From contig JADLCY010000011.1 in assembly GCA_020846935.1 (NCBI GenBank), positions 124,001 to 188,000 of the forward strand: 64,000 nucleotides of DNA. Direction: 5' to 3'. Below, piece after piece: positions 1 to 64,000 of the stretch. Below the pieces are notes generated by a model. The model did no database searches, had not been told where the DNA came from, and was given only the letters and a program-made list of their open reading frames with translations. The position numbers and the translations under genes are program-made. Position 1 is the first letter of the stretch; each line of letters starts with the position of its first letter. This DNA comes from Gemmatimonadaceae bacterium (GTDB lineage Bacteria > Gemmatimonadota > Gemmatimonadetes > Gemmatimonadales > Gemmatimonadaceae).

Positions 1-18
1 GGTAATACTCCGGTACCG

Positions 19-102
19 GGAGGGCTAGTCTAATGGTAAGGCACCGGTCTTGAAAACCGGCGCGCAGAGATGCGCTTGTGGGTTCGAGTCCCACGCCCTC
101 CG
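19..102 (+). tRNA. tRNA-Ser (anticodon TGA)
   Basis: A complete cloverleaf can be drawn. The 7-bp acceptor GGAGGGC pairs with GCCCTCC (95-101), and the discriminator is G102. The anticodon stem is 44-48/56-60, with loop CTTGAAA and anticodon TGA at 51-53. A long class-II variable arm (62-75, GCGCA/TGCGC) and a T arm with a TTCGAGT loop follow. The TGA anticodon, long variable arm and G73 all indicate serine. The D arm (TAGTCTAATGGTAAGGC) looks more like that of a class-I tRNA than the usual serine GCCGAGTGG form. CCA is not encoded. Confidence 0.93.
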
Positions 103-239
103 TCTCGTCCCACAGCCCGCGCGACGCGTGGGGCGCCGACGTCGCAGACGAAGGGGCGTGACGGTGACGATGCCGCCTTCAGCGGCCGCGCCCGGCAGCG
201 GCATGCTGGAGGTGCCTCCCTGGCCGGAGAGCCTGGCCG

Positions 240-2111
240 TCAGCGAGTGACCGTCAGCGTGATGGTCAACGTCTTTGACAGCGACGTCGCACCGCTCCCC
301 GAAGCCGCCGTCACGACGATCGGATAGGTACCCGCCGCCGTGCCACCGGTGAGCACCGGAGGCGCCGTCGTGTTGCTCTCGCCCCCACCTCCGCACGACG
401 CCAGCAGCCCCATGGCGACCGCGGCCACGGCCAGGCCTCGGCATCGCGATCGCGCGAACATGACAACCCCCGAAAGCAGCACCACGACCAGCACGATGGA
501 GTCGCCTTCGGTACCGGTCCACGTGGTGATCATGCCGGAGCTTCCCCGCGTGGGCGCCGTCGTGGTGATCGTCAGCGTGGTCGACAGCGCAGCCCCGTTA
601 GGCGTGACCGTCGGCGGAGCAAAGGCGCAGGCCGTCGTGGGCGGCAACCCCGCGCACGCGAAGCTCACCGCCTGGGTGAAGCCACCGCTGGGGGTCACGG
701 TCAGGCTCGCGGTGACGCTCTGTCCCGCGGCTACCGAGGTGGCCACGGGACTCGAGGTCGTGAACGTGAAGTCCGCTACGGCCGGCGCCGGACGCAACGG
801 CGTGCAGGGCACCTGGTTGGTCGTATCGCACAGCTTCACCAGGTAGGGCCGCGTCTCCCCGCTGGGCGTACGCGGGCCGATCCCGTCGCCAACGATGTAC
901 TGCCCATCCTGGCTGATCGCCGACGCCGTTACGAGGGAGACGCCGGTCATCCGGAAGCCCTGATCGATCAGCACCTGGCGCAGCTCCCGGATGCTCGCCG
1001 ACTCCGTCCAGATGAAGGCCGTACCCGCTCCGTATCGCTGGACCGGGTTGAAGCTCAGCGGCCCCGCCGAGGAGATTCCGACGACAACCTTCCCGTTGTC
1101 GCTGACGCCCGTCGCGACTGCGTGTGTGTGCCCCGCCAGGGGACCAATGGCTTGCATCCCCCCGGATGAGGTCCAGCGGAACGCGCGACTTCCGTTGGTG
1201 GAGCTGTTGCCAACCCGGACTTCGACGCCCCCCTGACCTACGATCGTGCTGCCATCCGCCGATACGCGCGTCGCGATGCTGAAGTATCCCGGCGCGAGCG
1301 CCCCGAGGTTCTGGAACCCGCCGGCGGCCGTCCATCGAAAGGCACCGGAGCGAAATCCGGTGAAGGACTGCGGATCGGCAAAGGTCGCGTCCCCGACAAT
1401 GACATCGCCCGCCGCACTGATGCCGGTGGCCCGCGAGTCCCGCCCGGCGCCCGCAGGAGGAGCCATGGCGACCATTCCCGCCGCGGTCCAGCGAAATGCG
1501 TGCTGCGTCGCTCCCGACCCTACCTGCGAAACGCCGACGACCACACTGCCATCCGCGCTCGTCGCCGTCGCCATCGAGGTCCGGCTGGCGTTGTTCGAAG
1601 GATCGAGCGTCCCGAGATCCACGAGGCCTCCGGCCCGCGTCCAGCGAAACGCATGGAACGGTGTGAAGTCGCCGCGATCGGCAAAGCCCACCACCACGTC
1701 ATCCGCCGCGCGTGACGACCCGAAGGCCGCGCTCCCCGCCGACCCTGTCGACCCGCCACCAATCGCCATGGCTCCACCACTCACGCTCGCCTGATTGGGA
1801 GTCAGCAGCTGCTCGATCTCGTAAAGGCTTCGGTCGGTGACCGGGTCGCACTTGCCGAGGTGGGGCTGCCAGCGACCGCTGGTATTGGCGCGCTGCAGGT
1901 CGTTCCCGATCATAAAGAGCACGCGGGGGCTGACCAACGTCAGCGTGTTCCTGGTGGCGTCCGGCCGCAGGTAGAGATCGTCGAACATCTGGTATAGCTG
2001 CTGACGAGTCAGATCGATCTCCTCGACGGCGGAGCTGCACATGCTCCACTGCGCACCAGCAGGCGCCGGAACGAGCGCGACGATGGCAAAGACCGCGACT
2101 GGAAAGCGCAT
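240..2111 (-). CDS. Secreted HAF-repeat protein with C-terminal Ig-like and membrane/Cys-Gly segment
   Basis: A 623-residue protein with a classical signal peptide (hydrophobic residues 4-20, then AGAQ). At least five HAF extracellular repeats follow, each carrying AFRWT (one AFIWT) followed by a GGxxxLG-type strand, roughly residues 150-400. The C-terminal third holds an Ig-like segment with FACAGLPPTTACAF, then a hydrophobic stretch, an Arg-rich break, a lipobox-like LLASCGGGG and a final beta hairpin (AAGTYPIVVTAASG). From memory, this Ig - membrane - CGGGG - hairpin ending recurs in Acidobacteria and relatives. Role: probably a cell-surface or exported protein; substrate and partner unknown. 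The gene stands alone, and the roughly 295 bp upstream show no clear riboswitch. No good ribosome-binding site precedes this ATG, but the signal peptide supports it. Confidence 0.8.
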   Translation of the reverse strand: MRFPVAVFAIVALVPAPAGAQWSMCSSAVEEIDLTRQQLYQMFDDLYLRPDATRNTLTLVSPRVLFMIGNDLQRANTSGRWQPHLGKCDPVTDRSLYEIEQLLTPNQASVSGGAMAIGGGSTGSAGSAAFGSSRAADDVVVGFADRGDFTPFHAFRWTRAGGLVDLGTLDPSNNASRTSMATATSADGSVVVGVSQVGSGATQHAFRWTAAGMVAMAPPAGAGRDSRATGISAAGDVIVGDATFADPQSFTGFRSGAFRWTAAGGFQNLGALAPGYFSIATRVSADGSTIVGQGGVEVRVGNSSTNGSRAFRWTSSGGMQAIGPLAGHTHAVATGVSDNGKVVVGISSAGPLSFNPVQRYGAGTAFIWTESASIRELRQVLIDQGFRMTGVSLVTASAISQDGQYIVGDGIGPRTPSGETRPYLVKLCDTTNQVPCTPLRPAPAVADFTFTTSSPVATSVAAGQSVTASLTVTPSGGFTQAVSFACAGLPPTTACAFAPPTVTPNGAALSTTLTITTTAPTRGSSGMITTWTGTEGDSIVLVVVLLSGVVMFARSRCRGLAVAAVAMGLLASCGGGGESNTTAPPVLTGGTAAGTYPIVVTAASGSGATSLSKTLTITLTVTR

Positions 2112-2406
2112 GGGCGAGGCACTCGGCCGACGACCTGGGTATCGTGCGCGACATCGGGCTCATGGGCAACCCTCGGCGCGGGCCGGACGAGGGTCCGGCT
2201 GAGACATCGCCAACGGGCCCCGGGGGGAAACGGCGATCAGCCAACCCGGAGGATCTCCATCGAGGCAGGCCTTCATCCCGGCCGCGCGGCACGTCCGCGT
2301 CGCGGTGCGCCCGGCGGTTCTCGATGCGCTCATGGATCGCGGGCATGGGTCGTCATTGGCTTCCCGCTCGTCGCCCGCCCTGTTAGACTCCGCGTTCCGC
2401 ACGACG

Positions 2407-2497
2407 GGAGACGTGGCCGAGAGGCTGAAGGCGGCGGTTTGCTAAACCGTTATAGGGCCTTAAAGCCCTATCGAGGGTTCGAATCCCTCCGTCTCCG
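2407..2497 (+). tRNA. tRNA-Ser (anticodon GCT)
   Basis: Acceptor GGAGACG (2407-2413) pairs with CGTCTCC (2490-2496), and the discriminator is G2497. The D arm TGGCCGAGAGGCTGAAGGC is typical of serine. The anticodon stem is 2434-2438/2446-2450, with GCT at 2441-2443. A long variable arm (TAGGGC...GCCCTA) and a T arm GAGGG-TTCGAAT-CCCTC complete it. It lies 63 bp upstream of gltX on the same strand. Confidence 0.97.
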
Positions 2498-2560
2498 CTC
2501 AAGCGGCAGGTGATTGGGGACAGGCCTCGCCTGCCCACCCGATCCCTGCCGCTTCTCCTT

Positions 2561-4006
2561 ATGCCCGCGTCCGCGCCTCGCCTCCGTTTCGCCCCCTCCC
2601 CCACCGGCTACCTCCACGTCGGTGGGGCACGCACCGCCCTCTTCAACTGGCTCTGGGCCCGCAAGACCGGCGGCGCGTTCCTCCTCCGCATCGAGGACAC
2701 GGACAAGGCCCGTAGCACCGACGAGAGCACGCGCGCCATCTTCGATGGCCTCCGCTGGCTCGGCCTCGACTGGGACGAAGAGGTCACGTTTCAGGGCGCC
2801 AACCTCGAGCGCCACCGGCGCGACGCGTACCGCCTCCTCGAGGCCGGCAAGGCGTATCGCGACTTCACCACCGCCGAGGAACTCGAACGCCGGCGCGCCG
2901 AGGCGGAGGCGCGTGGCGAGGTGTTCACGTTTGACCGACGCCTGGCCGAGCTGCCGCAGGCCGAGCTCGACGCACGCATCGCCCGCGGCGACCCCTTCAC
3001 CATCCGCTTCCGCGTTCCGCCGGGAAGCACGGCGTGGGACGACCTCGTCCACGGGACCATCACGTTCCCGAACAAGGACATCGACGACTTCATCATCCTC
3101 CGCTCCGACGCCACGCCGATCTACAACCACGCCGTGGTCTCTGACGACATCGCCATGGGCATCACGCTCGTGATGCGCGGGGACGACCACATCTCCAACA
3201 CGCCCAAGCAGATCCTGCTCTACGAGGCGCTCGGGGCTGCGCTGCCCCAGTTCGCCCACTTGCCGATGATCCATGGCACCGACGGAAAGAAGCTCTCGAA
3301 GCGACGCGGAGCGGTCGCGGTCGGTGACTACCAACACGAGGGCATTCTGCCCTCGGCGATGCGCAACTTTCTTGCACTCCTTGGTTGGTCGCCGGGTGGC
3401 GACGTCGAGGTCATGTCGCAGGACGAACTCGTGGCGCGCTTCTCACAGGACGGCCTCCTGCGAAAGGCCGCGGTCTTCGACCTGAAAAAGCTCGAGTGGA
3501 TGAATGGCCAGCACATGATGCTGCTGCCCATCGATGCGCTCGACGACTATCTCCGCCCGTTCCTCGTGGCCGCCGGCCTGGCGACCGATGCCGAGCTCGT
3601 GGAACGGCGCGCGTGGTGGCGGGCGCTGCTCGAGCTGCTCCGCGTGCGCGCACGAACCGTGAACGACCTCGTCCGACTCGCGCGGCCGTACTTCGTGAGC
3701 GACCTCTCGTACGACGAAGCGGCCGTGAAGAAACACTGGAAAGACAGACCGGCCACGGCGGAACTGCTCGACGCCGTCGCCGCGACGCTCGAGGCCACGG
3801 ACTGGTCCGCGGCGGACATGGAGTCGCGGCTTCGCGCGCTTGGTGAGAGCCGGGGGATCGGCACGAAGCTCTTCCAGCCGCTTCGCCTGGCGCTGACCGG
3901 CCTTGCCGAGAGCCCGGGGATCTTCGACGTCCTGCTCGTCCTCGGCCGCGAACGCTCGCTCCACCGGATTCGTGCCGCCGCCGCCATGCTGCGGCCGCAG
4001 GGCTGA
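2561..4006 (+). CDS. gltX: Glutamyl-tRNA synthetase
   Basis: Charges tRNA-Glu with glutamate in the cytoplasm. This is a class I aminoacyl-tRNA synthetase of 481 residues, the normal bacterial length. The start is the ATG at 2561, because the protein then opens MPASAPRLRFAPSPTGYLHV, the conserved N-terminus. The ORF extends 17 codons further upstream, but that part has no family similarity. The HIGH-type signature is GYLHVGGA near residue 16, and the KMSKS-type loop is KLSKR near residue 247. The C-terminal anticodon-binding domain runs from about residue 330. The window alone cannot tell discriminating from non-discriminating GluRS. The next gene starts 2 nt after the stop, so the two are probably co-transcribed. 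Confidence 0.96.
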   Translation: MPASAPRLRFAPSPTGYLHVGGARTALFNWLWARKTGGAFLLRIEDTDKARSTDESTRAIFDGLRWLGLDWDEEVTFQGANLERHRRDAYRLLEAGKAYRDFTTAEELERRRAEAEARGEVFTFDRRLAELPQAELDARIARGDPFTIRFRVPPGSTAWDDLVHGTITFPNKDIDDFIILRSDATPIYNHAVVSDDIAMGITLVMRGDDHISNTPKQILLYEALGAALPQFAHLPMIHGTDGKKLSKRRGAVAVGDYQHEGILPSAMRNFLALLGWSPGGDVEVMSQDELVARFSQDGLLRKAAVFDLKKLEWMNGQHMMLLPIDALDDYLRPFLVAAGLATDAELVERRAWWRALLELLRVRARTVNDLVRLARPYFVSDLSYDEAAVKKHWKDRPATAELLDAVAATLEATDWSAADMESRLRALGESRGIGTKLFQPLRLALTGLAESPGIFDVLLVLGRERSLHRIRAAAAMLRPQG

Positions 4007-4008
4007 CC

Positions 4009-4671
4009 GTGACCGATCCGCTCACCCATATCGAGCGGAAGGTCTATCACTACCTTCTCGACTTCCTAGCGGAACACACGTATCAGCCCAGCGTCCGCGA
4101 GATCGGTCGGCGCCTTCGCATCAAGTCGACCAAGACGGTCGCCGAGCTGCTGCAGTCGCTGGCCGACAAGGGATATCTCGAACGTGAGCCTGGTCGCTCG
4201 CGCGGGGTGAAGATCGTCGGCGCCGCGAGCATGGGTGGAGTGCAGCCCGTGCCGCTCTACGCCCGCGTGAACCCGGTGCAGCCGTACCTCACCAGCGAGA
4301 ATCGTGAGCGCTTCGTGCAGGTCGACCGCTCCCTCGTCCCGACCGACGACACCTGGTTGCTGCGCGTCGTTGGTAACGACATGGCAAACCGTGGCGTGCT
4401 TGCCGGCGACTGGGCGCTGATCAGTCCCTCGACGAGGGCACGCGATGGGGATCTCGTGGCCGCCAGGATCGGTGCGCACGTCGTCGTAAGGCTCGTCACG
4501 CACCTTGGCGCCGTGCTTTCGCTCTCGACCGCCACCGAGGGCGCGCCAGAGACCTTCCTTGGCCCTGCCGACGACTTCGCGGTGCTCGGCGTGGTCGTGG
4601 GCGTCATGCGCGCACGCGAGGAGCCAGACGCCGGTGAGCCCGGGGCTCCCTTCGGACATCGACCATCGTGA
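4009..4671 (+). CDS. LexA-like transcriptional regulator lacking the autoproteolysis residues
   Basis: A 220-residue protein with the LexA two-domain plan. Residues 1-70 form a winged helix (PSVREIGRRLRIKS then a GYLEREPGRSRGVKI wing). Residues 80-205 are an S24/LexA-fold domain. Aligned by eye with E. coli LexA, the Ala-Gly cleavage pair becomes Pro89-Val90 (VNPVQPYL). The catalytic Ser in GMSM becomes Asp124 (GNDM), and the catalytic Lys in VTVKRL becomes Arg161 (VVVRLV). Each change is visible in the DNA. Autocleavage should therefore be impossible, so this is either a constitutive repressor or one controlled some other way. It uses a GTG start 2 nt after gltX. I see no obvious palindromic operator in its vicinity. 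Calling it the SOS repressor would be unsafe. Confidence 0.85.
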   Translation: MTDPLTHIERKVYHYLLDFLAEHTYQPSVREIGRRLRIKSTKTVAELLQSLADKGYLEREPGRSRGVKIVGAASMGGVQPVPLYARVNPVQPYLTSENRERFVQVDRSLVPTDDTWLLRVVGNDMANRGVLAGDWALISPSTRARDGDLVAARIGAHVVVRLVTHLGAVLSLSTATEGAPETFLGPADDFAVLGVVVGVMRAREEPDAGEPGAPFGHRPS

Positions 4672-4729
4672 ACCACGCGGCGTGACCCGGTGCGCGGGCG
4701 TCGTGGCGCATTCACCCGCGCGCAACTCA

Positions 4730-5641
4730 TCACGGGTCGCTGATGACCTTCACCTCGGTCTTCTTCTTCTTTTCCGCTTCCTTCCGCTCACGCTCCTTGC
4801 GTTCGCGGATCTGCCGGACGGCGCGGCGGAACTCTTCCTCGTTCATGGCCTGCTGGGCCTGCGCGATGATCTCCACGCGCATCGCATCGAGCCGGCGCTG
4901 GCGGTCGTAGGCGATCGGGTTTCCCTGCTGGTTCATGGGCAGCAGGCCGAGGAGCGCGGTCGGGATCGACACCTTGCCCAGGCGGATGAACTGCTGGTCG
5001 ACGCCGTACTTCTTGCCGTCTTTCGTCGTGTAGGTCCAGTCCCCCCGCTCGAACTTGTTCGGCTGATAGGTGTTCTCGGCGACGGAATCGCGGTACGCGA
5101 GGATGAGCGCCGAGACCGCGCTGTCGAGCTTGGCGTCACCCACGAGCGGCGCCGCCGTGACCGCCGGCGATTCGACCCAGATGCGGGGCTCGGTGTAGCC
5201 CGGCTGCACACCACGCACCGGGCCCTGGCCGGTGATGAGCGGGCCACTGGTCGGGCCGAGCACACGTGGCGCGGTACTGGCCGGCGGGATCGCCGAGGGT
5301 ACCTCGGCGGGCGCGGCGACCGTCACGGGTGGTTGCGACCGCGGCGGCGCAGGCTCCACGGTCGGCCGCCGTGACGACTCAGGTGCGAGTCGAGCGCTCG
5401 GTACGGCGAGGGCGACCTGATCGCGCCGAGGCGCCACCGTGAGATAGCGGAGCCGCTCGACCGGCGGAGCGGAGCGCGTCTCTCCCATCAGGAATGTGAT
5501 GGCGCGCGGAAACTGGAGGACGTTCCACAAGCCGACCGCAAGCAGCGCGTGCACGACGATCGAGATCGCGGTCGCGCGAGCGCCCCGGGGTGGTTCCCCG
5601 CGGTCGCTTGCCTGCGTCCCGTGTCCTCGAAGTCTGAGCAT
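4730..5641 (-). CDS. Single-pass, proline-rich membrane protein of unknown function
   Basis: A 303-residue protein with one N-terminal membrane segment (about residues 25-43, SIVVHALLAVGLWNVL). A Pro/Ala/Arg-rich linker (about 70-160) and a folded region (about 165-250) containing PNKFERGDWTYTTKDGKKYG follow. The C-terminal helix is highly charged and lysine-rich, probably a coiled coil. The plan resembles a TonB-type periplasm-spanning protein, but I see no TonB C-terminal domain. GAGG 5-8 nt before the ATG is a reasonable ribosome-binding site. It converges on the LexA-like gene with a 58-bp gap. I do not recognise the family. Confidence 0.6.
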   Translation of the reverse strand: MLRLRGHGTQASDRGEPPRGARATAISIVVHALLAVGLWNVLQFPRAITFLMGETRSAPPVERLRYLTVAPRRDQVALAVPSARLAPESSRRPTVEPAPPRSQPPVTVAAPAEVPSAIPPASTAPRVLGPTSGPLITGQGPVRGVQPGYTEPRIWVESPAVTAAPLVGDAKLDSAVSALILAYRDSVAENTYQPNKFERGDWTYTTKDGKKYGVDQQFIRLGKVSIPTALLGLLPMNQQGNPIAYDRQRRLDAMRVEIIAQAQQAMNEEEFRRAVRQIRERKERERKEAEKKKKTEVKVISDP

Positions 5642-5839
5642 TCAGCCTCGCTGCTGTGGCCGCCCGTGCATGACACGACCGTCTGGAGGGCCCCTACGAA
5701 TGGGGCTCGGCGCTCCCATCAGTGCCGCGTGTCCGGCCACCCGTCATACGTCAGTCGTACCCCACTGCTGGGTTGCCCTTCCCCTTCAACGCCCGTGCCA
5801 TCATCAACGCTGACAGCGCGTTGCCCCGCGACGGACCGT

Positions 5840-6457
5840 TCAGACAACCGGATTTCGCACCGTGCTGATCCCCACGAGTTCCACCTCGACCTGATCCCCG
5901 GAACTTAGTCGCCCGACACCCGCCGGCGTGCCCGTGGCAACCAGATCTCCAGGTTCCAGGGTCATGATGTGCGAGATGAACGACAGGCAGAAGGGAATCG
6001 AAAAGACCATCTGACTGGAATTCCCACGCTGCCGCTCGGCGCCGTTCACCCGGGTGATGACCTCGATGTTGGCGAGATCGACTTCGCCGAAGAATGGCTC
6101 GCCCACCGCGCAGAACGTGTCGAATCCCTTCGCGCGCGTCCATTGCGAATCCTTGCGCTGCAGATCACGCGCGGTGATATCGTTCAGCGCCACGATCGCC
6201 CGCACCGCGCGCCGCGCCTCCGCTTCGGAGGCGTGGCGGAGCGTGGACCCGATCAGCACGGCGATCTCGCCTTCGTGCTCGACCTGCGACGACTGCGGCG
6301 GGAGAACGATCGCGTCTCCGGTGCCGATGAGGCTCGACGGCGGCTTGAGGAAGAACAGCGGCTCCGAGTCGGGGACGGCATTCCCGAGTTCCCGGGCGTG
6401 TTCGGCGTAGTTGCGGCCGATGCACACGATCTTTGACGGGCGCGGTACGAGAGGCAT
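5840..6457 (-). CDS. Fumarylacetoacetate hydrolase (FAH) family protein
   Basis: Probable cytosolic metal-dependent hydrolase, decarboxylase or isomerase of the FAH fold. It has 205 residues if translation begins at MPLVPRPSKIVCIGRNY, where the conserved domain starts; the ORF continues 45 codons upstream without similarity. Visible signatures are GRNYAEHARELG, the metal-site EHEGEIAVLIG, NDITARDLQ, KGFDTF and the C-terminal LEPGDLVATGTPAGVG. Members act on diverse 2-keto or acylpyruvate substrates (acylpyruvase, oxaloacetate decarboxylase, 2-hydroxyhepta-2,4-diene-1,7-dioate isomerase), and the neighbours give no clue to which. It lies 40 bp downstream of the DinG-like gene on the same strand. 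Confidence 0.88.
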   Translation of the reverse strand: MPLVPRPSKIVCIGRNYAEHARELGNAVPDSEPLFFLKPPSSLIGTGDAIVLPPQSSQVEHEGEIAVLIGSTLRHASEAEARRAVRAIVALNDITARDLQRKDSQWTRAKGFDTFCAVGEPFFGEVDLANIEVITRVNGAERQRGNSSQMVFSIPFCLSFISHIMTLEPGDLVATGTPAGVGRLSSGDQVEVELVGISTVRNPVV

Positions 6458-6497
6458 GGACGGGCGGTGAGCGAGTAGGCGTTTGCCAGCGAATGGT

Positions 6498-8963
6498 CTA
6501 GCGATAGAAACGTCGCACCGCGCGCTCCACATCTGCCCACGGTGCCAGGACGCGACTGGCCGGTGGGAGGCCGTCGAGGAGATCCTCACCATACCGCCGT
6601 GAGGCCACGCGCGAGTCCATCAGAAGCACCACCCCCCGATCCTCGCGCGTTCGGATCAGCCGCCCGAAGCCCTGCTTGAGGCGCAGCGCGGCGTGGGGAA
6701 GCATGTACTCCTGGAACGGGTCTCCGCCACGGGCCGAGATCGCCTCGCAATGGGCGGCGGTCAGAGGCTCGGTCGGCACACGGAACGGCAGTCGCGCGAT
6801 GACGAGGCCACGCAGCGCCTGCCCCGGCACGTCCACCCCCTCCCAGAACGTCGTGGTGCCGAACAGCACCGCATTGCCCGCCTCACGAAACCGCTGCAGG
6901 AGGATGTCGCGGGACTCCTCACCGTGCACGAGGAACGGCAGGCGTGCGCCGAGGCCGCGCTCGCGCAGAAGTCGCGCTGCCTCGCGCACGTCGCGATGGC
7001 TCGTGAACAGCGCAAACACCCCGCCACCGGAGGCGTCGGCGAGAACGGCCACGGCGTCCACCACGGCCTGAAAGTGCGCCTCGCCGTCGACGTTAGGCGC
7101 GGGCACGTCCAGCGGAACCGCGAGCAGCGACTGCGTGCGGTAGTCGAACGGCGACGCATGGGCCGCGACGTCCGGTTCGACGTCCTCCTCGGTGAGGCCG
7201 AGTCGACCGCGCATGAAGTCGAATCGGCCCTCGGTGGCAAGGGTGGCGCTCGTGACAATCGTGGTGTCGACGCGGCGAAACAGGTCCTCGCGGAGGATCG
7301 GCGCCAGGTCCAGCGGCACTGCGGTCGCCACCACGTTGCGTTCGCGACCGCGGACTTCGAGCCATCGCACCGTCTTCAGGCGCCCCGAGGGACGCAGGGT
7401 CTGACGCAGCGCGTCGGACGAGAGGTCGAGCCGCCTGGCCACGCCCTTCAGTTCGCCGAGCAGCTGGGCATTGAGGTCGATCAGCCGCTCGTCGGACTCC
7501 ATGCGTTCCCGGATCAGCCGCAGGTTGTCGCTCATCAGGGTCAGCTCACGCAACACGTCGTCGAGCGACGCCTCGAGCCCAGCGGCCCAGACGGGGTGCT
7601 CGTCGAACGCACTCGTCAGGCGCATGACGGGAGCACCGGCTTCCTGCAGCACGCCATCGAGCAGGTCGAACACCACGGCCGCCTTCTCGCGCGCCGCATT
7701 CGTCGACGGAAACAGCCTGGCGTGCACCAGGTCGAGGCTCGCGGTGCTCAGGATGTCGCGCCGCGTTCCGAGCCGCTGCGCGAGGGTCGGCAGGAGTCCG
7801 CGACCACGCCGTTCGAGCCGGGCAAACAGGCGAGTCATGCCGCGCCGCGTCACCGACGCGCCGAGGTGGCTTGCGGCGGCGTCTTCCAGGTGGTGACCCT
7901 CGTCGACCACGAGCCGCGAAAACGGGGGCAGCACGGCGGCTTCCTCCCAGTTCTGCGAGGCGCGTCGCACGGCAACGTCAGCAAGCAGCAGATGGTGGTT
8001 GACCACAACCACGTCGGCCTGGGCCGCGCGTCGACGTGCAGCAAACACGAAGCACTTGTCAAAGACCGGGCACTGCAGCCTGAGGCACAGGTCGGGCTCG
8101 GCGGCCACCTCGTCCCACACCTCCGCGCGAGGAGCGACCGGCAGATCGGCAAGTGACCCGTCACTCGTCTGCTCGGCCCACGCATGCAGGGCCTCGACCT
8201 CCGTGGTCATGCCGTCCTCAAAGAGCGTCGCCCCCGCTCCACGCGCCTGCTCGAGCCGGAGCAGACACAGGTAGTTCCGCCACCCCTTGAGCAGCGCAAA
8301 GCGCACGGGCTGGTCGGCCAGCGCCCCGGCGAGGAAGGGCAGGTCCTTGCCCACCAGCTGCTCCTGCAGCGTGATGGTGTTGGTGCTCACGATCGTGCGC
8401 TCGGCGTTGGCGGCCGCCCAGCGCAACGCCGGGATGAGGTAGCCTAACGACTTTCCGACCCCCGTTCCGGCTTCGAGCAGCCCGATCCCGCCAGAGTTGT
8501 AGAGCCTGGCGATCGCGCGGGCGTAGTCACGCTGCGTGGGCCGGTCCTCGTAGCGACCGTGGGCGACGGCGATCTCGCCCGTGGGCCCCAGGGTGCGGTC
8601 GATGGCGGAAAGGTCCAGGGGGGCGACCTTTTCCTCGCGAGGCACCTCGACCACGACATAGACATCTGTGGCGCCGTTGTCGGTGATCGCGAACCCGATC
8701 CCGTCGTCGTGCAGCCGCGCGGCGATGTCGAGGTCGGGACCCGAGGGTTCGAGCACGCCACTCGGATGGTTGTGCAGCAGCATCTCTCCGCGCTGCGCGA
8801 ACCCGGGCAGCGCGAGCACGCTCCGCACATCGCCCCGAGCCACCACCCGCGCCGCGGTGATCACGCCGTCGTCGTCCACCTTGCACACGAAGCAGACCTC
8901 GCGCCCGCCCGCGAGCTGGATCGCGGTGCGGACGGCGGCGGCGACGACAGGTGTGAGACGCAT
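6498..8963 (-). CDS. DinG/XPD-family DNA helicase with an N-terminal RadC/JAMM-like domain
   Basis: An 821-residue fusion. Residues 1-120 form a JAB/MPN-like domain with a complete JAMM zinc signature: Glu22, His64-x-His66, Ser74 and Asp77 in HNHPSGVLEPSGPD, spaced as in RadC. Residues 140-821 form a superfamily-2 XPD/DinG helicase. Walker A is EAGTGVGKS (about 164-172) and the DEAH box is VVDEGHHLE (about 352-360). Cys233, 293, 298 and 304 fit the Fe-S cluster ligands, and motif VI is QGFGRLIRT. Expected role: ATP-driven 5'-3' unwinding of DNA or R-loops, with a possible metalloprotease or nucleic-acid-related activity from the N-terminus. The start is ATG 8963, where the JAB domain begins; 56 further upstream codons have no similarity. 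A terminator (9071-9098) separates it from the gene upstream. Confidence 0.9.
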   Translation of the reverse strand: MRLTPVVAAAVRTAIQLAGGREVCFVCKVDDDGVITAARVVARGDVRSVLALPGFAQRGEMLLHNHPSGVLEPSGPDLDIAARLHDDGIGFAITDNGATDVYVVVEVPREEKVAPLDLSAIDRTLGPTGEIAVAHGRYEDRPTQRDYARAIARLYNSGGIGLLEAGTGVGKSLGYLIPALRWAAANAERTIVSTNTITLQEQLVGKDLPFLAGALADQPVRFALLKGWRNYLCLLRLEQARGAGATLFEDGMTTEVEALHAWAEQTSDGSLADLPVAPRAEVWDEVAAEPDLCLRLQCPVFDKCFVFAARRRAAQADVVVVNHHLLLADVAVRRASQNWEEAAVLPPFSRLVVDEGHHLEDAAASHLGASVTRRGMTRLFARLERRGRGLLPTLAQRLGTRRDILSTASLDLVHARLFPSTNAAREKAAVVFDLLDGVLQEAGAPVMRLTSAFDEHPVWAAGLEASLDDVLRELTLMSDNLRLIRERMESDERLIDLNAQLLGELKGVARRLDLSSDALRQTLRPSGRLKTVRWLEVRGRERNVVATAVPLDLAPILREDLFRRVDTTIVTSATLATEGRFDFMRGRLGLTEEDVEPDVAAHASPFDYRTQSLLAVPLDVPAPNVDGEAHFQAVVDAVAVLADASGGGVFALFTSHRDVREAARLLRERGLGARLPFLVHGEESRDILLQRFREAGNAVLFGTTTFWEGVDVPGQALRGLVIARLPFRVPTEPLTAAHCEAISARGGDPFQEYMLPHAALRLKQGFGRLIRTREDRGVVLLMDSRVASRRYGEDLLDGLPPASRVLAPWADVERAVRRFYR

Positions 8964-9070
8964 CTGGACGGACGGATCAGCGGAAGGACACGTCGACAGT
9001 GTGGCCTGACGAACGGGCGGACGAGGTGACGCAGGCGTATGCGGCGAACGCCTGGACGGGTGCGGGCACG

Positions 9071-9098
9071 AAAAGGGGCGTGCGTGGGCACGCCCCTT
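9071..9098 (-). terminator. Rho-independent terminator after the AsnB-like gene
   Basis: A perfect 11-bp stem (9073-9083 with 9088-9098) has a 4-nt loop. Read on the minus strand it ends in TTTT (the last two T are just outside the stem). It lies 70 bp beyond the stop of the minus-strand gene at 9168 and before dinG, so it should end that transcript. Confidence 0.8.
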
Positions 9099-9167
9099 CA
9101 TGAAAGCTAGTTCCCTGGATCGGCATTCCACCGACTGGTGTGCACCGCCCTTCCGTCGGTCCTCAGC

Positions 9168-10490
9168 TCAGGTCTTGAGCGGCTTCTTCTTGGCGGCGGG
9201 GAACAACACGTTGTTCAGGATCAACCGATATCCGGGCGAGTTCGGATGCAGCGCGAGGTCGGTCGGGGCCGCGCCGATGTTGTGTTGGGGATCCTCCGGG
9301 TCGTGGCCGCCCAGATACGTCCATGAGCCCTTGCCATAGTCGCCGTGCAGGTACTTCACCCACGGTGCGCCCTCTTCCTGCGCCAGCACCGTGACGTTCG
9401 GCTTGAGCGTGCTCTTCGAGAACGACGTCGTCACCCCGTAGAAGTCAGGGATGACGGTGCGGTGGTTCTGCACCAGCATGCTCGACACGGGATCGAACTT
9501 TGCCGAGAACGAAAACAGCGAAAACTGACCCAACGGCTGGCGACGCCCGGGCACGTTGACCTGATGCCCATCGATGTCGCTCATCGAGTTCACGAAAGGC
9601 GAGGGCTCGAGGTGCACGCCGCGGAACGCAAACGAACGCTCCCAGTCGAGCTTCTGGTCCGCATTGTCGTCCACCGGCGTATTGTCGGCAAAGCTGCCCG
9701 CGATGTCCGTCGAATGGGCCGCGATGGCCAGCGACAACGTCTCGGTGGCCCCACACATCGCAAACAGAAAGCCGCCCCGCTCCACGAACTGTCGCATCTT
9801 TTCCGCCACCGCTTTCTTCAGTGCGGGGATGTTGGGCATGCCGAGCTTGCGCGCCACGGCGAGCTGTGCCTCACGCTGTTCGATGAACCACGGCGTGTCG
9901 CGAAAGCCAAGGTACAACTTGTTGAGCTGGCCGGTGAAGTCCTCGTGATGCAGGTGGAGCCAGTCGACCTTGGAGAGGTCGCCGTTCATCAGTTCTTCGT
10001 CGTACATGGACGTGAACTCGATGCCGGCGTAGCGGAGGGCGAGAGTCACCGCGTCGTCCCACGGCGGCGACTTGAGGGGCTTGTAGATGGCGATGCGCGG
10101 TGCGCGCTCGAGCGACACCGCGTCCATGTTCGAGCCTGCGATCTGGGCCCGGATGGCCGCCACCTGCGCGGCGGCCTGCGGTTCGAACGTGATCCCGTCG
10201 AGCGTCGCGCGTTTGCGCAGTTCGGGCGTATCGGGGAGCAGGAACGAGCCGCCCCGGTAGTTGATCAACCACTCGGCCTTGTTGCCGTCACGCAGCGCGT
10301 TGAACGTGAGGCCGTAGGCCTTGAGTGCGTTGGTCTGTGCGTCGTCCATCGGCACGAGCAGTTGCTGACTGTGGGCCGGACGGCCAGCCAGCGCCAGCAG
10401 GGCAAGCAGGATGGGGACCGCGCGTCCCAAGGAACGGGACACGCGGTGGAGCGGGCGTCGAGGCTGCACGGGCAACAGGGAGAGAGTCAT
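9168..10490 (-). CDS. Secreted protein of the family often labelled 'asparagine synthetase B' (function unknown)
   Basis: 440 residues from ATG 10490, which gives an Arg-rich n-region and a hydrophobic core (VPILLALLALAG) ending AHSQQ, a good signal peptide. The mature protein opens QLLVPMDDAQTNALKAYGL. It also contains LINYRGGSFLLPD, WLHLHHEDFTGQ, GGFLFAMCGATETL, TYLGGHDPEDPQH and a C-terminal NSPGYRLILNNVLFPA. As I recall, Bacteroidota homologues carry these motifs and are deposited as asparagine synthetase B. No N-terminal nucleophile Cys, glutaminase domain or PP-loop is visible, so that name is unsupported. The GGFLFAMCG and GGHDPE context is reminiscent of a class-I amidotransferase-like fold, an inference only. 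It is likely periplasmic. A terminator follows. Confidence 0.7.
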   Translation of the reverse strand: MTLSLLPVQPRRPLHRVSRSLGRAVPILLALLALAGRPAHSQQLLVPMDDAQTNALKAYGLTFNALRDGNKAEWLINYRGGSFLLPDTPELRKRATLDGITFEPQAAAQVAAIRAQIAGSNMDAVSLERAPRIAIYKPLKSPPWDDAVTLALRYAGIEFTSMYDEELMNGDLSKVDWLHLHHEDFTGQLNKLYLGFRDTPWFIEQREAQLAVARKLGMPNIPALKKAVAEKMRQFVERGGFLFAMCGATETLSLAIAAHSTDIAGSFADNTPVDDNADQKLDWERSFAFRGVHLEPSPFVNSMSDIDGHQVNVPGRRQPLGQFSLFSFSAKFDPVSSMLVQNHRTVIPDFYGVTTSFSKSTLKPNVTVLAQEEGAPWVKYLHGDYGKGSWTYLGGHDPEDPQHNIGAAPTDLALHPNSPGYRLILNNVLFPAAKKKPLKT

Positions 10491-10507
10491 TCGGAGCGCG
10501 CACTCGG

Positions 10508-10515
10508 ATTGTATA
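10508..10515 (-). promoter_or_regulatory. Possible -10 element for the AsnB-like gene
   Basis: On the minus strand TATACAAT lies 17 nt upstream of the ATG at 10490, in the 66-bp gap after the TPR gene. It contains two overlapping good -10 matches (TATACA, TACAAT) in otherwise GC-rich DNA. I see no convincing -35. The 5' leader would be only about 10 nt. Confidence 0.35.
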
Positions 10516-10556
10516 CCACAGCGCGACCGTGCGACGGACCACGCCATGCATTGGAG

Positions 10557-12425
10557 CTACGCCGCATCGGCGGCGACCGTTCGCCGACGCTCGTCCGACC
10601 AGGCGGCCGCGGCAGCGCTCGGGGGAATCGCGCCGCGCAGGATGTCGAGTTCGCGGCGCGCCTGCGGCACCAGGGCGCTTTGCGACCAGGTGAGGATCAG
10701 GTGCTCGAGATGGCGCACGGCACCGGCGCTGTCACCACGCACCCGCAGCACGCGCGCCCACGCAAGGTCAGCCTCGGCGGCCTCGGGCGCCTGCTCCTGG
10801 CGCTGCAACAGATCGCGCCACAGATCGATGGCCCGCGCCGTGTCTTGCGTGGCGAGAAACAGGCGCGCCGCCACTCCGGTGAGGAACGGCGCGGCATCGC
10901 TCAGCGTGCCAGCGACCTGCTCGAACTCGCGCGCCGCGATGGCGGTATCACCGCGGGCCAGCGTCAGAAACGCCCGGCCGACCGCCGGTGAACTGTCCGC
11001 GCGCGTGCGAGACAACAACGCCATCGCCGTCACCACATCGTTGGACGGCTCGTCCGTACGCCGCAGCCCGCGGCGCGCCGTCGCGAGGTCGCCCTGGTAG
11101 AGCGCGATCCACGCCGCGACGCGTTCCCCTTCATCGGTCTCGCGACCGGCGGAATCGAGCGCGGCGTTGGCACGTGCGAGGTCGCCACCGCGAATCCACG
11201 CCCACGCCATCGCGCGCTGCGCCAACTTCGACGTCGGGGCATCGAGCCCCTGCCCTCTGGCCGTGAGGACCGACTCGGCGGCCTGCGGGCGCCCGAGTGC
11301 GCCAAGGGCCTGCACCTGCAGCAGCAGTGCGCTGGCGGACACCGCGGGGTCCGTCACCGGCGCGAGGGGCGCCAGCAGATCCAGCGCCGAGCGCGGGTCG
11401 CCGCCCGTCATGGCCGCCGAGGCCGCGCGGAGGGCAAGCTTTCGATCGTTTGGACGCGCCGCGGCCGCCCTGGCGTACGCGTCGCGCGCCGTCAGCCACG
11501 ACTGTTCCGACTCCGCCTCGCCACCGAACACGATCCACGCCGCGACGGTGCTGTCGGTGACGGGCAATTCGCTCAGCACGCGCCAGGCGTCCCGCGGTGC
11601 GTGCCACCTGAGTTCGAGACCCGCGAGGATGCGTCGTGCACCAAGCGTGGCCGGCGCGGCGGTGAACACGTCGCGGATCGAGTCCCTCGCCGTGACCGGA
11701 ACGGGCATCAGCGAGAACACGGCCGCCTGCTCCAGGTACGAGAGTGACTCGGCGGCGCTTCGCCAGCTCCGAGCCGACGGGACCCAGAGACCAAGCGCGG
11801 CTTGCATCTGGGCAAACTCCGAGGCCAGCGCCCTGGTATTCCCCAGTGCCACGGCCGCGCCCCGCAGAATCGAATCGGCGGCCATGGCCCGGCCGTTGTC
11901 GAGCATGAGTTGCGCGTAGACCCGCCACGGGGTGGCCTCCGCCGGTGCCACCGCGATCCAGGCCTGAAACGCGGCGGCGAGGTCGGCGTCGCGCCGCACG
12001 GTGCTCAGGGTGCGCAGCTGCACCGTGCGCAGCGTCGGATCGCCGGGCTTTTGGACGAGCAACGTGTCGAGCAGCGCGAGAATGGAGTCCGGCCGTCCGA
12101 CGATGCTGTAGCAGCGCTCGAGGCCCAGGATCGCGCCGGTCGGATCAGGGACCTGGACCGCCTGCCGAAACAAGGGAATCGCCTCGCGGCACTTGTTGTC
12201 CCCCTCGAGGTCCAGCGCTCGAACCAGCGCCGCCTCGGCGGTGTTGCCAGCCTGGGCGACCGCATCCCGCGGACGCAGGCACGCCAGCATCGCAATCACC
12301 AGGAGGGCGCGGCGCCATGCCGCGCCCGCCTTCGGCCCGGCGTGCCGACTCAGGCGCCGAGCCTCCTGCACCTCGCGCTCCACGGTCTCGCGTCCAGCGA
12401 TCGGTGGGACGTCACGGCCTGGCAT
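10557..12425 (-). CDS. Exported or membrane-anchored TPR-repeat protein
   Basis: 622 residues. A hydrophobic segment at about 40-58 (LLVIAMLACL, then AVAQA) is a signal sequence or anchor. The rest is Ala/Arg/Leu-rich helical repeat matching degenerate tetratricopeptide repeats, for example EAIPLFRQAV, LLDTLLVQKPGDPTL, DAYARAAAARPNDRKLAL and a terminal AAEADLAWARVLRVRGD. TPR arrays bind partner proteins; none can be named. The ATG lies inside the 3' end of the DUF4175 gene (14-nt overlap), so the two are translationally coupled and probably form one envelope module with DUF4159. Confidence 0.75.
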   Translation of the reverse strand: MPGRDVPPIAGRETVEREVQEARRLSRHAGPKAGAAWRRALLVIAMLACLRPRDAVAQAGNTAEAALVRALDLEGDNKCREAIPLFRQAVQVPDPTGAILGLERCYSIVGRPDSILALLDTLLVQKPGDPTLRTVQLRTLSTVRRDADLAAAFQAWIAVAPAEATPWRVYAQLMLDNGRAMAADSILRGAAVALGNTRALASEFAQMQAALGLWVPSARSWRSAAESLSYLEQAAVFSLMPVPVTARDSIRDVFTAAPATLGARRILAGLELRWHAPRDAWRVLSELPVTDSTVAAWIVFGGEAESEQSWLTARDAYARAAAARPNDRKLALRAASAAMTGGDPRSALDLLAPLAPVTDPAVSASALLLQVQALGALGRPQAAESVLTARGQGLDAPTSKLAQRAMAWAWIRGGDLARANAALDSAGRETDEGERVAAWIALYQGDLATARRGLRRTDEPSNDVVTAMALLSRTRADSSPAVGRAFLTLARGDTAIAAREFEQVAGTLSDAAPFLTGVAARLFLATQDTARAIDLWRDLLQRQEQAPEAAEADLAWARVLRVRGDSAGAVRHLEHLILTWSQSALVPQARRELDILRGAIPPSAAAAAWSDERRRTVAADAA

Positions 12426-15400
12426 TGATCCGCTTGAAGTACTCGAGCACCAGGCGGCGCTCTTCCGGCGTCAGGCCACGCAGGTCGTTCCACGTGGGCG
12501 CCGCGAACCGTTCCGCTGCCTTCCCCGAGGCACTGGCAGCACTTGGTGTGTAGACCGCTGTGCCCGTCCACGGCCTTGCTTCGCGCTTCCCCGTGTCCTC
12601 GCGCTCCTCTTCTTCGAGCAGCCGTCCGGCGTCGAGCATCTTCCGGAAGAGCCGCTGCTGCCGTTCGAGCACGGCCGGATCGAGCTGGCCCGACTCGAGT
12701 TGCTGGGCGATCTGGCGCGCCTCGCGAGCCATCTCGTCGGCACGCCCGCTGTTGTCCTTGTCACCAGACTCTTCGAGCCGGGCTGCCACGTCGCGCTGCT
12801 CGCGCGCCAGCTCGCGCGCCTGCTGCGCCGCCTGCCCCGCCTGTTGCTGTTGCGGCATCAGCTGCTGCATCGCCGAGTTGATGCCCTGCTGCTGTTTGGC
12901 CATCTGCTGCAACTGTTCGAGCAACTCGGCAAAGCCGGTCGAGGAGTTGGCGTTCGACGTGCGTTCGCGATCACGCACCAGCGACGCCGCCGCCTGGTTG
13001 AGACCTTCAGAGGACTCACGCATCGCGCTCGCCATCTGCTGGCCGCTGGTCGCGCGCTGCGTCTGCTGCGTCGCGTCCTGCACCTTGCGCTGCGCGTCCG
13101 CCATCATGCGCATGGAGCGCTGCGACAGCAGGCTGGACTTGTTGCCGGCTTCCTGCAGGCGCTGCATCGCCTTCTCGACGCCTTGCTGCAACGCGCTCTG
13201 CTGCGAGCGCAGTTCACCAGTCGACGCCCCTCGGCGCGCCGACTGCTCCAGCTGGTCCTGCTCGCGCGCGAGCTGCAGCATCTCCTGGATCGAGCGATCG
13301 AGCTCGCCGCTCAGTTCCTTCTTCCATTCGCCCACCTGCTGCTCGCGGGCCTTGGACAGCTCGTTGGCGGCCTGCTCCATGGACTGCGCGGCCTTCTCGG
13401 CGGCTTCGCTCCCGCTTTGCTCACCCTTCGCGTTGCCCTGATTACCCGCACCGGTGCGGTTCTGCTCCTGTTGGCCGCCTTTGCCCTGCTGTCCCTGTTG
13501 TTGCTGGCCTTGCTGCCCTTGTTGGCCCTGTTGCCCCTGCTGTTGCTGGCCCTGCTGTTGTTGACCTTGTTGACCCTGCTGCCCCTGCTGTTGTTGACCC
13601 TGCTGACCCTGTTGTTGCTGGCCCTGCTGCCCTTGCTGTTGCTGCTGGCCCTGCTGCTGCTGACCCTCACGGTTCGTCGACTTGTTCCCCTGCTGCTGCT
13701 GGCCTTGCTGCTGCTGCCCCTGCTGGTTCAGCGCCTCCTGCATTTTCTGCAGGGACTCGTCGATCTTCTCACCCGCCTCGCGCACGCGCTCGGCCCCCGC
13801 GTCGGCCTTCTCCTGCTGCAGCCGCTTCTGCAGTTCCTGCACGTCCTTCTGCAGGTCCTTCGCCTTGTCGGCCAGTTCCCTGGCAAGCTGCTCGGCCGCC
13901 TGCTGCTCCGCCTGCTGATCCGCCTTGCGCAACGAGTCCACCAGGTCACGCTGGCGGCGGGCGAGATCCTTCGCCTCATCCTTCAGCGTCTCCATCTGAC
14001 CTTCCATCGCTGCGCGCTTGAGCATCTCCACGCTCTTGTCCAGCATCTCGCGCAGCTGCTTCTGCTGTTCGGCGAGGTCCTGCAGCGCACGTTTGGAGTC
14101 CTCGGGCGACATGTCCTTTGACGCCTGCTCGAGCTTGCGGAGCTTCTCCGCGAGTTCCGGCGTCAGGGCCTCACGCATCAGCTTCTGGGCCTCGCGCAAC
14201 CGGTTCTGCAGCGTGCTGTCGAGCGCGCCCGCGTCCTTCAACTGCTTCTCCAGCTGCTTGGCCGCGTCCTGGACCTGTTGCATCCGGTCGGCGAGCTGGC
14301 GCTGCTCCTTGGCGAACTGACGGGCCTGCTCCGAGGCCTCGTAGCTCATCGTGCTGTCCTTCTTCGCCGCCTCCCTCGCCTGTGCGCGGGCGGCATCGGC
14401 CGTGCGCTGGTTCAGCTGGCGCTGCGCGTTCGCCGCAGCGAGTGCCTTGTCCACCGCGGAGTCGGCCGCCTGGCGTGCGGCTTCGCGCTGTTCGGTCACG
14501 CTGGGAAGCCGCAGGACCAGCTCCCGGCTCTGCGCCACCTGGCGCCACGGCGAACCGTCCGTCGCAATCGCCGTGATCCGCATGGCGTCCCCGGGCTGCA
14601 GCGCCGACATCGGGATCGACAGGTCGCTCGCCACCTGGTCCTGCGCCGCGCCACTCAACGGTCGCGTCGACGACGTGCGCACCTCGCCACGGCCGTTGGT
14701 CAGAGCGATGCGCAGCACCACGTTCGCGATCCCGTGGTCGTCGGTGGCCAGCACCGACACAGCCACCGTGTCCTTGCTGGCGACGAGTGTGTCACGCGAC
14801 GGTGAAATGATCTCGACGCGGGGCGCAGAGTCGGGAAGCACGTCGAGATCCAGGGCCGAGGGCAGATCAGCGATCGGTCCCTGCGCACCCGCGGCCTCCC
14901 ACTCGTAGCGGCCGGACGTCGCAGCGACGAGCTGTCCGTTGAACCGGCGCCCGGCTACCGTCATCGCGAGCACGGCCGACTCGCCGCGGCGCAGCGACAC
15001 GGCGCGCAGCTCGGTCGATGAGTGGCCCTCGAGCTCCAGCGTGGTGCCGCGCGGCACGCGCACCAGCTCACCCAGCGGCACCGTCTCGGGACGACGATTC
15101 AGGTACGCGGGAAAGCTGGCCCGCACCGTGACGTCGCCCACGAACGGACGATCGGACACCTTCACCACCGCCGTATCGCTCGTGCTGCGGCCGTCGGTCG
15201 CAAAGATCGCCAGGTCCGCATCGAGCGGCCCCAGGGGCACCATCACCGAGTCTCCGGTCACCGCGATGGTCGTGCTCCGCCACGAGCTGCCGGTCACGCG
15301 CTGGGCGACCTCGACAGCCTTTCGGCCAGGCGCCCGAATGACGAGTGAGAGGCGCTCGCCGCGCAGGACCGAGCGCGGCACCTCGCCCAGGCTCACGGCG

Positions 15401-15954
15401 CCGAGCAACGTCCCGCGCCAGGCCGCGACCGGGTGGATGACGGCGCGAAACCCGTCCGGCGCCGCGATCGCGGCGGACCACATGGCCAGCAGTCCCAGCA
15501 CGGCGGCACCGACGCCGGCGCCCAGCCGCCTGAGGACCTGCTGACGATAGTTTGGGATGAGCGTGCCGCCTCCAAAGGCGTGCAGCTTCTCGGCCATCTG
15601 TTCGGCGCCGCGACGACCCAGGACGCCGCTTTCCTGCACCTCGAGCACGCCGCGCAACGAGCCCGCGCGAAGCCGCCGCTCCTGCTCCACCGTCTTGGCC
15701 AGCGCCTGAATCGACGACTCGGCACGGCTCTTTGCGTGCAGCCTCCGGTACAACGGCACGGCGCCCGCGAGGACCGCCAGCCACACCACGAACGGCAGCA
15801 CCCGCGGCAGCTCGAGCCAGCGCGCGTTCCCCAGCGCGAACGTGGCCACCAGCAACACGACGAGCCCAAGCGCCATCACCCAGGCGCCCGAAAGCAGCTC
15901 CAGGTGGCGCGCCACGCCGCGCCGTTCCCTTTCCACGATGTCGAGAAGCGTCAT
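12412..15954 (-). CDS. Large DUF4175-like membrane/coiled-coil protein with a Gln-Gly-rich segment
   Basis: 1180 residues. Two membrane segments lie near the N-terminus (about 25-45 and 54-72) and a third at about 150-168. An extracytoplasmic region of Ig-like strands (about 170-480) follows. Long Ala/Gln/Glu/Lys-rich coiled coils flank a low-complexity Gln-Gly tract (roughly residues 740-840). The folded tail ends WNDLRGLTPEERRLVLEYFK. The membrane start and coiled-coil body match DUF4175-type proteins, which often sit with DUF4159 proteins, MoxR ATPases and VWA-domain proteins. No MoxR or VWA gene occurs here. The ATG overlaps the DUF4159 stop by 4 nt. Function is unknown; a structural or scaffold role at the envelope is plausible. 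Confidence 0.7.
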   Translation of the reverse strand: MTLLDIVERERRGVARHLELLSGAWVMALGLVVLLVATFALGNARWLELPRVLPFVVWLAVLAGAVPLYRRLHAKSRAESSIQALAKTVEQERRLRAGSLRGVLEVQESGVLGRRGAEQMAEKLHAFGGGTLIPNYRQQVLRRLGAGVGAAVLGLLAMWSAAIAAPDGFRAVIHPVAAWRGTLLGAVSLGEVPRSVLRGERLSLVIRAPGRKAVEVAQRVTGSSWRSTTIAVTGDSVMVPLGPLDADLAIFATDGRSTSDTAVVKVSDRPFVGDVTVRASFPAYLNRRPETVPLGELVRVPRGTTLELEGHSSTELRAVSLRRGESAVLAMTVAGRRFNGQLVAATSGRYEWEAAGAQGPIADLPSALDLDVLPDSAPRVEIISPSRDTLVASKDTVAVSVLATDDHGIANVVLRIALTNGRGEVRTSSTRPLSGAAQDQVASDLSIPMSALQPGDAMRITAIATDGSPWRQVAQSRELVLRLPSVTEQREAARQAADSAVDKALAAANAQRQLNQRTADAARAQAREAAKKDSTMSYEASEQARQFAKEQRQLADRMQQVQDAAKQLEKQLKDAGALDSTLQNRLREAQKLMREALTPELAEKLRKLEQASKDMSPEDSKRALQDLAEQQKQLREMLDKSVEMLKRAAMEGQMETLKDEAKDLARRQRDLVDSLRKADQQAEQQAAEQLARELADKAKDLQKDVQELQKRLQQEKADAGAERVREAGEKIDESLQKMQEALNQQGQQQQGQQQQGNKSTNREGQQQQGQQQQQGQQGQQQQGQQGQQQQGQQGQQGQQQQGQQQQGQQGQQGQQGQQQQGQQGKGGQQEQNRTGAGNQGNAKGEQSGSEAAEKAAQSMEQAANELSKAREQQVGEWKKELSGELDRSIQEMLQLAREQDQLEQSARRGASTGELRSQQSALQQGVEKAMQRLQEAGNKSSLLSQRSMRMMADAQRKVQDATQQTQRATSGQQMASAMRESSEGLNQAAASLVRDRERTSNANSSTGFAELLEQLQQMAKQQQGINSAMQQLMPQQQQAGQAAQQARELAREQRDVAARLEESGDKDNSGRADEMAREARQIAQQLESGQLDPAVLERQQRLFRKMLDAGRLLEEEEREDTGKREARPWTGTAVYTPSAASASGKAAERFAAPTWNDLRGLTPEERRLVLEYFKRINARP
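13460..13735 (-). repeat. Gln/Gly-coding low-complexity tract (GQQQQ/GQQ units)
   Basis: Within the DUF4175-like gene the coding strand is built of CAG/CAA and GGC/GGT/GGG codons giving about 90 residues of QQGQQ-type units, briefly interrupted by NKSTNRE. Such slippage-prone DNA could vary in length between strains while keeping frame, if changes occur in 3-nt steps. Confidence 0.9.
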
Positions 15955-16682
15955 TGAATCGGTCGGCTGGTGACGGCGTACACGAAGAGATTCACGCCCA
16001 TGCGGAGCGCCGCTTCGTGCAGTTCCGGCGGATCATTGTAGGTGCCCACGTCCTCCCACCCGTTCCCAAGGTCCGTCTCCTGCGTGTAGTACACCGCGAG
16101 ACGATCCCCGATGAAGATCCCGAATCCGCGCGCCGGCTTGCCGTCATGCTCGTGCACCTTCGGGACGCCCTTGGGGAACTCGTAGACCAGGTGGTAGATC
16201 GGATGTGACAAAGGAACATCCTGCAGCGGACGGTCCGGGAACACCTTGGCGATCTCGGTACGGAACGACTCATCGAGCCCGTAGTTGTCGTCCACGTGCA
16301 GGAACCCGCCCCGCAGCACCCAGTCCCGCAGCTTCGCGGCTTCGGCGTCGGAGAACTTGATGACGCCGTGCCCGGTCGCGTGCAGGAACGCAAAGTCGTA
16401 CAGCCGGTCATCCGACAGCGAGACCCGACCTTCCGTCGGTTCGACCCGGATCGTCGTCCGCTCGTTTACCGCTTTCAACAGGTTGGACAGGCTCGACGGG
16501 TTGGCGTACCAGTCCCCGCCGCCATCGTACTGCAGACGCGCGATGCCGAGCCGCGCAATCGGCCGCGGCCGCTCGGTCGCGACACGAATGCTCGGATCCG
16601 GGATTGTGGACAACATCGGCGTGACGGCCCGTACCGCAGCCGTGCCGAACAACAGAGCGACCAACGTGGCCTTTCCAGTCAT
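15951..16682 (-). CDS. DUF4159 domain protein
   Basis: 243 residues with an N-terminal hydrophobic signal or anchor (TLVALLFGTAAVRAV). It continues with the DUF4159 pattern ARLQYDGGGDWYANP, then LYDFAFLHATGHG, VLRGGFLHVDDNYG and LSHPIYHLVYEFP, and ends with FGIFIGDRLAVYYTQETDLG. The fold resembles a class-I amidotransferase-like domain without obvious catalytic residues (family-level knowledge). It starts in an ATGA overlap with the rsmI stop and ends in an ATGA overlap with the DUF4175 gene. Probably periplasmic, and functionally tied to the two large genes downstream. Activity unknown. Confidence 0.85.
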   Translation of the reverse strand: MTGKATLVALLFGTAAVRAVTPMLSTIPDPSIRVATERPRPIARLGIARLQYDGGGDWYANPSSLSNLLKAVNERTTIRVEPTEGRVSLSDDRLYDFAFLHATGHGVIKFSDAEAAKLRDWVLRGGFLHVDDNYGLDESFRTEIAKVFPDRPLQDVPLSHPIYHLVYEFPKGVPKVHEHDGKPARGFGIFIGDRLAVYYTQETDLGNGWEDVGTYNDPPELHEAALRMGVNLFVYAVTSRPIQ

Positions 16683-17551
16683 GCGTCCTCGTGAGCCAGG
16701 CGATAGGCCTCATTACGGGCGAGCCCGGCGCGCTCGACGAGGGCGCGGGCAACATCTCGTGCTCCCAGGCCCTCGGCGCGCAGGGCAACCACCATATGCC
16801 GTAATTCGGCGGGGTCCGGCACCTCGGGGCCCCGCCCATCCACAATGATTACCACTTCGCCGCGCGGAGGAACCTCGCGGTAGTACTCGGCCAGTTCCGC
16901 CACCGTTCCTCGTCGAAACTCCTCGAACTGCTTGGTCAACTCTCGAGCGACGACGGCCTGCCGGTTGCCGCAGCCCGCCGAGGCGAGGTCGTCGAGCGTC
17001 GCCCCCACGCGTTGCGGGGCCTCGTAAAGTACGCCGGGGTGCTCCAGCCTGCTGAGGGCGCCCACCTGCCGACGTCGGCCCTCACCCTTGCGGTCAAGGA
17101 AGCCCAGAAAGGTGAACGGTCCGCCGCCCAACCCCGACGCCGAGAGCGCCGCGAGGACCGCGGACGCACCCGGTACGGGCACCACCGTCAGGTCATGCGC
17201 GATCGCGGACGCCACCAGGCGGCTCCCCGGGTCTGACAACGTTGGCGTGCCGGCGTCGGAGACGAGCGCGACGCTGGCGCCATCGGCCAGCCGGCGCACG
17301 AGGCGCGGAACAACCGTGGCCTCGTTATGCTCGTGCAACGCCTCGACCGGCGTCGTGATGTCGTAGTGCGCCAGCAGCGTGCGCGAGTGCCGAGTGTCTT
17401 CGCACAAGATGAGGTCGACCGCACGGAGCACCTCGACGGCGCGGTGGCTCATATCCCCGAGGTTGCCGATCGGCGTACTCACGAGGTAGAGCGTGCCGGG
17501 ACGCGCAAGAGACGCGGGATCCGGCCGCGTGGGCGGTTGGACATCAGACAC
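16679..17551 (-). CDS. rsmI: 16S rRNA (cytidine(1402)-2'-O)-methyltransferase RsmI
   Basis: 290 residues, the usual length. It 2'-O-methylates C1402 of 16S rRNA at the decoding site using SAM. Signatures are YLVSTPIGNLGDMSHRA, DLILCEDTRHSRTLL, VALVSDAGTPTLSDPG, PVPGASAVLAALSASG and FTFLGFLDRKG, all typical of the tetrapyrrole methylase-like RsmI family. It heads the run rsmI-DUF4159-DUF4175-TPR and overlaps the DUF4159 gene as ATGA. No yraN-like neighbour is present. Confidence 0.95.
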   Translation of the reverse strand: MSDVQPPTRPDPASLARPGTLYLVSTPIGNLGDMSHRAVEVLRAVDLILCEDTRHSRTLLAHYDITTPVEALHEHNEATVVPRLVRRLADGASVALVSDAGTPTLSDPGSRLVASAIAHDLTVVPVPGASAVLAALSASGLGGGPFTFLGFLDRKGEGRRRQVGALSRLEHPGVLYEAPQRVGATLDDLASAGCGNRQAVVARELTKQFEEFRRGTVAELAEYYREVPPRGEVVIIVDGRGPEVPDPAELRHMVVALRAEGLGARDVARALVERAGLARNEAYRLAHEDA

Positions 17552-17650
17552 GGCGCGGGGTCGGACTGGGCCTGGAAACGACGATCGCCAGGGGACGCAT
17601 GGCCCCCCGGCGAAAGGTGCGTGTCGCGCTGCCCACAGGCAACGCGCGCC

Positions 17651-17980
17651 TTACGCGCCGATGTGCTGCTTGAACTTCGCGTCCAGCGCCGGCTTCTGCG
17701 CGAAGCCGATCACCTGATCGACGAGCTTTCCGTCCTTGAAGAAGAGAATCGTCGGAATCGAGCGAATGTTGAAGCGCATCCCGGTCTTGGGATTGGCGTC
17801 AACGTCGAGCTTGGCCACCTTGGCTTTGCCCTGGTATTCGCCCGCGAGCTGCTCGACGATCGGTCCCACCATGCGACACGGGCCACACCACTCCGCCCAG
17901 AAGTCCACGACCGCCAGCCCATTGGCCTTCTCGATCTCGGTCTCGAAGGTCGCGTCGGTTACTGCCATGGTATTCCCCAT
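17651..17980 (-). CDS. trxA: Thioredoxin
   Basis: 109 residues with the classical WCGPC redox motif (residues 31-35), the buried Asp in VVDFWAEW, cis-Pro in RSIPT and the conserved FKDGKLVDQVIGF. It reduces protein disulfides in the cytoplasm; no signal peptide. The start at 17980 (MGNTMAV) is chosen because AGGAG lies 7 nt upstream (17987-17991 on the plus strand); a second ATG four codons in has no such site. A much longer ORF upstream in the same frame is antisense to mce and is not real. Divergent from mce, with 60 bp between them. Confidence 0.96.
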   Translation of the reverse strand: MGNTMAVTDATFETEIEKANGLAVVDFWAEWCGPCRMVGPIVEQLAGEYQGKAKVAKLDVDANPKTGMRFNIRSIPTILFFKDGKLVDQVIGFAQKPALDAKFKQHIGA

Positions 17981-18040
17981 CAATCGCTCCTGATAGCGCG
18001 AGGTGACTCGCGCCGGCTGAGTAGTTTCCTGTCTGACCTG

Positions 18041-18469
18041 ATGAATCCCGATCATCCGATGACCGTTCCCGATCGCCGCGGCACCACGATCGCCCACCTG
18101 GGCATCGCCGTCCGCTCCCTCGACGACATTCTGCCGTTCTATCGCGACATCCTGGGGTTGCCGGAGGTTCCGCTGGACAACGCTGATGGTGCGCGCATCG
18201 CTGGACTCGCAGCCGGTGCGTCGCTCGTCGAGTTGCTCGAAGCAGAGCGCGAGGACTCCCCGATCGGAAAGTTCGTCGCCAGGCGCGGCCCCGGCATCCA
18301 TCACGTGTGCTTTGCCGTCGACGATCTGGAGGGAACGCTGGCGCGGTGTCGCGCGGCCGGGGTGCGATTGCTCGATGACACCCCGCGGCTCGGTGCCGAA
18401 GGCAAGCGCATCGCGTTCCTGCATCCCTCATCAACCCACGGCGTGCTGGTCGAGCTCACCGAATACTGA
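18041..18469 (+). CDS. mce: Methylmalonyl-CoA epimerase
   Basis: 142 residues, a glyoxalase/VOC-fold enzyme interconverting (R)- and (S)-methylmalonyl-CoA in propionyl-CoA metabolism. Metal ligands expected for the family are visible: His in HLGIAVRSLDD, Glu in LVELLE, His in IHHVCFAVDD and Glu in GVLVELTEY. Typical text includes FYRDILGLPE and DDLEGTLARCRAAGVRLLD. ATG 18041 is used; the second in-frame ATG at 18059 is equally possible, as neither has a strong ribosome-binding site. No mutase gene is in the window. Confidence 0.88.
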   Translation: MNPDHPMTVPDRRGTTIAHLGIAVRSLDDILPFYRDILGLPEVPLDNADGARIAGLAAGASLVELLEAEREDSPIGKFVARRGPGIHHVCFAVDDLEGTLARCRAAGVRLLDDTPRLGAEGKRIAFLHPSSTHGVLVELTEY

Positions 18470-18542
18470 CTCGACTGAAGCGATGCCGCCGGGAGATCCC
18501 GACCAACGGCTGAGCGCGCCGTTCGCCGCGCGCGCCCAGGGT

Positions 18543-18971
18543 TCACGAAGGCCTGCACATCTCCTGCATCGCGTCAAAGTCGGCGTCGAGCACATACCAG
18601 CGATCCGAGGGCCCCTTCACCAGCTCGAAATTCGGCGTCTTGGTGCGCCGCCCGCGGCTCACGTTGACCTTCACGTAGCGGTGGCCCATGGGGCCAGGCG
18701 ACTCGTCCATGACTGCGAACCGATCGTGCGCGTAGCACGTCTGGATCATGATCAGGCGCTTGTCGAGTTCTGCGCGATCCAGCTGATCACGCGCCGCGCC
18801 CTTTTCAGTTCCCCACACGACGCTCATCGCCTGCAGGTCCTGTGCGGCCACTGCTCGCATGAACTGCTCCGCAGCCAGGCGGGGTGCCGGTGCACCCGTC
18901 AGCTGCGATCCAGGCGTCGGCGTTCGGCTACAGGCCCCGACGAGAAGCCCCAGGATGACTACCTTCTTCAC
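18543..18971 (-). CDS. Small lipoprotein of unknown function
   Basis: 142 residues from a GTG start. The N-terminus MKKVVILGLLVGAC is a lipoprotein signal with the lipobox ending at Cys14. The mature part (about 35-140) resembles an NTF2/DUF4878-like layout: AAEQFMRAVAAQDLQAM, then VKGPSDRWYVLDADFDAM at the end. Likely lipid-anchored in the periplasm. It is transcribed against both neighbours. Beyond that I do not recognise it. Confidence 0.7.
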   Translation of the reverse strand: MKKVVILGLLVGACSRTPTPGSQLTGAPAPRLAAEQFMRAVAAQDLQAMSVVWGTEKGAARDQLDRAELDKRLIMIQTCYAHDRFAVMDESPGPMGHRYVKVNVSRGRRTKTPNFELVKGPSDRWYVLDADFDAMQEMCRPS

Positions 18972-19063
18972 GTGAGACTCCAGGCCATGGTTCCCTTGCG
19001 AACGTAACGGGGGGCCGAAGTGCCGGCAACGTCCGCCCGCAACACTCCATCTGACGTTTCACA

Positions 19064-19801
19064 ATGCCCCTCGTTTCAACTCAGCGGCTCTACATCAACA
19101 TCGATCACGTCGCGACGATCCGGCAGGCGCGGCGCACCGATGAGCCTGATCCCGTCGCCGCCGCGATCGTCTGCGAGCAGGCCGGCGCCGACGGCATCAC
19201 CGCGCACCTGCGCGAAGATCGCCGCCACATCCAGGATGCCGACGTGGAACGCCTGGGCCACGAGATCTCGACCGTCCTCAACCTCGAGATGGCATGCTCC
19301 GACGAAATGCTCGCCATCGCCGAGCGGCTGCGTCCGTTCCAGGTCACCCTGGTGCCGGAGCGACGCGAGGAAGTCACGACGGAGGGCGGGCTCGACATCC
19401 TGCGTGAGCCCGCGCGCATCGCCCGGGCCGTGCGACAACTGCAGGCAGCCGGAATCCGCGCGTCCTTGTTCATCGATCCGACGGTGGCCATGGTGCGCGC
19501 CTCGCACGAATCGGGCGCCCAGGCCATCGAGTTGCACACCGGGAGCTATTGCCATCATCCGGATGATCCGGCGCGCCTCGTGGCGCTGCAGGAGGCCGCG
19601 GCCGCTGGCGCGGCGCTCGAGCTGCACGTGCACGCGGGACACGGCCTCACCGTGCGCAACGTGACGCCGGTGGCCGCGATCGCCGAGATCGAGGAACTGA
19701 ACATCGGCCACAGCATCGTCAGCCGCTCCGTGTTCGTCGGGCTCGCGGCCGCCGTCCACGAGATGCGCATCGCCATGAACGCCGCGCGGGCCTCCGGCTA
19801 G
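19064..19801 (+). CDS. pdxJ: Pyridoxine 5'-phosphate synthase
   Basis: 245 residues. Condenses 3-amino-1-hydroxyacetone phosphate with 1-deoxyxylulose 5-phosphate to form pyridoxine 5'-phosphate (DXP-dependent vitamin B6 pathway). Hallmarks are LYINIDHVATIRQARR, DGITAHLREDRRHIQD, NLEMACSDEM, VTLVPERREEVTTEGGLD and HAGHGLTVRN. It is first gene of a plus-strand run (pdxJ, pseudo-Hpt, flippase-like, ispE). The GTTAGG motif occurs in reverse orientation just after it (19821). Confidence 0.97.
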   Translation: MPLVSTQRLYINIDHVATIRQARRTDEPDPVAAAIVCEQAGADGITAHLREDRRHIQDADVERLGHEISTVLNLEMACSDEMLAIAERLRPFQVTLVPERREEVTTEGGLDILREPARIARAVRQLQAAGIRASLFIDPTVAMVRASHESGAQAIELHTGSYCHHPDDPARLVALQEAAAAGAALELHVHAGHGLTVRNVTPVAAIAEIEELNIGHSIVSRSVFVGLAAAVHEMRIAMNAARASG

Positions 19802-19852
19802 CGGCGCTCGCGAGGCACCGCCTAACTTCTCGCCACCCGCACCGATCGCCGC

Positions 19853-21403
19853 ATGCATGGTTCGCCTGAACTCCTCGAGTTCTACCTCGTCGAAGCCACC
19901 GAATACATCGATGCGCTGCACGAGCTGGTGGCCGACGCTCGCGGCGCACCCGATGCCAACGCGCTCCTGGCGACGGCGCGCGCGCTGCGTGGCAGTTCCA
20001 CGATGGCGAAGGTCGAACCGATCGCCGGACTGAGCCTGGTGCTCGAGGACATCGCGGTCCGCAGTCATGACGCGGACTTTGCGTGGACGCCGGAGTTGCA
20101 CCGCGCACTTCGCGGGGCCGTGGACGACCTTCGGTTTGCGGTCCGCGGCGTCCGAGTCTGGTCGGACCGCGAGCAATCGCGCGTCGACGCACGGGTCGCC
20201 GACCTGCGACGGTTTCTCCCGGGCGAAGGCCGTCGCGCCACGCCGCCGTCGTCGGAGTCCACCACGCCCGTGTTCGTGGCCCTGCAGGCAGCCGCCATCG
20301 CCGCGGAGCTCGACGCGTTTGTCGCCTCGCCCGAGCACCGTCGCGCCCTCGACGATGCCATCTCCCGCACGCGAACCCTGCGCGGCATCGCCGGCATCAG
20401 CGACTTCCCGCCCCTGCACGACGTGGCGGAGGCGGTCGAGCACGCGGCACGACGCCTGATGCCCGACGCCCCGTTGTCCCACGACGAGGTGGAGCTGTTC
20501 GGCGCTGCCGCACATTTGTTCCGCGACGCGGCCGCGCAATTGCGACGCGGACCGACCTACACGCCGGCAGCTGCCGATACGGCCCGCATCGCCGCCGCCA
20601 CGCACCGCACCGAGACACCCCCGGTCGCCGCGCCGGCGGTGGTCCGCATCGAGCAGCTGTTCTATGCCGACCAGGGTCCGCATGTCGTGGAACCGCCCGC
20701 GGCCCCCGGCCGGCCGGAAGACCGGCTGCACCAGGAGCTGCTCTCACGTTCCGAACACCTCCAACGGCTCATCGACGACGCACGCCGAGCCGTCGACGAC
20801 GTCGTGAAGCGCCGACTGCAGCGCGACCTCGCGCTCACGGTCCGTGACATCGAAAAGCTGGCCGCAAGTTTTGGTGCCCACCAACTCGCGGCGTTCTTTT
20901 CGGACGCCGGGGAGTCCGGCGACTTGCTCGCTCCCTCGGAGCTCGACTCCCTGGCGACCGCGGCGCGCGTGACCATCACCCCCTTCCCGTCGTTGGATGA
21001 GTTGGAACGACGGATCGCCGTGGTCACGCGGTCTCGTCACATCGCCCCGACGTCCACCGCCAGCGTGACGCCACCTGTCCAGGTACCGCCCACCGCCACA
21101 CCAAGAGCGCCGCAGCCGGTCGCTCCACCGACCGCGGCGCGCAGCGCACCCACCGGGCGCGCCCTGCAGGATCTGCTCCGCACCGGCATCGAGGAGTTCC
21201 GGTCGCTCGACCGGGAGCCGCTGCTCGCGCCGGCGGACGTCGACGGGGGCGAGATCGTCGAGATCGGGACGCTCACCTTCAGTGGCCCCGACGCGCTGGC
21301 CCGCGCGATTGCCCTGCGCGACGACTGGCGCTCGCGCGGTGGTGCCGAAGACGAATCGCTGCGCGAGATCTTCGACCTCCTCGACCTCGCGACGTCCGAG
21401 TAA
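19853..21403 (+). CDS. Multi-domain Hpt-like protein lacking the phosphorylatable His
   Basis: 516 residues. The N-terminal bundle (about 1-100) starts LLEFYLVEATEYIDALHELV, as in CheA/Hpt P1 domains. The position normally held by H-x-[LI]-K-G is R43-ALRG. A second bundle (about 140-230) has R174-TLRG at the equivalent place. A third helical region (about 290-380) has no HxxKG motif. A Pro/Thr-rich linker (about 395-435) leads to a short conserved tail containing LQDLLRTGIEEFRSLDREPL. No kinase, CheW or receiver domain is visible. It probably once belonged to a chemotaxis/FrzE-like system and now scaffolds protein contacts. It is followed 2 nt later by the flippase-like gene. Confidence 0.65.
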   Translation: MHGSPELLEFYLVEATEYIDALHELVADARGAPDANALLATARALRGSSTMAKVEPIAGLSLVLEDIAVRSHDADFAWTPELHRALRGAVDDLRFAVRGVRVWSDREQSRVDARVADLRRFLPGEGRRATPPSSESTTPVFVALQAAAIAAELDAFVASPEHRRALDDAISRTRTLRGIAGISDFPPLHDVAEAVEHAARRLMPDAPLSHDEVELFGAAAHLFRDAAAQLRRGPTYTPAAADTARIAAATHRTETPPVAAPAVVRIEQLFYADQGPHVVEPPAAPGRPEDRLHQELLSRSEHLQRLIDDARRAVDDVVKRRLQRDLALTVRDIEKLAASFGAHQLAAFFSDAGESGDLLAPSELDSLATAARVTITPFPSLDELERRIAVVTRSRHIAPTSTASVTPPVQVPPTATPRAPQPVAPPTAARSAPTGRALQDLLRTGIEEFRSLDREPLLAPADVDGGEIVEIGTLTFSGPDALARAIALRDDWRSRGGAEDESLREIFDLLDLATSE

Positions 21404-21405
21404 TC

Positions 21406-22413
21406 ATGAAGTTCGGTTGGCGTGGTGTGCTCGGCATCGTCGTGAGCGTTGCACTGCTCGCCTGGACGCTGCGTGACGTGTCGATGCGGGAAGTCGCCGA
21501 CGTGCTGCGGCACTCCAGCGCGGCGATGCTGCTGGTGTCCGGCGCTGTCGCCACGCTCGTGTTTCCGCTGCGTGCCCTGCGATGGCGCGTGATCCTCGAA
21601 CCCGTGGCGGCGCTGCCGCTTGGTCCGCTCTGGCGCTCGATCGCCATCGGCATGATGGTGAACAACGTCGCGCCGGCACGCGCCGGTGAACTGGCGCGCG
21701 CGTTCGCCATTACCCGCGAGGCCCCGCAGGTCAGGTTCGGCACCGCCTTTGGATCGCTCGCGGTCGATCGCATCATCGACGCCGTCGTCGTGGTCGTGCT
21801 GCTCGTGATCGCCATGCTGTTCAGCGACATCCCGACCACGACCACGATCAACGGCTGGACCGTGACGCGCGTCGCGCAGGTCGCCGGTGGGCTCGCGATC
21901 ACCGCGCTCGCCGGTGTCACCGCGATCGCGCTGTTTCCGGGCCTCCTCACGCGGATCTTCGACGCGCTGTTCGCCCGGTTCCCGGGCCTGCATGGCCGCG
22001 GCCGTGCCATTCTCGACTCGTTGATCGGTGGCTTCGTCGCGTTGCGATCGCCCGGGCGATTCGTGCGGATCGTGTGGTGGGCGGCCGTGATGTGGCTCGT
22101 CAACGCACTCGCGTTCTACATCGGCTTTCTGGCCGTGGGGATGGACGTGCCGTTCTGGGCGGCCATCTTCGTCGCTTCGCTCATTGCCATCGGCGTGGCC
22201 GCGCCGTCGTCCCCGGGTTTCGTGGGCGTGTTCGAGTTCTTCGCCAAGGCCGGGCTCGCGCTCTACGGCGTGCCCTCCGGACTCGCCGTCAGTTGGGCAC
22301 TCGCCTTCCATTTCATCGCGTTCATCCCGATCACGGTGTTCGGCTTCTACTACTTCGGCCGCCTGGGCCTCCATTTCAGAGACCTGGGCTCGGCGCAGCA
22401 ACAGGCCGCGTGA
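21406..22413 (+). CDS. Lysylphosphatidylglycerol synthase TM region/UPF0104-type membrane protein
   Basis: 335 residues with about eight membrane segments, for example VLGIVVSVALLAWTL at the N-terminus and ALAFHFIAFIPITVFGFYYF near the C-terminus. The family signatures are FPLRALRWRVIL, MMVNNVAPARAGELARAF, FGSLAVDRIIDAVVVV and VAAPSSPGFVGVFEFF. The family (AglD/YbhN, MprF flippase part) moves or modifies lipids and lipid-linked sugars at the inner membrane; there is no soluble aminoacyltransferase domain here, so lysyl-PG synthesis is not implied. It starts 2 nt after the Hpt-like gene and overlaps ispE by 4 nt. Confidence 0.85.
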   Translation: MKFGWRGVLGIVVSVALLAWTLRDVSMREVADVLRHSSAAMLLVSGAVATLVFPLRALRWRVILEPVAALPLGPLWRSIAIGMMVNNVAPARAGELARAFAITREAPQVRFGTAFGSLAVDRIIDAVVVVVLLVIAMLFSDIPTTTTINGWTVTRVAQVAGGLAITALAGVTAIALFPGLLTRIFDALFARFPGLHGRGRAILDSLIGGFVALRSPGRFVRIVWWAAVMWLVNALAFYIGFLAVGMDVPFWAAIFVASLIAIGVAAPSSPGFVGVFEFFAKAGLALYGVPSGLAVSWALAFHFIAFIPITVFGFYYFGRLGLHFRDLGSAQQQAA

Positions 22414-23303
22414 ACCGCACCGCGTCCGTCGCGGCCCAGGCCAAGGTCAACCTCGCGCTCCGCGTCCTCGCGCGTGAGGCGAACGGGTTTCATCAGATCG
22501 AGACCCTCTTCTGCCGCATCGACATCGCCGATGCGGTCACCGTTCGGCTCGACACCAGCGGTCGGTCGCTCCGGTGCCACGGTCCCGCGATCCCTGACGA
22601 GGGGCTCGGTCCCACGGAGCAGAACCTCGCCTGGCGGGCCGCCATGGCCTTCACCGAGGCCGCATCGTGGGCGACCGGTTTCGCCATCGAAGTCGAGAAG
22701 CACATTCCGGTTGGTGGAGGTCTGGGCGGAGGCAGCGCGGACGCAGGCGCGGTGCTCCGCTGCCTGAACGCCCTGGCACCGCGCCCGCTGGCAAACGAGC
22801 GCCTGCTCCAGATCGCCGGCACGCTGGGTGCTGACGTTCCGTTCCTCACGCAGGAGCGATCGGCGTTGGCCCTCGGCTGGGGCCGCGGTGATCGCCTCCT
22901 TGCGTTGACGGCCCCGCCACGTCGCGCCTGCCTCGTAGTGGCGGCGCCGTTCAGCGTACGGACCGCGGATGCCTACACCTGGCTCACAGAACGCCAGCCC
23001 TTCCCGGCCGGAAGCACCATCCTCGCGGCGGACGCCCTCGGGCGCTGGCCCGCGCTGGACGCGCTATCGGGGAACGACTTCGAGCCCATCGTTTTCGCGC
23101 GCCTCCCGGAGCTGCGGGCCGCATTCACGGCGCTCGACGCCCATCGCGGCCCAGGCGGGGTCGCCGTCGTCCGCATGAGCGGGTCGGGGTCCACGCTGTT
23201 TGCGCTGTACGACGGTCGCGAACCGGCCATCCCCCTGCCGCAGGGGTTTTCTGGCCGCCCGACCTGGACGAGTACGGAGGTGAGCTCGGTCGTGGTGACC
23301 TGA
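22410..23303 (+). CDS. ispE: 4-diphosphocytidyl-2-C-methyl-D-erythritol kinase
   Basis: 297 residues. Phosphorylates CDP-methylerythritol in the non-mevalonate isoprenoid pathway. A GHMP kinase: QAKVNLALRVL at the N-terminus, ATP loop PVGGGLGGGSADAGA and the C-terminal VVRMSGSGSTLFALYD. The start is GTG 22410, in a GTGA overlap with the flippase-like gene, giving the conserved N-terminus directly. The long upstream extension of the same frame is antisense or out-of-frame noise. A tRNA-Gln follows 53 bp after the stop. Confidence 0.95.
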   Translation: MNRTASVAAQAKVNLALRVLAREANGFHQIETLFCRIDIADAVTVRLDTSGRSLRCHGPAIPDEGLGPTEQNLAWRAAMAFTEAASWATGFAIEVEKHIPVGGGLGGGSADAGAVLRCLNALAPRPLANERLLQIAGTLGADVPFLTQERSALALGWGRGDRLLALTAPPRRACLVVAAPFSVRTADAYTWLTERQPFPAGSTILAADALGRWPALDALSGNDFEPIVFARLPELRAAFTALDAHRGPGGVAVVRMSGSGSTLFALYDGREPAIPLPQGFSGRPTWTSTEVSSVVVT

Positions 23304-23356
23304 CGACTGGGTGTCCGTTGAGCCTGCCCCGGCGGGCCACTAGCTTGAGGGGCTTC

Positions 23357-23427
23357 TGCCCCCTCGTCCAATGGCAGGACATCGGTCTTTGGATCCGAGA
23401 ATGGTGGTTCGAATCCACCGGGGGCAA
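23357..23427 (+). tRNA. tRNA-Gln (anticodon TTG)
   Basis: Acceptor TGCCCCC (23357-23363) pairs with GGGGGCA (23420-23426), and the discriminator is A23427. The anticodon loop CTTTGGA has TTG at 23389-23391, with a T-T mismatch at the top of the stem. The T arm is GGTGG-TTCGAAT-CCACC. Placed between ispE and prs on the same strand. Confidence 0.95.
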
Positions 23428-23537
23428 TCGGCGTCCGCGCCCGCGGGAACACGTTACCCAGGGATCACTCCGCAGCACCGCCGCGCATTTGCTGCGCGTA
23501 GTTCGTTGTCCTACTTACGTTTACAGACTCCACAGCA

Positions 23538-24491
23538 ATGGATCACCTGCCGGGCGTGCTCCGCGGTTTCAAGCTGCTATCGGGGACGGCCAACAGGGGG
23601 CTCGCTGAGGAGATCGCGCGCAACCTCGGGGTCGAGCTGGCACGGGTGACCCTCACGCGATTCGCCGATGGTGAGATCTTCGTGCGGATCGACGAGAATG
23701 TGCGCGGCGCCGACGTCTTCATCGTGCAGCCGACCAACCCGCCCGCGGAGAACCTGCTGGAGCTGCTGCTCCTCATCGATGCGGCGCGGCGGGCCTCGGC
23801 CGCACGGATTACCTGCGTGATGCCGTACTACGGCTACTCGCGGCAGGACCGCAAGGACCAGCCGCGCGTCGCCATCGGCGCCAAGCTGGTGGCCAACATG
23901 ATCGAACGGGCGGGAGCCGATCGCGTGCTCGGGATCGACTTCCACCAGCACCAGTTGCAGGGATTCTTTGACGAACCGGTCGACCACCTGTACGCGGCAC
24001 CGGTGCTCATGAATCACTTCAAGAAGAAGCAGCTCAAGGACCTGGCCATCGTGGCGCCCGACGTGGGGTCGGCCAAGATGGCGCGCAGTTTCGCCAAGAA
24101 GCTCAACGCCACGCTGGCGATCATCGACAAGCGGCGGCCGTCGGCAAATGTGTCTGAAGTCGTGAACGTGGTGGGAGAGGTCGAGGGCAAGGATTGCGTG
24201 ATCCCCGACGACATGATCGATACGGCGGGGACCGTTTCCGAAGCCGCGCGGGCCCTCAAGGAGCTTGGGGCGAAGGACATCTACGTGTGCGCGACACACG
24301 CGCTGCTGTCCGGTCCCGCGGTCCAGCGGCTGTGCGAGGCGCCGATTCGGGAAGTCGTGGTGACCGACACGATCGCCCTCGACGCGTCCAAGCGGTTCGA
24401 TCGCCTGACGGTGCTTTCCGTCGGCGAGTTGCTCGCGAAGGCGATTCGCTTTACGCACAGCGAGCAGAGTGTGAGTTCATTGTTCGACTGA
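23538..24491 (+). CDS. prs: Ribose-phosphate pyrophosphokinase
   Basis: 317 residues, normal class I length. Makes PRPP from ribose 5-phosphate and ATP for purine, pyrimidine, His and Trp synthesis. Visible motifs are FADGEIFVRIDENVRG, VMPYYGYSRQDRKDQPR (ATP/flexible loop), IDFHQHQLQGFF and the PRPP loop DDMIDTAGT. The ATG at 23538 fits the conserved N-terminus (FKLLSGTANRGLAEEIA). The 110 bp before it, after tRNA-Gln, show no clear sigma-70 promoter. A GC-rich hairpin follows the stop immediately, ahead of rplY. Confidence 0.97.
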   Translation: MDHLPGVLRGFKLLSGTANRGLAEEIARNLGVELARVTLTRFADGEIFVRIDENVRGADVFIVQPTNPPAENLLELLLLIDAARRASAARITCVMPYYGYSRQDRKDQPRVAIGAKLVANMIERAGADRVLGIDFHQHQLQGFFDEPVDHLYAAPVLMNHFKKKQLKDLAIVAPDVGSAKMARSFAKKLNATLAIIDKRRPSANVSEVVNVVGEVEGKDCVIPDDMIDTAGTVSEAARALKELGAKDIYVCATHALLSGPAVQRLCEAPIREVVVTDTIALDASKRFDRLTVLSVGELLAKAIRFTHSEQSVSSLFD

Positions 24492-24492
24492 C

Positions 24493-24512
24493 GGTGCGGC
24501 CTGGGCCGCACC
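24493..24512 (+). terminator. Hairpin directly after prs
   Basis: GGTGCGGC (24493-24500), loop CTGG and GCCGCACC (24505-24512) form a perfect 8-bp stem starting 2 nt after the prs stop. There is no T-run, so it may be a partial terminator or an mRNA-stabilising hairpin between prs and rplY. Confidence 0.45.
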
Positions 24513-24569
24513 TCCGCTCCGGCGTCCGCCGGGACCGGCATTCACCCCAGGATCTTTCGAGTCTGACCC

Positions 24570-25223
24570 ATGGCAACTGCCAACCTGTCCGCTGCCGCCC
24601 GTACCGGAACCGGTAAGGGCGTGTCCCGTTCCCTGCGCCGCGAAGGGCGCATCCCGGCCGTGATCTACGGTCGTGCCCGTGCACCGCTGGCCCTCAGCCT
24701 CGATGCCCGTGAACTCTCTCGCCTGCTGGGCCACATCAACGCCGAGACCACGGTGATCGATCTTGCGATCGACGGCGCGGCGGCCCGAACGCTCATTCGC
24801 GACATCCAGCGTCACCCGCTCTCGCGTGCGGTGATCCACGTCGACTTCCAGGAGCTGGTCGCGGGCGAGAAGGTCGTGGTGAAGATCCCGATCGTGCTCG
24901 TCGGTACCTCGGTGGGCGTGCGCCTCTCCGGTGGCATCATGACGCAGGTCCTGCAGGAACTCGAGTGCCGCGTGGACCCGGCGAATATCCCGAGCCGCAT
25001 CGAAGTGGACGTGACCGAAGTGACCATCGGCCACTCGATCCACGTGAGCGAGGTGAAGGTGCCGGACGGCGTCGAAGTCCTCGACGAAGGCACCGGCACG
25101 ATCATGATCGTCTCGGCGCCGAAGGAAGAGGCAGCGGCGGCCCCGGTCGAGGGTGCGAGCCCGACGGAGCCGGAGCTCATCCGCAAGGCCAAGGCCGAGG
25201 ACGAGACACCGGAGAAGAAGTAG
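24570..25223 (+). CDS. rplY: 50S ribosomal protein L25/general stress protein Ctc
   Basis: 217 residues, the long two-domain (CTC) form. The L25 domain is at about 1-95 (VSRSLRREGRIPAVIYGR, RDIQRHPLSRAVIHVDFQ) and the C-terminal TL5/CTC beta domain at about 100-185 (GEKVVVKIPIVLVGTS, LDEGTGTIMIVSAPKEE). An acidic/Lys-rich tail ends the protein. It binds 5S rRNA. The next gene, pth, follows after 14 bp, the widespread prs-rplY-pth order. Confidence 0.96.
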   Translation: MATANLSAAARTGTGKGVSRSLRREGRIPAVIYGRARAPLALSLDARELSRLLGHINAETTVIDLAIDGAAARTLIRDIQRHPLSRAVIHVDFQELVAGEKVVVKIPIVLVGTSVGVRLSGGIMTQVLQELECRVDPANIPSRIEVDVTEVTIGHSIHVSEVKVPDGVEVLDEGTGTIMIVSAPKEEAAAAPVEGASPTEPELIRKAKAEDETPEKK

Positions 25224-25237
25224 CGCCCGCCTGACGA

Positions 25238-25882
25238 GTGAAACTCGTTGTCGGCCTGGGCAACCCGGGCAGGAAGTACGAACAAACGCGCCACAACGTC
25301 GGCTGGTGGGTCGTGGACCACCTGGCCGACGTTTGGCGTTTCGACGCCTGGCGCAAGGATGGCGAGGCCCTGGTGGCGGACGGCCGCCGGGGCCCGCACC
25401 GCGTCCGGCTGATGAAGCCGCAGACGTACATGAACCTGAGCGGCGCGGCGCTGAGGCCATTCGTGCGGCGGGAGACGTGGTCGGCGGCCAGCGACCTGCT
25501 GGTCGTGGCTGACGAGGTGCAGTTGGCGTTAGGCAGGTTTCGCCTGCGCGCCAGCGGCAGCGCCGGCGGCCACAACGGCCTCAAGTCGATCGAGGCGGCG
25601 GTGGGCAGCCAGGACTACGCCCGACTGCGCATCGGCATCCGGCCCGAGGCCGAGCATCGTGAGGTCGGCGTCCTGTCGGACTTTGTGCTCGATGCGTTCG
25701 GCCGCGGGGAACGGGCGCGCGTCCGCGAACTCTTGCCGCAGTTCGAGGGCCTGGTGGACACATGGGTTGGTCAGGGCGTGTTGGCCGCGATGAACGCGTT
25801 CAATCGTCGTCCGGCGGCCCCGGAGAAGCCGGACGATGCCGGGGAGCCGCGCGGGAAGCGCGAGCCGCCGCCGACCGACTGA
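25238..25882 (+). CDS. pth: Peptidyl-tRNA hydrolase
   Basis: 214 residues from a GTG start. Cleaves peptidyl-tRNA released prematurely from ribosomes. Signatures are VVGLGNPGRKYEQTRHNVGW (catalytic His and Asn), MKPQTYMNLSG, VVADEVQLALGRFRLR and GGHNGLKSIEAAVG. The normal core is about 190 residues. The extra Pro/Lys/Arg tail (from about residue 188) is the part overlapped in antisense by the four-helix-bundle gene. It carries one of the rare TTA codons, inside GTTAGG. Confidence 0.96.
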   Translation: MKLVVGLGNPGRKYEQTRHNVGWWVVDHLADVWRFDAWRKDGEALVADGRRGPHRVRLMKPQTYMNLSGAALRPFVRRETWSAASDLLVVADEVQLALGRFRLRASGSAGGHNGLKSIEAAVGSQDYARLRIGIRPEAEHREVGVLSDFVLDAFGRGERARVRELLPQFEGLVDTWVGQGVLAAMNAFNRRPAAPEKPDDAGEPRGKREPPPTD

Positions 25883-26252
25883 CCGACGGTCTGTCCGGGC
25901 GTGCCGAGATGTGCCGGAGGAGGCTGACGATCAGGCGGCACACCTGCTCGCATCTGGCCTCGAGTACGGCCCGCTCCGACGTACGAATGGCTTCGAGGTC
26001 GGCCGCCAGCCGAACGAGGTAGCCTGACTCGCGGGCCGCAGCGAGCGCCATCGACAGGCAGGCGGCGAACTCCGTCGCCGAGGACCGGGCAGATCCTTCG
26101 ACGATGTTGGCCGAAACGGCGATCGCGGCCCGTCGCAGTTGGTCGGCGAGCGCCTCGTGGCGCGCGCCGCTTCGCCGATCGAGCGCCGAGAGGGTGACCA
26201 CGGTGAACTCATGCGCCTTTTGCCAGGCGATCAGTCGTTCATGGGGAGACAT
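25800..26252 (-). CDS. Four-helix-bundle protein of the 23S rRNA-intervening-sequence (S23) family
   Basis: 150 residues from ATG 26252 (MSPHERLIAWQKAHEFTVV). Family text includes LADQLRRAAIAVSANIVEGSARSS and FAACLSMALAAARESGYLV, with a helical core of about 115 residues. An Ala/Arg/Pro-rich tail, unlike the family, is encoded where the gene runs 83 nt antisense into pth. Homologues were first seen inside 23S rRNA intervening sequences but are common elsewhere with unknown function. ATG 26252 is preferred over ATG 26360 because the family begins near MSPHERLIAW. Confidence 0.8.
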   Translation of the reverse strand: MSPHERLIAWQKAHEFTVVTLSALDRRSGARHEALADQLRRAAIAVSANIVEGSARSSATEFAACLSMALAAARESGYLVRLAADLEAIRTSERAVLEARCEQVCRLIVSLLRHISARPDRPSVSRSAAARASRAAPRHRPASPGPPDDD

Positions 26253-26419
26253 GCCGAAGAATGCGAGCACGCCGCCGCGGCCGCACACCCATTCCCTCCC
26301 GGGTTGATACATTTCTCCGCCTGACGCGGCGGCTGCGCGCCTCTCGCGCGGCGAAGTCACCCAGGCCGCGCGTCGCCCTCGGTACGTCGCGACGGCCCTC
26401 GACTCTCAGCGAACCACTC

Positions 26420-27523
26420 GTGCTCTCCCTTGGTATCGTCGGACTTCCCAACGTCGGCAAGTCCTCGCTCTTCAATGCGCTGACCTCGTCCGCCGCGGCC
26501 GCGGCGGCGAACTATCCGTTCTGCACCGTCGATCCCAATGTCGGGATGGTCGAGGTGCCTGACGAGCGGCTTGGCCGTCTCGCCGAGGTCGTGCAGCCGA
26601 AGAGAACCGTTCCCGCGGTCGTGCAGTTCATGGACATCGCCGGCCTCGTGAAGGGGGCGGCGCAGGGCGAAGGACTCGGCAACAAGTTCCTCGCCAACAT
26701 CCGGGAGACAGACGCGATCGTGCACGTCGTGCGGTGCTTCGAGGATCCCGACGTCACGCACGTGATGGGGGACGTCAATCCGGTTCGTGACCGGGAGGTG
26801 ATCGAGTTCGAGCTGGCCCTGGCCGACCTTGGCTCCGTCGAGAAGCGGCTCGACAAGGTGCAGCGATCCGCGCGGTCTGGCGACAAGGACGCGCAGGCGG
26901 AACTCCCGGTGCTCGAAGTGGCGAACCGCACGCTCGCCGAAGGAAAGTCGCTCCGCGAGGCGGCGCTCGACGCCGGTCAGCGCGCGCTGCTCGCGCCGCT
27001 GCAGCTCCTGACGCTCAAGCCGGTACTGTACGCGGCGAATGTCACCGATGCCGAGTTGAGCGGTGAAGAGGGCGCACATGTCCGTGCGTTGCGCGCGGCG
27101 GTGGCGGCGAGCGGAGAAGCCGCCGAGGTCGTGACGTTCTCGGCGAAAATCGAGGCGGAACTGGCGGAGCTTTCGCCGGAAGAGCGCCGGGAGTTTCTCG
27201 GATCCCTGGGCATCGAGTCGGCGGGCCTCGATCGACTCATCCGCGCCGGCTACCACCTGTTAGGGCTGCAGACCTACTTCACGGCAGGCGAGCAGGAGGT
27301 GCGCGCGTGGACCATCCACCTCGGCGACACGGCGCCCAAAGCGGCCGGCGTGATCCACACCGACTTCGAGCGCGGGTTCATTCGCGCCGAAACGGTGAGC
27401 TATGCGGACTTCGTAGCGCTGCGTGGCTGGAAAGAGGCACGGGAGAAGGGCGCGGTCCGCTCGGAGGGCAAGGAGTACCTCGTGAAGGACGGCGACGTGA
27501 TGCTCTTCCGCTTCAACGTCTAG
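26420..27523 (+). CDS. ychF: Redox-regulated ATPase YchF (Obg family)
   Basis: 367 residues from GTG 26420, matching the family length (about 363). The 53 upstream codons are Arg-rich and unlike the family. G1 motif GLPNVGKSSLFNAL, then ANYPFCTVDPN, FMDIAGLVKGAAQGEGLGN, a coiled coil, and the C-terminal TGS domain (AWTIHLGDTAPKAAGVIH, DFVALRGWKEAREKG). Binds ATP rather than GTP and associates with ribosomes in stress responses. Divergent from the four-helix-bundle gene across 167 bp. One TTA codon, in GTTAGG. Confidence 0.95.
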   Translation: MLSLGIVGLPNVGKSSLFNALTSSAAAAAANYPFCTVDPNVGMVEVPDERLGRLAEVVQPKRTVPAVVQFMDIAGLVKGAAQGEGLGNKFLANIRETDAIVHVVRCFEDPDVTHVMGDVNPVRDREVIEFELALADLGSVEKRLDKVQRSARSGDKDAQAELPVLEVANRTLAEGKSLREAALDAGQRALLAPLQLLTLKPVLYAANVTDAELSGEEGAHVRALRAAVAASGEAAEVVTFSAKIEAELAELSPEERREFLGSLGIESAGLDRLIRAGYHLLGLQTYFTAGEQEVRAWTIHLGDTAPKAAGVIHTDFERGFIRAETVSYADFVALRGWKEAREKGAVRSEGKEYLVKDGDVMLFRFNV

Positions 27524-27671
27524 TGACGCGGCGCGGGCGCCAGTTCTTCCACGCATTCACGGCCATCGACGCAGCAGGACGTCACATCGTCCTCGCCAGG
27601 GCTCGGCCACCCGAAGCTCGCGGGAGGGTGAAGGCACACGCAAAGCCGCGGAGCGCGTCGAGCCATCGGTG

Positions 27672-28382
27672 TCAGCCCAGCTCGAGCTGCTCGTTCTGAG
27701 TGACGGGTGGCGACGCCGGCTCGAGCAGTCCCGCGTCGTCCTCATCGGCCTTGTTCACGCGCGGTGAGATCGTCCACGCCTTCATCAGCTCGGACGGAAA
27801 CGCGCGGACGAACTCGGCGACGCCGGGATCCGGCGTGCGCGGGTCGAGCCAGGTGAGGTAACGGTCGGCCGGAATGATCACCGGCATCCGATCGTGGATC
27901 GGCGCGAGGAGCGCGTTGGGCGCGGTCGTCAGGATGGCGAACGTGGCGAGGCCCTCTCCCCCGTCCTTCGGTCGCCAGAAGTCCCAGAGTCCGCCGAGCG
28001 CGAACGGTTCGCCGGACCCGAGCCCGATCGCCCATGGCTGCTTGCGCCTGGAGCCGGGAACGGCCTGCCATTCGTAGAACACATCGGCCGGAATGAGGCA
28101 GCGGCGGAGGCGCATCGAATCCCGGAACGCTGGCTTGGTGAACGCGTTGTCGGCGCGCGCGTTGGCCATGCGGGCGCCAACGGCGGGGCTTTGCGCCCAC
28201 CACGGCACCAGGCCCCAGCGGAGCATCCCGGCGTCGCGCTCACCTTTGCGCTCGCGCACGACGAGTGCGGGGGTCCCGGGCGCGATGTTGAATCGAGGCC
28301 GTATGCCCTCGGGGAGCCCGACGATCCCGAAGCGTTCGAGTTTGAGCTTGTCGGGCCGCGAGAGGCCGAATCGACCGCACAT
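27672..28382 (-). CDS. SOS response-associated peptidase (SRAP/YedK/HMCES family)
   Basis: 236 residues from the ATG at 28382, giving MCGRF, the obligatory catalytic Cys2. Forms a thiazolidine crosslink to abasic sites in single-stranded DNA. Visible residues are RPRFNIAPGT, LRWGLVPWWA, MANARADN (catalytic Asn), CLIPADVFYEW (catalytic Glu) and APIHDRMPVI (catalytic His). The ORF continues about 133 codons upstream through a repeat-rich region that is not protein-like. It faces ychF across a 148-bp gap that shows no gene. Confidence 0.95.
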   Translation of the reverse strand: MCGRFGLSRPDKLKLERFGIVGLPEGIRPRFNIAPGTPALVVRERKGERDAGMLRWGLVPWWAQSPAVGARMANARADNAFTKPAFRDSMRLRRCLIPADVFYEWQAVPGSRRKQPWAIGLGSGEPFALGGLWDFWRPKDGGEGLATFAILTTAPNALLAPIHDRMPVIIPADRYLTWLDPRTPDPGVAEFVRAFPSELMKAWTISPRVNKADEDDAGLLEPASPPVTQNEQLELG

Positions 28383-28496
28383 GGCCTGAGAGTGGCCGCG
28401 AGTGCGTCGCGAGGCAACGGCGAGACGTCGCATGGCAACCACGGCGCCCGGCGCGGCCGCTGGCCAGCCCGGCGCATCGACCATGGGTCCGGGTGG

Positions 28497-28706
28497 GAGA
28501 GCCCTTGTACCAGCGGGCCGAGGGCGCGCCCCTTGTGGTCGCGTCGCCGTCGTCGTGCGGGCGAGCCCATGCACCTCGGGTGAGACGCCACGTGCTCCGT
28601 ACCGCCGTTGAGGTCTCGCGGCGAGCCCATGCGGGTGGGGCGCGTCGGGGGTTCGTGGTGGCCTCGCGCGCGAGCGGCGAGCCCATGCACCTGCGGGTGA
28701 GGCACA
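28497..28706 (+). repeat. Four imperfect direct repeats (GCGAGCCCATGCACC core) at about 60-bp spacing
   Basis: Copies start at 28497 (GAGAGCCCTTGTACC, the most diverged), 28561, 28621 and 28677. The last three share GCGAGCCCATGC exactly. Two of them continue CACCT-CGGGTGAG with one inserted base, and copies are preceded by GG(T/C)CTCGCG. Spacing is 64, 60 and 56 bp. All lie between the SRAP gene and rpsF. Confidence 0.7.
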
Positions 28707-28823
28707 CAGCCAGCGCCCCACGCTCTCCTCCCCTATGTTTCCGCCCCGCAACGCCTTAACTTGTTCGGCTCGACAACTCACCCTCCTCCCCCCGAGGCAA
28801 CCGGCGGGAGGCGGAAACTGACC

Positions 28824-28832
28824 AAAGGGAGG
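28824..28832 (+). promoter_or_regulatory. Ribosome-binding site fixing the rpsF start
   Basis: AAAGGGAGG, one of the best Shine-Dalgarno sequences in the window, sits 10 nt before GTG 28843 but only 1 nt before the upstream TTG 28834. It therefore supports GTG as the real start. Confidence 0.75.
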
Positions 28833-28842
28833 TTTGCCAACC

Positions 28843-29205
28843 GTGTCTCGAGAGTACGAGGCGGTCTACATCTTCGACTCCACGCTCGAAGATGCCGCCA
28901 TTCAGGAGAAGATTGCGCGACATCACGCGCTCCTCCACGCGACCGAAGAGATCAAGGTCGAGCAGTGGGGCCGACGCCAGCTGGCGTACAAGATCGGCCG
29001 CCGCGAGACGGGCTACTACGTCCTCGCGCGATTCCTCACCGATGCCAAGCACCTGCCCGAGTTCGAGCGCGCGCTCAAGCTCGACGACGGCGTCGTTCGC
29101 TACCTGATCACCCTGCACGAACACGAACTCGGCGCGCCCCCGCAGACCGAGGAAGAACTCGCGGCCGCCAAGCGTCGCGAGGAAGAAGAGGAGGACGAGG
29201 ACTGA
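28843..29205 (+). CDS. rpsF: 30S ribosomal protein S6
   Basis: 120 residues. Core S6 fold: [40 protein letters not shown] and [11 protein letters not shown]. The tail is a very acidic run of Glu/Asp ending EEEEEDED, as in other S6 proteins modified or extended by glutamates. GTG 28843 is chosen for the strong ribosome-binding site. S18 follows after 2 nt. The usual ssb between S6 and S18 is absent. Confidence 0.96.
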
Positions 29206-29207
29206 CC

Positions 29208-29435
29208 ATGCGACGACCCAGAAAATCCTGCCCGTTCTGCGAAGGCCGCGTCCACTACGTGGACTACAAGGACGACCGTTCGCTCGGCCGCTTCATCACC
29301 GACCACGGCAAGATCCTGCCGAGCCGACTGAGCGGCGTCTGCGCGCGTCATCAGCGGCAACTCGCGACGGCCATCAAGCGCGCACGCTATCTGGCGCTGA
29401 TTCCGTACCTCCGCGGCCATCAGGGCGCGGCCTGA
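29208..29435 (+). CDS. rpsR: 30S ribosomal protein S18, zinc-binding form
   Basis: 75 residues. It binds the platform of the 30S subunit beside S6. The N-terminus keeps the CxxC pair (Cys8, Cys11 in CPFCEG) and Cys45/His48 (GVCARH), so this is the zinc-containing C+ version. IDYKD appears as [13 protein letters not shown]; the end is [13 protein letters not shown] starts 2 nt after rpsF. Confidence 0.96.
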
Positions 29436-29451
29436 TCACGGGGCCAACGCC

Positions 29452-30495
29452 GTGACCGTTCCGACCACACCGTCCACGGCGTCACCGATTCCGGTGACGT
29501 CGCCGGCGCCACGCGGCTGGTTCCGGCTGCTGGTGGCCATGGTGCTGGCCCTGAGCATTCCGGTGATTGCGCAGTTGCGATTGGTCGTTCCGGTGGAGCA
29601 GACCATCCTGTTCCTCGGACCCGCCATGGCCGCCTGCGGCCTCGTGGCGTGGTGGCTGGGCGGCCGCCTTTTGATGTTTGTCGCATGGGGTGGGCTCGCC
29701 GTCTGGATGCTGTCGATGAGCCCTCCGAGTGCCCCGAGCTTCGATCCGTTGAGCCGTGGGTGGGTGCTGCTGGTCGGTGCTGCCTTCGGCGTGGTGTCGT
29801 GGATGGATCCGCGCCGCACATTCTTTCCTCGAGCACTCGCCGCGACGGCGATCGCGTACGCGGTGTCCCTCGGCATCCTGGCCGTCGGTTCCGCCGAGGT
29901 CCAGGACGTGGGGCGCTCGGTGAGCGATGAGTTCGCGCGGCGATTGGCGCAGGTGAGCGACCAGTACGAAACGCGGGCACGGACGCCGGAGTGGCGTTCC
30001 TTCGTCGAGCGCTTTCCAGGGGCGGCAGATGTCGTTGAACAGGGAGAGGCGCAATTGCCGACGATCGCACGCACCTCGATCGGCATCTTCCCCGCCCTGC
30101 TCGGGTTGCAATCGCTGGCCATGCTTGCCCTGGCGTATGCGGTGTTCCACCGTTCCAGCCGCACACGCATCGGACCGCTCCTGCGTCCGCTGGCCGAGTT
30201 TCGGTTCAGCGACCAGCTGATCTGGGGCGTGGTGCTCGGCGTGACCCTGCTCGTGCTGCCTCGCCTCGGCGAGGCGAAGGGGATCGGGCTCAACCTGGTG
30301 GTGTTCTTCGGTGCGCTGTATGCCCTTCGGGGCCTCGGCGTACTGTCGTGGTTTCTCGCACCTGGGCGACCGACCCCGGTGCTGTTGGTCGTGGCGGCGT
30401 GCCTGGCGGGCCCGGTGGTGGGCATCTTCTCGCTCGGACTCGGACTCGCAGACACGTGGATCGATTGGCGCGGCCGCCTGCGGCCCGCCGGATAG
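29452..30495 (+). CDS. DUF2232 (YybS-like) integral membrane protein
   Basis: 347 residues from GTG 29452, with about eight membrane segments (for example LLVAMVLALSIPVIAQL, LLGLQSLAMLALAYAV, WGVVLGVTLLVLP). The C-terminal part has the family-like VVFFGALYALRGLGVLSWFL. Its place between rpsR and rplI matches YybS in Bacillus and DUF2232 genes elsewhere. Function unknown; a transporter-like fold is suspected for the family. Confidence 0.75.
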   Translation: MTVPTTPSTASPIPVTSPAPRGWFRLLVAMVLALSIPVIAQLRLVVPVEQTILFLGPAMAACGLVAWWLGGRLLMFVAWGGLAVWMLSMSPPSAPSFDPLSRGWVLLVGAAFGVVSWMDPRRTFFPRALAATAIAYAVSLGILAVGSAEVQDVGRSVSDEFARRLAQVSDQYETRARTPEWRSFVERFPGAADVVEQGEAQLPTIARTSIGIFPALLGLQSLAMLALAYAVFHRSSRTRIGPLLRPLAEFRFSDQLIWGVVLGVTLLVLPRLGEAKGIGLNLVVFFGALYALRGLGVLSWFLAPGRPTPVLLVVAACLAGPVVGIFSLGLGLADTWIDWRGRLRPAG

Positions 30496-30546
30496 GCAAC
30501 TACCGGCGCTCCCGCGGGAGCGCTGCATAACGAGTGGAGCACTCTC

Positions 30547-30990
30547 ATGGAAGTCATTCTTCGACAGGCGGTTGATTCGCTCGGACACCCGGGCGACCTG
30601 GTAAAGGTGTCCAACGGGTTCGCCCGGAACTTCCTGCTGCCGCGCGGCATTGCCGTCGAGGCGACAGAAGGCAACAAGCGGCGCATTGCGCAGGAGAAGG
30701 CGCGGCTCGAGGCCGCCGAGGCCGAGCGTCGGCAACACGCCGAAGCGCATGCGACGCGGCTCGAGCAGGTGTCACTCACCTTCTCGGCGCGCGTCGGCGA
30801 AGAGGGCAAGCTGTTCGGTTCGGTCACCGCGGCCGACATCGCACACCAGCTCGAGGCGCAGGGGTTCACGGTCGAGCGTCGGCAGATCGACCTGCACGAG
30901 CCGATCAAGGCGCTGGGCGTTTATCGCGTGCCGATCAAGCTGCACGCCGATGTGAAGCCCGAAATCAAGGTCTGGGTCATCAAGGCCTGA
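30547..30990 (+). CDS. rplI: 50S ribosomal protein L9
   Basis: 147 residues. N-terminal RNA-binding domain MEVILRQAVDSLGHPGDLVKV and FARNFLLPRGIAVEAT, a long connecting helix (about 40-75), and a C-terminal domain with GKLFGSVTAADIAHQL and DLHEPIKALGVYRVPIKLH. GGAGC lies before the ATG. A strong GC hairpin follows 18 bp after the stop. Confidence 0.97.
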   Translation: MEVILRQAVDSLGHPGDLVKVSNGFARNFLLPRGIAVEATEGNKRRIAQEKARLEAAEAERRQHAEAHATRLEQVSLTFSARVGEEGKLFGSVTAADIAHQLEAQGFTVERRQIDLHEPIKALGVYRVPIKLHADVKPEIKVWVIKA

Positions 30991-31325
30991 TCGAGGCAGC
31001 ACATCAGGCGCACGGGGCGCGGGCCAGCAGGTCCGCGCCCCGCGTGCGTCCGGGGAGGTCGTCGTGCGCGTCGTCGCCAGGTCGCCGTGCGCGGCGTCTC
31101 CAAGGCGGTCGCCGTCACGCGCCAGGCGTAGGCACGGGCAGGTCCGCGCCGCGGCGTGGCCGCGCGATAGCGCCGTTCAGCACGCGGCTAGGGTGCCGCT
31201 CCCTTCTGCGTGTCGCTGGGACGAGGGCGGCGCATTATGCTTGGCGATGGCGCCCTCGTGACCGGGGGCCTGGCTGCGGCGGACCTCGCCGCTCCGGGAG
31301 CCGACGGGCCCCTCCGCTCTCACGC
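30991..31325. other. 335-bp intergenic region rplI-rsfS
   Basis: Holds a long GC hairpin near its start (31009-31048) and otherwise GC-rich DNA with no protein-like reading frame. TATGCT at about 31236 is a weak -10 candidate without a matching -35. No tRNA or recognisable riboswitch. Confidence 0.6.
31009..31048 (+). terminator. GC-rich hairpin after rplI
   Basis: CGCACGGGGCGCGG (31009-31022) pairs with CCGCGCCCC-GC-GTGCG (31033-31048), 14 bp with a 2-nt bulge and a 10-nt loop. There is no T-run. It probably ends or pauses the ribosomal-protein transcript. Confidence 0.5.
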
Positions 31326-31703
31326 ATGGCATCGAGCAATCGCACCACCTCGGCAGCACTGGCTCAGCGCATCGCGGCGCTCTGCCTCGACAACAAGGCG
31401 ACGGACGTCGTGATCCTCGACCTCAATGGCGTGACCGACATGACCGACTTCTTCGTGATCGCCAGCGGCACCTCCGATACGCATGTCCGGAGTACCGCGG
31501 AGCACGTCGCCGAGGCCATGAAACACGAAGGTAACGCCGCGCACCATGTCGAGGGCGTGACGCAGGGCCGGTGGGTGCTCGTCGATTTCGTCGACGTCGT
31601 CGTCCACCTGTTTCATCCCACGCTCCGCAGTTTCTACCAGTTGGAACGGTTGTGGGGAGATGCCACGATCGTCCCGATCGCGTCGCAAGGAGCTTCCGCA
31701 TGA
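31326..31703 (+). CDS. rsfS: Ribosomal silencing factor RsfS
   Basis: 125 residues. Binds L14 and blocks subunit joining under nutrient stress. Conserved text is KATDVVILDLNGVTDMTDFF, VIASGTSDTHVRSTAEHV, GRWVLVDFVDVVVHLFHP and RSFYQLERLWGDA. The start is ATG 31326, where the family begins; the ORF upstream is not similar. Its stop overlaps the start of the barrel protein gene (ATGA). Confidence 0.95.
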   Translation: MASSNRTTSAALAQRIAALCLDNKATDVVILDLNGVTDMTDFFVIASGTSDTHVRSTAEHVAEAMKHEGNAAHHVEGVTQGRWVLVDFVDVVVHLFHPTLRSFYQLERLWGDATIVPIASQGASA

Positions 31704-34700
31704 AGATCCGTCCGTTCGCCTCGCTCCGTTTCCTGCTGGCCATGGCGGTCTTTGCCACAGCCACCCGGGCCGAGGCCCAGCTCTACTTCGGCCAGAACCA
31801 GGTCCAGTTCGACAAGTTCAACTGGAAGGTGCTCGAGACGGAGCACTTCCTCGTGCACTACTACCCCGAAGAAGCGAACATCATCAACGATGCGGCGCGG
31901 ATGGCCGAGCGTTCGTACGCGCGACTTTCGCGGCTGCTGAACCACCAGTTCCGGGAAAAGAAGCCGCTCATCCTGTTCCGCTCACGCACCGACTTCGGGC
32001 AGAACAACGTGACCGGGGACCTTGGTGAAGGGACCGGCGGCGTCACCGAAGCGCTGCGGCACCGCATCCTGCTGCCGTTCACCGGAGACTTCCAGTCGTT
32101 CGAGCACGTACTGGCGCACGAGATCGTGCATGGATTCCAGTACGACATCTTCGCGCGCGGTCGTGCCGGCAACGGCCTGCAGACGCTGGCACAGGTGCAA
32201 CCGCCCCTGTGGATGATGGAAGGCATGGCGGAGTACCTGTCGCTCGGTCCAAAGCACGTGCTGACACAGAGCTGGATGCGCGACGCGGCACTCAACGGGT
32301 CGCTGCCGACCATCAAGCTCATGACCGACTACCCCGATCGCTTCTTCCCCTATCGTTTTGGTGAAGCGCTGTGGGAGTACATCGGCGAGCGCTGGGGTGA
32401 CGATGTCATCGGCGAGATCCTGAACTCCACGCCCAACGTCGGCGTCGAGCGCGCGTTCAAGCGCGAACTGGGGCTGTCCCTGGAGGAACTCAGTGACGAG
32501 TGGCGCGAAGCGATGCAGGTCAAGCACCTGCCGCAGATCGCCCAACTCGACCGCGCCCGCAAGTTCTCCGAGGCGCTGCTGAGCCAGCGCAAGAGCGGTG
32601 GCATCGCGCAGTTGTTCGTTGCACCGTCGTTTTCACCCGATGGCAAGTACATCGCCTTCATCTCGCTCGGGAGTTACCTGCGCGGCGAAGTCTTCCCCGA
32701 CCTCTGGCTGGGCAATGGCGAGACGGGCAAGCGCATCAAGCGACTGGTGAAGTCGGCGCTCGATCCCGACTTCGAGGAACTGCGGCTGCTCTATTCGCAG
32801 AGCGCGTTTTCGCCGGACAGCCGCACGCTCGCCTTCACGGCGCAGCGCAACGGCAAGGACGTGCTGTACACAATGGACGTGCAGCGTCGCCGGGTGACCC
32901 GGACGTTCGACGAGCTCCCGCTCGACGTGGTGATGAACCCGTCCTGGAGCCCGGACGGCAGCCAGATCGTGGTCTCGGGATACGACAGTGGCATCCACGA
33001 CCTGTTCATCATCGACGTGGCGACGGGTAAGCTGCGGCAGCTGACCAACGACAAGCACGCGGAGATGATGCCACAGTGGTCGCCGGACGGAAAGACGATC
33101 GCGTTCGCCACTGATCGCGGCGCCGGCACGGATCTCGACGTGCTCAAGTTCCAGAAATGGCAGATCGCGACCTACGACATCGCGTCCGGTCGCATCGACG
33201 TCATCCCCGGGCAGGCGGGCCTCAACCTGAACCCGATGTGGGCGCCGGACGGCAAGTCCCTGGCGTTCATCTCCGACCGGACCGGCATCTCCAACGTCTT
33301 CTTGTACGACTTCGACCGAAAAGAGCATTTCCAGCTCACCAACGTGATCGGTGCGGTGTCGTCGTTCTCCGAGTATTCACCAGCGATCACCTGGGCGCGT
33401 GGCGCGGACAAACTCGCGTTCACGTACTACGAGAACGGTGACTACACGGTCTGGGCCGTCGCCAATCCCCGCCGACTCCGCAAGGAGCCCTACCGCGAGA
33501 CCCCGGTGACCGTGGCTGCTACCAGCCCGACCCGCCCCGTCGATCGCCCGACCAACGCGCGCCCCAACACGGACGCGGCGGGCGACATGCTGCGCGCGAT
33601 CGCAAGCGCCGCGCGCGCCGCCGATACGACCAAGGACGACGTGGTGTCCGTGTATCGCTCCGCGACCGGGATCCGCCCGTCGGCCGATGTGCCGACCTCC
33701 AGCGAGCGATCGGGGAACGCGCCGATCTCGGTGTCCGCGCTGCTCGACAGCGCAACATTTGCCCTGCCGGACACCACGCGCTTCCGCCAGTACGCCTACA
33801 AACCGGGCCTGCAGCCGGAATACATCGCACGGCCAAGCGTCGGCTACGCACAGGACAACTTTGGCCGCGGGCTGTTCGGCGGCACGGCGATCGTGCTCGG
33901 CGACATGCTGGGCAACAACCGACTGGCCCTTGCCGGCCAGATCAACGGCCGGTTGAGCGAAGCCTATGCGTACGGCGCCTACACGAATCTTGCGAACCGC
34001 CTGCAGTATACCGTTGGGGCCGCGCAGACCCCGATCTTTTTCCTCAACGGCTACAGCGAGGAACCGGTCGGCAACGGCACGCCACGCATCGTTCAGTCGT
34101 ATGACATCGCGCGCTACATCGTGCGGCAGGGGTTCGCCATCGGCATGCGGCCGCGCAACCGGTTTTCGCGCTGGGAGTTCGGCGTCAACGCGACCAATCT
34201 CAGCTCATCCGTCCAGCGGATTCAGCGACTCGTCGACTACGGCCTGGGCTTTGCCTCCGACTTCGTGACGACGGAGGTGATCAACGGCCAGAGTCGCAGC
34301 TATGTGGGACCGTACCTCGCGTACGTGTCCGACAACGCGCTCTTTGGCTACACCGCGCCGATCTCCGGTCGACGCTTCCGCTTCCAGGTCGAACCGTCGG
34401 TCGGACAGCTGCGCTGGACCGAGTTCACCGCGGACTACCGCAAGTACGTCCCGCTGCTCTTCAACTTCCTCACCTTTGCCTGGCGCACGCAGGCCAACAT
34501 CGGCGTCGGCCGTGACGAGAGCGCGTTCCCCAAGTACATCGGCCGGCCGGACTTCGTGCGCGGCTATGATCGCGAACAGTATCTCTCGCAGTTCTGCGGT
34601 GGCCTCGTGAACGACCAGAGCGCCTGCAGTGCAACCGAACTGCTCGGATCCCGGGTCGCCTTTGCCAACGCCGAACTCCGCTTCCCGCTCGTGCGTCGCT

Positions 34701-34972
34701 TCGACCTGGGCCTGATTCCGATCTCGCTGCCACCGGTGGACGGCCTCTTCTTCTACGACGCCGGCATCGCGTGGTCACGCGGTCAGTCGGTGTCGTTCCG
34801 AAAGCCGGAGGGCTACGACCAGGCGCGTTCTCGCTACATGCTCCGCAGCTACGGGGCTGGCATTCGCCTCAACCTGTTCGGCTTCGCCCTCGTGCGCTGG
34901 GACTATGCCATTCCGCTCGATCGACCCGGCGCAAAGGGCTACTGGATGTGGACGCTGGGCCAGTCGTTCTAG
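31700..34972 (+). CDS. Outer-membrane protein fusing a zinc metallopeptidase-like domain, a TolB-like propeller and a beta-barrel
   Basis: 1090 residues. Signal peptide (about 1-26, ending AEAQ). Residues about 35-250 are a peptidase MA-like gluzincin domain with HEIVH at 140-144 and a third-ligand Glu at 174 (WMMEGMAEY). Residues about 290-620 contain PD40/TolB-type propeller repeats (APSFSPDGKYIAF, NPSWSPDGSQIVVSG, MPQWSPDGKTIAFATD, NPMWAPDGKSLAFISD). A disordered linker (about 640-700) precedes a BamA/patatin-like barrel of about 390 residues that ends in Phe (WMWTLGQSF), the outer-membrane signal. It could process or transport proteins at the outer membrane; substrate unknown. ATGA coupling to rsfS is unexpected. 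Confidence 0.82.
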   Translation: MKIRPFASLRFLLAMAVFATATRAEAQLYFGQNQVQFDKFNWKVLETEHFLVHYYPEEANIINDAARMAERSYARLSRLLNHQFREKKPLILFRSRTDFGQNNVTGDLGEGTGGVTEALRHRILLPFTGDFQSFEHVLAHEIVHGFQYDIFARGRAGNGLQTLAQVQPPLWMMEGMAEYLSLGPKHVLTQSWMRDAALNGSLPTIKLMTDYPDRFFPYRFGEALWEYIGERWGDDVIGEILNSTPNVGVERAFKRELGLSLEELSDEWREAMQVKHLPQIAQLDRARKFSEALLSQRKSGGIAQLFVAPSFSPDGKYIAFISLGSYLRGEVFPDLWLGNGETGKRIKRLVKSALDPDFEELRLLYSQSAFSPDSRTLAFTAQRNGKDVLYTMDVQRRRVTRTFDELPLDVVMNPSWSPDGSQIVVSGYDSGIHDLFIIDVATGKLRQLTNDKHAEMMPQWSPDGKTIAFATDRGAGTDLDVLKFQKWQIATYDIASGRIDVIPGQAGLNLNPMWAPDGKSLAFISDRTGISNVFLYDFDRKEHFQLTNVIGAVSSFSEYSPAITWARGADKLAFTYYENGDYTVWAVANPRRLRKEPYRETPVTVAATSPTRPVDRPTNARPNTDAAGDMLRAIASAARAADTTKDDVVSVYRSATGIRPSADVPTSSERSGNAPISVSALLDSATFALPDTTRFRQYAYKPGLQPEYIARPSVGYAQDNFGRGLFGGTAIVLGDMLGNNRLALAGQINGRLSEAYAYGAYTNLANRLQYTVGAAQTPIFFLNGYSEEPVGNGTPRIVQSYDIARYIVRQGFAIGMRPRNRFSRWEFGVNATNLSSSVQRIQRLVDYGLGFASDFVTTEVINGQSRSYVGPYLAYVSDNALFGYTAPISGRRFRFQVEPSVGQLRWTEFTADYRKYVPLLFNFLTFAWRTQANIGVGRDESAFPKYIGRPDFVRGYDREQYLSQFCGGLVNDQSACSATELLGSRVAFANAELRFPLVRRFDLGLIPISLPPVDGLFFYDAGIAWSRGQSVSFRKPEGYDQARSRYMLRSYGAGIRLNLFGFALVRWDYAIPLDRPGAKGYWMWTLGQSF

Positions 34973-35001
34973 CGCACACGTCAAGAGGACACGAGGAGCG
35001 A

Positions 35002-35031
35002 GCGGGGGAGCGTCACACGGCGCTCCCCCGC
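35002..35031 (+). terminator. Hairpin after the barrel protein gene
   Basis: GCGGGGGAGCG (35002-35012) pairs perfectly with CGCTCCCCCGC (35021-35031) across an 8-nt loop, 29 bp after the stop. There is no T-run. Confidence 0.5.
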
Positions 35032-35098
35032 ATCGCGTCGTGACGTCGCGCACCACGCGCCGCCTGCCGCGTGTGGACCCGCGCCTGTAACTTGCGGC

Positions 35099-36589
35099 GT
35101 GCGCTACGCCTTCTTCGCACTCTTCGCTGGCCTGCTCCTCGCCTGTGCGCGCGAAAGCGAATCTCCGCAGGGTCGTGCGACCACCATGTCGGCTGGCCCC
35201 GATCCGGTCGTGGTTCGGATTCCACGAAACGGCGGGACGGCGCGCGCGTACCGTTTTGCGTCGCTCGACTCGACGATCTGGCGCTCATCGCAGGCGGCCC
35301 CTGCCGTCGAGCGGGTGCTCGCATTCGACGCCGAGAACGGGCTGCTGGCGATCGCGGATTCCGCGGGCCAGCCCGGCTGGGTCGACCTCCGACTCGGCAC
35401 GGTAAGGCGCCCGCCCAGGGCCGCGTTCAGCTCGCTGGTGTCGGCCGATGGATGGTCGGTGTATGGCATCACCGGCAAGAACGAGATCGTGCGCATGACA
35501 CCTAGCGGCGACTGGCAGCAGTCGCCGCGGCGCAAGGTCCGTCGACTCATCCCCACGCCAGACGGGACCGTGCTCGCTGTGCTCGACGCCGGAAAGGGTG
35601 AGGGGATGTTGGTTCGACTCCGCCCACCCGACGACGAGGTTACCGACTCGGTGGCGATCCCGCTCGCCGAGCGCGCCGCGATCACCCCAGTGGGTGACCG
35701 CGTGTACCTCGGCGCGGGCCCCGACCTCCTCAGCGTGTTGCCGGACGAGGTGGCTCAGGTCCAACGGTACACCGCGGACGATGACATCCTCGCGATGGCG
35801 CCGACTCCAAGCGGCGACCGCGTGTTTGTCGCCAACAAGGGCTCGGCGCGACTCGAGCGCTTTGATCGCTACGCGAATGACCTCGCAGGGTCGGTGCGCC
35901 TGCCGGGCCTGATCACCGAACTGCGCATGGACCCGCTCGGGCGATACCTGCTGGCCCGTCCGGTGCATGGCGATTCGGCGTGGGTCGTATCCGTCGGGAC
36001 GGAGACGCTGGTGGGTGTGGTGCGTACGTCGTGGCGCGCCGATCTCCCGGTCGTGGCGTTCGACGGTTCGGTCGTGACGCTGCGCGGGAGCAACGTGGCG
36101 TTCGTTGAGCCCACCACCAACAAGGTGGTTCGTACCGTCGCCAAGGGCGGCGATGACACCTGGTTCTTTACCCGATGGAACGGGTTTCGCCCGCGCGCAC
36201 GCGGAATCGATCAGCCGGTGTCGTTCCGCACGGGCGCGAGTGAGGTGGCCCCCGTGATCGCGCCGCCCGCCGGGACCACCGCGACGCCGCCCGTGGACAC
36301 GGCGACGATTGATCCACCGGCGCCGACACCCGCGGTACCGGTCACTCCGGCCCTGCGAGCGCGCACCGGATGGACGCTCTCCTTCGCGGCCGTGCTATCG
36401 CTCGATCGCGCGCGGGAGATCGCGGCATCGATCAACGTGAGGGGCGAGCGCCCCCGCGTCGTGACGGGCGATGCGAATGGCACCCCGATCTACCGCGTGG
36501 TCCTCGGGCCCTTTGACTCGCGAGACGAGGCCGAGCGCGCCGGCAAGGCCTCGGGACACAGCTTCTGGATTTTCGAGGGCGCCCCCTGA
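35099..36589 (+). CDS. SPOR-domain lipoprotein with a propeller-like body
   Basis: 496 residues from GTG 35099. The N-terminus MRYAFFALFAGLLLAC is a lipoprotein signal with lipobox Cys at about 16. The middle (about 60-370) has repeated beta-strand units (RVLAFDAENGLLAIADSAG, TPSGDRVFVANKGSARLERF) like a beta-propeller. A Pro/Thr linker (about 385-420) leads to a C-terminal SPOR domain (GWTLSFAAVLSLDRAREIA, then YRVVLGPFDSRDEAERAG). SPOR domains bind denuded peptidoglycan glycan strands. Likely periplasmic, envelope-anchored. The next SPOR gene starts 8 nt after its stop. Confidence 0.75.
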   Translation: MRYAFFALFAGLLLACARESESPQGRATTMSAGPDPVVVRIPRNGGTARAYRFASLDSTIWRSSQAAPAVERVLAFDAENGLLAIADSAGQPGWVDLRLGTVRRPPRAAFSSLVSADGWSVYGITGKNEIVRMTPSGDWQQSPRRKVRRLIPTPDGTVLAVLDAGKGEGMLVRLRPPDDEVTDSVAIPLAERAAITPVGDRVYLGAGPDLLSVLPDEVAQVQRYTADDDILAMAPTPSGDRVFVANKGSARLERFDRYANDLAGSVRLPGLITELRMDPLGRYLLARPVHGDSAWVVSVGTETLVGVVRTSWRADLPVVAFDGSVVTLRGSNVAFVEPTTNKVVRTVAKGGDDTWFFTRWNGFRPRARGIDQPVSFRTGASEVAPVIAPPAGTTATPPVDTATIDPPAPTPAVPVTPALRARTGWTLSFAAVLSLDRAREIAASINVRGERPRVVTGDANGTPIYRVVLGPFDSRDEAERAGKASGHSFWIFEGAP

Positions 36590-36597
36590 CCGACACC

Positions 36598-37830
36598 ATG
36601 CTTCGGGCCTTTGAGGCCACCTGGGAGCAGGCCGGGCATCGAGTCGCCCCCTTGCTTGACGGCGTGGCAGCTGCCGCCGTACTCGGTGACGACCCGGTTG
36701 CCACCCGGGCCGTTGCCCTTGGCCTCGCCCGAGCGCAGGCCATGCACCGTCGCGTCTTTCTGGGCGACCTGCTCGGCGATGAGGGCGACGGCCTCCCCGA
36801 CGATGGCGCCGGGATCAGCGACATGGTGCGATACGGCATTTCCATCGGACGCGCCGCGCGCACCACCGACGACTCGCCCAATCTCTTCACCCTGCACGGC
36901 GGCACGGAGTCTCCACTGGCCGAAGATGTGCTGACCAGCCCACGCTGGCGGGCATTGAGCCGACAGGTGCACGGAGCCGGGGCGATCCTGCTCATCTCGG
37001 CGCCCTCGCGCGTCCCGTCGCTTGGGGCGCTCGTGGAGCAGTTCGACGGCGTCGTCCTGGTCGGCGACGCCGCGCGACCCGGCGGGGTGACGGTCCTTGC
37101 GGACGTACAAACCGCGGCGACCATGCGCACACCCACCGTTGCCGCGCGACCCGTCGCACCGCGAGTCGAACGGCGGTCGGCCCGCTGGCCCTGGGTCGCG
37201 CTGGCGGCCGCACTCGCTGCCGGCGTGCTCGCAATCCCTCAGGTGCGTGAACCGCTGCTGCGAGCCGCTGGGCTGGCGAGTCCCGCATCGGTCGCTCCAG
37301 GCGTCGATTCCTCCGGCGGGCAGCTCCCCGTCGTGCCGCCACGCGTGACTTCTGACGCTGCGTGGAGCACCGAACTGCGTTTCCTCAACTCGCGGGCCGA
37401 TGCGCAGGCGGCGGTGCTTGCGCTCCACGACTCCGTCCCGGCGGCAACGTTTGCCGACGTCCGCACGAGTGCGGACTCCACGGCATGGTACCGCATCCTG
37501 GCGGGTGCCTTTTCAGACAGCATCTCGGCGGAGAACTTTCTGGCCGCGTTGCGCACCTCGGGAACCACGTTGGGCTCCGCCGGCGCCGTCACCCACGTTC
37601 CGTTCGCCCTTCTCGTTGACTCCGCCTCCGATAACGCGATGGCCCGACTGCGGGTGACCGGCTATCAGGGGCGAGGTCTCCCCGCGTATACGCTGCGCGA
37701 TTCCACCGGCGTGTGGCACATCTATGTCGGCGCCTTCACCGACGGTGCCGCGGCGGCGTGGTTCGCTCGGCAGCTCGATTCGCTGAACATTCAATCGGTC
37801 CTCGCGGTCCGGACCGGGAGTACATCGTAG
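36598..37830 (+). CDS. Membrane protein with a degenerate MinD/CpsD-like cytoplasmic domain and SPOR region
   Basis: 410 residues. Residues 1-170 look like a ParA/CpsD fold without a P-loop: the nucleotide site position reads VLGDDPVATRAVALGLARAQ, later AILLISAPSRVPSLGALV and DGVVLVGDAARPGG. One membrane helix lies at about 199-215 (WPWVALAAALAAGVLAI). The periplasmic part (about 255-405) has two SPOR-like halves (AWYRILAGAFSDSISAENF; WHIYVGAFTDGAAAAWFARQL). It may link a cytoplasmic factor to the cell wall. smc begins at the very next base. Confidence 0.65.
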   Translation: MLRAFEATWEQAGHRVAPLLDGVAAAAVLGDDPVATRAVALGLARAQAMHRRVFLGDLLGDEGDGLPDDGAGISDMVRYGISIGRAARTTDDSPNLFTLHGGTESPLAEDVLTSPRWRALSRQVHGAGAILLISAPSRVPSLGALVEQFDGVVLVGDAARPGGVTVLADVQTAATMRTPTVAARPVAPRVERRSARWPWVALAAALAAGVLAIPQVREPLLRAAGLASPASVAPGVDSSGGQLPVVPPRVTSDAAWSTELRFLNSRADAQAAVLALHDSVPAATFADVRTSADSTAWYRILAGAFSDSISAENFLAALRTSGTTLGSAGAVTHVPFALLVDSASDNAMARLRVTGYQGRGLPAYTLRDSTGVWHIYVGAFTDGAAAAWFARQLDSLNIQSVLAVRTGSTS

Positions 37831-40800
37831 GTGCGGCTCTCCAAGCTCGAGATGCATGGCTTCAAGTCGTTCGCCGACTCGACGACCATGGAGTTCGACG
37901 CCGGTGTCACGGCGATCGTGGGTCCCAACGGCTGCGGCAAGTCCAACGTGTCCGATGCGGTGCGGTGGGTGCTCGGCGAGCAGCGTGCGCGCATGCTCCG
38001 CGGCGCGAAAATGGAAGAGGTGATCTTTCAGGGCTCGTCGGCTCGACGCGCGGTGAACCTCGCGGAAGTCTCCCTGTTCTTCGAGAACGACGACGGCGGC
38101 CTGCCGATCGCGTTCAAGGAAGTGGTCATCACGCGGCGGCTCTCGCGTTCCGGAGACAGTGAGTACCTGATGAACGGGGCCTCGTGTCGCCTCCGTGACA
38201 TCCACGACATGCTCCGCGGGACGGGCCTTGGCGCCGACACTGGCGTGGTAATCGAAGCACGGATGATCGACGCCCTGCTCTCCGATCGGCCCGACGATCG
38301 GCGGGAGCTGTTCGAAGAGGCTGCCGGTGTGGGCCTGTATCGCGATCGGCGGCGCAGCACCGAGCGCCGGCTCGAGGAGACCACGGCCGACCTCGCCCGC
38401 CTCGACGACTTGCTGGGCGAAGTCCAGAGCCAGGTGCGGTCGCTCGCCCGCCAGCGCAAGAAGGCCGAGCGTCACTCCGAGCTCATGGCCCGCCGTTTCT
38501 CGGTCGATCTCACCGTGGCCGCGGGCGAAATGGCGGCATGGCGCGAGGAACTGTCGCAGCTCGAGGTCCGGCTCGTCGACTTGCGGGAATCCGCGCCAGT
38601 GGCGTCGGCGGAGGTCGAGAGCGCAGAGCAGCGCCGTGATGCACAACACGAGGTGCGTGCGCAAAAAGAGGCTAGCCGCAATGAGTTGGCCCGTCTCGCC
38701 TCACAACAACAGCAAAGCGTCCAGGAACGTCGCTCCGAGGTCGCCGTCGCCGAAGAGCGCCAGCGGAACGCCCTCGAGCGCAGGCACCGCGCTGAAGAAG
38801 AGCGCCGCGAAGGTGCGGCGACGGGCGAGCGACTGGCGTCTGAGCGCAGCGCGGCGAGCGACGAACTCGCGCATCTGGACCAGCAAACGAAGATCGCCGA
38901 GACACACCTCGCCGAGCGCGCGATTGCCGAAGACAATGCCCGTGGCGAGGTCACGAATCGGCGCGGCGCGGTGGATGCTGTCGAACGGGAAGTCCGAGAG
39001 TTGCGCGATCGCGTCCGGCGCCTCGAGCTGGATCGAGAGGGAGCCCAGCGCGAGATGGCGGAGTTGGACGCACGAGCCTCACAGCTCGGAGGCGAGCGGG
39101 AACTGCTCGCCGATGCCGCCTCCGCGCTGCAGCGAGAGATCGTCGCCGCCGACCAGGCGATGGAGACCGCCCGCGTGGCCGTGACCTCGGCACAGGGCGA
39201 GCTGGAGTCCACGCGCACGGCCGCGCGCGCCGCCCGAGACCTCGACATCGGCGCCCGCGCAGAACTCGCGCGCGCCAACGACGCCTCGACGGCGCTCGAA
39301 GCGCGACTCAGCGCGCTCGAAGGCCTCGAGCGCGAGCGGGTCGGCCTCGCCCCCGCCGCCGCACGTCTCCTCCGCGACCGCGAGCGCTTTGGACCGGGCG
39401 CCGTGCTCGGCCCGATCTCCGACTTCGTGACCGCTGGATCAGCGTCAGCGCTCGTCGTCGAACGGTTCCTGGGCATGTCGCTTCACGCGATCGTCGTGCG
39501 TGATCAGCACACGGCGGCCGCGGTGAGGACGTGGCACGCGTCGACGAATCCGGGCCCCCTGCTCCTCCTGCCGCTCGACGCCGCGCCACCAGCGTCGGGC
39601 CGAGACGACGGAGATCTCGCCGGTCAGGTCGACGCCGCGCCTGACGCCGCGGCCTGGGTGCACGCCTTGCTGGACCGCGTGCGCACGCTGGATGAAGGCA
39701 CCGCGTTCGTCGACGCGCGTGGCGCCGTGTGGCTCCCGGGCACGGTGGCCGGCGCCGGTCCACTGCGCCGCCGCGCCGAGCTGTTTGCGCTGCGAGCCGA
39801 GTTGCAGGCCGCGCAGGACGCCCGCGCGGGCGCGACCGCGGCCGCCGAATCTGCGCGTGCGGCCCTCGTCGCGGCCGAAGGTGCGGTGTCTGGTGCGGCC
39901 GAGCGGTCGGCGCTGGCCCAGGCGGACGACCGACGCGCCAACGACGTGCGGGGCGAACTGGAGCGTCGTCGGCTCCGCTCCCTGCGAGAGCAGGAAGAGG
40001 CCGAAGCGCTCGCCAACCGGCTGACGGCGCGCCGCACGCAGCTGAGCGAGCGACTCGCAGGCGTCGATACCCAGGTCGGAGAGGTCAGCGCGTCGCTTCA
40101 CGAACGTGAACAAGGGATCGAGGCTCGGCGGGCAGCGGCGGCGGCAGCGGAACGTGCGCTCGAAGAACTCCGTGAGAACCGAACCCGCGACCAGGTGGCG
40201 CTGGCGCAGCTAAAGGCACGCCTGCAGGTGGCCACCGACAGAACGGTACGCCTGGAACAGGAGCACAGCTCTGCGTCCCAGCGCCTCGCGACGCTCGCCG
40301 AGGAGCTATCCTCGCTTGGCGAGTCCGATCAGCGCATGGCCACGCAGCTTCAGGAGTGGCACACGGACCTGGACGCGCGCGTGGCGGTGCTGCGTGACAT
40401 CGAGACGCGGCTGGGTGCCGCCGAGGACGATGTACGCGCGGCCGACCAGGCGCTTCAGAACGCGGAGCACGCGCTCGACGCCGCGCGCCGCGAAGCGCAT
40501 GATCGCGAGTCAGCGCTCCATCACGCCGAGTTGAGGTTCATCGAGTTGTCGGGCAAGCGGACCGCGATCCGTGAGCGCCTGGAGACCGAGTGGCGGCGCC
40601 CGCTGGAGGACCTCCTCACCTCGTACGAGCCGGTGGATCTGCCAGAGGATGCGCTGCGTGCCGAGGCCGAGCAGCTTCGCGGCGAAGTGGAGCGACTCGG
40701 CCCCGTGAATCCGCTGGCCATCGAGGAACACGAGGAAGAACTCCGACGCTTCGAGTTCATCACCAACCAGCGCAACGACCTCTCGGAGGCCAAACACAAG

Positions 40801-41364
40801 CTTTCGCTCGCCATCCGCGAGATCGACACGACGGCCCGGGAGATGTTCCTGACCACGTTTGCGCAGGTGCGCGAGAACTTCCGCCAGATTTTCATGACGC
40901 TGTTCGGCGGAGGCGAGTGCGACCTGCGGCTGGAGAACCCCGAGCTGCCGCTCGACTGCGACATCGAGATTCATGCGTCGCCGCGTGGCAAGCGAACGCA
41001 GCGTATCCATCTGCTCTCGAGCGGCGAGCGGGCACTCGTCGCCCTCTCCCTGCTGTTCGGCATCTTTCTCACGAAGCCGAGTCCGTTCTGTCTGCTCGAC
41101 GAAGTGGACGCACCCCTGGACGACGCGAACATCGGCCGGTACGTGCGCATGCTGAACGAGTTCAAGAGCAAGACGCAGTTCATCGTGATCACCCACAACC
41201 CCCGCACCACCACCGAAGCCGCGGACGCGGTCTACGGCGTCACGATGCAGGAACCGGGGGTGTCGTCGCTCGTGAGCGTGCGCATGCGCGGCACGACGGT
41301 CGACGAGTCGGTCGAGGCCCCCGACGCGCCGGTGGTGGAGCCGCAGGGCGTCGAGGCCGCCTGA
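37831..41364 (+). CDS. smc: Chromosome segregation protein SMC
   Basis: 1177 residues, full length. ABC-type head, two long coiled-coil arms, and a hinge (about 505-650) giving the condensin-like ATPase that compacts and segregates chromosomes. Walker A GPNGCGKSN (about 31-39), Q-loop region VRWVLGEQRARMLRG, Walker B FCLLDEVDAPLDDANI near residue 1090. The signature motif reads LSSGERAL rather than LSGGEKAL. GTG 37831 follows the previous stop without a gap and yields the conserved MRLSKLEMHGFKSFADS. scpA/scpB are not in the window. Confidence 0.96.
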   Translation: MRLSKLEMHGFKSFADSTTMEFDAGVTAIVGPNGCGKSNVSDAVRWVLGEQRARMLRGAKMEEVIFQGSSARRAVNLAEVSLFFENDDGGLPIAFKEVVITRRLSRSGDSEYLMNGASCRLRDIHDMLRGTGLGADTGVVIEARMIDALLSDRPDDRRELFEEAAGVGLYRDRRRSTERRLEETTADLARLDDLLGEVQSQVRSLARQRKKAERHSELMARRFSVDLTVAAGEMAAWREELSQLEVRLVDLRESAPVASAEVESAEQRRDAQHEVRAQKEASRNELARLASQQQQSVQERRSEVAVAEERQRNALERRHRAEEERREGAATGERLASERSAASDELAHLDQQTKIAETHLAERAIAEDNARGEVTNRRGAVDAVEREVRELRDRVRRLELDREGAQREMAELDARASQLGGERELLADAASALQREIVAADQAMETARVAVTSAQGELESTRTAARAARDLDIGARAELARANDASTALEARLSALEGLERERVGLAPAAARLLRDRERFGPGAVLGPISDFVTAGSASALVVERFLGMSLHAIVVRDQHTAAAVRTWHASTNPGPLLLLPLDAAPPASGRDDGDLAGQVDAAPDAAAWVHALLDRVRTLDEGTAFVDARGAVWLPGTVAGAGPLRRRAELFALRAELQAAQDARAGATAAAESARAALVAAEGAVSGAAERSALAQADDRRANDVRGELERRRLRSLREQEEAEALANRLTARRTQLSERLAGVDTQVGEVSASLHEREQGIEARRAAAAAAERALEELRENRTRDQVALAQLKARLQVATDRTVRLEQEHSSASQRLATLAEELSSLGESDQRMATQLQEWHTDLDARVAVLRDIETRLGAAEDDVRAADQALQNAEHALDAARREAHDRESALHHAELRFIELSGKRTAIRERLETEWRRPLEDLLTSYEPVDLPEDALRAEAEQLRGEVERLGPVNPLAIEEHEEELRRFEFITNQRNDLSEAKHKLSLAIREIDTTAREMFLTTFAQVRENFRQIFMTLFGGGECDLRLENPELPLDCDIEIHASPRGKRTQRIHLLSSGERALVALSLLFGIFLTKPSPFCLLDEVDAPLDDANIGRYVRMLNEFKSKTQFIVITHNPRTTTEAADAVYGVTMQEPGVSSLVSVRMRGTTVDESVEAPDAPVVEPQGVEAA

Positions 41365-41392
41365 CGAGCGTGGCGAGGCCCGGTCCGAGATC

Positions 41393-42154
41393 GTGCGACT
41401 GACGACGATCGGAACGGGCACCGCGGCCCCACATCCGCTCAGGGTGCAGAGCAGCGCGCTCATCGAGGCGGGCGCGGTGCGGCTGCTCGTGGACTGCGGC
41501 AGCGGGTCACTCTGGCGCATGGCGCAGCTTGGGCTCGACTGGGCGTCAGTCACGCATGTGGCCATCACGCACTTTCACCCGGACCACACGCTGGACCTCG
41601 TCAGCCTGCTCATGGCCTGGCGATACGGCATGTTGCCGCCGCGAGACGCACCGATCACGCTCGTTGGACCGGTGGGCCTCGATGCGCTCGTGGACCGCCT
41701 CGCCGCCGCCACATTCCCCGCGCTGCGCACCAACGTCCCGGGGATGCGGATCATCGAGGTGGGGCCGCACGAACCGTTTTCGTTAGGCGATGACGTCGTG
41801 CTCGAAGCCTGCGCGGTGCCCCACACGCCGGAAAGCGTGGCGTTTGGCCTCACCCACCGCGGCCGCCGGCTGGTCTGCTCGGGCGACACGGGCATGGACA
41901 CGGCGTTCGCTGAGTGGGCCAGCGACGCCTCGCTGCTGCTGCTCGAGTGTTCGCTGCCCAGCGCCATGGCGGTGGCATCCCATCTCACCCCCGAGCAGTG
42001 CGGCGCGATGGCGGCGATCGCCAGTCCCGGGCGGCTCGTGCTCACGCACCTGTACCCGCCGGTGGAGCGCGCGGACATCCGAGCGATCGTCGGCGAGCGC
42101 TTCGGCGGACCCATCGACGTTGCCAACGACGGCAGCGTGTTCCTCGTCACATGA
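41393..42154 (+). CDS. Metallo-beta-lactamase-fold hydrolase (RNase Z-like)
   Basis: 253 residues from GTG 41393. Motif 2 is HFHPDH, with an upstream LLVDCGSGSLWRM; later ligands are in VPHTPESVAFGL (His), CSGDTGMDT (Asp) and LTHLYPP (His). The layout is that of the RNase Z/ElaC-type MBL subgroup, but the long exosite arm of true RNase Z is missing, so tRNA 3' processing is not assured. It sits between smc and lolA. The GTTAGG motif provides its only TTA codon. Confidence 0.82.
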   Translation: MRLTTIGTGTAAPHPLRVQSSALIEAGAVRLLVDCGSGSLWRMAQLGLDWASVTHVAITHFHPDHTLDLVSLLMAWRYGMLPPRDAPITLVGPVGLDALVDRLAAATFPALRTNVPGMRIIEVGPHEPFSLGDDVVLEACAVPHTPESVAFGLTHRGRRLVCSGDTGMDTAFAEWASDASLLLLECSLPSAMAVASHLTPEQCGAMAAIASPGRLVLTHLYPPVERADIRAIVGERFGGPIDVANDGSVFLVT

Positions 42155-42207
42155 CCGGAACGTGCCACGCGCGCCCGGGGTACGTTTCCCTCGTGACCAC
42201 TCCTCCC

Positions 42208-42864
42208 ATGCGACGTCTCGCGGCCTTGGCGAGCTTCATCCTCCCCTTCGCGCTCGGCGCCCAGGCAAGCCCCGCCGACCAGGCCATCGATCGGGCCGTT
42301 GCGGCGTACGCGACGGTCCGAACCGCGAAGGCCACGTTCGAGCAGAGCATCACGAACGCCCTCACCGGTTCCACCATCCCGTCGAAGGGTGCATTCGAGC
42401 AGGCCCGCCCCGATCGATTTGCCTTCCGTTTCACCGATCCAAAGGGAGATGTGATCCTCTCGGACGGCAAGTTCGTATGGCTGTACCTGCCGAGTTCGAC
42501 GCCGGGCCAGGTGATCCGGGCACCGCTGACGGCCGACATCGAAGGATCGATTGACCTCATCGGCGCGTTCTTCTCCAACCCGCGCGCGAAGTACACGATC
42601 TCCGACGCCGGTGAGGCGACGATCAACGGCCGCGTGACGCGAGCGGTGAACCTGGTACCCAGGGGCGACGCCGGGTTCGCGCGCGCGCGCGTCTGGATCG
42701 ATGACGAGGGCTTGCTCCGTCAGTTCGAGGCCCAGGAACACAACGGCGTCTCGCGACGCGTGCGCATCATGACCTACGAACCAAATGCCACGGTGTCTGC
42801 GTCGGCGTTCCGCTTCACGCCACCAAAGGGCGTGAAGGTGGTCGACGGGTCTACCCTGCGGTAG
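42208..42864 (+). CDS. lolA: Outer-membrane lipoprotein carrier LolA
   Basis: 218 residues with a signal peptide (LAALASFILPFALGAQAS). LolA-fold text: VRTAKATFEQSI, SKGAFEQARPDRFAFRF, SDGKFVWLYLPSS, IDDEGLLRQFEAQEHNG. Shuttles lipoproteins through the periplasm. The start is uncertain: ATG 42208, GTG 42193 and ATG 42151 (an ATGA overlap with the MBL gene) are all in frame. ATG 42208 gives the best-shaped signal peptide, but none has a strong ribosome-binding site. Converges on ctpA with only 6 bp between stops. Confidence 0.88.
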   Translation: MRRLAALASFILPFALGAQASPADQAIDRAVAAYATVRTAKATFEQSITNALTGSTIPSKGAFEQARPDRFAFRFTDPKGDVILSDGKFVWLYLPSSTPGQVIRAPLTADIEGSIDLIGAFFSNPRAKYTISDAGEATINGRVTRAVNLVPRGDAGFARARVWIDDEGLLRQFEAQEHNGVSRRVRIMTYEPNATVSASAFRFTPPKGVKVVDGSTLR

Positions 42865-42870
42865 TTCGCC

Positions 42871-44442
42871 TCAGTTGCGCGTCGAGGCGACCGTGCCCGC
42901 GAACACGTCGGCGGGCCGGCGTACACCGCCCAGCAGGGTCGCTGCGCGCTGGATCACGCCATCCTCGTTGATTGCGCGCCGCGCCTCCACCCCCGCGCCG
43001 AACTCGATCCGCGCAATCTCGCGACCGATGAGGATCGACACGATGCCCGACGCGCGATCGTAGGTCGCACGATCCAGGGTGAAGCCGCGGCTCGTCACGA
43101 AGCGCCAGGCCGCATCGCGCATGGCCTGCGTCACCACGAAGTCCGGCGAGGAGACCGGACGTGTGCCCCGCAGCGACGCGGCGTAGGCGGTGAGCGCGTC
43201 GCGGAAGTCCGTCACCCGCTCCCCAAGCGCCTGCTGCAGCTCGAGCTCACCGGGCGCACGGGACGTGTCGCCCGCGATCACGTCCGGGGTGATGCCGCCA
43301 CCGCCGAACACTGTCCGGCCGCCGTCCGTTCGGAACTCGTCACTGGCGGCGACCGCGCGCGGGTCGGGCTCGACGGCTCGACCACGATCGATGGACCGCC
43401 CCGACGGACTGTACCAGCGCGCTGTGGTGAGCTTGAGCCCTCCCACCGCGGTCTGGAACACCGCCTGCGCACTGCCCTTCCCGTAGGTCGTTCGGCCGAG
43501 GAGCAGCGCGCGGTCGTGGTCCTGCAACGCGCCGGCGACGAGTTCTGCCGCACTCGCCGAAGCCTCATCGACCAGCACCACCACGGGAAGCGTGGGCCAC
43601 CGCTGCACCGCTGTATCGCTGTAGGCCATCGTCGTCTGCGGCGTGCGACCCTTGAGCCGCACGATGAGCTGCCGCGGTTCGAGGAACAGGTCGGCCACGG
43701 CCACGCCCTGCGTCACGAGGCCACCCGGATTCCCGCGCAAGTCCAGCACCAGCTTCTGCATGCCGGCGCCCCGCAGCGAATCGACCGCGCGCGTGAGTTC
43801 GCGCTCGGTGGAATCCGAAAAGATCTTGAGGTCAATGTACCCAACGCCCCCCGGCAGAAGCGCCGTGCGTCGCACCGCCTGACGATGCACCTCGCCGCGC
43901 ACCAGCATCATGCTCCAGGGGCGGGGTTCACCCGGTCGATCAACCATCAGTCGCACTCTGGTGCCGACCGCCCCACGCAGCGCGTTCCGGGTTTCGTCGT
44001 CCGTCCAGCCCTTGGTCACGCGCCCGTCGATTTCGATGAGCCGATCACCGGGCAGCAGGCCGGCACGCTCGGCGGGCCCACCGGGGAGCGGGGCAATCAC
44101 CGTCGGAACGCCATCGCGCGAATCCACGCGCACGCCGGAGCCGGTGTACAGCCCCGTCGTCGACTCGGTAAGCCGCTTCAGTCGATCCGGCGGCAGGTAG
44201 ACGGTGTTGGGGTCACCCAGCTCCTGCAGCATACCCGTCATCGCCTTCTCGAACAGCTGCCCGGTGGGGATCGAGTCCACGTAGTACCGCTGGATGTGCG
44301 TCAGCACGTGGTCGAACAGCCGCTCACGCTGCATTTTCGGCGTAGGCCTCGAGAACCCGTGCCCGAGCAGCCACCCCCCGCTGACGAGGGCGCCACCCAG
44401 CACGGCGAGGGCGATGAATCCGCGGGTTCGCGACGAGGTCAT
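42871..44442 (-). CDS. ctpA: S41 carboxyl-terminal processing protease with PDZ domain
   Basis: 523 residues. N-terminal membrane anchor (IALAVLGGALVSGGWLL), PDZ domain (about 100-180, GGPAERAGLLPGDRLIEIDG) and peptidase S41 core. By alignment of spacing the catalytic Ser is 297 (DEASASAAE) and Lys 322 (TYGKGSAQ), 25 residues apart as in the family. An additional C-terminal helical domain (about 410-520) extends past the core. Degrades or trims periplasmic proteins by C-terminal recognition. Last gene of the rpmE-prfA-prmC-ylbF-tmk-ctpA run, ATGA-coupled to tmk. Confidence 0.93.
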   Translation of the reverse strand: MTSSRTRGFIALAVLGGALVSGGWLLGHGFSRPTPKMQRERLFDHVLTHIQRYYVDSIPTGQLFEKAMTGMLQELGDPNTVYLPPDRLKRLTESTTGLYTGSGVRVDSRDGVPTVIAPLPGGPAERAGLLPGDRLIEIDGRVTKGWTDDETRNALRGAVGTRVRLMVDRPGEPRPWSMMLVRGEVHRQAVRRTALLPGGVGYIDLKIFSDSTERELTRAVDSLRGAGMQKLVLDLRGNPGGLVTQGVAVADLFLEPRQLIVRLKGRTPQTTMAYSDTAVQRWPTLPVVVLVDEASASAAELVAGALQDHDRALLLGRTTYGKGSAQAVFQTAVGGLKLTTARWYSPSGRSIDRGRAVEPDPRAVAASDEFRTDGGRTVFGGGGITPDVIAGDTSRAPGELELQQALGERVTDFRDALTAYAASLRGTRPVSSPDFVVTQAMRDAAWRFVTSRGFTLDRATYDRASGIVSILIGREIARIEFGAGVEARRAINEDGVIQRAATLLGGVRRPADVFAGTVASTRN

Positions 44443-45116
44443 GTGCCTGTGTGAGACCCGCGAACCCCGCCGAACGTTTCAGGGCGCGCCAAGGCGAGCT
44501 GATCCCAGATCCGTGCTTCGACCTGCGACGCCGAGCCCGTGGCGTCGACCAGGACGATCGGGCCGCACTCCGGGTGCTCCCGCTGCCACGCCCCAGTCGC
44601 GAACTCCCGAAACGCAAGCGCCACGCGCTGGTGAAATTCGGCGCCGGAGCGCTCCACGCGGTCCGGGGCGCTGCGCGCGGCCGCACGCGAGACCCCATCC
44701 CCCGGGGGGAGGTCGAGCAGGATCGTGACGTCGGGAGCGAGTCCCGCCGTGGCAAGCTGGTTGGCCATCCGCACCGCCTCCGCATCGAGGCCGCGTCCCG
44801 CGATCTGGTACGCGTACGTCGACAGGAAGAATCGGTCGGTCAGGACCACCTTGCCAGCCTCCAGGGCCGGACGGACCAGGTCGTCCACCAGCTGCGCGCG
44901 CGACGCCATGAACAACAGCGCCTCGGCGCGAGGCGCTACCTGGAGCGGCGCATCGAGCAAGAGGCGCCGGACTTCATCGCCCAGCGGCGTTCCGCCGGGC
45001 TCGCGCACGACTTCCACGGCGAGTCCGCCTGCTCGGGCGCGGTCGGCCAGCCGCTTGAGTTGCGTCGTCTTGCCGACGCCCTCGGCACCTTCGAGCACGA
45101 CGAGCACGCCGCGCAT
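44439..45116 (-). CDS. tmk: Thymidylate kinase
   Basis: 225 residues. Phosphorylates dTMP to dTDP. P-loop GAEGVGKTTQ, DR motif VVLTDRFFLSTYAYQ, and TILLDLPPGDG. The start ATG yields LVVLEGAEGVGK as in the family. The final 20 or so residues extend past the usual end. Seven bp separate it from ylbF upstream; it overlaps ctpA by 4 nt. Confidence 0.95.
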   Translation of the reverse strand: MRGVLVVLEGAEGVGKTTQLKRLADRARAGGLAVEVVREPGGTPLGDEVRRLLLDAPLQVAPRAEALLFMASRAQLVDDLVRPALEAGKVVLTDRFFLSTYAYQIAGRGLDAEAVRMANQLATAGLAPDVTILLDLPPGDGVSRAAARSAPDRVERSGAEFHQRVALAFREFATGAWQREHPECGPIVLVDATGSASQVEARIWDQLALARPETFGGVRGSHTGT

Positions 45117-45123
45117 CGAAAGC

Positions 45124-45477
45124 TCAGGACAGCGTGATGATCGGGCTCGCCGCGCCGGTCTTGATGCCTTCGGCGATCCATTGGTTTACCTGCATCATCA
45201 CCTTGTCGAAGTTCTCCTGAGCCACGATCGCCTGCTGATACGCCGGCGCCACCTGAACGCGGCTGAGGAGTCCATCGAGTTCCTGCTCCATCTCGGGTGT
45301 GGGGTCTTCGCCGGCCTGCAGCATGCGCTGCGCCTCGCGGCGGAGCGTCTCCATGCGCTGCAGGCTCGCCACCGCCTCGCGGTCCTGGCCGAGCCCGTCG
45401 TTGGCGCGCTTGAGCGCCTTGTACTCGTCGCTCTGTCCGATCAGGCGACCCAGTTCCCTGGCTTTCTGGTCGATCAT
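45124..45477 (-). CDS. YlbF/YmcA family protein
   Basis: 117 residues, all helical. Begins MIDQKARELGRLIGQSDEY; then SLQRMETLRREAQRML, ELDGLLSRVQVAPAYQQAIV and FDKVMMQVNQWIAEGI. In Bacillus YlbF, YmcA and YaaT form the Y-complex that adjusts RNase Y mRNA processing. No RNase Y or YaaT gene is visible here, so the role is unclear. Sits between prmC (69-bp gap) and tmk. Confidence 0.85.
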   Translation of the reverse strand: MIDQKARELGRLIGQSDEYKALKRANDGLGQDREAVASLQRMETLRREAQRMLQAGEDPTPEMEQELDGLLSRVQVAPAYQQAIVAQENFDKVMMQVNQWIAEGIKTGAASPIITLS

Positions 45478-45546
45478 CGTCCCGTGGAATGGCTGGGGAA
45501 ATGCGCCCTGCCGAGCCGGCCGGCGCGTGGTGGTGGTGGGTAGAGC

Positions 45547-46464
45547 CTAATCGCCCCCGCGCCGCGTCGCCAAGACAAACCGGTCGCGCCCGCTGAAGTC
45601 CCGATGCACCGCCACCTGCTCAAAGCCGCCAGAAGACTCCATGAGTGCCGCGACGGCGTGCGCGCGCGTGGCATCCACCTCGAGGGCCAGCAGGCCGCGG
45701 GGCTGGAGGGCGTCCGGCGCGGCAGCAACTATCTCACGCGTCACAGCGAGTCCCTCACCCGAGCAGCAGAGGGCCTGCGTGGGCTCCCAGTTCCGCACGT
45801 TGGCGGGCAGCGCAGGCAGTTCGGTGTAGGCGATGTACGGTGGGTTGGACACGAGCACATCCACCCGGGTCCCTCGCAGCGGGGCAAGCGCGCTTCCCGC
45901 GCGCCACTCCACCGGCGCGCGCAGCGACGCCTTCACGAGCCGATGGTTCTCCCGCGCAACGCCGAGCGCGTCGAGGGACAGATCGGTAGCGATGATCCGC
46001 TCGAAACGTCCCTCAGCGGCCAGGGCGAGTGCGATCGCACCGGACCCGGTGCCCACGTCGGCCGCGATGCCTCCGCGGCGCGCCTGGGTCGACGCGAGGA
46101 CGAGCTCAACGAGTTGCTCAGTCTCGGGTCGAGGGATCAACACGCGCTCGTCGACGCGGAGTGAGAGAAACCGAAAGGCCGCCCGCCTCACGGCGTATTG
46201 CATCGGCGCACCGCGCGTCCGTCGCCGCGCTGCCTCGCGGATCGCGGAGGCCTCGTCAGGCAGCGGGTGCTCGTTGGCGTGGAGCGCGGGCCAGAAGCGA
46301 GGCTTGTCGAGCACGGCCGCCACGAGGTCCCGTGCTTCGGTGCCGGCCTGGGGGATCCCCGCCGCAGCAAACATCCGCGCGAGGCCACGGACCAGTTCTC
46401 CGAAGGTCGGCTCGGCCCCATGCTGGGCCGACGATGGTGCGTTGCGCTCGGCGAGGCCGCTCAT
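45547..46464 (-). CDS. prmC: Peptide chain release factor N5-glutamine methyltransferase
   Basis: 305 residues. Methylates the Gln of the GGQ motif of release factors. N-terminal helical domain (about 20-95), SAM-binding [13 protein letters not shown], catalytic SNPPYIAY and a C-terminal beta-hairpin region. Start ATG overlaps the stop of prfA (ATGA), its substrate gene. Confidence 0.95.
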
Positions 46465-47543
46465 GCGTTCGAGTCGCCGCTGAGCTTCTCTTCCAGCTCG
46501 GCGAGCCTCAGGGCCTCGATCAGTCGGCCGATGTCACCCTCCATCACGGTGGGGAGATCATGGAGCGTGACGTTGATGCGGTGGTCGGTGACGCGACTCT
46601 GCGGGTAATTGTAGGTGCGGATCTTGGCCGAACGATCGCCGGTGCTCACCGCGGACTTCCGGAGGCGCGAGCGCTCCATCTGCTGTTCCTGGATCCTGAG
46701 GTCGAGCAGTCGGGCACGGAGCACTTCCATGGCCTTTGCCTTGTTCTGGATCTGGGAGCGTTGGTCCTGCTGCGTGACGACGGTGCCGGTGGGGAGGTGC
46801 GTGATCCGGACGGCGGAGTCGGTGGTGTTGACGCCCTGTCCCCCGGGTCCCGACGCCCGGTAGACGTCGATGCGCAGATCCTTGTCGAGGATTTCGACGT
46901 CGATCTCCTCGGCTTCCGGCAGCACGGCAACGGTCGCGGCCGACGTGTGGATGCGTCCCTGCGCTTCGGTGACGGGCACGCGCTGCACGCGGTGCACGCC
47001 GGCTTCCCATCGCATCTCGCCGAAGGCGCCGTCGCCGAGCACCTTGAAGATGACTTCCTTGTAGCCGCCTAACGTGGCGTCGGAGAGCGACATGACCTCG
47101 ATGCGCCATCCGCCGTGGCGTTCGATGTACCGCGTGTACATGCGATACAGGTCGGCGGCAAACAGGGCGGCTTCGTCTCCCCCGGTGCCGGCACGGATCT
47201 CGACGATGGCCGGTCGGTCATCGAGCGGATCGTGGGGCACGATGAGGGGCCGCACGTCGACTTCGATGCGGGCGATTTCCTCGCCGAGGCGCGTGACCTC
47301 GGCCCGCGCCTCGGCGGCGAGGTCGGGGTCATCGATGGTCAGGAGTTCGCGGGCCTGCCCGAGTTCGTCTTCGGCCCTGGCCAGGCGGGTGGCCATCTGG
47401 ACGACCGCCTGCAGGCGCTGGTGCTCGCGACCTAACGAGGCGAGGCGCCGCGCGTCACGCGCGGTCCCGGGATCGGCGAGTTCGTCTTCGACCTGGCGGG
47501 CGCGCGTGACGGCGTCCGCCAGGCGATCCCGGATCAGGCTCAG
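46461..47543 (-). CDS. prfA: Peptide chain release factor 1, likely CTG start
   Basis: 360 residues, normal RF1 length. Recognises UAA/UAG and triggers peptide release. GGQ at 234-236 ([13 protein letters not shown]), stop-codon tripeptide PVT at 190-192, Zn-free core, and [20 protein letters not shown]. The frame has no ATG, GTG or TTG between 47705 and the conserved domain; ATG 47705 would lie almost wholly inside rpmE and add 54 unrelated residues. CTG 47543 sits in a CTGA overlap with the rpmE stop, preceded by GGGAAG about 6 nt upstream. It gives (M)[13 protein letters not shown], the expected start. Two of the rare TTA codons lie in this gene, both in GTTAGG. Confidence 0.92.
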
Positions 47544-47749
47544 CTGGTCTTCCCGCTGGCGTACTTCTGACGGAAGCGCTCGACGCGACCCGCCGTGTCC
47601 ACCAGCTTCTGCTTGCCGGTGAAGAACGGATGGCAGTTGGAGCAGATGTCGAGGTGCAGCTCCGATACGGTTGAACGAGTCTGCCAGCTGTTGCCGCACG
47701 CGCAACGCACCGTGCAGGTGGCGTACTCGGGATGGATGTCGGTCTTCAC
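47540..47749 (-). CDS. rpmE: 50S ribosomal protein L31, zinc form
   Basis: 69 residues. [20 protein letters not shown] then [14 protein letters not shown]: Cys16, 18, 36 and 39 (with Cys12 near) make the zinc-binding type A L31. Binds at the subunit interface. First gene of the minus-strand run. Its TGA stop is shared with the CTG of prfA. Confidence 0.97.
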
Positions 47750-48200
47750 GGGTCCCTCAGGGTGTTCTTGGCGAATCGAGAAAGCTATGGGGCTCAGCCG
47801 GCAAGATCAAGGCAGGCAAAGGGATAGAGCCGGTCGCCGCCCTGTGGGCAGCTCGGACTGAACGGCCGTGTACAGGAGGCCGCCGATGCCGGTGAGCGTG
47901 CCCCGACGAAACGATGCCCAGGGCATGCCCGGCTGGGAGCCTCTCTGCCAATCACCAGCGAACGTGATCCGGCTTACAGAGTCCCCGTGAGAATCCGGTA
48001 TGTTGCCGCCGTCGCGTGTCCAAGCTGCGACGCGCCGGGACGCCTGACCCTGAACGCGTTCAGGATGTCTGCCCCGGGCGTGACCCCACATATCCTGTCG
48101 CGTCCATCCTCAGTACGGTTGGCCACGCGGCCGCCACGCCTTGCCTCTATACTCCGACGTCACGATGTCCTCCACCCTGCTCGAAAGGCCCGTCCGCGCC
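47750..48200. other. 451-bp divergent intergenic region rpmE/crp-like
   Basis: No convincing gene. Small frames here (for example a 94-codon minus-strand frame at 47807-48091) have no family features. TATACT at 48148-48153 is a near-consensus -10 for the crp-like gene; a -35 at 16-18 bp is not evident. The rpmE side shows no recognisable zinc-regulator site. Confidence 0.55.
48148..48153 (+). promoter_or_regulatory. Putative -10 box of the crp-like gene
   Basis: TATACT (5/6 to consensus). Transcription would begin near 48160. This makes ATG 48201 a better start for the regulator than ATG 48165, which would leave a 5-nt leader. Confidence 0.4.
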
Positions 48201-48875
48201 ATGGATAACGCCGCATTCCTGCGCTCGATCCCGCTCTTCTCCAAGCTCGATGACGCCGAACTCCAGCGCTTCGGCGAGCTCATGCGCGAGAAGAACTACC
48301 CGAAGGGCAGTGTGATCGTGTTCGAGGACGATCCGGGCGACTCGCTCTTCGTCGTGCGCGATGGTCGCGTCAAGGTCGTGCTCATCGGCGAAGACGGCCG
48401 CGAGGTGATTCTGGGGGTCCTGGGCGTTGGCGAGCACTTCGGCGAGTTGGCCCTCATCGACGATCAGCCGCGCTCCGCCCACGTCATCGCCATGGAGGAG
48501 ACCAACCTGCTCGTCCTCCGCCGGGATGACTTTCGCCGGCGCGTCGAGGCCAACCCGGCCGTGGCGTGGTCGCTCATGATGGAACTCGCGCGGCGCCTGC
48601 GCCGCGCCGACGCCAAGATTCACGGCCTTGCGCTGCTCGACGTCCCCGGCCGCATCGCGCGCCTGCTGCTCGACTTTGCCGAAGAGAGCGGGAGCGACAT
48701 GATCGAGAAACCGCTCACGCACCAGACGATCGCGCACATGATCGGCGCGAGCCGAGAGACGGTGTCGCGCACGATCCGCGACTTCCAGATCCAGGGATTG
48801 ATCAAGGTGGAGCGCCGCCGCATCTCGGTGGCCAACCGGCCGGCCCTCAAGCAGATGGCGCAAGCGCGCGTCTGA
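48201..48875 (+). CDS. Crp/Fnr-family transcriptional regulator
   Basis: 224 residues from ATG 48201 (MDNAAFLRSIPLFSKL); the frame is open to ATG 48165. An N-terminal cyclic-nucleotide-binding fold (about 15-130, SVIVFEDDPGDSLFVVRDG, GEHFGELALIDDQPRSAHV) carries the FGELAL..QPRSA phosphate-binding cassette expected for cNMP binders. A dimerisation helix and winged helix (LTHQTIAHMIGASRETVSR) follow. No Fnr-type cysteines are present. AAGG lies 14-17 nt upstream. A hairpin terminator follows, then an MBL hydrolase. Confidence 0.9.
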   Translation: MDNAAFLRSIPLFSKLDDAELQRFGELMREKNYPKGSVIVFEDDPGDSLFVVRDGRVKVVLIGEDGREVILGVLGVGEHFGELALIDDQPRSAHVIAMEETNLLVLRRDDFRRRVEANPAVAWSLMMELARRLRRADAKIHGLALLDVPGRIARLLLDFAEESGSDMIEKPLTHQTIAHMIGASRETVSRTIRDFQIQGLIKVERRRISVANRPALKQMAQARV

Positions 48876-48881
48876 CGTTGC

Positions 48882-48917
48882 GACGAGGATCCCCCGCGGC
48901 CGCGGGGGGGCCTCGTC
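48882..48917 (+). terminator. Hairpin after the crp-like gene
   Basis: GACGAGG (48882-48888) pairs with CCTCGTC (48911-48917), and CCCCCGCGG with CCGCGGGGG inside it; a 2x2 internal loop lies between. It starts 6 bp after the stop. Downstream is CGTGGTTCCCTTCC, T-containing but not a T-run. Confidence 0.6.
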
Positions 48918-48940
48918 GTGGTTCCCTTCCATTCTCGGGA

Positions 48941-49807
48941 ATGCGCGTCCGATTCTGGGGCACCCGCGGGTCGTGCCCTGCCCCTGGTCCGGAGACCGCC
49001 CGCTTCGGCGGCAACACGACGTGCCTCGAGGTTCGCTCGCAGGACGACGAGCTGATCATTCTCGACGCCGGCACCGGCATTCGCGATTTGGGCCGCGCGC
49101 TCGTCGGCGCCGCTGACGGCACGCCGATCCGCGGTGACCTCTTCTTCAGCCATGCCCACTGGGATCACATCCAGGGGCTGCCGTTCTTCACGCCGGCCTT
49201 CCAGTCGGGCAATCACTTCCGACTGTGGGGATCCCCGGTGATGGAGAGCAGCCTGGAGGTGGTGCTGCGCCAGCAGATGAGTCCCGTCGTGTTCCCCGTG
49301 GCTTTCGACCAGCTCCTGGCGCGCATGGAGTTTGCCCAGGTGGCGCAGCATCGACACTCCGGCTCGGGCTACAACGTCCAAACCATCAACGTGCGGCATC
49401 CGGGTGGTGCGCTCGGCTTCCGCCTGTCCGACGCCGCCGAGGCGACGCGGTCGATGGTGTTCATCCCGGACAATGAACTCGACCGGGACGGTGACCGGGC
49501 GGAAGACGCCTCCACACGCGACGCCCTGGTGGAGTTCGCCCGCGGCGCCACGGTCCTGATCCACGACGCGATGTATACGGGGTCCGAATACATGGACCAT
49601 CGGGGCTGGGGCCATTCGTCGTATCGTGATGCGATCGACTTTGCGATTGCCGCGGAAGTCGAGACGCTGGTGCTCTTCCATCACGAACCCGATCGCAGCG
49701 ACACGGCGCTGGAGGAGATGCTGGCGCTCTGCCACCAGATGGTGCGCGAGCGACAGGGCCGCGTGAGAGTGCTGGCGGCGGCGGAGGGGATGCAGCTGGA
49801 CGTCTAG
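48941..49807 (+). CDS. Metallo-beta-lactamase-fold hydrolase, PDE/PhnP-like
   Basis: 288 residues from ATG 48941. MRVRFWGTRGSCPAPGPET, TARFGGNTTCLEV and DAGTGIRDLG precede the metal motif HAHWDHIQGLPFF. Later ligands are in VFIPDNE (Asp), LIHDAMYT (His/Asp) and LFHHEPD (His). This layout matches bacterial MBL proteins related to cyclic-nucleotide phosphodiesterases and PhnP. Being next to a Crp-like regulator, it could hydrolyse a cyclic nucleotide; that is inference. Convergent with hyuB across 155 bp that shows only small hairpins. Confidence 0.82.
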   Translation: MRVRFWGTRGSCPAPGPETARFGGNTTCLEVRSQDDELIILDAGTGIRDLGRALVGAADGTPIRGDLFFSHAHWDHIQGLPFFTPAFQSGNHFRLWGSPVMESSLEVVLRQQMSPVVFPVAFDQLLARMEFAQVAQHRHSGSGYNVQTINVRHPGGALGFRLSDAAEATRSMVFIPDNELDRDGDRAEDASTRDALVEFARGATVLIHDAMYTGSEYMDHRGWGHSSYRDAIDFAIAAEVETLVLFHHEPDRSDTALEEMLALCHQMVRERQGRVRVLAAAEGMQLDV

Positions 49808-49962
49808 GGACGCATGGGCGGATGGCCATGCGGTGGATGAAGCCCGGCGGTGGACCGGGTGGCATGCGGCGGATCACCCCGATACCGGTTCACGTCGCGC
49901 ACGTGAAGGTCGCGCCTTTGCCAGTGGGCACGCGGGATTCCGGATGAGGGACGGGCGGCGCC

Positions 49963-51540
49963 TCAGGTGCCCGCTTCGGCGGTCGCTCCCCAGCCTCCGC
50001 CTCCTGGCGTGAGCACGGATACGACGTCGCCTGGCTTCAGCTCCAGCCTGCACTTGGCCGCGATGGGCGTTCCGTTCAGGAGGTTTTGCCCAACCTGTCC
50101 GTTGCTGCCGCCTGCCGCGCCCTTGGGGGCGTGGCGCCGGCGTTCGGTCAACAGCGTCACGGTGCAGGGCTCCAGCACGCGATAGCGGCGCACGACGCCC
50201 TGGCCGCCCTCGTGCAGCCCCGAGCCCCCGGAGCCGATGCGGATCGCATACTCGTCGATTCGGAGGGGATAGGCCTGCTCCAGCGACTCGATCGGCGTGT
50301 TGCGCGTGTTGCTCATGGCCACATGCACGGCGCTGGGGCCCGGCCCGCGATCGCTCGCGCCCTGGCCTCCACCGAGCGTCTCGTAGAACGTCCAGCCCCG
50401 GCCGCCGAACGTGATGTTGTTCATCGTGCCCTGGCCCTGCGCCGGTGCGCGCACGCCGGCATCGGCCAGCGCGGCAAAGATCGCGTCTGTGATGCGCGTG
50501 GACATCTCCACGTTCCCTGCGGCGACCGCCGCCGGCCAACGCGCGTTGATGGCGCTGCCTTCGGGCACGATCAGTCTCAGCGCACCGGCGATGCCGTCGT
50601 TCGTCGGCACGTCGTCGTCGAGCAGCGTACGCAACACGAACACTGCCGCGGCCCGCACGACCTGCAACGGGCAGTTCACATTGCCGGCGACCATCGGGGA
50701 GGTACCGTCGAAATCGAGCACGAGTGTCGGGCCTTCCGTGCGTACGTCCACCGCCACCACCACGTCGTCTTCGGTCACGCCATCACCCTCGAGCGCGTCG
50801 CGCGCGCGGCCCCGGATCGGGCCTAACGACTCCACGCACGCGCGGGCGCGACGGGCGGTGTACTCCAGCAGCGCGTCGCACGCCGCGTCCACCACCTCGC
50901 GACCCTCGCGCGCCCGCAGCGCGAGCCACCCCGCGCAGCCCGCCGCACAGGCGGCCCGCTGCGCTCGCAGGTCGCCCAGCCGCTCCTCCGGCGTCCGCAC
51001 GTTGGCGAGCACGAGGTCGAGCATGTCGCGATGCCACCCGTCGCCGTGCGCGATGCGCACCGGTGGCACGATAAGGCCCTCCTGCACCAGTTCCGTGGCC
51101 CCGCGCGGCATGCTGCCTGGGCTCATCCCGCCCACGTCGGCGTGATGCGCGCGAATCGCCGCGAAGCCGACGATCTCCGATCCCTCCGCGATGACCTCGA
51201 TCATGGTGAGGTCCGGGAGGTGCGAGCCGCCGTGGTTCGGATCGTTGAGCAGGAACACGTCGCCCGGGACCGGGTTCCGCGCGAGCACCGCCTTCACCGA
51301 TTCCGGCATCGCGCCCAGATGCACGGGGATGTGCGCGGCCTGCGCCACCATCCGCCCCTTCGCGTCGAACAGCGCCGAGGACGCGTCGCGCCGCTCGCGA
51401 ATATTTGGCGAGAGGGCGCCACGTTCCAGCACGGTGCCCATCTCCTCGGCGATCATCGCGACCGCGTTGGAGAACACGGTCAGGCGAAGCGGGTCGAAGC
51501 CGCGCGATGTCGCCGCCGGACGATCGGTCGCGTGACTCAT
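49963..51540 (-). CDS. hyuB: Hydantoinase B/5-oxoprolinase family protein
   Basis: 525 residues. N-terminal part PLRLTVFSNAVAMIAEEMG, SPNIRERRDASSALFDAKG, FLLNDPNHGGSHLPDLTMI and AIRAHHADVGGMSPGSMP. C-terminal part has GQGTMNNITFGG, YETLGGGQGAS and VLTPGGGGWG. The B subunit works with HyuA in ATP-dependent opening of hydantoin, 5-oxoproline or N-methylhydantoin rings. The ATG lies in an ATGA overlap with hyuA. The substrate cannot be told from sequence. Confidence 0.92.
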   Translation of the reverse strand: MSHATDRPAATSRGFDPLRLTVFSNAVAMIAEEMGTVLERGALSPNIRERRDASSALFDAKGRMVAQAAHIPVHLGAMPESVKAVLARNPVPGDVFLLNDPNHGGSHLPDLTMIEVIAEGSEIVGFAAIRAHHADVGGMSPGSMPRGATELVQEGLIVPPVRIAHGDGWHRDMLDLVLANVRTPEERLGDLRAQRAACAAGCAGWLALRAREGREVVDAACDALLEYTARRARACVESLGPIRGRARDALEGDGVTEDDVVVAVDVRTEGPTLVLDFDGTSPMVAGNVNCPLQVVRAAAVFVLRTLLDDDVPTNDGIAGALRLIVPEGSAINARWPAAVAAGNVEMSTRITDAIFAALADAGVRAPAQGQGTMNNITFGGRGWTFYETLGGGQGASDRGPGPSAVHVAMSNTRNTPIESLEQAYPLRIDEYAIRIGSGGSGLHEGGQGVVRRYRVLEPCTVTLLTERRRHAPKGAAGGSNGQVGQNLLNGTPIAAKCRLELKPGDVVSVLTPGGGGWGATAEAGT

Positions 51541-53489
51541 GCCGAGCGCTCCATCAGCCACCCGCCAACCGGCAGCGCCCGCGCGGTCCAGCGCTCGGCC
51601 ACGAGCATCGTCGCGTCGGGCAGCGCGACCACGGCCCGCCCACTGAGCGTCGCACCAAGCTCGGCCCCCACATCCCTCGGTGCGGTCGCATCCCATGCGG
51701 CACTACCTCGCCGCTGCAGCCGAAGCGCCGGCGCGGCCGCCGTGCGCGTGCAGCGAAGGCTGACGATCTCGACCGGCGCCTCGAGCACGAACCCGTAGCG
51801 CCGCTGGTGCTGGGCCAGGAACGCCTCGCGCAGCGCCGCCATGTCGCGGGCCGGGTCGTACGGCACCTCGAGTTCGTGGCCCTGCCCCCGAAACCTGGCC
51901 CGGATGATCCAGTCAGGAGCGCCACCGCCGCCCGCGGACGCCGCGACCTCGCGCGCCAGTCGCACGAGGCGTTCACACACACCGTCGTTGGCGTGGGCCA
52001 TCACGCTCCGCATGGCCACGCGTTTCTCCGGCGCGACGGCAAGGCCGAGGGCGCTCAGCACGCCGGCGTGCGGCGGGACCAGGATCCGGGTCATGCCCAG
52101 TCGCTCGGCGAGCCCACAGGCGTGCAGCGGGCCACCGCCACCAAACGCCACGAGCAGGCACTCACGCGGGTCGATGCCGCGCTCGACGCTCACGCGACGC
52201 AGCGCGCGCGCCATCTCGGCGTCGGCCGTATCGATCATCGCCGCGGCGCATCGCGTCGATGTCACGCCGAGTCGTGCGGCAAGCGCCTGCACGGCCGCCG
52301 TGGCCGCGGCCGCGTCGAGATGCACACCCTCGCCCAGGCGATCGGCACGGATATTCCCGAGCGCGACGTGGGCATCGGTCACTGTCGGCTGCGTCCCACC
52401 TCGCCCGAAGGCGACGGGCCCGGGCATGGCGCCCGCACTCCGCGGACCGACACGCAGCGCCCCGCCATCGTCCAGCCAGCCGATCGAGCCTCCGCCAGCG
52501 GACACCGTCTCGACGAGCACACGCGGCAACGCGATCGGGACGCCGGCCACGCTGCCGCCGGCCTCCACGAGCGGTTGCCCATCGAGGATGAGGCCCACGT
52601 CCGCGCTGGTGCCGCCGATGTCGACGCTCAGCGCGGTGTCGAAACCCGCGGCGCGTGCAGCCAGCGCGGCGCCGGCCACACCGCCTGCGGGGCCCGACAG
52701 CGCGAGCGACGCCGCCGCGCTTGCCGCATCGCTCGCGTCACGCATGCCTCCGCTCGACGAGACGACGCCAGGCACGGGCATGCCCAACGCCCTCACGCGC
52801 TCCCCCAACCGCGACAGGTACCTGGCGACGCCCGGGCGCGCGTAGGCCTCGCAGGTGGTCGTGGCCGTCCGTTCATACTCGCGGATCTCCGGCAACACGT
52901 CACTGGAGAGCACGACCTCGACCCCCGGGATACGCGCGACGATGGCGTCGCGCAACAAACGCTCGTGCGTGGGATCCGCGTACGCGTGCAGGAGCGAAAC
53001 GGCCACGATTTCAGGGCCGATGCCGGCCACGCGTTCGGCAATCTCGGCCGCGTGTTCCTCGCTCAGCGCCTTCACCGCTCCCTGCGGCTCGATCCGTTCG
53101 TCCACCGCGAGCACGCGGGTCCGCGGCACGAGCGGGTCCGGGTGGTGTCGCGAGAGGTCGTAGAGCGACGCGCGCTCCTGTCGCCGCAGGTCCAGCAGGT
53201 CGGTCGCTCCCTGGGTGGCGCAGAGCACCAGGCGTGCGCCGGTGCGTTCGAGCAGCATGTTCGTGACGACCGTCGTGCCGTGCACGATGCGGGTGACGGG
53301 CGCGCGCTGTGCGGCCGGGCTTTGCAGCGACTCGGCGACGCCTGCACTCTGGTCCGACGGCGTAGACAGTACCTTGGCGGCTTGCGCCTCGCCGGTCGTC
53401 AGGGACACCGCGACGAGGTCGGTGAAGGTGCCACCGACATCGATGCCGATGCTGAGGCTCTCGCCACCTCCGGGCGGTCGCGTCGTCAT
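51537..53489 (-). CDS. hyuA: Hydantoinase A/5-oxoprolinase family protein
   Basis: 650 residues from ATG 53489 (MTTRPPGGGESLSIGIDVGG). The ORF continues 104 codons upstream inside DUF4105 antisense/out-of-frame sequence and is not used. ATPase motifs: GIDVGGTFTDLV, HGTTVVTNMLLERTG, VDIGGTSADVGLI, SAGGGSIGWLD and FGGGGPLHACGLA. This is the ATP-using A subunit. ATGA overlap with DUF4105 upstream and with hyuB downstream. Confidence 0.93.
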   Translation of the reverse strand: MTTRPPGGGESLSIGIDVGGTFTDLVAVSLTTGEAQAAKVLSTPSDQSAGVAESLQSPAAQRAPVTRIVHGTTVVTNMLLERTGARLVLCATQGATDLLDLRRQERASLYDLSRHHPDPLVPRTRVLAVDERIEPQGAVKALSEEHAAEIAERVAGIGPEIVAVSLLHAYADPTHERLLRDAIVARIPGVEVVLSSDVLPEIREYERTATTTCEAYARPGVARYLSRLGERVRALGMPVPGVVSSSGGMRDASDAASAAASLALSGPAGGVAGAALAARAAGFDTALSVDIGGTSADVGLILDGQPLVEAGGSVAGVPIALPRVLVETVSAGGGSIGWLDDGGALRVGPRSAGAMPGPVAFGRGGTQPTVTDAHVALGNIRADRLGEGVHLDAAAATAAVQALAARLGVTSTRCAAAMIDTADAEMARALRRVSVERGIDPRECLLVAFGGGGPLHACGLAERLGMTRILVPPHAGVLSALGLAVAPEKRVAMRSVMAHANDGVCERLVRLAREVAASAGGGGAPDWIIRARFRGQGHELEVPYDPARDMAALREAFLAQHQRRYGFVLEAPVEIVSLRCTRTAAAPALRLQRRGSAAWDATAPRDVGAELGATLSGRAVVALPDATMLVAERWTARALPVGGWLMERSA

Positions 53490-54706
53490 GCGCGGACGCG
53501 CCGCCACACCGTCGCCAGCACCATCGCGTGCGGTACCAGGACGAGCAGCGCGACCTGTTCGCTCGCCTGCGGCCAGCGCAGGGCGCCGAGCACCACGCCG
53601 ACGGCTGCGAGACCGGCACAGATCAGGAGGAAGCGTCGCGCGCGTGGGCCTGGCGCTGCCCGACGCGCCACGATCCACGCCACGCCGAACCACAGCGGGT
53701 TGAAGTACAGGAGGTTCACGTTCTCGTACGCCCACACGTGCCGCGTGAGGGTCCAAAGACCGAGGATGAGCAGCCCAAGGACGCCGGCGAGAGCGCACCA
53801 CGTCGCCGCCAGGCTGCGTCCCGCGGTGGGTGCGATCACCCCAACGACAAACAACAGGGCAGCGATCCCGGAGCCGATCAGCAGGAACGGGAGCTGCCGG
53901 TTGGTCGGCGCCGCGGGCTCCGGCGTGCGGGTCGCTGTGAAGACCACACCCTCCGACGCCACGAGCGGACGCCGCGCGCCATCCGGCGCTGTCACGCGGG
54001 CGCTCCGAAGCAGATCACGGAACGTCATGGGAACGAACATCGCCTCCCACTGCGTCATCTGCCGGTCGGAAGGCGTGCCAAGTCCGATGTCGATCCCCGT
54101 GTAGAGCACGTCGGATTCGGTCAGGCGCCGGGCGTCGTCGCGAAAGGTGCGGCCACTGGGGATCGTGTCGAACTGTCGCCGCAACGCGCCGCCGAGCGCG
54201 CGGTCGAGCACGTCGCGCACCCGGGTCGAGCAATTGTCGCTGAAGTAGTCGTAGCGGTAATACTTGTTCTCCTCGCGCGCATTCCACTCCACGTAGTCGC
54301 GCACGGCAACGCGCTGCGCGGGCGTGAGGTCGAGCTCCTGGATCCCGACCGAGCGGTTGACACTCTGGTAATAGGCCACGGTGAGACCGGCATCGTACGC
54401 CTCCACCGAGTAGCGCATCTCCCCGCGCAGGAATCGGGGGAGGAAGTCGGCCTCCGTGAACCTGAACACACCCCAGTTGTAGACGAGGTTGGTGTTCGTG
54501 CGCGCGTCGCGAATACCGAGGGCGTTGTGGCCGAACCGCTCCCAGATCGGATCGCCTTGCCCCATCGTCATCACGTAGACCTGGAGTTCGGAGCCTGGTT
54601 CAGCCGGAGGAGAGGGCGCGCGATCCTGTGCGCCCGCCGTGGACGGCAGGGTGAGGTACGCGATCGCGAAGAGCCATGGCGCGAGGCGCCCACGGACACC
54701 ACGCAT
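53486..54706 (-). CDS. DUF4105 membrane protein
   Basis: 406 residues. Signal peptide (ending AGAQ). A folded domain at about 40-250 contains WERFGHNALGI, FRFTEADFLPRFLRGEMRY, YYQSVNRSVGIQELDLTP and YYRYDYFSDNCSTRVRDVL. A C-terminal block has four to five membrane segments (about 265-400). The His of GHNAL and Asn-Cys of DNCSTR recall the permuted papain-like (NlpC/P60, LRAT) family; catalytic activity is unproven. Shares one base with the stop of the Gfo/Idh gene and overlaps hyuA by 4 nt. Confidence 0.82.
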   Translation of the reverse strand: MRGVRGRLAPWLFAIAYLTLPSTAGAQDRAPSPPAEPGSELQVYVMTMGQGDPIWERFGHNALGIRDARTNTNLVYNWGVFRFTEADFLPRFLRGEMRYSVEAYDAGLTVAYYQSVNRSVGIQELDLTPAQRVAVRDYVEWNAREENKYYRYDYFSDNCSTRVRDVLDRALGGALRRQFDTIPSGRTFRDDARRLTESDVLYTGIDIGLGTPSDRQMTQWEAMFVPMTFRDLLRSARVTAPDGARRPLVASEGVVFTATRTPEPAAPTNRQLPFLLIGSGIAALLFVVGVIAPTAGRSLAATWCALAGVLGLLILGLWTLTRHVWAYENVNLLYFNPLWFGVAWIVARRAAPGPRARRFLLICAGLAAVGVVLGALRWPQASEQVALLVLVPHAMVLATVWRRVRA

Positions 54707-55716
54707 CAGAAGCGCACTTCCCTGCCGTCCTCTGCGGACTTGTAGGCCGCCTCGAGGATCCGGTGCACCATGACCTGGTCGGTCGGCGGATCATACGCCT
54801 GCTCCCCGCGTACCACCGCGAGGAAGTGGGTCAGCTCCGCGCGATACGACTGGATGAACGCGTTCTCTCGCGCCGCGGCTCCCGTCGGCGAAACGTTCAC
54901 CGGCGTGCCGTTGAGCTCCTTCACCACGCGCAGGGGCGCCAGGCGCGCGCTCCCGCGCTGGCCCAGCGTCTCGAACCACCAGCGCTCCTCGTCACCCACG
55001 TAGGCCCAGCTCAGGTCAAACGTCAGCACCAGACCGTGCGCACACTCGACGACGAGCAGCGCAGCCTCCTCCACCGCATTCGCCCCGCGCGCGCGCTGCA
55101 TACTCGCCCACACGCGCTCCGGCGCCGGGAAATCGGTCATCCACAGGGCCAGGTCGAGCAACGGAAAGCCGTGCTCGAAGAGCGCGCCCCCACCGCTCTC
55201 CTGTCGGCGCGTTCGCCAGCCTTCGAAGCGGCCGCGCGGCTGGTAGGCGCCGGCCCGAACTCCGACGAGCCGACCAAGTTCGTCGCCGCGGAGGAATCGC
55301 ACCATCGCCTGCACATCCGACCGAAAACGGTGGTTGTTGCCCACGACGACCTTCCGGCCGGCCCGCGTGGCCGCCAGGAGGATGCGCTCCACTCCACGCG
55401 CGTTGAGCGAGAGCGGGCGCTCACAGAACACGTCGAGCTTCGCGACCATCGCCTCGAGCACGTGCGGTTCGTGCAGATGGTTCGGCGTGGCGACGATCGC
55501 GGCATCGAGTTGGCCATAGGAGAGCGCGTCCTCGAGGTCCGTGAACACGTCGGGGATGCCGAATCGATCGGCCAGGGCGCGGGCCTTCGCCCGGTCATTG
55601 TCCACCAGCGCCGCGATCTCGACCCCGCGCGCCTTGCACAGGACCGGAAGGTGCGCCAGCTGGGCGATGGCCCCCGCACCAACCACCACGACTCGCACGC
55701 GCTCGCTCATCGCCAT
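54706..55716 (-). CDS. Gfo/Idh/MocA-family oxidoreductase
   Basis: 336 residues. Rossmann motif VVVGAGAIAQLAHLP, then AIVATPNHLHEPHVLEAM, VFCERPLS (the E[KR]P motif), NHRFRSDVQAM. The C-terminal alpha/beta domain has GGGALFEHGFPLLDLALW. NAD(P)-dependent sugar or cyclitol oxidoreductases; substrate not identifiable. Starts MAMSERV; the Met two codons in is equally possible. 13 bp after spoIID. Confidence 0.9.
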   Translation of the reverse strand: MAMSERVRVVVVGAGAIAQLAHLPVLCKARGVEIAALVDNDRAKARALADRFGIPDVFTDLEDALSYGQLDAAIVATPNHLHEPHVLEAMVAKLDVFCERPLSLNARGVERILLAATRAGRKVVVGNNHRFRSDVQAMVRFLRGDELGRLVGVRAGAYQPRGRFEGWRTRRQESGGGALFEHGFPLLDLALWMTDFPAPERVWASMQRARGANAVEEAALLVVECAHGLVLTFDLSWAYVGDEERWWFETLGQRGSARLAPLRVVKELNGTPVNVSPTGAAARENAFIQSYRAELTHFLAVVRGEQAYDPPTDQVMVHRILEAAYKSAEDGREVRF

Positions 55717-55729
55717 CCAGGATGAAGGT

Positions 55730-56977
55730 CTACCGCGATCGAACCCCTGACTGCACCCGGGCGATCACGGTTCCCGGGTAGTACGCCTCGAGGATGCTGG
55801 CGCTCGCCATGCCGGCCCGCGCGCGGCCGATCGCTCCCCACTGACACATCCCCACCCCATGTCCGTTTCCGCGACCCCGGAGCGTCAGGCGCGTGAGGCG
55901 ACCGCCACGCTCGATCGTCGGTTCGAGCGAAAAATAGGTTGAATTCAGCCACTCGCCACGTGCGTCGCGCAGCGCGAATCGCATGTCGTTGCCCGAGAGT
56001 GTCACCGTCCCCGCCTCCGTGTCGAGCGCCAACTCACGCACGCGGCCGGACGGCGTGGTCGCGGCCACGCGCGCCATCGTGATCCGTGCGACGCGCCGGC
56101 CTCGCTCCTGGCTCGCCACGGCGTCGAGCAGCGCTCGCTCGTCGATCACCCGTTCCCACGCGAACCGGGGAGAAATCTCGCACCACGCGCGGTTCGTGCC
56201 GGGGACGAGATCGCTCACCCCCCGGAGCCAGGCGTCCTGGCCGCCTCGCCACACGTCGCGCGGAGAGGCCGTCGCACCGCCACACGTCGAGTGGTACGGT
56301 GCACGGATCGGTTGGCCGCCATAGGTGAGCACCTGTCCCGCGGTCGCAGCGATGGCCGAGTCGGACAAGGCGGTCTCGGCGTCCACCCCACCGTAGACCT
56401 GATCCGTGGGACGCGCGGTGAGGTCCCATGCCTTTGTGACGCCCTCCAGGGCCCGGACTACGGTGTAGGAGCGTGCGGCGATCGCCTGCGCCTCGACCGC
56501 GGCGATCTCGTTCGGTGCACGTCGCCCGATTTCGATCGGCACAACCCCGCGCAGGTACTCCTCGAGCCCGACGACATTGACGACGATGATCGCCGTGTCA
56601 GTGGCCACGAGGCGCAGTTCGCCGCGATACCGATGGCCGTTCCATGGCACGATCGAGGCTGGGCCGTCGGCGATGACGGCAAACGGCTCTTCCGACCACG
56701 CCGTTTGTCGACGACCGTCCTTCGACACGACCCGCAGTCGCCGGTTGCTGCGCTCCACTCGCCAGGTGGCGGCTGCGTCGCGCACGTGAGTGCGCCCCCA
56801 CGCGTCGTCGAGGCGCCAGGGAACCCCTCCGCCAAGCTCCAGTTCGTGCGGTGACGATCCCAGCACGACCCGCAGGTGTGAAGGCACGCGGACCTGCGGT
56901 GCGGGCGCCGGGGTGGTCGTACGAGCGACCCCCGCGGCCGTCACGCCAAGCAAGGCGATGCCGGTGACCAGCCTCAC
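55730..56977 (-). CDS. SpoIID/LytB-domain protein
   Basis: 415 residues from GTG 56977, in a GTGA overlap with the rimO stop. The resulting N-terminus (VTGIALLGVTAAGVA) is a signal sequence. The SpoIID domain spans about 165-400: VVGLEEYLRGVVPIEIGRR, VEAQAIAARSYTVV, QVYGGVDAETALSD, YHSTCGGATASP, and GRGNGHGVGMCQWGAIGRA. SpoIID is a lytic transglycosylase acting on denuded peptidoglycan; non-sporulating bacteria carry relatives for wall remodelling. Upstream in-frame codons read through the rimO antisense frame and are not used. Confidence 0.9.
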   Translation of the reverse strand: MRLVTGIALLGVTAAGVARTTTPAPAPQVRVPSHLRVVLGSSPHELELGGGVPWRLDDAWGRTHVRDAAATWRVERSNRRLRVVSKDGRRQTAWSEEPFAVIADGPASIVPWNGHRYRGELRLVATDTAIIVVNVVGLEEYLRGVVPIEIGRRAPNEIAAVEAQAIAARSYTVVRALEGVTKAWDLTARPTDQVYGGVDAETALSDSAIAATAGQVLTYGGQPIRAPYHSTCGGATASPRDVWRGGQDAWLRGVSDLVPGTNRAWCEISPRFAWERVIDERALLDAVASQERGRRVARITMARVAATTPSGRVRELALDTEAGTVTLSGNDMRFALRDARGEWLNSTYFSLEPTIERGGRLTRLTLRGRGNGHGVGMCQWGAIGRARAGMASASILEAYYPGTVIARVQSGVRSR

Positions 56978-58374
56978 GCGCCGAAGGGCCGACCGAATGC
57001 CGCCGGGCCACGCACACCGGCGACGGGGAGTGCGCGTCGCGTGGCGTGATTTCGTGGGGGAGCGGACAGGGTCCGCACCACGGTGGCGCGAAAGTCGTGG
57101 TCGTCGACGACGTCGTCGAGCCGCACGGACACGAGGCTCCCCGGCACCCCCTCGCCCTCGAGCCACGTGACGCCGTCGATGTCATCGGCCTGGGCCTGCG
57201 TGCGTGCCTGGGCCGGTGCGTCACCGGTCGCCGCACGATCCACGATCGCGGGCACCTCGCGGCCCAGCATGGCGCCATAGCGCTCGGCCGTGATCGCGCG
57301 CTGCAGCTGCTGCACCTGTTCGAGGCGGTCGCGCTTCACGTCGTCCGGTACGTCGTCCTCCATCGCCCAGGCGCGCGTCCCCTCCTGCGGCGAATACGTG
57401 AAGGCGCCAACGCGCTCGAGCTGCACCTCCTCGAGGAACTCCAGCAACTCCGAGAACTCGTCGTCGGTCTCACCCGGGAATCCGACGATGACCGTGGAAC
57501 GGATGGCGACGCCCGGCACGCGATCGCGCAGGCGAGCGATGCGCGCGAGCTGCGTGGCGCGGCGCTCCGGGCGACGCATGCGCGTCAGCACGGCATCGGC
57601 CGCGTGCTGCATCGGGATGTCGAGGTACGGCACCAGGCGTGGCTCGCTCACCATGAGATCGAGCATCGGATCGGTGAGCCCGGCACTGTAGATGTAGAGC
57701 AGCCGGAACCACGGAATGTCGGTGCCCTCGAGCAGCGCGCGCAGCAGTTCGGGGAGCGCGCGACCGTCGCGGACGTCCCGCCCATAGTGGGCGAGGTCCT
57801 GCGCGACGAGGTTCACCTCGCGCGCCCCCTGAGCCTCGAGCAGTTGCGCCTCGCGCACGAGGTCTTCGAGTCCGAAGGACCGATGTTTCCCCCGCATCAG
57901 CGGAATGGCGCAGAACGCGCATCCGTGGTCGCACCCCTCGGAGATCTTGAGGTAGCGCACGTGCGGCAGGTCGCCGGTGTACAGGCGCACGCCGGGATGG
58001 ATCAGCGACGGCGCGTCGGGGAGCAGGCCGCGCGCGCCCACCTCGGCGATCAGACGATCCGTTTCGGTCGTGCCGAGGAAGAGGTCCACTTCGGGAAGCG
58101 CTTCGAGCAGCTCCGGCTTGTGCCGCTGCACCATGCAGCCCACCGCGGCCACCATCTGGCAGTTGCCGGTGACCTTGAGCCGAGCCGCCTCGACGATGGC
58201 GTCGATCGACTCCTGCTTGGCGGCATCGATGAAGCCGCACGTGTTGATGACGATCAGCTCGGCCTCCGTGGCCGATGCCGCCGGCGAGGCTCCATGGGCC
58301 GCAAGCTCGGCGACATAGCGTTCGCTGTCGACGGTGTTCTTGTCGCAGCCCAACGTGACGACGTGGTAGCGCAC
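56974..58374 (-). CDS. rimO: Ribosomal protein S12 (Asp) methylthiotransferase
   Basis: 466 residues from GTG 58374. MTTase N-terminal domain (VTLGCDKNTVDSERYVAEL, NTCGFIDAAKQESID), radical SAM core with CDHGCAFCAIPLMRG, then the C-terminal TRAM domain (GREVPAIVDRAA...). Adds a methylthio group to Asp of S12 using two [4Fe-4S] clusters. The N-terminal three Cys are in GCDKN, NTCGF and VGCMV. The 74 codons upstream of the GTG are Arg-rich and unlike the family. Confidence 0.94.
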   Translation of the reverse strand: MRYHVVTLGCDKNTVDSERYVAELAAHGASPAASATEAELIVINTCGFIDAAKQESIDAIVEAARLKVTGNCQMVAAVGCMVQRHKPELLEALPEVDLFLGTTETDRLIAEVGARGLLPDAPSLIHPGVRLYTGDLPHVRYLKISEGCDHGCAFCAIPLMRGKHRSFGLEDLVREAQLLEAQGAREVNLVAQDLAHYGRDVRDGRALPELLRALLEGTDIPWFRLLYIYSAGLTDPMLDLMVSEPRLVPYLDIPMQHAADAVLTRMRRPERRATQLARIARLRDRVPGVAIRSTVIVGFPGETDDEFSELLEFLEEVQLERVGAFTYSPQEGTRAWAMEDDVPDDVKRDRLEQVQQLQRAITAERYGAMLGREVPAIVDRAATGDAPAQARTQAQADDIDGVTWLEGEGVPGSLVSVRLDDVVDDHDFRATVVRTLSAPPRNHATRRALPVAGVRGPAAFGRPFGA

Positions 58375-58385
58375 GGAGGTCGACG

Positions 58386-59342
58386 TCAGTAGCCGCGCAC
58401 GCGATCGACGACCCACCGCGGAAGCACGCCGGCCTCCAGTCCTTCGAGGCACTCGAGAAACCCGGCGCCGGCGCCGTCGGACGTGGTCAGCCCGGAGATG
58501 TGCGGCGACACGAGCACGCGCGGATGGGACCAGAGGGGCGAGTCGGTCGGCAGGGGCTCGACCTCGAAGACGTCGAGCGCCGCCCCGCGGAGCCATCCCG
58601 CCGCGAGGGCCTCGGGGAGCACCGCCTCCTCCACGACCGGACCACGGCCCGCGTTGAGCAGTACGGCGCCACGACAGCGCGAGAGCATGTCACGCGAGAA
58701 CAGGCCGCGCGTGGCGGGTGTGATGGGCAGCGTGAGCACGATCCAGTCGGCATCGGCCACCAGGTGCGGCAGGGCGTCGACCGGATACACCGCCGCGAAC
58801 GCCGACTCCTCCGAGCGCCCCGTGCGGGATACGCCGGTCACGCGGATACCTAACGCGGCAAACTGGCGCGCGATCGCGCTGCCCACGTCGCCGGTCCCCA
58901 CCAGCAGCGCACGCGTCCCGGCCACCGGGCGAATCTCGCGCGGCTCCCAGCGGCGTTCGCTCTGTGCGCGCATGACCTCGGGCAACTGCTGCTGGAACGC
59001 GAGCACCCGCGCGACCGCCCACTCGGCGATCGCGGGGCCAAAGGATTCCGGCGTCCGCGTGAGCAGGACCCCGCGATCGATCTCCGGGGACATCCAGGCA
59101 TCGACGCCGGCGCCTGTGCAGTGCACCCACCGCACCTTTCCGAGGGACGACGCCGACGGCGGGCGACGAAAACCGACGTACGCCTCAGCCCACTCGAGAT
59201 CAGCCTGCGTTACGTCAACCATGCGGGCCCCGCGAATCTCGAGATCCGGGCGCCGGGAGCCGATCCACGCGGCGATCTCCTGGTGCGCGTTCGCGCCGAT
59301 CACGATGCGACGCGGGGCAAACGGCAGCGGGAACATGCTCAT
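58386..59342 (-). CDS. D-2-hydroxyacid dehydrogenase family protein
   Basis: 318 residues. NAD-binding VGTGDVGSAIARQFAALG, WIVLTLPITPATRG, catalytic Arg in LLNAGRGPVVEE, catalytic His region VLVSPHISGLT and ALDVFEVEPLPTDSPLW. Reduces 2-ketoacids or oxidises D-hydroxyacids with NAD(H); exact substrate unknown. ATGA overlap with yajQ upstream. One TTA codon in GTTAGG context. Confidence 0.9.
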   Translation of the reverse strand: MSMFPLPFAPRRIVIGANAHQEIAAWIGSRRPDLEIRGARMVDVTQADLEWAEAYVGFRRPPSASSLGKVRWVHCTGAGVDAWMSPEIDRGVLLTRTPESFGPAIAEWAVARVLAFQQQLPEVMRAQSERRWEPREIRPVAGTRALLVGTGDVGSAIARQFAALGIRVTGVSRTGRSEESAFAAVYPVDALPHLVADADWIVLTLPITPATRGLFSRDMLSRCRGAVLLNAGRGPVVEEAVLPEALAAGWLRGAALDVFEVEPLPTDSPLWSHPRVLVSPHISGLTTSDGAGAGFLECLEGLEAGVLPRWVVDRVRGY

Positions 59343-59839
59343 CGATAGTTCCCGAACTTGAGCTCCACGCCGAAATCCTTCCCGCGCAACAGGGCGATCG
59401 CGGCCTGCAACTCGTCGCGCGACGGCGAGCTGACGCGAACCTGCTCGCCCTGGATCGCCGCCTGCACCTTCCTGAGCTTCGCCTCCTTGATGGCCGCCGC
59501 GACTTTCTTCGCCGTCTCGGAATCGAGCGCCATCTTGAGCCCGATCTCCTTGCGCACCGTGTCGCCGCCCGCAGGAATCGTCTCGCCCTCGTCGAGGTTC
59601 TTCACCGGCACGCCGCGCTTGATGAGCTTCGTCTGCAGCACGTCGTACAGCGCCCGCATCCTGAAGTCGTCGTCAGCCACGAGCCTGAGCTTTCCCTCGG
59701 CGCGATTGAACTCGATCGCGGCCTTCGAGCCCTTGAAGTCGTAGCGCTGGGCGATCTCCTTCTGCGCCTGGTTGACGGCGTTGTCGACCTCCTGAAGGTC
59801 CACGCCGGTGGTCACGTCAAACGAGTTGTTGTCAGCCAT
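59339..59839 (-). CDS. yajQ: YajQ family nucleotide-binding protein
   Basis: 166 residues, normal length. MADNNSFDVTTGVDLQEVDN, QRYDFKGSKAAIEFN, LIKRGVPVKNLD, KEIGLKMALDSETAKK, KVQAAIQGEQVRVS and RDELQAAIALLRG. Binds nucleic acid or nucleotides; a Xanthomonas homologue binds cyclic di-GMP. Cytoplasmic. Heads the coupled run that ends in hyuB. Confidence 0.95.
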   Translation of the reverse strand: MADNNSFDVTTGVDLQEVDNAVNQAQKEIAQRYDFKGSKAAIEFNRAEGKLRLVADDDFRMRALYDVLQTKLIKRGVPVKNLDEGETIPAGGDTVRKEIGLKMALDSETAKKVAAAIKEAKLRKVQAAIQGEQVRVSSPSRDELQAAIALLRGKDFGVELKFGNYR

Positions 59840-59925
59840 GCGGGAAAACTAGGCGCCTCGGGGGTTTGGCGCGTGGAGGCTGACCTCATGAAGCCACGGG
59901 GCGGCCGCCAGTTGCCTGGCTGACC

Positions 59926-60393
59926 TTACCGGCTCCCCGGACCTGGTCGCAGCGCCAGATCAAAGCTCAGCCAGAGCACCTTCGAGAACGGATAGGTGAG
60001 CAGCGGGGCCACGATCATGCCCAATGGCGCGAGCACCTGAATGGCGTCCCAGGGAACCGCCGGCCAGCGCGACAAGAGGATCGTGACGAAGACCGCTGTG
60101 AAGATGAACTCCCCGAGCAGCAGGTTGAACAGCATCGCGCCGAGGAAGTAGTCGTGCTCCCCTCGCTCGAGCAGCTCGTGGCAGGCACCACACCGTTGGC
60201 GCAGCCGGAACCAGTGCACCAGGATTGGGCGACCTCCGCAGTGCGGGCACCGCAGCGTCAGCGACCGCGCCAGCAGGCGCAGTACACCACCCGCGCTCGG
60301 CACGGTGAGTGTGAGGTCGCTGTTGATCTCCCCACGGTTGACCGAATCGGCGTCGGGCACCGCGCCCAGCGGGCCGCGAGGATCGTCCGTCAT
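59926..60393 (-). CDS. DUF983 membrane protein with zinc ribbon
   Basis: 155 residues from ATG 60393; an in-frame GTG two codons earlier (60399) is possible. CPHCGGRP and RCGACHEL give a four-Cys ribbon (about residues 48-75), followed by two membrane helices (LGAMLFNLLLGEFIFTAVFV and VLAPLGMIVAPLLTYPF). Fits DUF983. Function unknown. Isolated by flanking gaps of 86 and 289 bp. Confidence 0.8.
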   Translation of the reverse strand: MTDDPRGPLGAVPDADSVNRGEINSDLTLTVPSAGGVLRLLARSLTLRCPHCGGRPILVHWFRLRQRCGACHELLERGEHDYFLGAMLFNLLLGEFIFTAVFVTILLSRWPAVPWDAIQVLAPLGMIVAPLLTYPFSKVLWLSFDLALRPGPGSR

Positions 60394-60682
60394 CTGCACC
60401 CGGGGAAGCTAACGCGCGACGCCTCGCGCTCGGCTGGTAGGCCTCCCTTGAACGCAGCACTCGGCCAACGGAAGCGGAGCATCGCGAGGATGCGGACATC
60501 GCAGCACGTCGTTGACGGACCGTCGGCGGAGGTCCATGGCACCAGCCAACCCCGAATCCGCGCCTGCTGTGGAAGCCACCTTCATGCGTGGCCTCGCATG
60601 CCAGCCGTCTCTGCCTGGCCGGTTTGCGCAGGAGGACCTGGTGCGAGCCTTTGACTTCACGTCCTCAGCCGTACCCCGGGGC

Positions 60683-61603
60683 CTAGCCGAGGAACGACTC
60701 CAGCGCCCGTGCCCGGCTCACGTGGCGCAGGCGTGACAGGGCCTTCTCCTTGATCTGTCGCACGCGCTCGCGGGTGATCCCCAGCAGCGCGCCGATCTGC
60801 TCCAGGGTCATCGGCTCCTCGCCGTCGAGCCCGAAGTACAGGCGCAGGATCTTGGCTTCGCGCTCCTTGAGACTCCCCAGCGCCTCTTCGATCGACTCGG
60901 TGAGCGCTTTCTCGAACGTCTGCTCGTCCGGCGTGGGATTGAGATTGTCGGGGAGGTAGTCGAGCAGCTTGTTGTCTTCGCCCGGCGTCAGCGGCGCATC
61001 GAGCGAAAGGTGCGCCTGCGAAATGGACATCGTCTTGGCGACTTCTTCTTCGCTGATGTCCATGCCGTCGGCGATTTCCGCGTGCGTCGCCTCGCGCCCA
61101 AGTTCCTGCAGCAGCATGTTGGCCCGCTTCCCGATCCGGTGCAGCGTGCCAGCGCGATTGAGCGGCACACGCACGATGCGCGACTGCTCGGCCAGCGCCT
61201 GCAGAATCGCCTGACGGATCCACCACACCGCGTACGAGATGAACTTGATGCCTTTGGTTTCGTCGAATTTGTGGGCGGCGCGGATGAGGCCAAGGTTGCC
61301 CTCGTTGATCAGGTCCGAGAGCGACACGCCCTGGTTCTGGTACTTCTTTGCCACCGACACGACGAAACGCAGATTCGAGCGGACGAGCTTGTCGAGCGCT
61401 TCCTGATCGCCGGCGCGGATCGATTGGGCGAGCGCAACCTCTTCGTCACGTGTGATCAGCGGGTACGCACTGATGTCGCGGAGGTACTGATCGAGGGAGC
61501 CTTCGTCGAAGGCGGAGCGCCGAGCGCCGCTGCGCGCCCCTCCCGTCGCCTTGCGGCGGACGGAGGGCACCTCAGGCGTCTCGGGGAGGTACGAATCGGT
61601 CAC
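60683..61603 (-). CDS. RNA polymerase primary-type sigma factor (RpoD/SigA family)
   Basis: 306 residues from GTG 61603; TTG 61633 inside lepB is an alternative. Region 1.2 SLDQYLRDISAYPLI, region 2 (LIQEGN equivalent LINEGNLGLIRAAHKFD, KFISYAVWWIRQAI), region 3 and region 4 (LGITRERVRQIKEKALSRLR). Region 1.1 is missing and the non-conserved region is short, as in group 2 sigma factors and the compact sigma of some phyla. Could be the housekeeping sigma; the window cannot exclude another. The 289 bp downstream hold no gene. Confidence 0.9.
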   Translation of the reverse strand: MTDSYLPETPEVPSVRRKATGGARSGARRSAFDEGSLDQYLRDISAYPLITRDEEVALAQSIRAGDQEALDKLVRSNLRFVVSVAKKYQNQGVSLSDLINEGNLGLIRAAHKFDETKGIKFISYAVWWIRQAILQALAEQSRIVRVPLNRAGTLHRIGKRANMLLQELGREATHAEIADGMDISEEEVAKTMSISQAHLSLDAPLTPGEDNKLLDYLPDNLNPTPDEQTFEKALTESIEEALGSLKEREAKILRLYFGLDGEEPMTLEQIGALLGITRERVRQIKEKALSRLRHVSRARALESFLG

Positions 61604-61613
61604 AGAGGCACGG

Positions 61614-62408
61614 CTAGTGTATGCGCTCGCCAAGACGGTCCCAGCGGACCCTGGTCAGCCAGTCGAAGCGGACGGCGGAGTCCGGCTGGTAGCTGTAATA
61701 CACCACCATGGGCTGCCCGCGCACCAGCGAGTCCGGCACGAATCCCCAGTAGCGGCTATCGAGCGAATTGTCGCGATTGTCACCGAGGACAAAATAGCGG
61801 TGCGGCGGCACCACGATCGGGCCCCAGTTGTTGCGCGACGGATGGTATGACACGGACGCCTGCGCGGTCTTCACGAGGTGGTCACGCTGCCAGCGGAAGG
61901 CTTCGCCCGAGACGTCGTCGTCGGGCTCCGATCGCACGACATAGCGCTCGGTGACGCGAACCCCGTTGCGCACGAGCACGCCCTCGGCCATGGCGAGCGT
62001 GTCGCCGGGGAGCCCTACGAGGCGCTTCACGAAGTTCTTGGACGGATCGGGCGGCCACTTGAAGACGATCACGTCCCCGCGCTGCGGCTGCCGGATGGCT
62101 GGGAGACGCTTGCCGCCGACTGGCAGCTCGGCGCCGTACACAAGCTTGTTCACGAGGAGAAAATCGCCAACGCGCAGCGTGCTTTCCATGGAACCGCTCG
62201 GGATCTTGAACGCCTCCATGATGAACACGTGGAGGAACAGGAACAGGAAGAGCGCCACGCTCAGCGAACGGGCCCACTCCCACAGGAACGCCGCCGGCTG
62301 GATGCGTGGCTGGTTGACGCGAGCCAGCGCGTCGGCACGCTGCTCGGCGGTGATATCGATCGCCGGCCCTTCGGCCGTGGGTTTGACGGGGCTCACGACC
62401 TCGCTCAT
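61614..62408 (-). CDS. lepB: Signal peptidase I
   Basis: 264 residues. One membrane segment (about 48-64, SLSVALFLFLFLHVFI), catalytic Ser73 in IPSGSMESTL and Lys128 in KNFVKRLVGLPGD, then box E HRYFVLGDNRDNSLDSRYWG. Removes signal peptides at the periplasmic face. ATG overlaps the stop of an unknown gene (ATGA); the sigma gene begins 10 nt after its stop. Confidence 0.95.
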   Translation of the reverse strand: MSEVVSPVKPTAEGPAIDITAEQRADALARVNQPRIQPAAFLWEWARSLSVALFLFLFLHVFIMEAFKIPSGSMESTLRVGDFLLVNKLVYGAELPVGGKRLPAIRQPQRGDVIVFKWPPDPSKNFVKRLVGLPGDTLAMAEGVLVRNGVRVTERYVVRSEPDDDVSGEAFRWQRDHLVKTAQASVSYHPSRNNWGPIVVPPHRYFVLGDNRDNSLDSRYWGFVPDSLVRGQPMVVYYSYQPDSAVRFDWLTRVRWDRLGERIH

Positions 62409-62770
62409 GCGCGGGCTCCGAGCACGATGCGCGCGCCGATCGCCTCGGCGGCCGCACGGATCGCGTCCAGGGTCGCGCCGCTGGCTCGCGCCACGAGAAC
62501 ATGGTGTCGACCTTCGCTCGCGACGGCGACGTCCTCGAGCGTCACGCCAGGCATGGCCGCCTTGAGACGGGAGGCGACGTCGGGCATGCTCTCGGCGCTG
62601 ACCACGACCGTCTGGTCCGTGGCGGGTGCGGGCGGGATGTCGCGTTCCGCCAGCGCCCCGACCACGCGGTCCACCACCGAGGCAATGAGCGCATCGCGAC
62701 CGTGCCGGTGCGCGACCCTCTCGGTCACGCGCCGGATCAACTCGTCACGCTCGGCGGAAGACAGCACCAT
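62405..62770 (-). CDS. Small protein of unknown function coupled to lepB
   Basis: 121 residues. N-terminal helical part (SSAERDELIRRVTERV, ALIASVVDRVVGAL). C-terminal alpha/beta part (VVVSAESMPDVASRLKAAMP, VLVARASGATLDAIRAA), about 65 residues. No membrane segment or signal. I do not recognise the family. Overlaps lepB by 4 nt, so it may modulate secretion or be a passenger. Confidence 0.6.
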   Translation of the reverse strand: MVLSSAERDELIRRVTERVAHRHGRDALIASVVDRVVGALAERDIPPAPATDQTVVVSAESMPDVASRLKAAMPGVTLEDVAVASEGRHHVLVARASGATLDAIRAAAEAIGARIVLGARA

Positions 62771-62852
62771 CGTCGTCGGAATTAATGCGCCCTCCGAGAG
62801 GGACGGTAGGGAGTCTCAACCGGCGCGGCGTGCCGTGCGCGGCGACCGTCGA

Positions 62853-64000
62853 TCATGCGTCGTACGTGTCGATCTGTGCCCGCTGCAGACTGCCGGAGTA
62901 GTCCACGTAACACACCTTGGTTTCCGAGTAGAACTCGTACACCTCCCAGCCCCCTTCGCGGTGCCCATTGCCCGTCTGCTTCACGCCGCCGAACGGCAGG
63001 TGCGCCTCGGCACCGATCGTCGGTGCGTTGACGTATGTGATCCCGTTGTCCAGCTCCGCGAGCGCGCGGAAGGAGTGCAGGACACTCGTCGTGTACACCG
63101 ATGACGACAATCCGTAGCGCACCCCGTTGTTGACGGTAAACGCCTCCTCGGCGTTGGACACCCGAACCACGGAAAGCAGGGGTCCGAAGATTTCTTCCTG
63201 CTCCAGGCGCGACCCGGCCTTGACGTCGGTGAAGATCGTCGGCTCGAAGAACCATCCGTGAGCGAGGTCACCCGCGGTCGCCCGTGCACCACCTGTCACC
63301 AGCCGCGCGCCTTCCCCGCGGCCGATCTCCACATATCGCTCCACCTTGCGTAGCGCCTCCTCGTGAATGAGGGGCCCCACATCGGTCCCCGTCCGTCGCC
63401 CGTCACCGAGGCGCAATCCCTTCACCCTGTCGACGAGCAGCCCGAGGAACTGGTCATGCACCGCGTCTTCCACGATCAGTCGACTCGTGGCCGTACAGCG
63501 CTGGCCCGTGGTCCCGAAGGCGCCCCACAACACGCCTTCCAGCGCCAGGCCGATGTCGGCGTCCCTCAACACGATCTGCGCGTTCTTGCCGCCCATTTCG
63601 AGGGACAACCGCTTGTGGAGCCTCCCGCAGGTCTCCCCGACCTTCGACCCCGTTTCGGTCGAACCTGTGAACGAGATCACAGGAATCGCGGGATGCGCAA
63701 CCATCGCGGCGCCGACGGGATCCCCAAAGCCGTGCACCAGCTGGATCACCTTGGGCGGCAGCCCCGCCTCCAGCATGATCTCCACCAGCACGTGTCCGGT
63801 GTGCGGCACGTCTTCGGCCGGCTTGAAGACGCATGCGTTCCCGCAGACCAGCGCCGGGAACATCTTCCACGTGGGGATGGCCATCGGGAAGTTGAACGGC
63901 GTGATGATGCCGCAGACGCCGATCGGGCGGCGATAGGACATCGCCCACTTGTTGCGCAGCTCGCTCGGGACGGTGTAACCAAAGAGGCGACGCCCTTCCA
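62853..64000 (-). CDS. Aldehyde dehydrogenase family protein (N-terminus outside window)
   Basis: The visible 382 residues run from the window edge (reading frame EGRRLFGYTVPSELRNKWA just before the first Met at 63941) to the stop. NAD-binding ITPFNFPMAIPTWKMFPALV, ISFTGSTETGSKV, catalytic Glu in SLEMGGKNAQ and catalytic Cys in FGTTGQRCTATSRL. Ends in FGGVKQTGNGHREGG and a YSETKVCYVDYSG tail. The pattern resembles ALDH enzymes of Deinococcus/Thermus annotated as broad aldehyde or semialdehyde dehydrogenases; substrate not assignable. The 82 bp downstream hold no gene. Confidence 0.93.
   Translation of the reverse strand, partial: EGRRLFGYTVPSELRNKWAMSYRRPIGVCGIITPFNFPMAIPTWKMFPALVCGNACVFKPAEDVPHTGHVLVEIMLEAGLPPKVIQLVHGFGDPVGAAMVAHPAIPVISFTGSTETGSKVGETCGRLHKRLSLEMGGKNAQIVLRDADIGLALEGVLWGAFGTTGQRCTATSRLIVEDAVHDQFLGLLVDRVKGLRLGDGRRTGTDVGPLIHEEALRKVERYVEIGRGEGARLVTGGARATAGDLAHGWFFEPTIFTDVKAGSRLEQEEIFGPLLSVVRVSNAEEAFTVNNGVRYGLSSSVYTTSVLHSFRALAELDNGITYVNAPTIGAEAHLPFGGVKQTGNGHREGGWEVYEFYSETKVCYVDYSGSLQRAQIDTYDA

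Follow-up and report, generated by a model that had tools for sequence, protein, structure and literature searches.

RadC is a widespread and puzzling protein. Its JAB domain has been found fused to DinG/RAD3-like helicases, where it occupies the place of the nucleases of other DinG relatives; a role in nucleic acid processing was proposed for these fusions, and RadC-type JAB domains were considered unlikely to possess the groove for a ubiquitin tail (Iyer et al. 2017, PMC5512222). In a classification of DinG proteins into ten subgroups, “RadC-like DinG” is one of them, with the same glutamate, histidine, histidine, and aspartate residues as described below, a Zn2+ modelled into the site, metalloproteases and no nucleases as DALI matches of the RadC-like domain, and no HolC in the hosts (Cheng 2025, PMC11981726). 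With respect to the motor, YoaA-chi, an Fe-S helicase with 5'-3' polarity, is able to unwind forks as well as damaged DNA (PMC9826845). In animals, FANCJ translocates into a crosslinked protein and unfolds it, which enables its cleavage by SPRTN (PMC12279946).

The window analyzed here is a stretch of 64,000 nucleotides from a Gemmatimonadaceae bacterium (contig JADLCY010000011.1, positions 124,001 to 188,000). As judged by sequence, one of its genes is a member of the published RadC-like DinG subgroup. Compared with the representative from Desulfuromonas soudanensis, which has the same N-terminal domain with the E/H/H/D residues, the motor, the Fe-S domain, and a HolC-free host, nothing essential differs; here, the protein was found to be widespread in Gemmatimonadota, and cases of a decayed or lost JAMM site could be traced. 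A term search of the main text of PMC11981726 returned no gemmatimonad taxa by name. The architecture itself has already been published, and new here is comparative evidence for a probably catalytic JAMM site.

Gene and domain architecture

The RadC-like DinG gene is located at positions 6498 to 8963 on the minus strand and encodes 821 amino acids, with an ATG start codon at 8963 and the stop codon at 6498-6500. Re-reading of the open reading frame gave exactly the coordinates, strand, and residue numbers of the initial annotation, which had described a JAB/JAMM domain fused to a DinG/XPD helicase. An in-frame GTG at 9131 is a possible alternative start that would add 56 N-terminal residues, but the ATG at 8963 is preferred because homology to relatives begins at about residue 3 of the protein starting there. 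A start downstream of the JAB region was rejected: the region is translated and under selection, with a dN/dS of about 0.08 (0.096/1.255) compared to about 0.12 for the helicase against one close relative, and 231 of the 297 genomes sampled in the phylum have the N-terminal domain.

Residues 1-108 (8640-8963, minus strand) were assigned to a RadC-type JAB/JAMM domain by Pfam, AF2, Foldseek, and VIA. The Pfam RadC model (PF04002, cut-off 22.1 bits) matched the whole protein with 22.4 bits and the N-terminus alone with 28.4 bits (E 1.7e-6), and each of 41 diverse homologues matched this model individually. A profile of these 41 homologues retrieved RadC (PDB 2qlc) with an E value of 2.9e-8 and, weakly, archaeal AfJAMM (E 0.05). 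The AF2 model of the domain (mean pLDDT 91.7, pTM 0.82) has a JAB fold. Foldseek ranked RadC 2qlc first (E 1.9e-5), followed by matches that included CSN5, AfJAMM, Rpn11, and BRCC36, and VIA-align gave Z scores of 8 to 11 with BubCD, Rpn11, and PfJAMM1 over about 100 residues. Alignment by hhalign with a canonical RadC profile, built from nine RadC sequences of the phylum, had a probability of 97.4% (E 1.3e-11) and paired E22 with the conserved glutamate of RadC. The full-length RadC models were not reached (NF000642, 20 bits with a cut-off of 180; TIGR00608, 15 bits with a cut-off of 133.85), so the relation to RadC concerns the JAB domain only. RadC (UPF0758; PF04002, PDB 2qlc) shares the JAB fold, the motif HNHPSGxxxPSxxD, and a conserved upstream glutamate with the window protein, which, unlike RadC, is fused to a helicase, has no HhH N-terminal region, and coexists with a canonical RadC.

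That RadC and not a ubiquitin peptidase is the top match of both fold and profile agrees with the main and serious rival of the explanation preferred below. The JAMM domain may be a nuclease or another nucleic-acid-processing hydrolase, which would trim the strand exposed by the helicase, comparable to DnaQ of ExoDinG or the nuclease of EndoDinG. This reading has published backing (Iyer et al. 2017, PMC5512222), and the JAB domain does reside at the N-terminus, where other DinG subgroups have their nuclease (Cheng 2025, PMC11981726). The catalytic set of E, HxH, S, and D is nevertheless that of JAMM peptidases, the solved relatives of known activity among the Foldseek and VIA matches are mostly peptidases or deconjugases, and no nucleases came up in the published DALI search with the RadC-like domain (PMC11981726). 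A nuclease is rather unlikely.

A variable linker of residues 109-138 (8550-8639, minus strand), with a dN of 0.58-0.61 compared to 0.10-0.12 in the JAB domain, connects to a DinG/YoaA-type SF2 helicase of the XPD family (residues 139-821; 6501-8549, minus strand), as assigned by NCBIfam and Foldseek. The best NCBIfam model for this part was YoaA with 546 bits, which is below the cut-off of 680, and PRK08074 matched with 442 bits. The helicase domain is thus common to E. coli YoaA, while the window protein scores below the YoaA cut-off, has a JAB domain, and comes from a genome without HolC. The full-length AF2 model (pLDDT 89.6, pTM 0.83) was best matched in Foldseek by E. coli DinG with single-stranded DNA (6fwr, E 3.7e-41). 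All motor motifs are on the minus strand: Walker A GTGVGKS (residues 166-172, 8448-8468), the Fe-S cysteines C233 (8265-8267; cysteine in 33 and serine in 8 of 41 homologues) and C293, C298, and C304 (8052-8087; C298 and C304 in 41/41, C293 in 36/41), and DEGH as a DEAH-type Walker B (residues 354-357, 7893-7904), in which D354 and E355 are invariant and H357 is present in 40 of 41. RadC-like DinG is characterized by an Fe-S domain with four (or three) cysteines and by a glutamate, two histidines, and an aspartate in the RadC-like domain; the window protein has the four cysteines together with E22, H64, H66, and D77.

DinG from Bacillus and Staphylococcus (ExoDinG) also has an enzymatic domain in front of its DinG motor, which is a DnaQ-type exonuclease there and a JAMM domain here; the Pfam search gave no exonuclease match at the N-terminus, where RadC was found. 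With regard to CasDinG of type IV CRISPR systems, the PADLOC typeIV_DinG models match the motor, and its conserved neighborhood in the phylum consists of housekeeping-type genes. Phages of Listeria, Bacillus, and the gut encode DinG-like helicases with 28-38% identity to the motor, with the JAB region outside the matches (H1-H8 listed).

Conservation of the JAMM site

The perfect JAMM spacing noticed earlier holds, as E22, H64, H66, S74, and D77 fit HxHx10D and NHPSG is as in RadC. Among 41 diverse members from many phyla, the sole invariant columns of the JAB domain were E22 (8898-8900, minus strand, as for the following positions), G44, H64-N-H66-P-S-G69 (8757-8774), S74 (8742-8744), and D77 (8733-8735), with some of them partly invariant by construction because the members from the contig scan had been selected on N-H-P-x-G. 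No such selection applied to E22, G44, H64, S74, and D77, and the members from the phylum were found by similarity of the whole domain. H64, H66, and D77 are the three predicted metal ligands and E22 the predicted general base. Some relatives have HNHPDG, HNHPGG, or HNHPTG instead of HNHPSG, so S68 is not absolute.

Both modules are under purifying selection, with JAMM and ATPase motifs intact and the Fe-S ligands mostly so. In close pairs with a dS of about 1, dN was 0.10-0.12 for the JAB domain, 0.16 for the motor, and about 0.6 for the linker, which puts the JAB domain under the same constraint as the motor, its dN/dS being at least as low. From these comparisons of sequences, the JAMM site should bind metal and be catalytically active in nearly all members, and catalysis at this site is very probable.

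Distribution and inheritance

The fusion had been regarded as an unusual architecture of uncertain distribution, and it turns out to be both common and previously described. The N-terminal domain was present in 76 of 99 genomes of the window's family and, across the phylum, in the 231 genomes mentioned above, which represent 89 of 117 genera; nearly all phylum matches listed had an open frame that could accommodate the fusion. When genome contigs were scanned for HNHPSG ... AGTGxGK, spaced as in the fusion, this motif pair turned up in at least 118 stretches. An in-frame fusion was present at each of the 80 loci inspected, in about ten groups, a number that is approximate because labels of MAGs can be wrong. 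By record title, these were Gemmatimonadota, Geobacter and Desulfuromonadales, Treponema and other Spirochaetota, KSB1, Calditrichota, Planctomycetes, Myxococcota, Halanaerobium, Psychrilyobacter, Bacillota, and Acidimicrobiia. In shuffled versions of the window, the expected number of occurrences of this motif pair was 0.00, which, together with the presence in the phylum and the invariant JAMM columns in the 41 members, excludes a chance origin of the fusion.

A FastTree phylogeny of the motors (85 fused and 6 unfused, midpoint root, no outgroup) placed the window's phylum, the spirochaetes, the Desulfuromonadales, and a KSB1/Calditrichota group as in mainly vertical descent. Identities of the JAB domain and the motor co-varied (r = 0.82 over 3570 pairs), with means of 40% and 42%, respectively. 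Judged from these data, RadC-like DinG is a chromosomal, mainly vertically inherited protein with an old and wide co-inheritance of both modules. A mobile or viral origin was rejected: a plasmid search gave no match to the JAB part, and the phage matches listed start at query residue 110 or later.

Decay and loss of the JAB domain

The JAMM site was decayed in four sequences that belong to two lineages of one related family and still have a recognizable motor. Written as the E22 position, H64-x-H66, and the D77 position, genome G185 reads K/HSR/E, and in genus g84, G169 reads R/LSQ/E and G179 and G342 both read S/ISH/E. In every case E22 was replaced by K, S, or R and D77 by E, accompanied by loss of H64 and H66 in one copy, of H66 only in one, and of H64 only in two. 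The motor tree indicates two independent decays. The genomes are small for the group, with about 2.0 Mb for the three of g84 and 1.8 Mb for G185. A clade within the window's own family (genera g5, g18, and g30) has lost the JAB domain but kept the motor, as have G118 and G143. Since the JAMM site is either kept complete or abandoned, it behaves as an active site would, and the two lineages in which a decayed JAB scaffold persists show that the fold can outlast the site.

In JAMM enzymes, the glutamate acts as general base instead of binding the metal. This touches on the alternative that the JAB domain is now mainly structural, as a scaffold, a docking site for a partner, or a stand-in for HolC, and that folding around a structural metal is the reason why its catalytic residues persist. 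Retention of the motor gene without the JAB domain in several lineages would agree with this, as would the absence of HolC from all 30 genomes tested, which was likewise noted by Cheng (PMC11981726). Such a role is quite improbable, however, considering that E22 is invariant in 41 of 41 members and replaced whenever the metal ligands are, and that two lineages kept the scaffold after the site had decayed.

On the same DinG motor, G143 (L280) carries an unrelated, apparently helical and charged N-terminal segment in place of the JAB domain. G187 and G373 (L283 and L284), which are relatives of the decayed G185, have HNHPGG and HNHPDG with the glutamate, both histidines, and the aspartate intact, possibly as a first step of decay.

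Invariance, selection, and coordinated decay provide comparative evidence that points to a catalytic JAMM site and falls short of proof. The decayed and domain-less lineages can serve as natural controls for the function of this site.

Genomic context

The same genome encodes a canonical RadC (C6:258377-258736) and a shorter RadC-like gene (C8:346614-346976, 159-aa open frame), so that three RadC-type JAB domains exist overall. Due to the coexistence with canonical RadC, a function of the fusion as a stand-in for RadC was rejected. HolC, the partner of YoaA, was absent from 30 of 30 genomes, and the controls in E. coli and Caulobacter were found.

The Pup ligase was likewise missing from every one of 30 genomes examined, of which 20 belong to the window's phylum and 10 to other groups. 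This argues against the JAMM domain stripping a ubiquitin-like tag (Ubl, Pup, or UBact) off proteins bound to DNA in the manner of BRCC36, Rpn11, or PfJAMM1, whose fold and catalytic residues it shares. Neighboring genes, read by eye, contained no linked E1, E2, or Ubl gene among the most frequent recurrent ones, and RadC-type JAB domains have been argued to lack the ubiquitin-tail groove (PMC5512222). Tag removal is highly unlikely. A tag-removing peptidase and a scaffold are both less likely than action on protein adducts or a nuclease.

Within the phylum, the window region 5840-10547 and its counterparts in relatives are syntenic, with a gene for a DUF4159-like secreted protein, RadC-like DinG, a fumarylacetoacetate-hydrolase-like gene, and an aminotransferase gene; the fumarylacetoacetate hydrolase and aminotransferase genes are downstream, and those for the DUF4159-like protein and a TPR protein upstream, with gene names assigned by eye from sequence. 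Recurrent neighbors were found almost only in the window's phylum, and no partner gene was convincingly conserved across phyla. A self-contained function is favored because a cross-phylum partner gene, the Pup ligase, and HolC were all missing. The search for known LexA-box consensus sequences in 106 upstream regions was negative; as it covered the published box types only, SOS control is possible.

The window also contains a gene for an SRAP protein of the YedK/HMCES type (27750-28382, minus strand; C11:151750-152382). SRAP is a protein that forms DNA adducts. Its presence did not track an intact JAB domain, being found in some genomes and missing in others whatever the state of this domain. 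LexA box, SRAP, Pup ligase, and neighborhood gave no support for any specific pathway.

Possible function of RadC-like DinG

RadC-like DinG would combine, in a single chain, an N-terminal RadC-type JAMM metallohydrolase with a C-terminal Fe-S helicase of the DinG/YoaA type that translocates on single-stranded DNA. The motor may load onto single-stranded DNA and move in the 5'-3' direction like its relatives, carrying the JAMM site to obstacles. If such an obstacle were a DNA-protein adduct or a tightly bound protein, the motor would push into it and partly unfold it, and the JAMM site would clip it. One polypeptide would thereby have the combined role of the XPD-family helicase FANCJ and the metalloprotease SPRTN of animals. 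In DNA-protein crosslink repair, an XPD-family Fe-S helicase is likewise paired with a metalloprotease, although these are separate proteins and SPRTN is not a JAMM enzyme, so that the comparison is an analogy only, with proteases that are not homologous.

A helicase-hydrolase acting on obstacles on single-stranded DNA, most plausibly protein adducts, is the best explanation overall and a real possibility, if still short of probable. That the substrate is a protein attached to DNA is a guess from this analogy and a tentative one. Of the earlier proposal, a metal-dependent step coupled to helicase action is the best reading, whereas a specificity for R-loops or forks found no support. Action on adducts has to be weighed against the groove and nuclease-position arguments of Iyer et al., the dispensability of the JAB domain in several lineages that keep the motor, the SRAP gene not tracking the JAB domain, and the negative upstream search for published LexA boxes. 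A self-contained machine for the repair of DNA-protein adducts, with the RadC family as DNA-tethered peptidases, is unlikely.

If it should be true, this would be a first biochemical role for the RadC family, as DNA-tethered peptidases, and if protein is cut, bacteria would have a one-chain counterpart of FANCJ-SPRTN. With a RadC catalytic domain attached, in many phyla, to a helicase whose biochemistry is known, the question of the RadC function becomes experimentally approachable.
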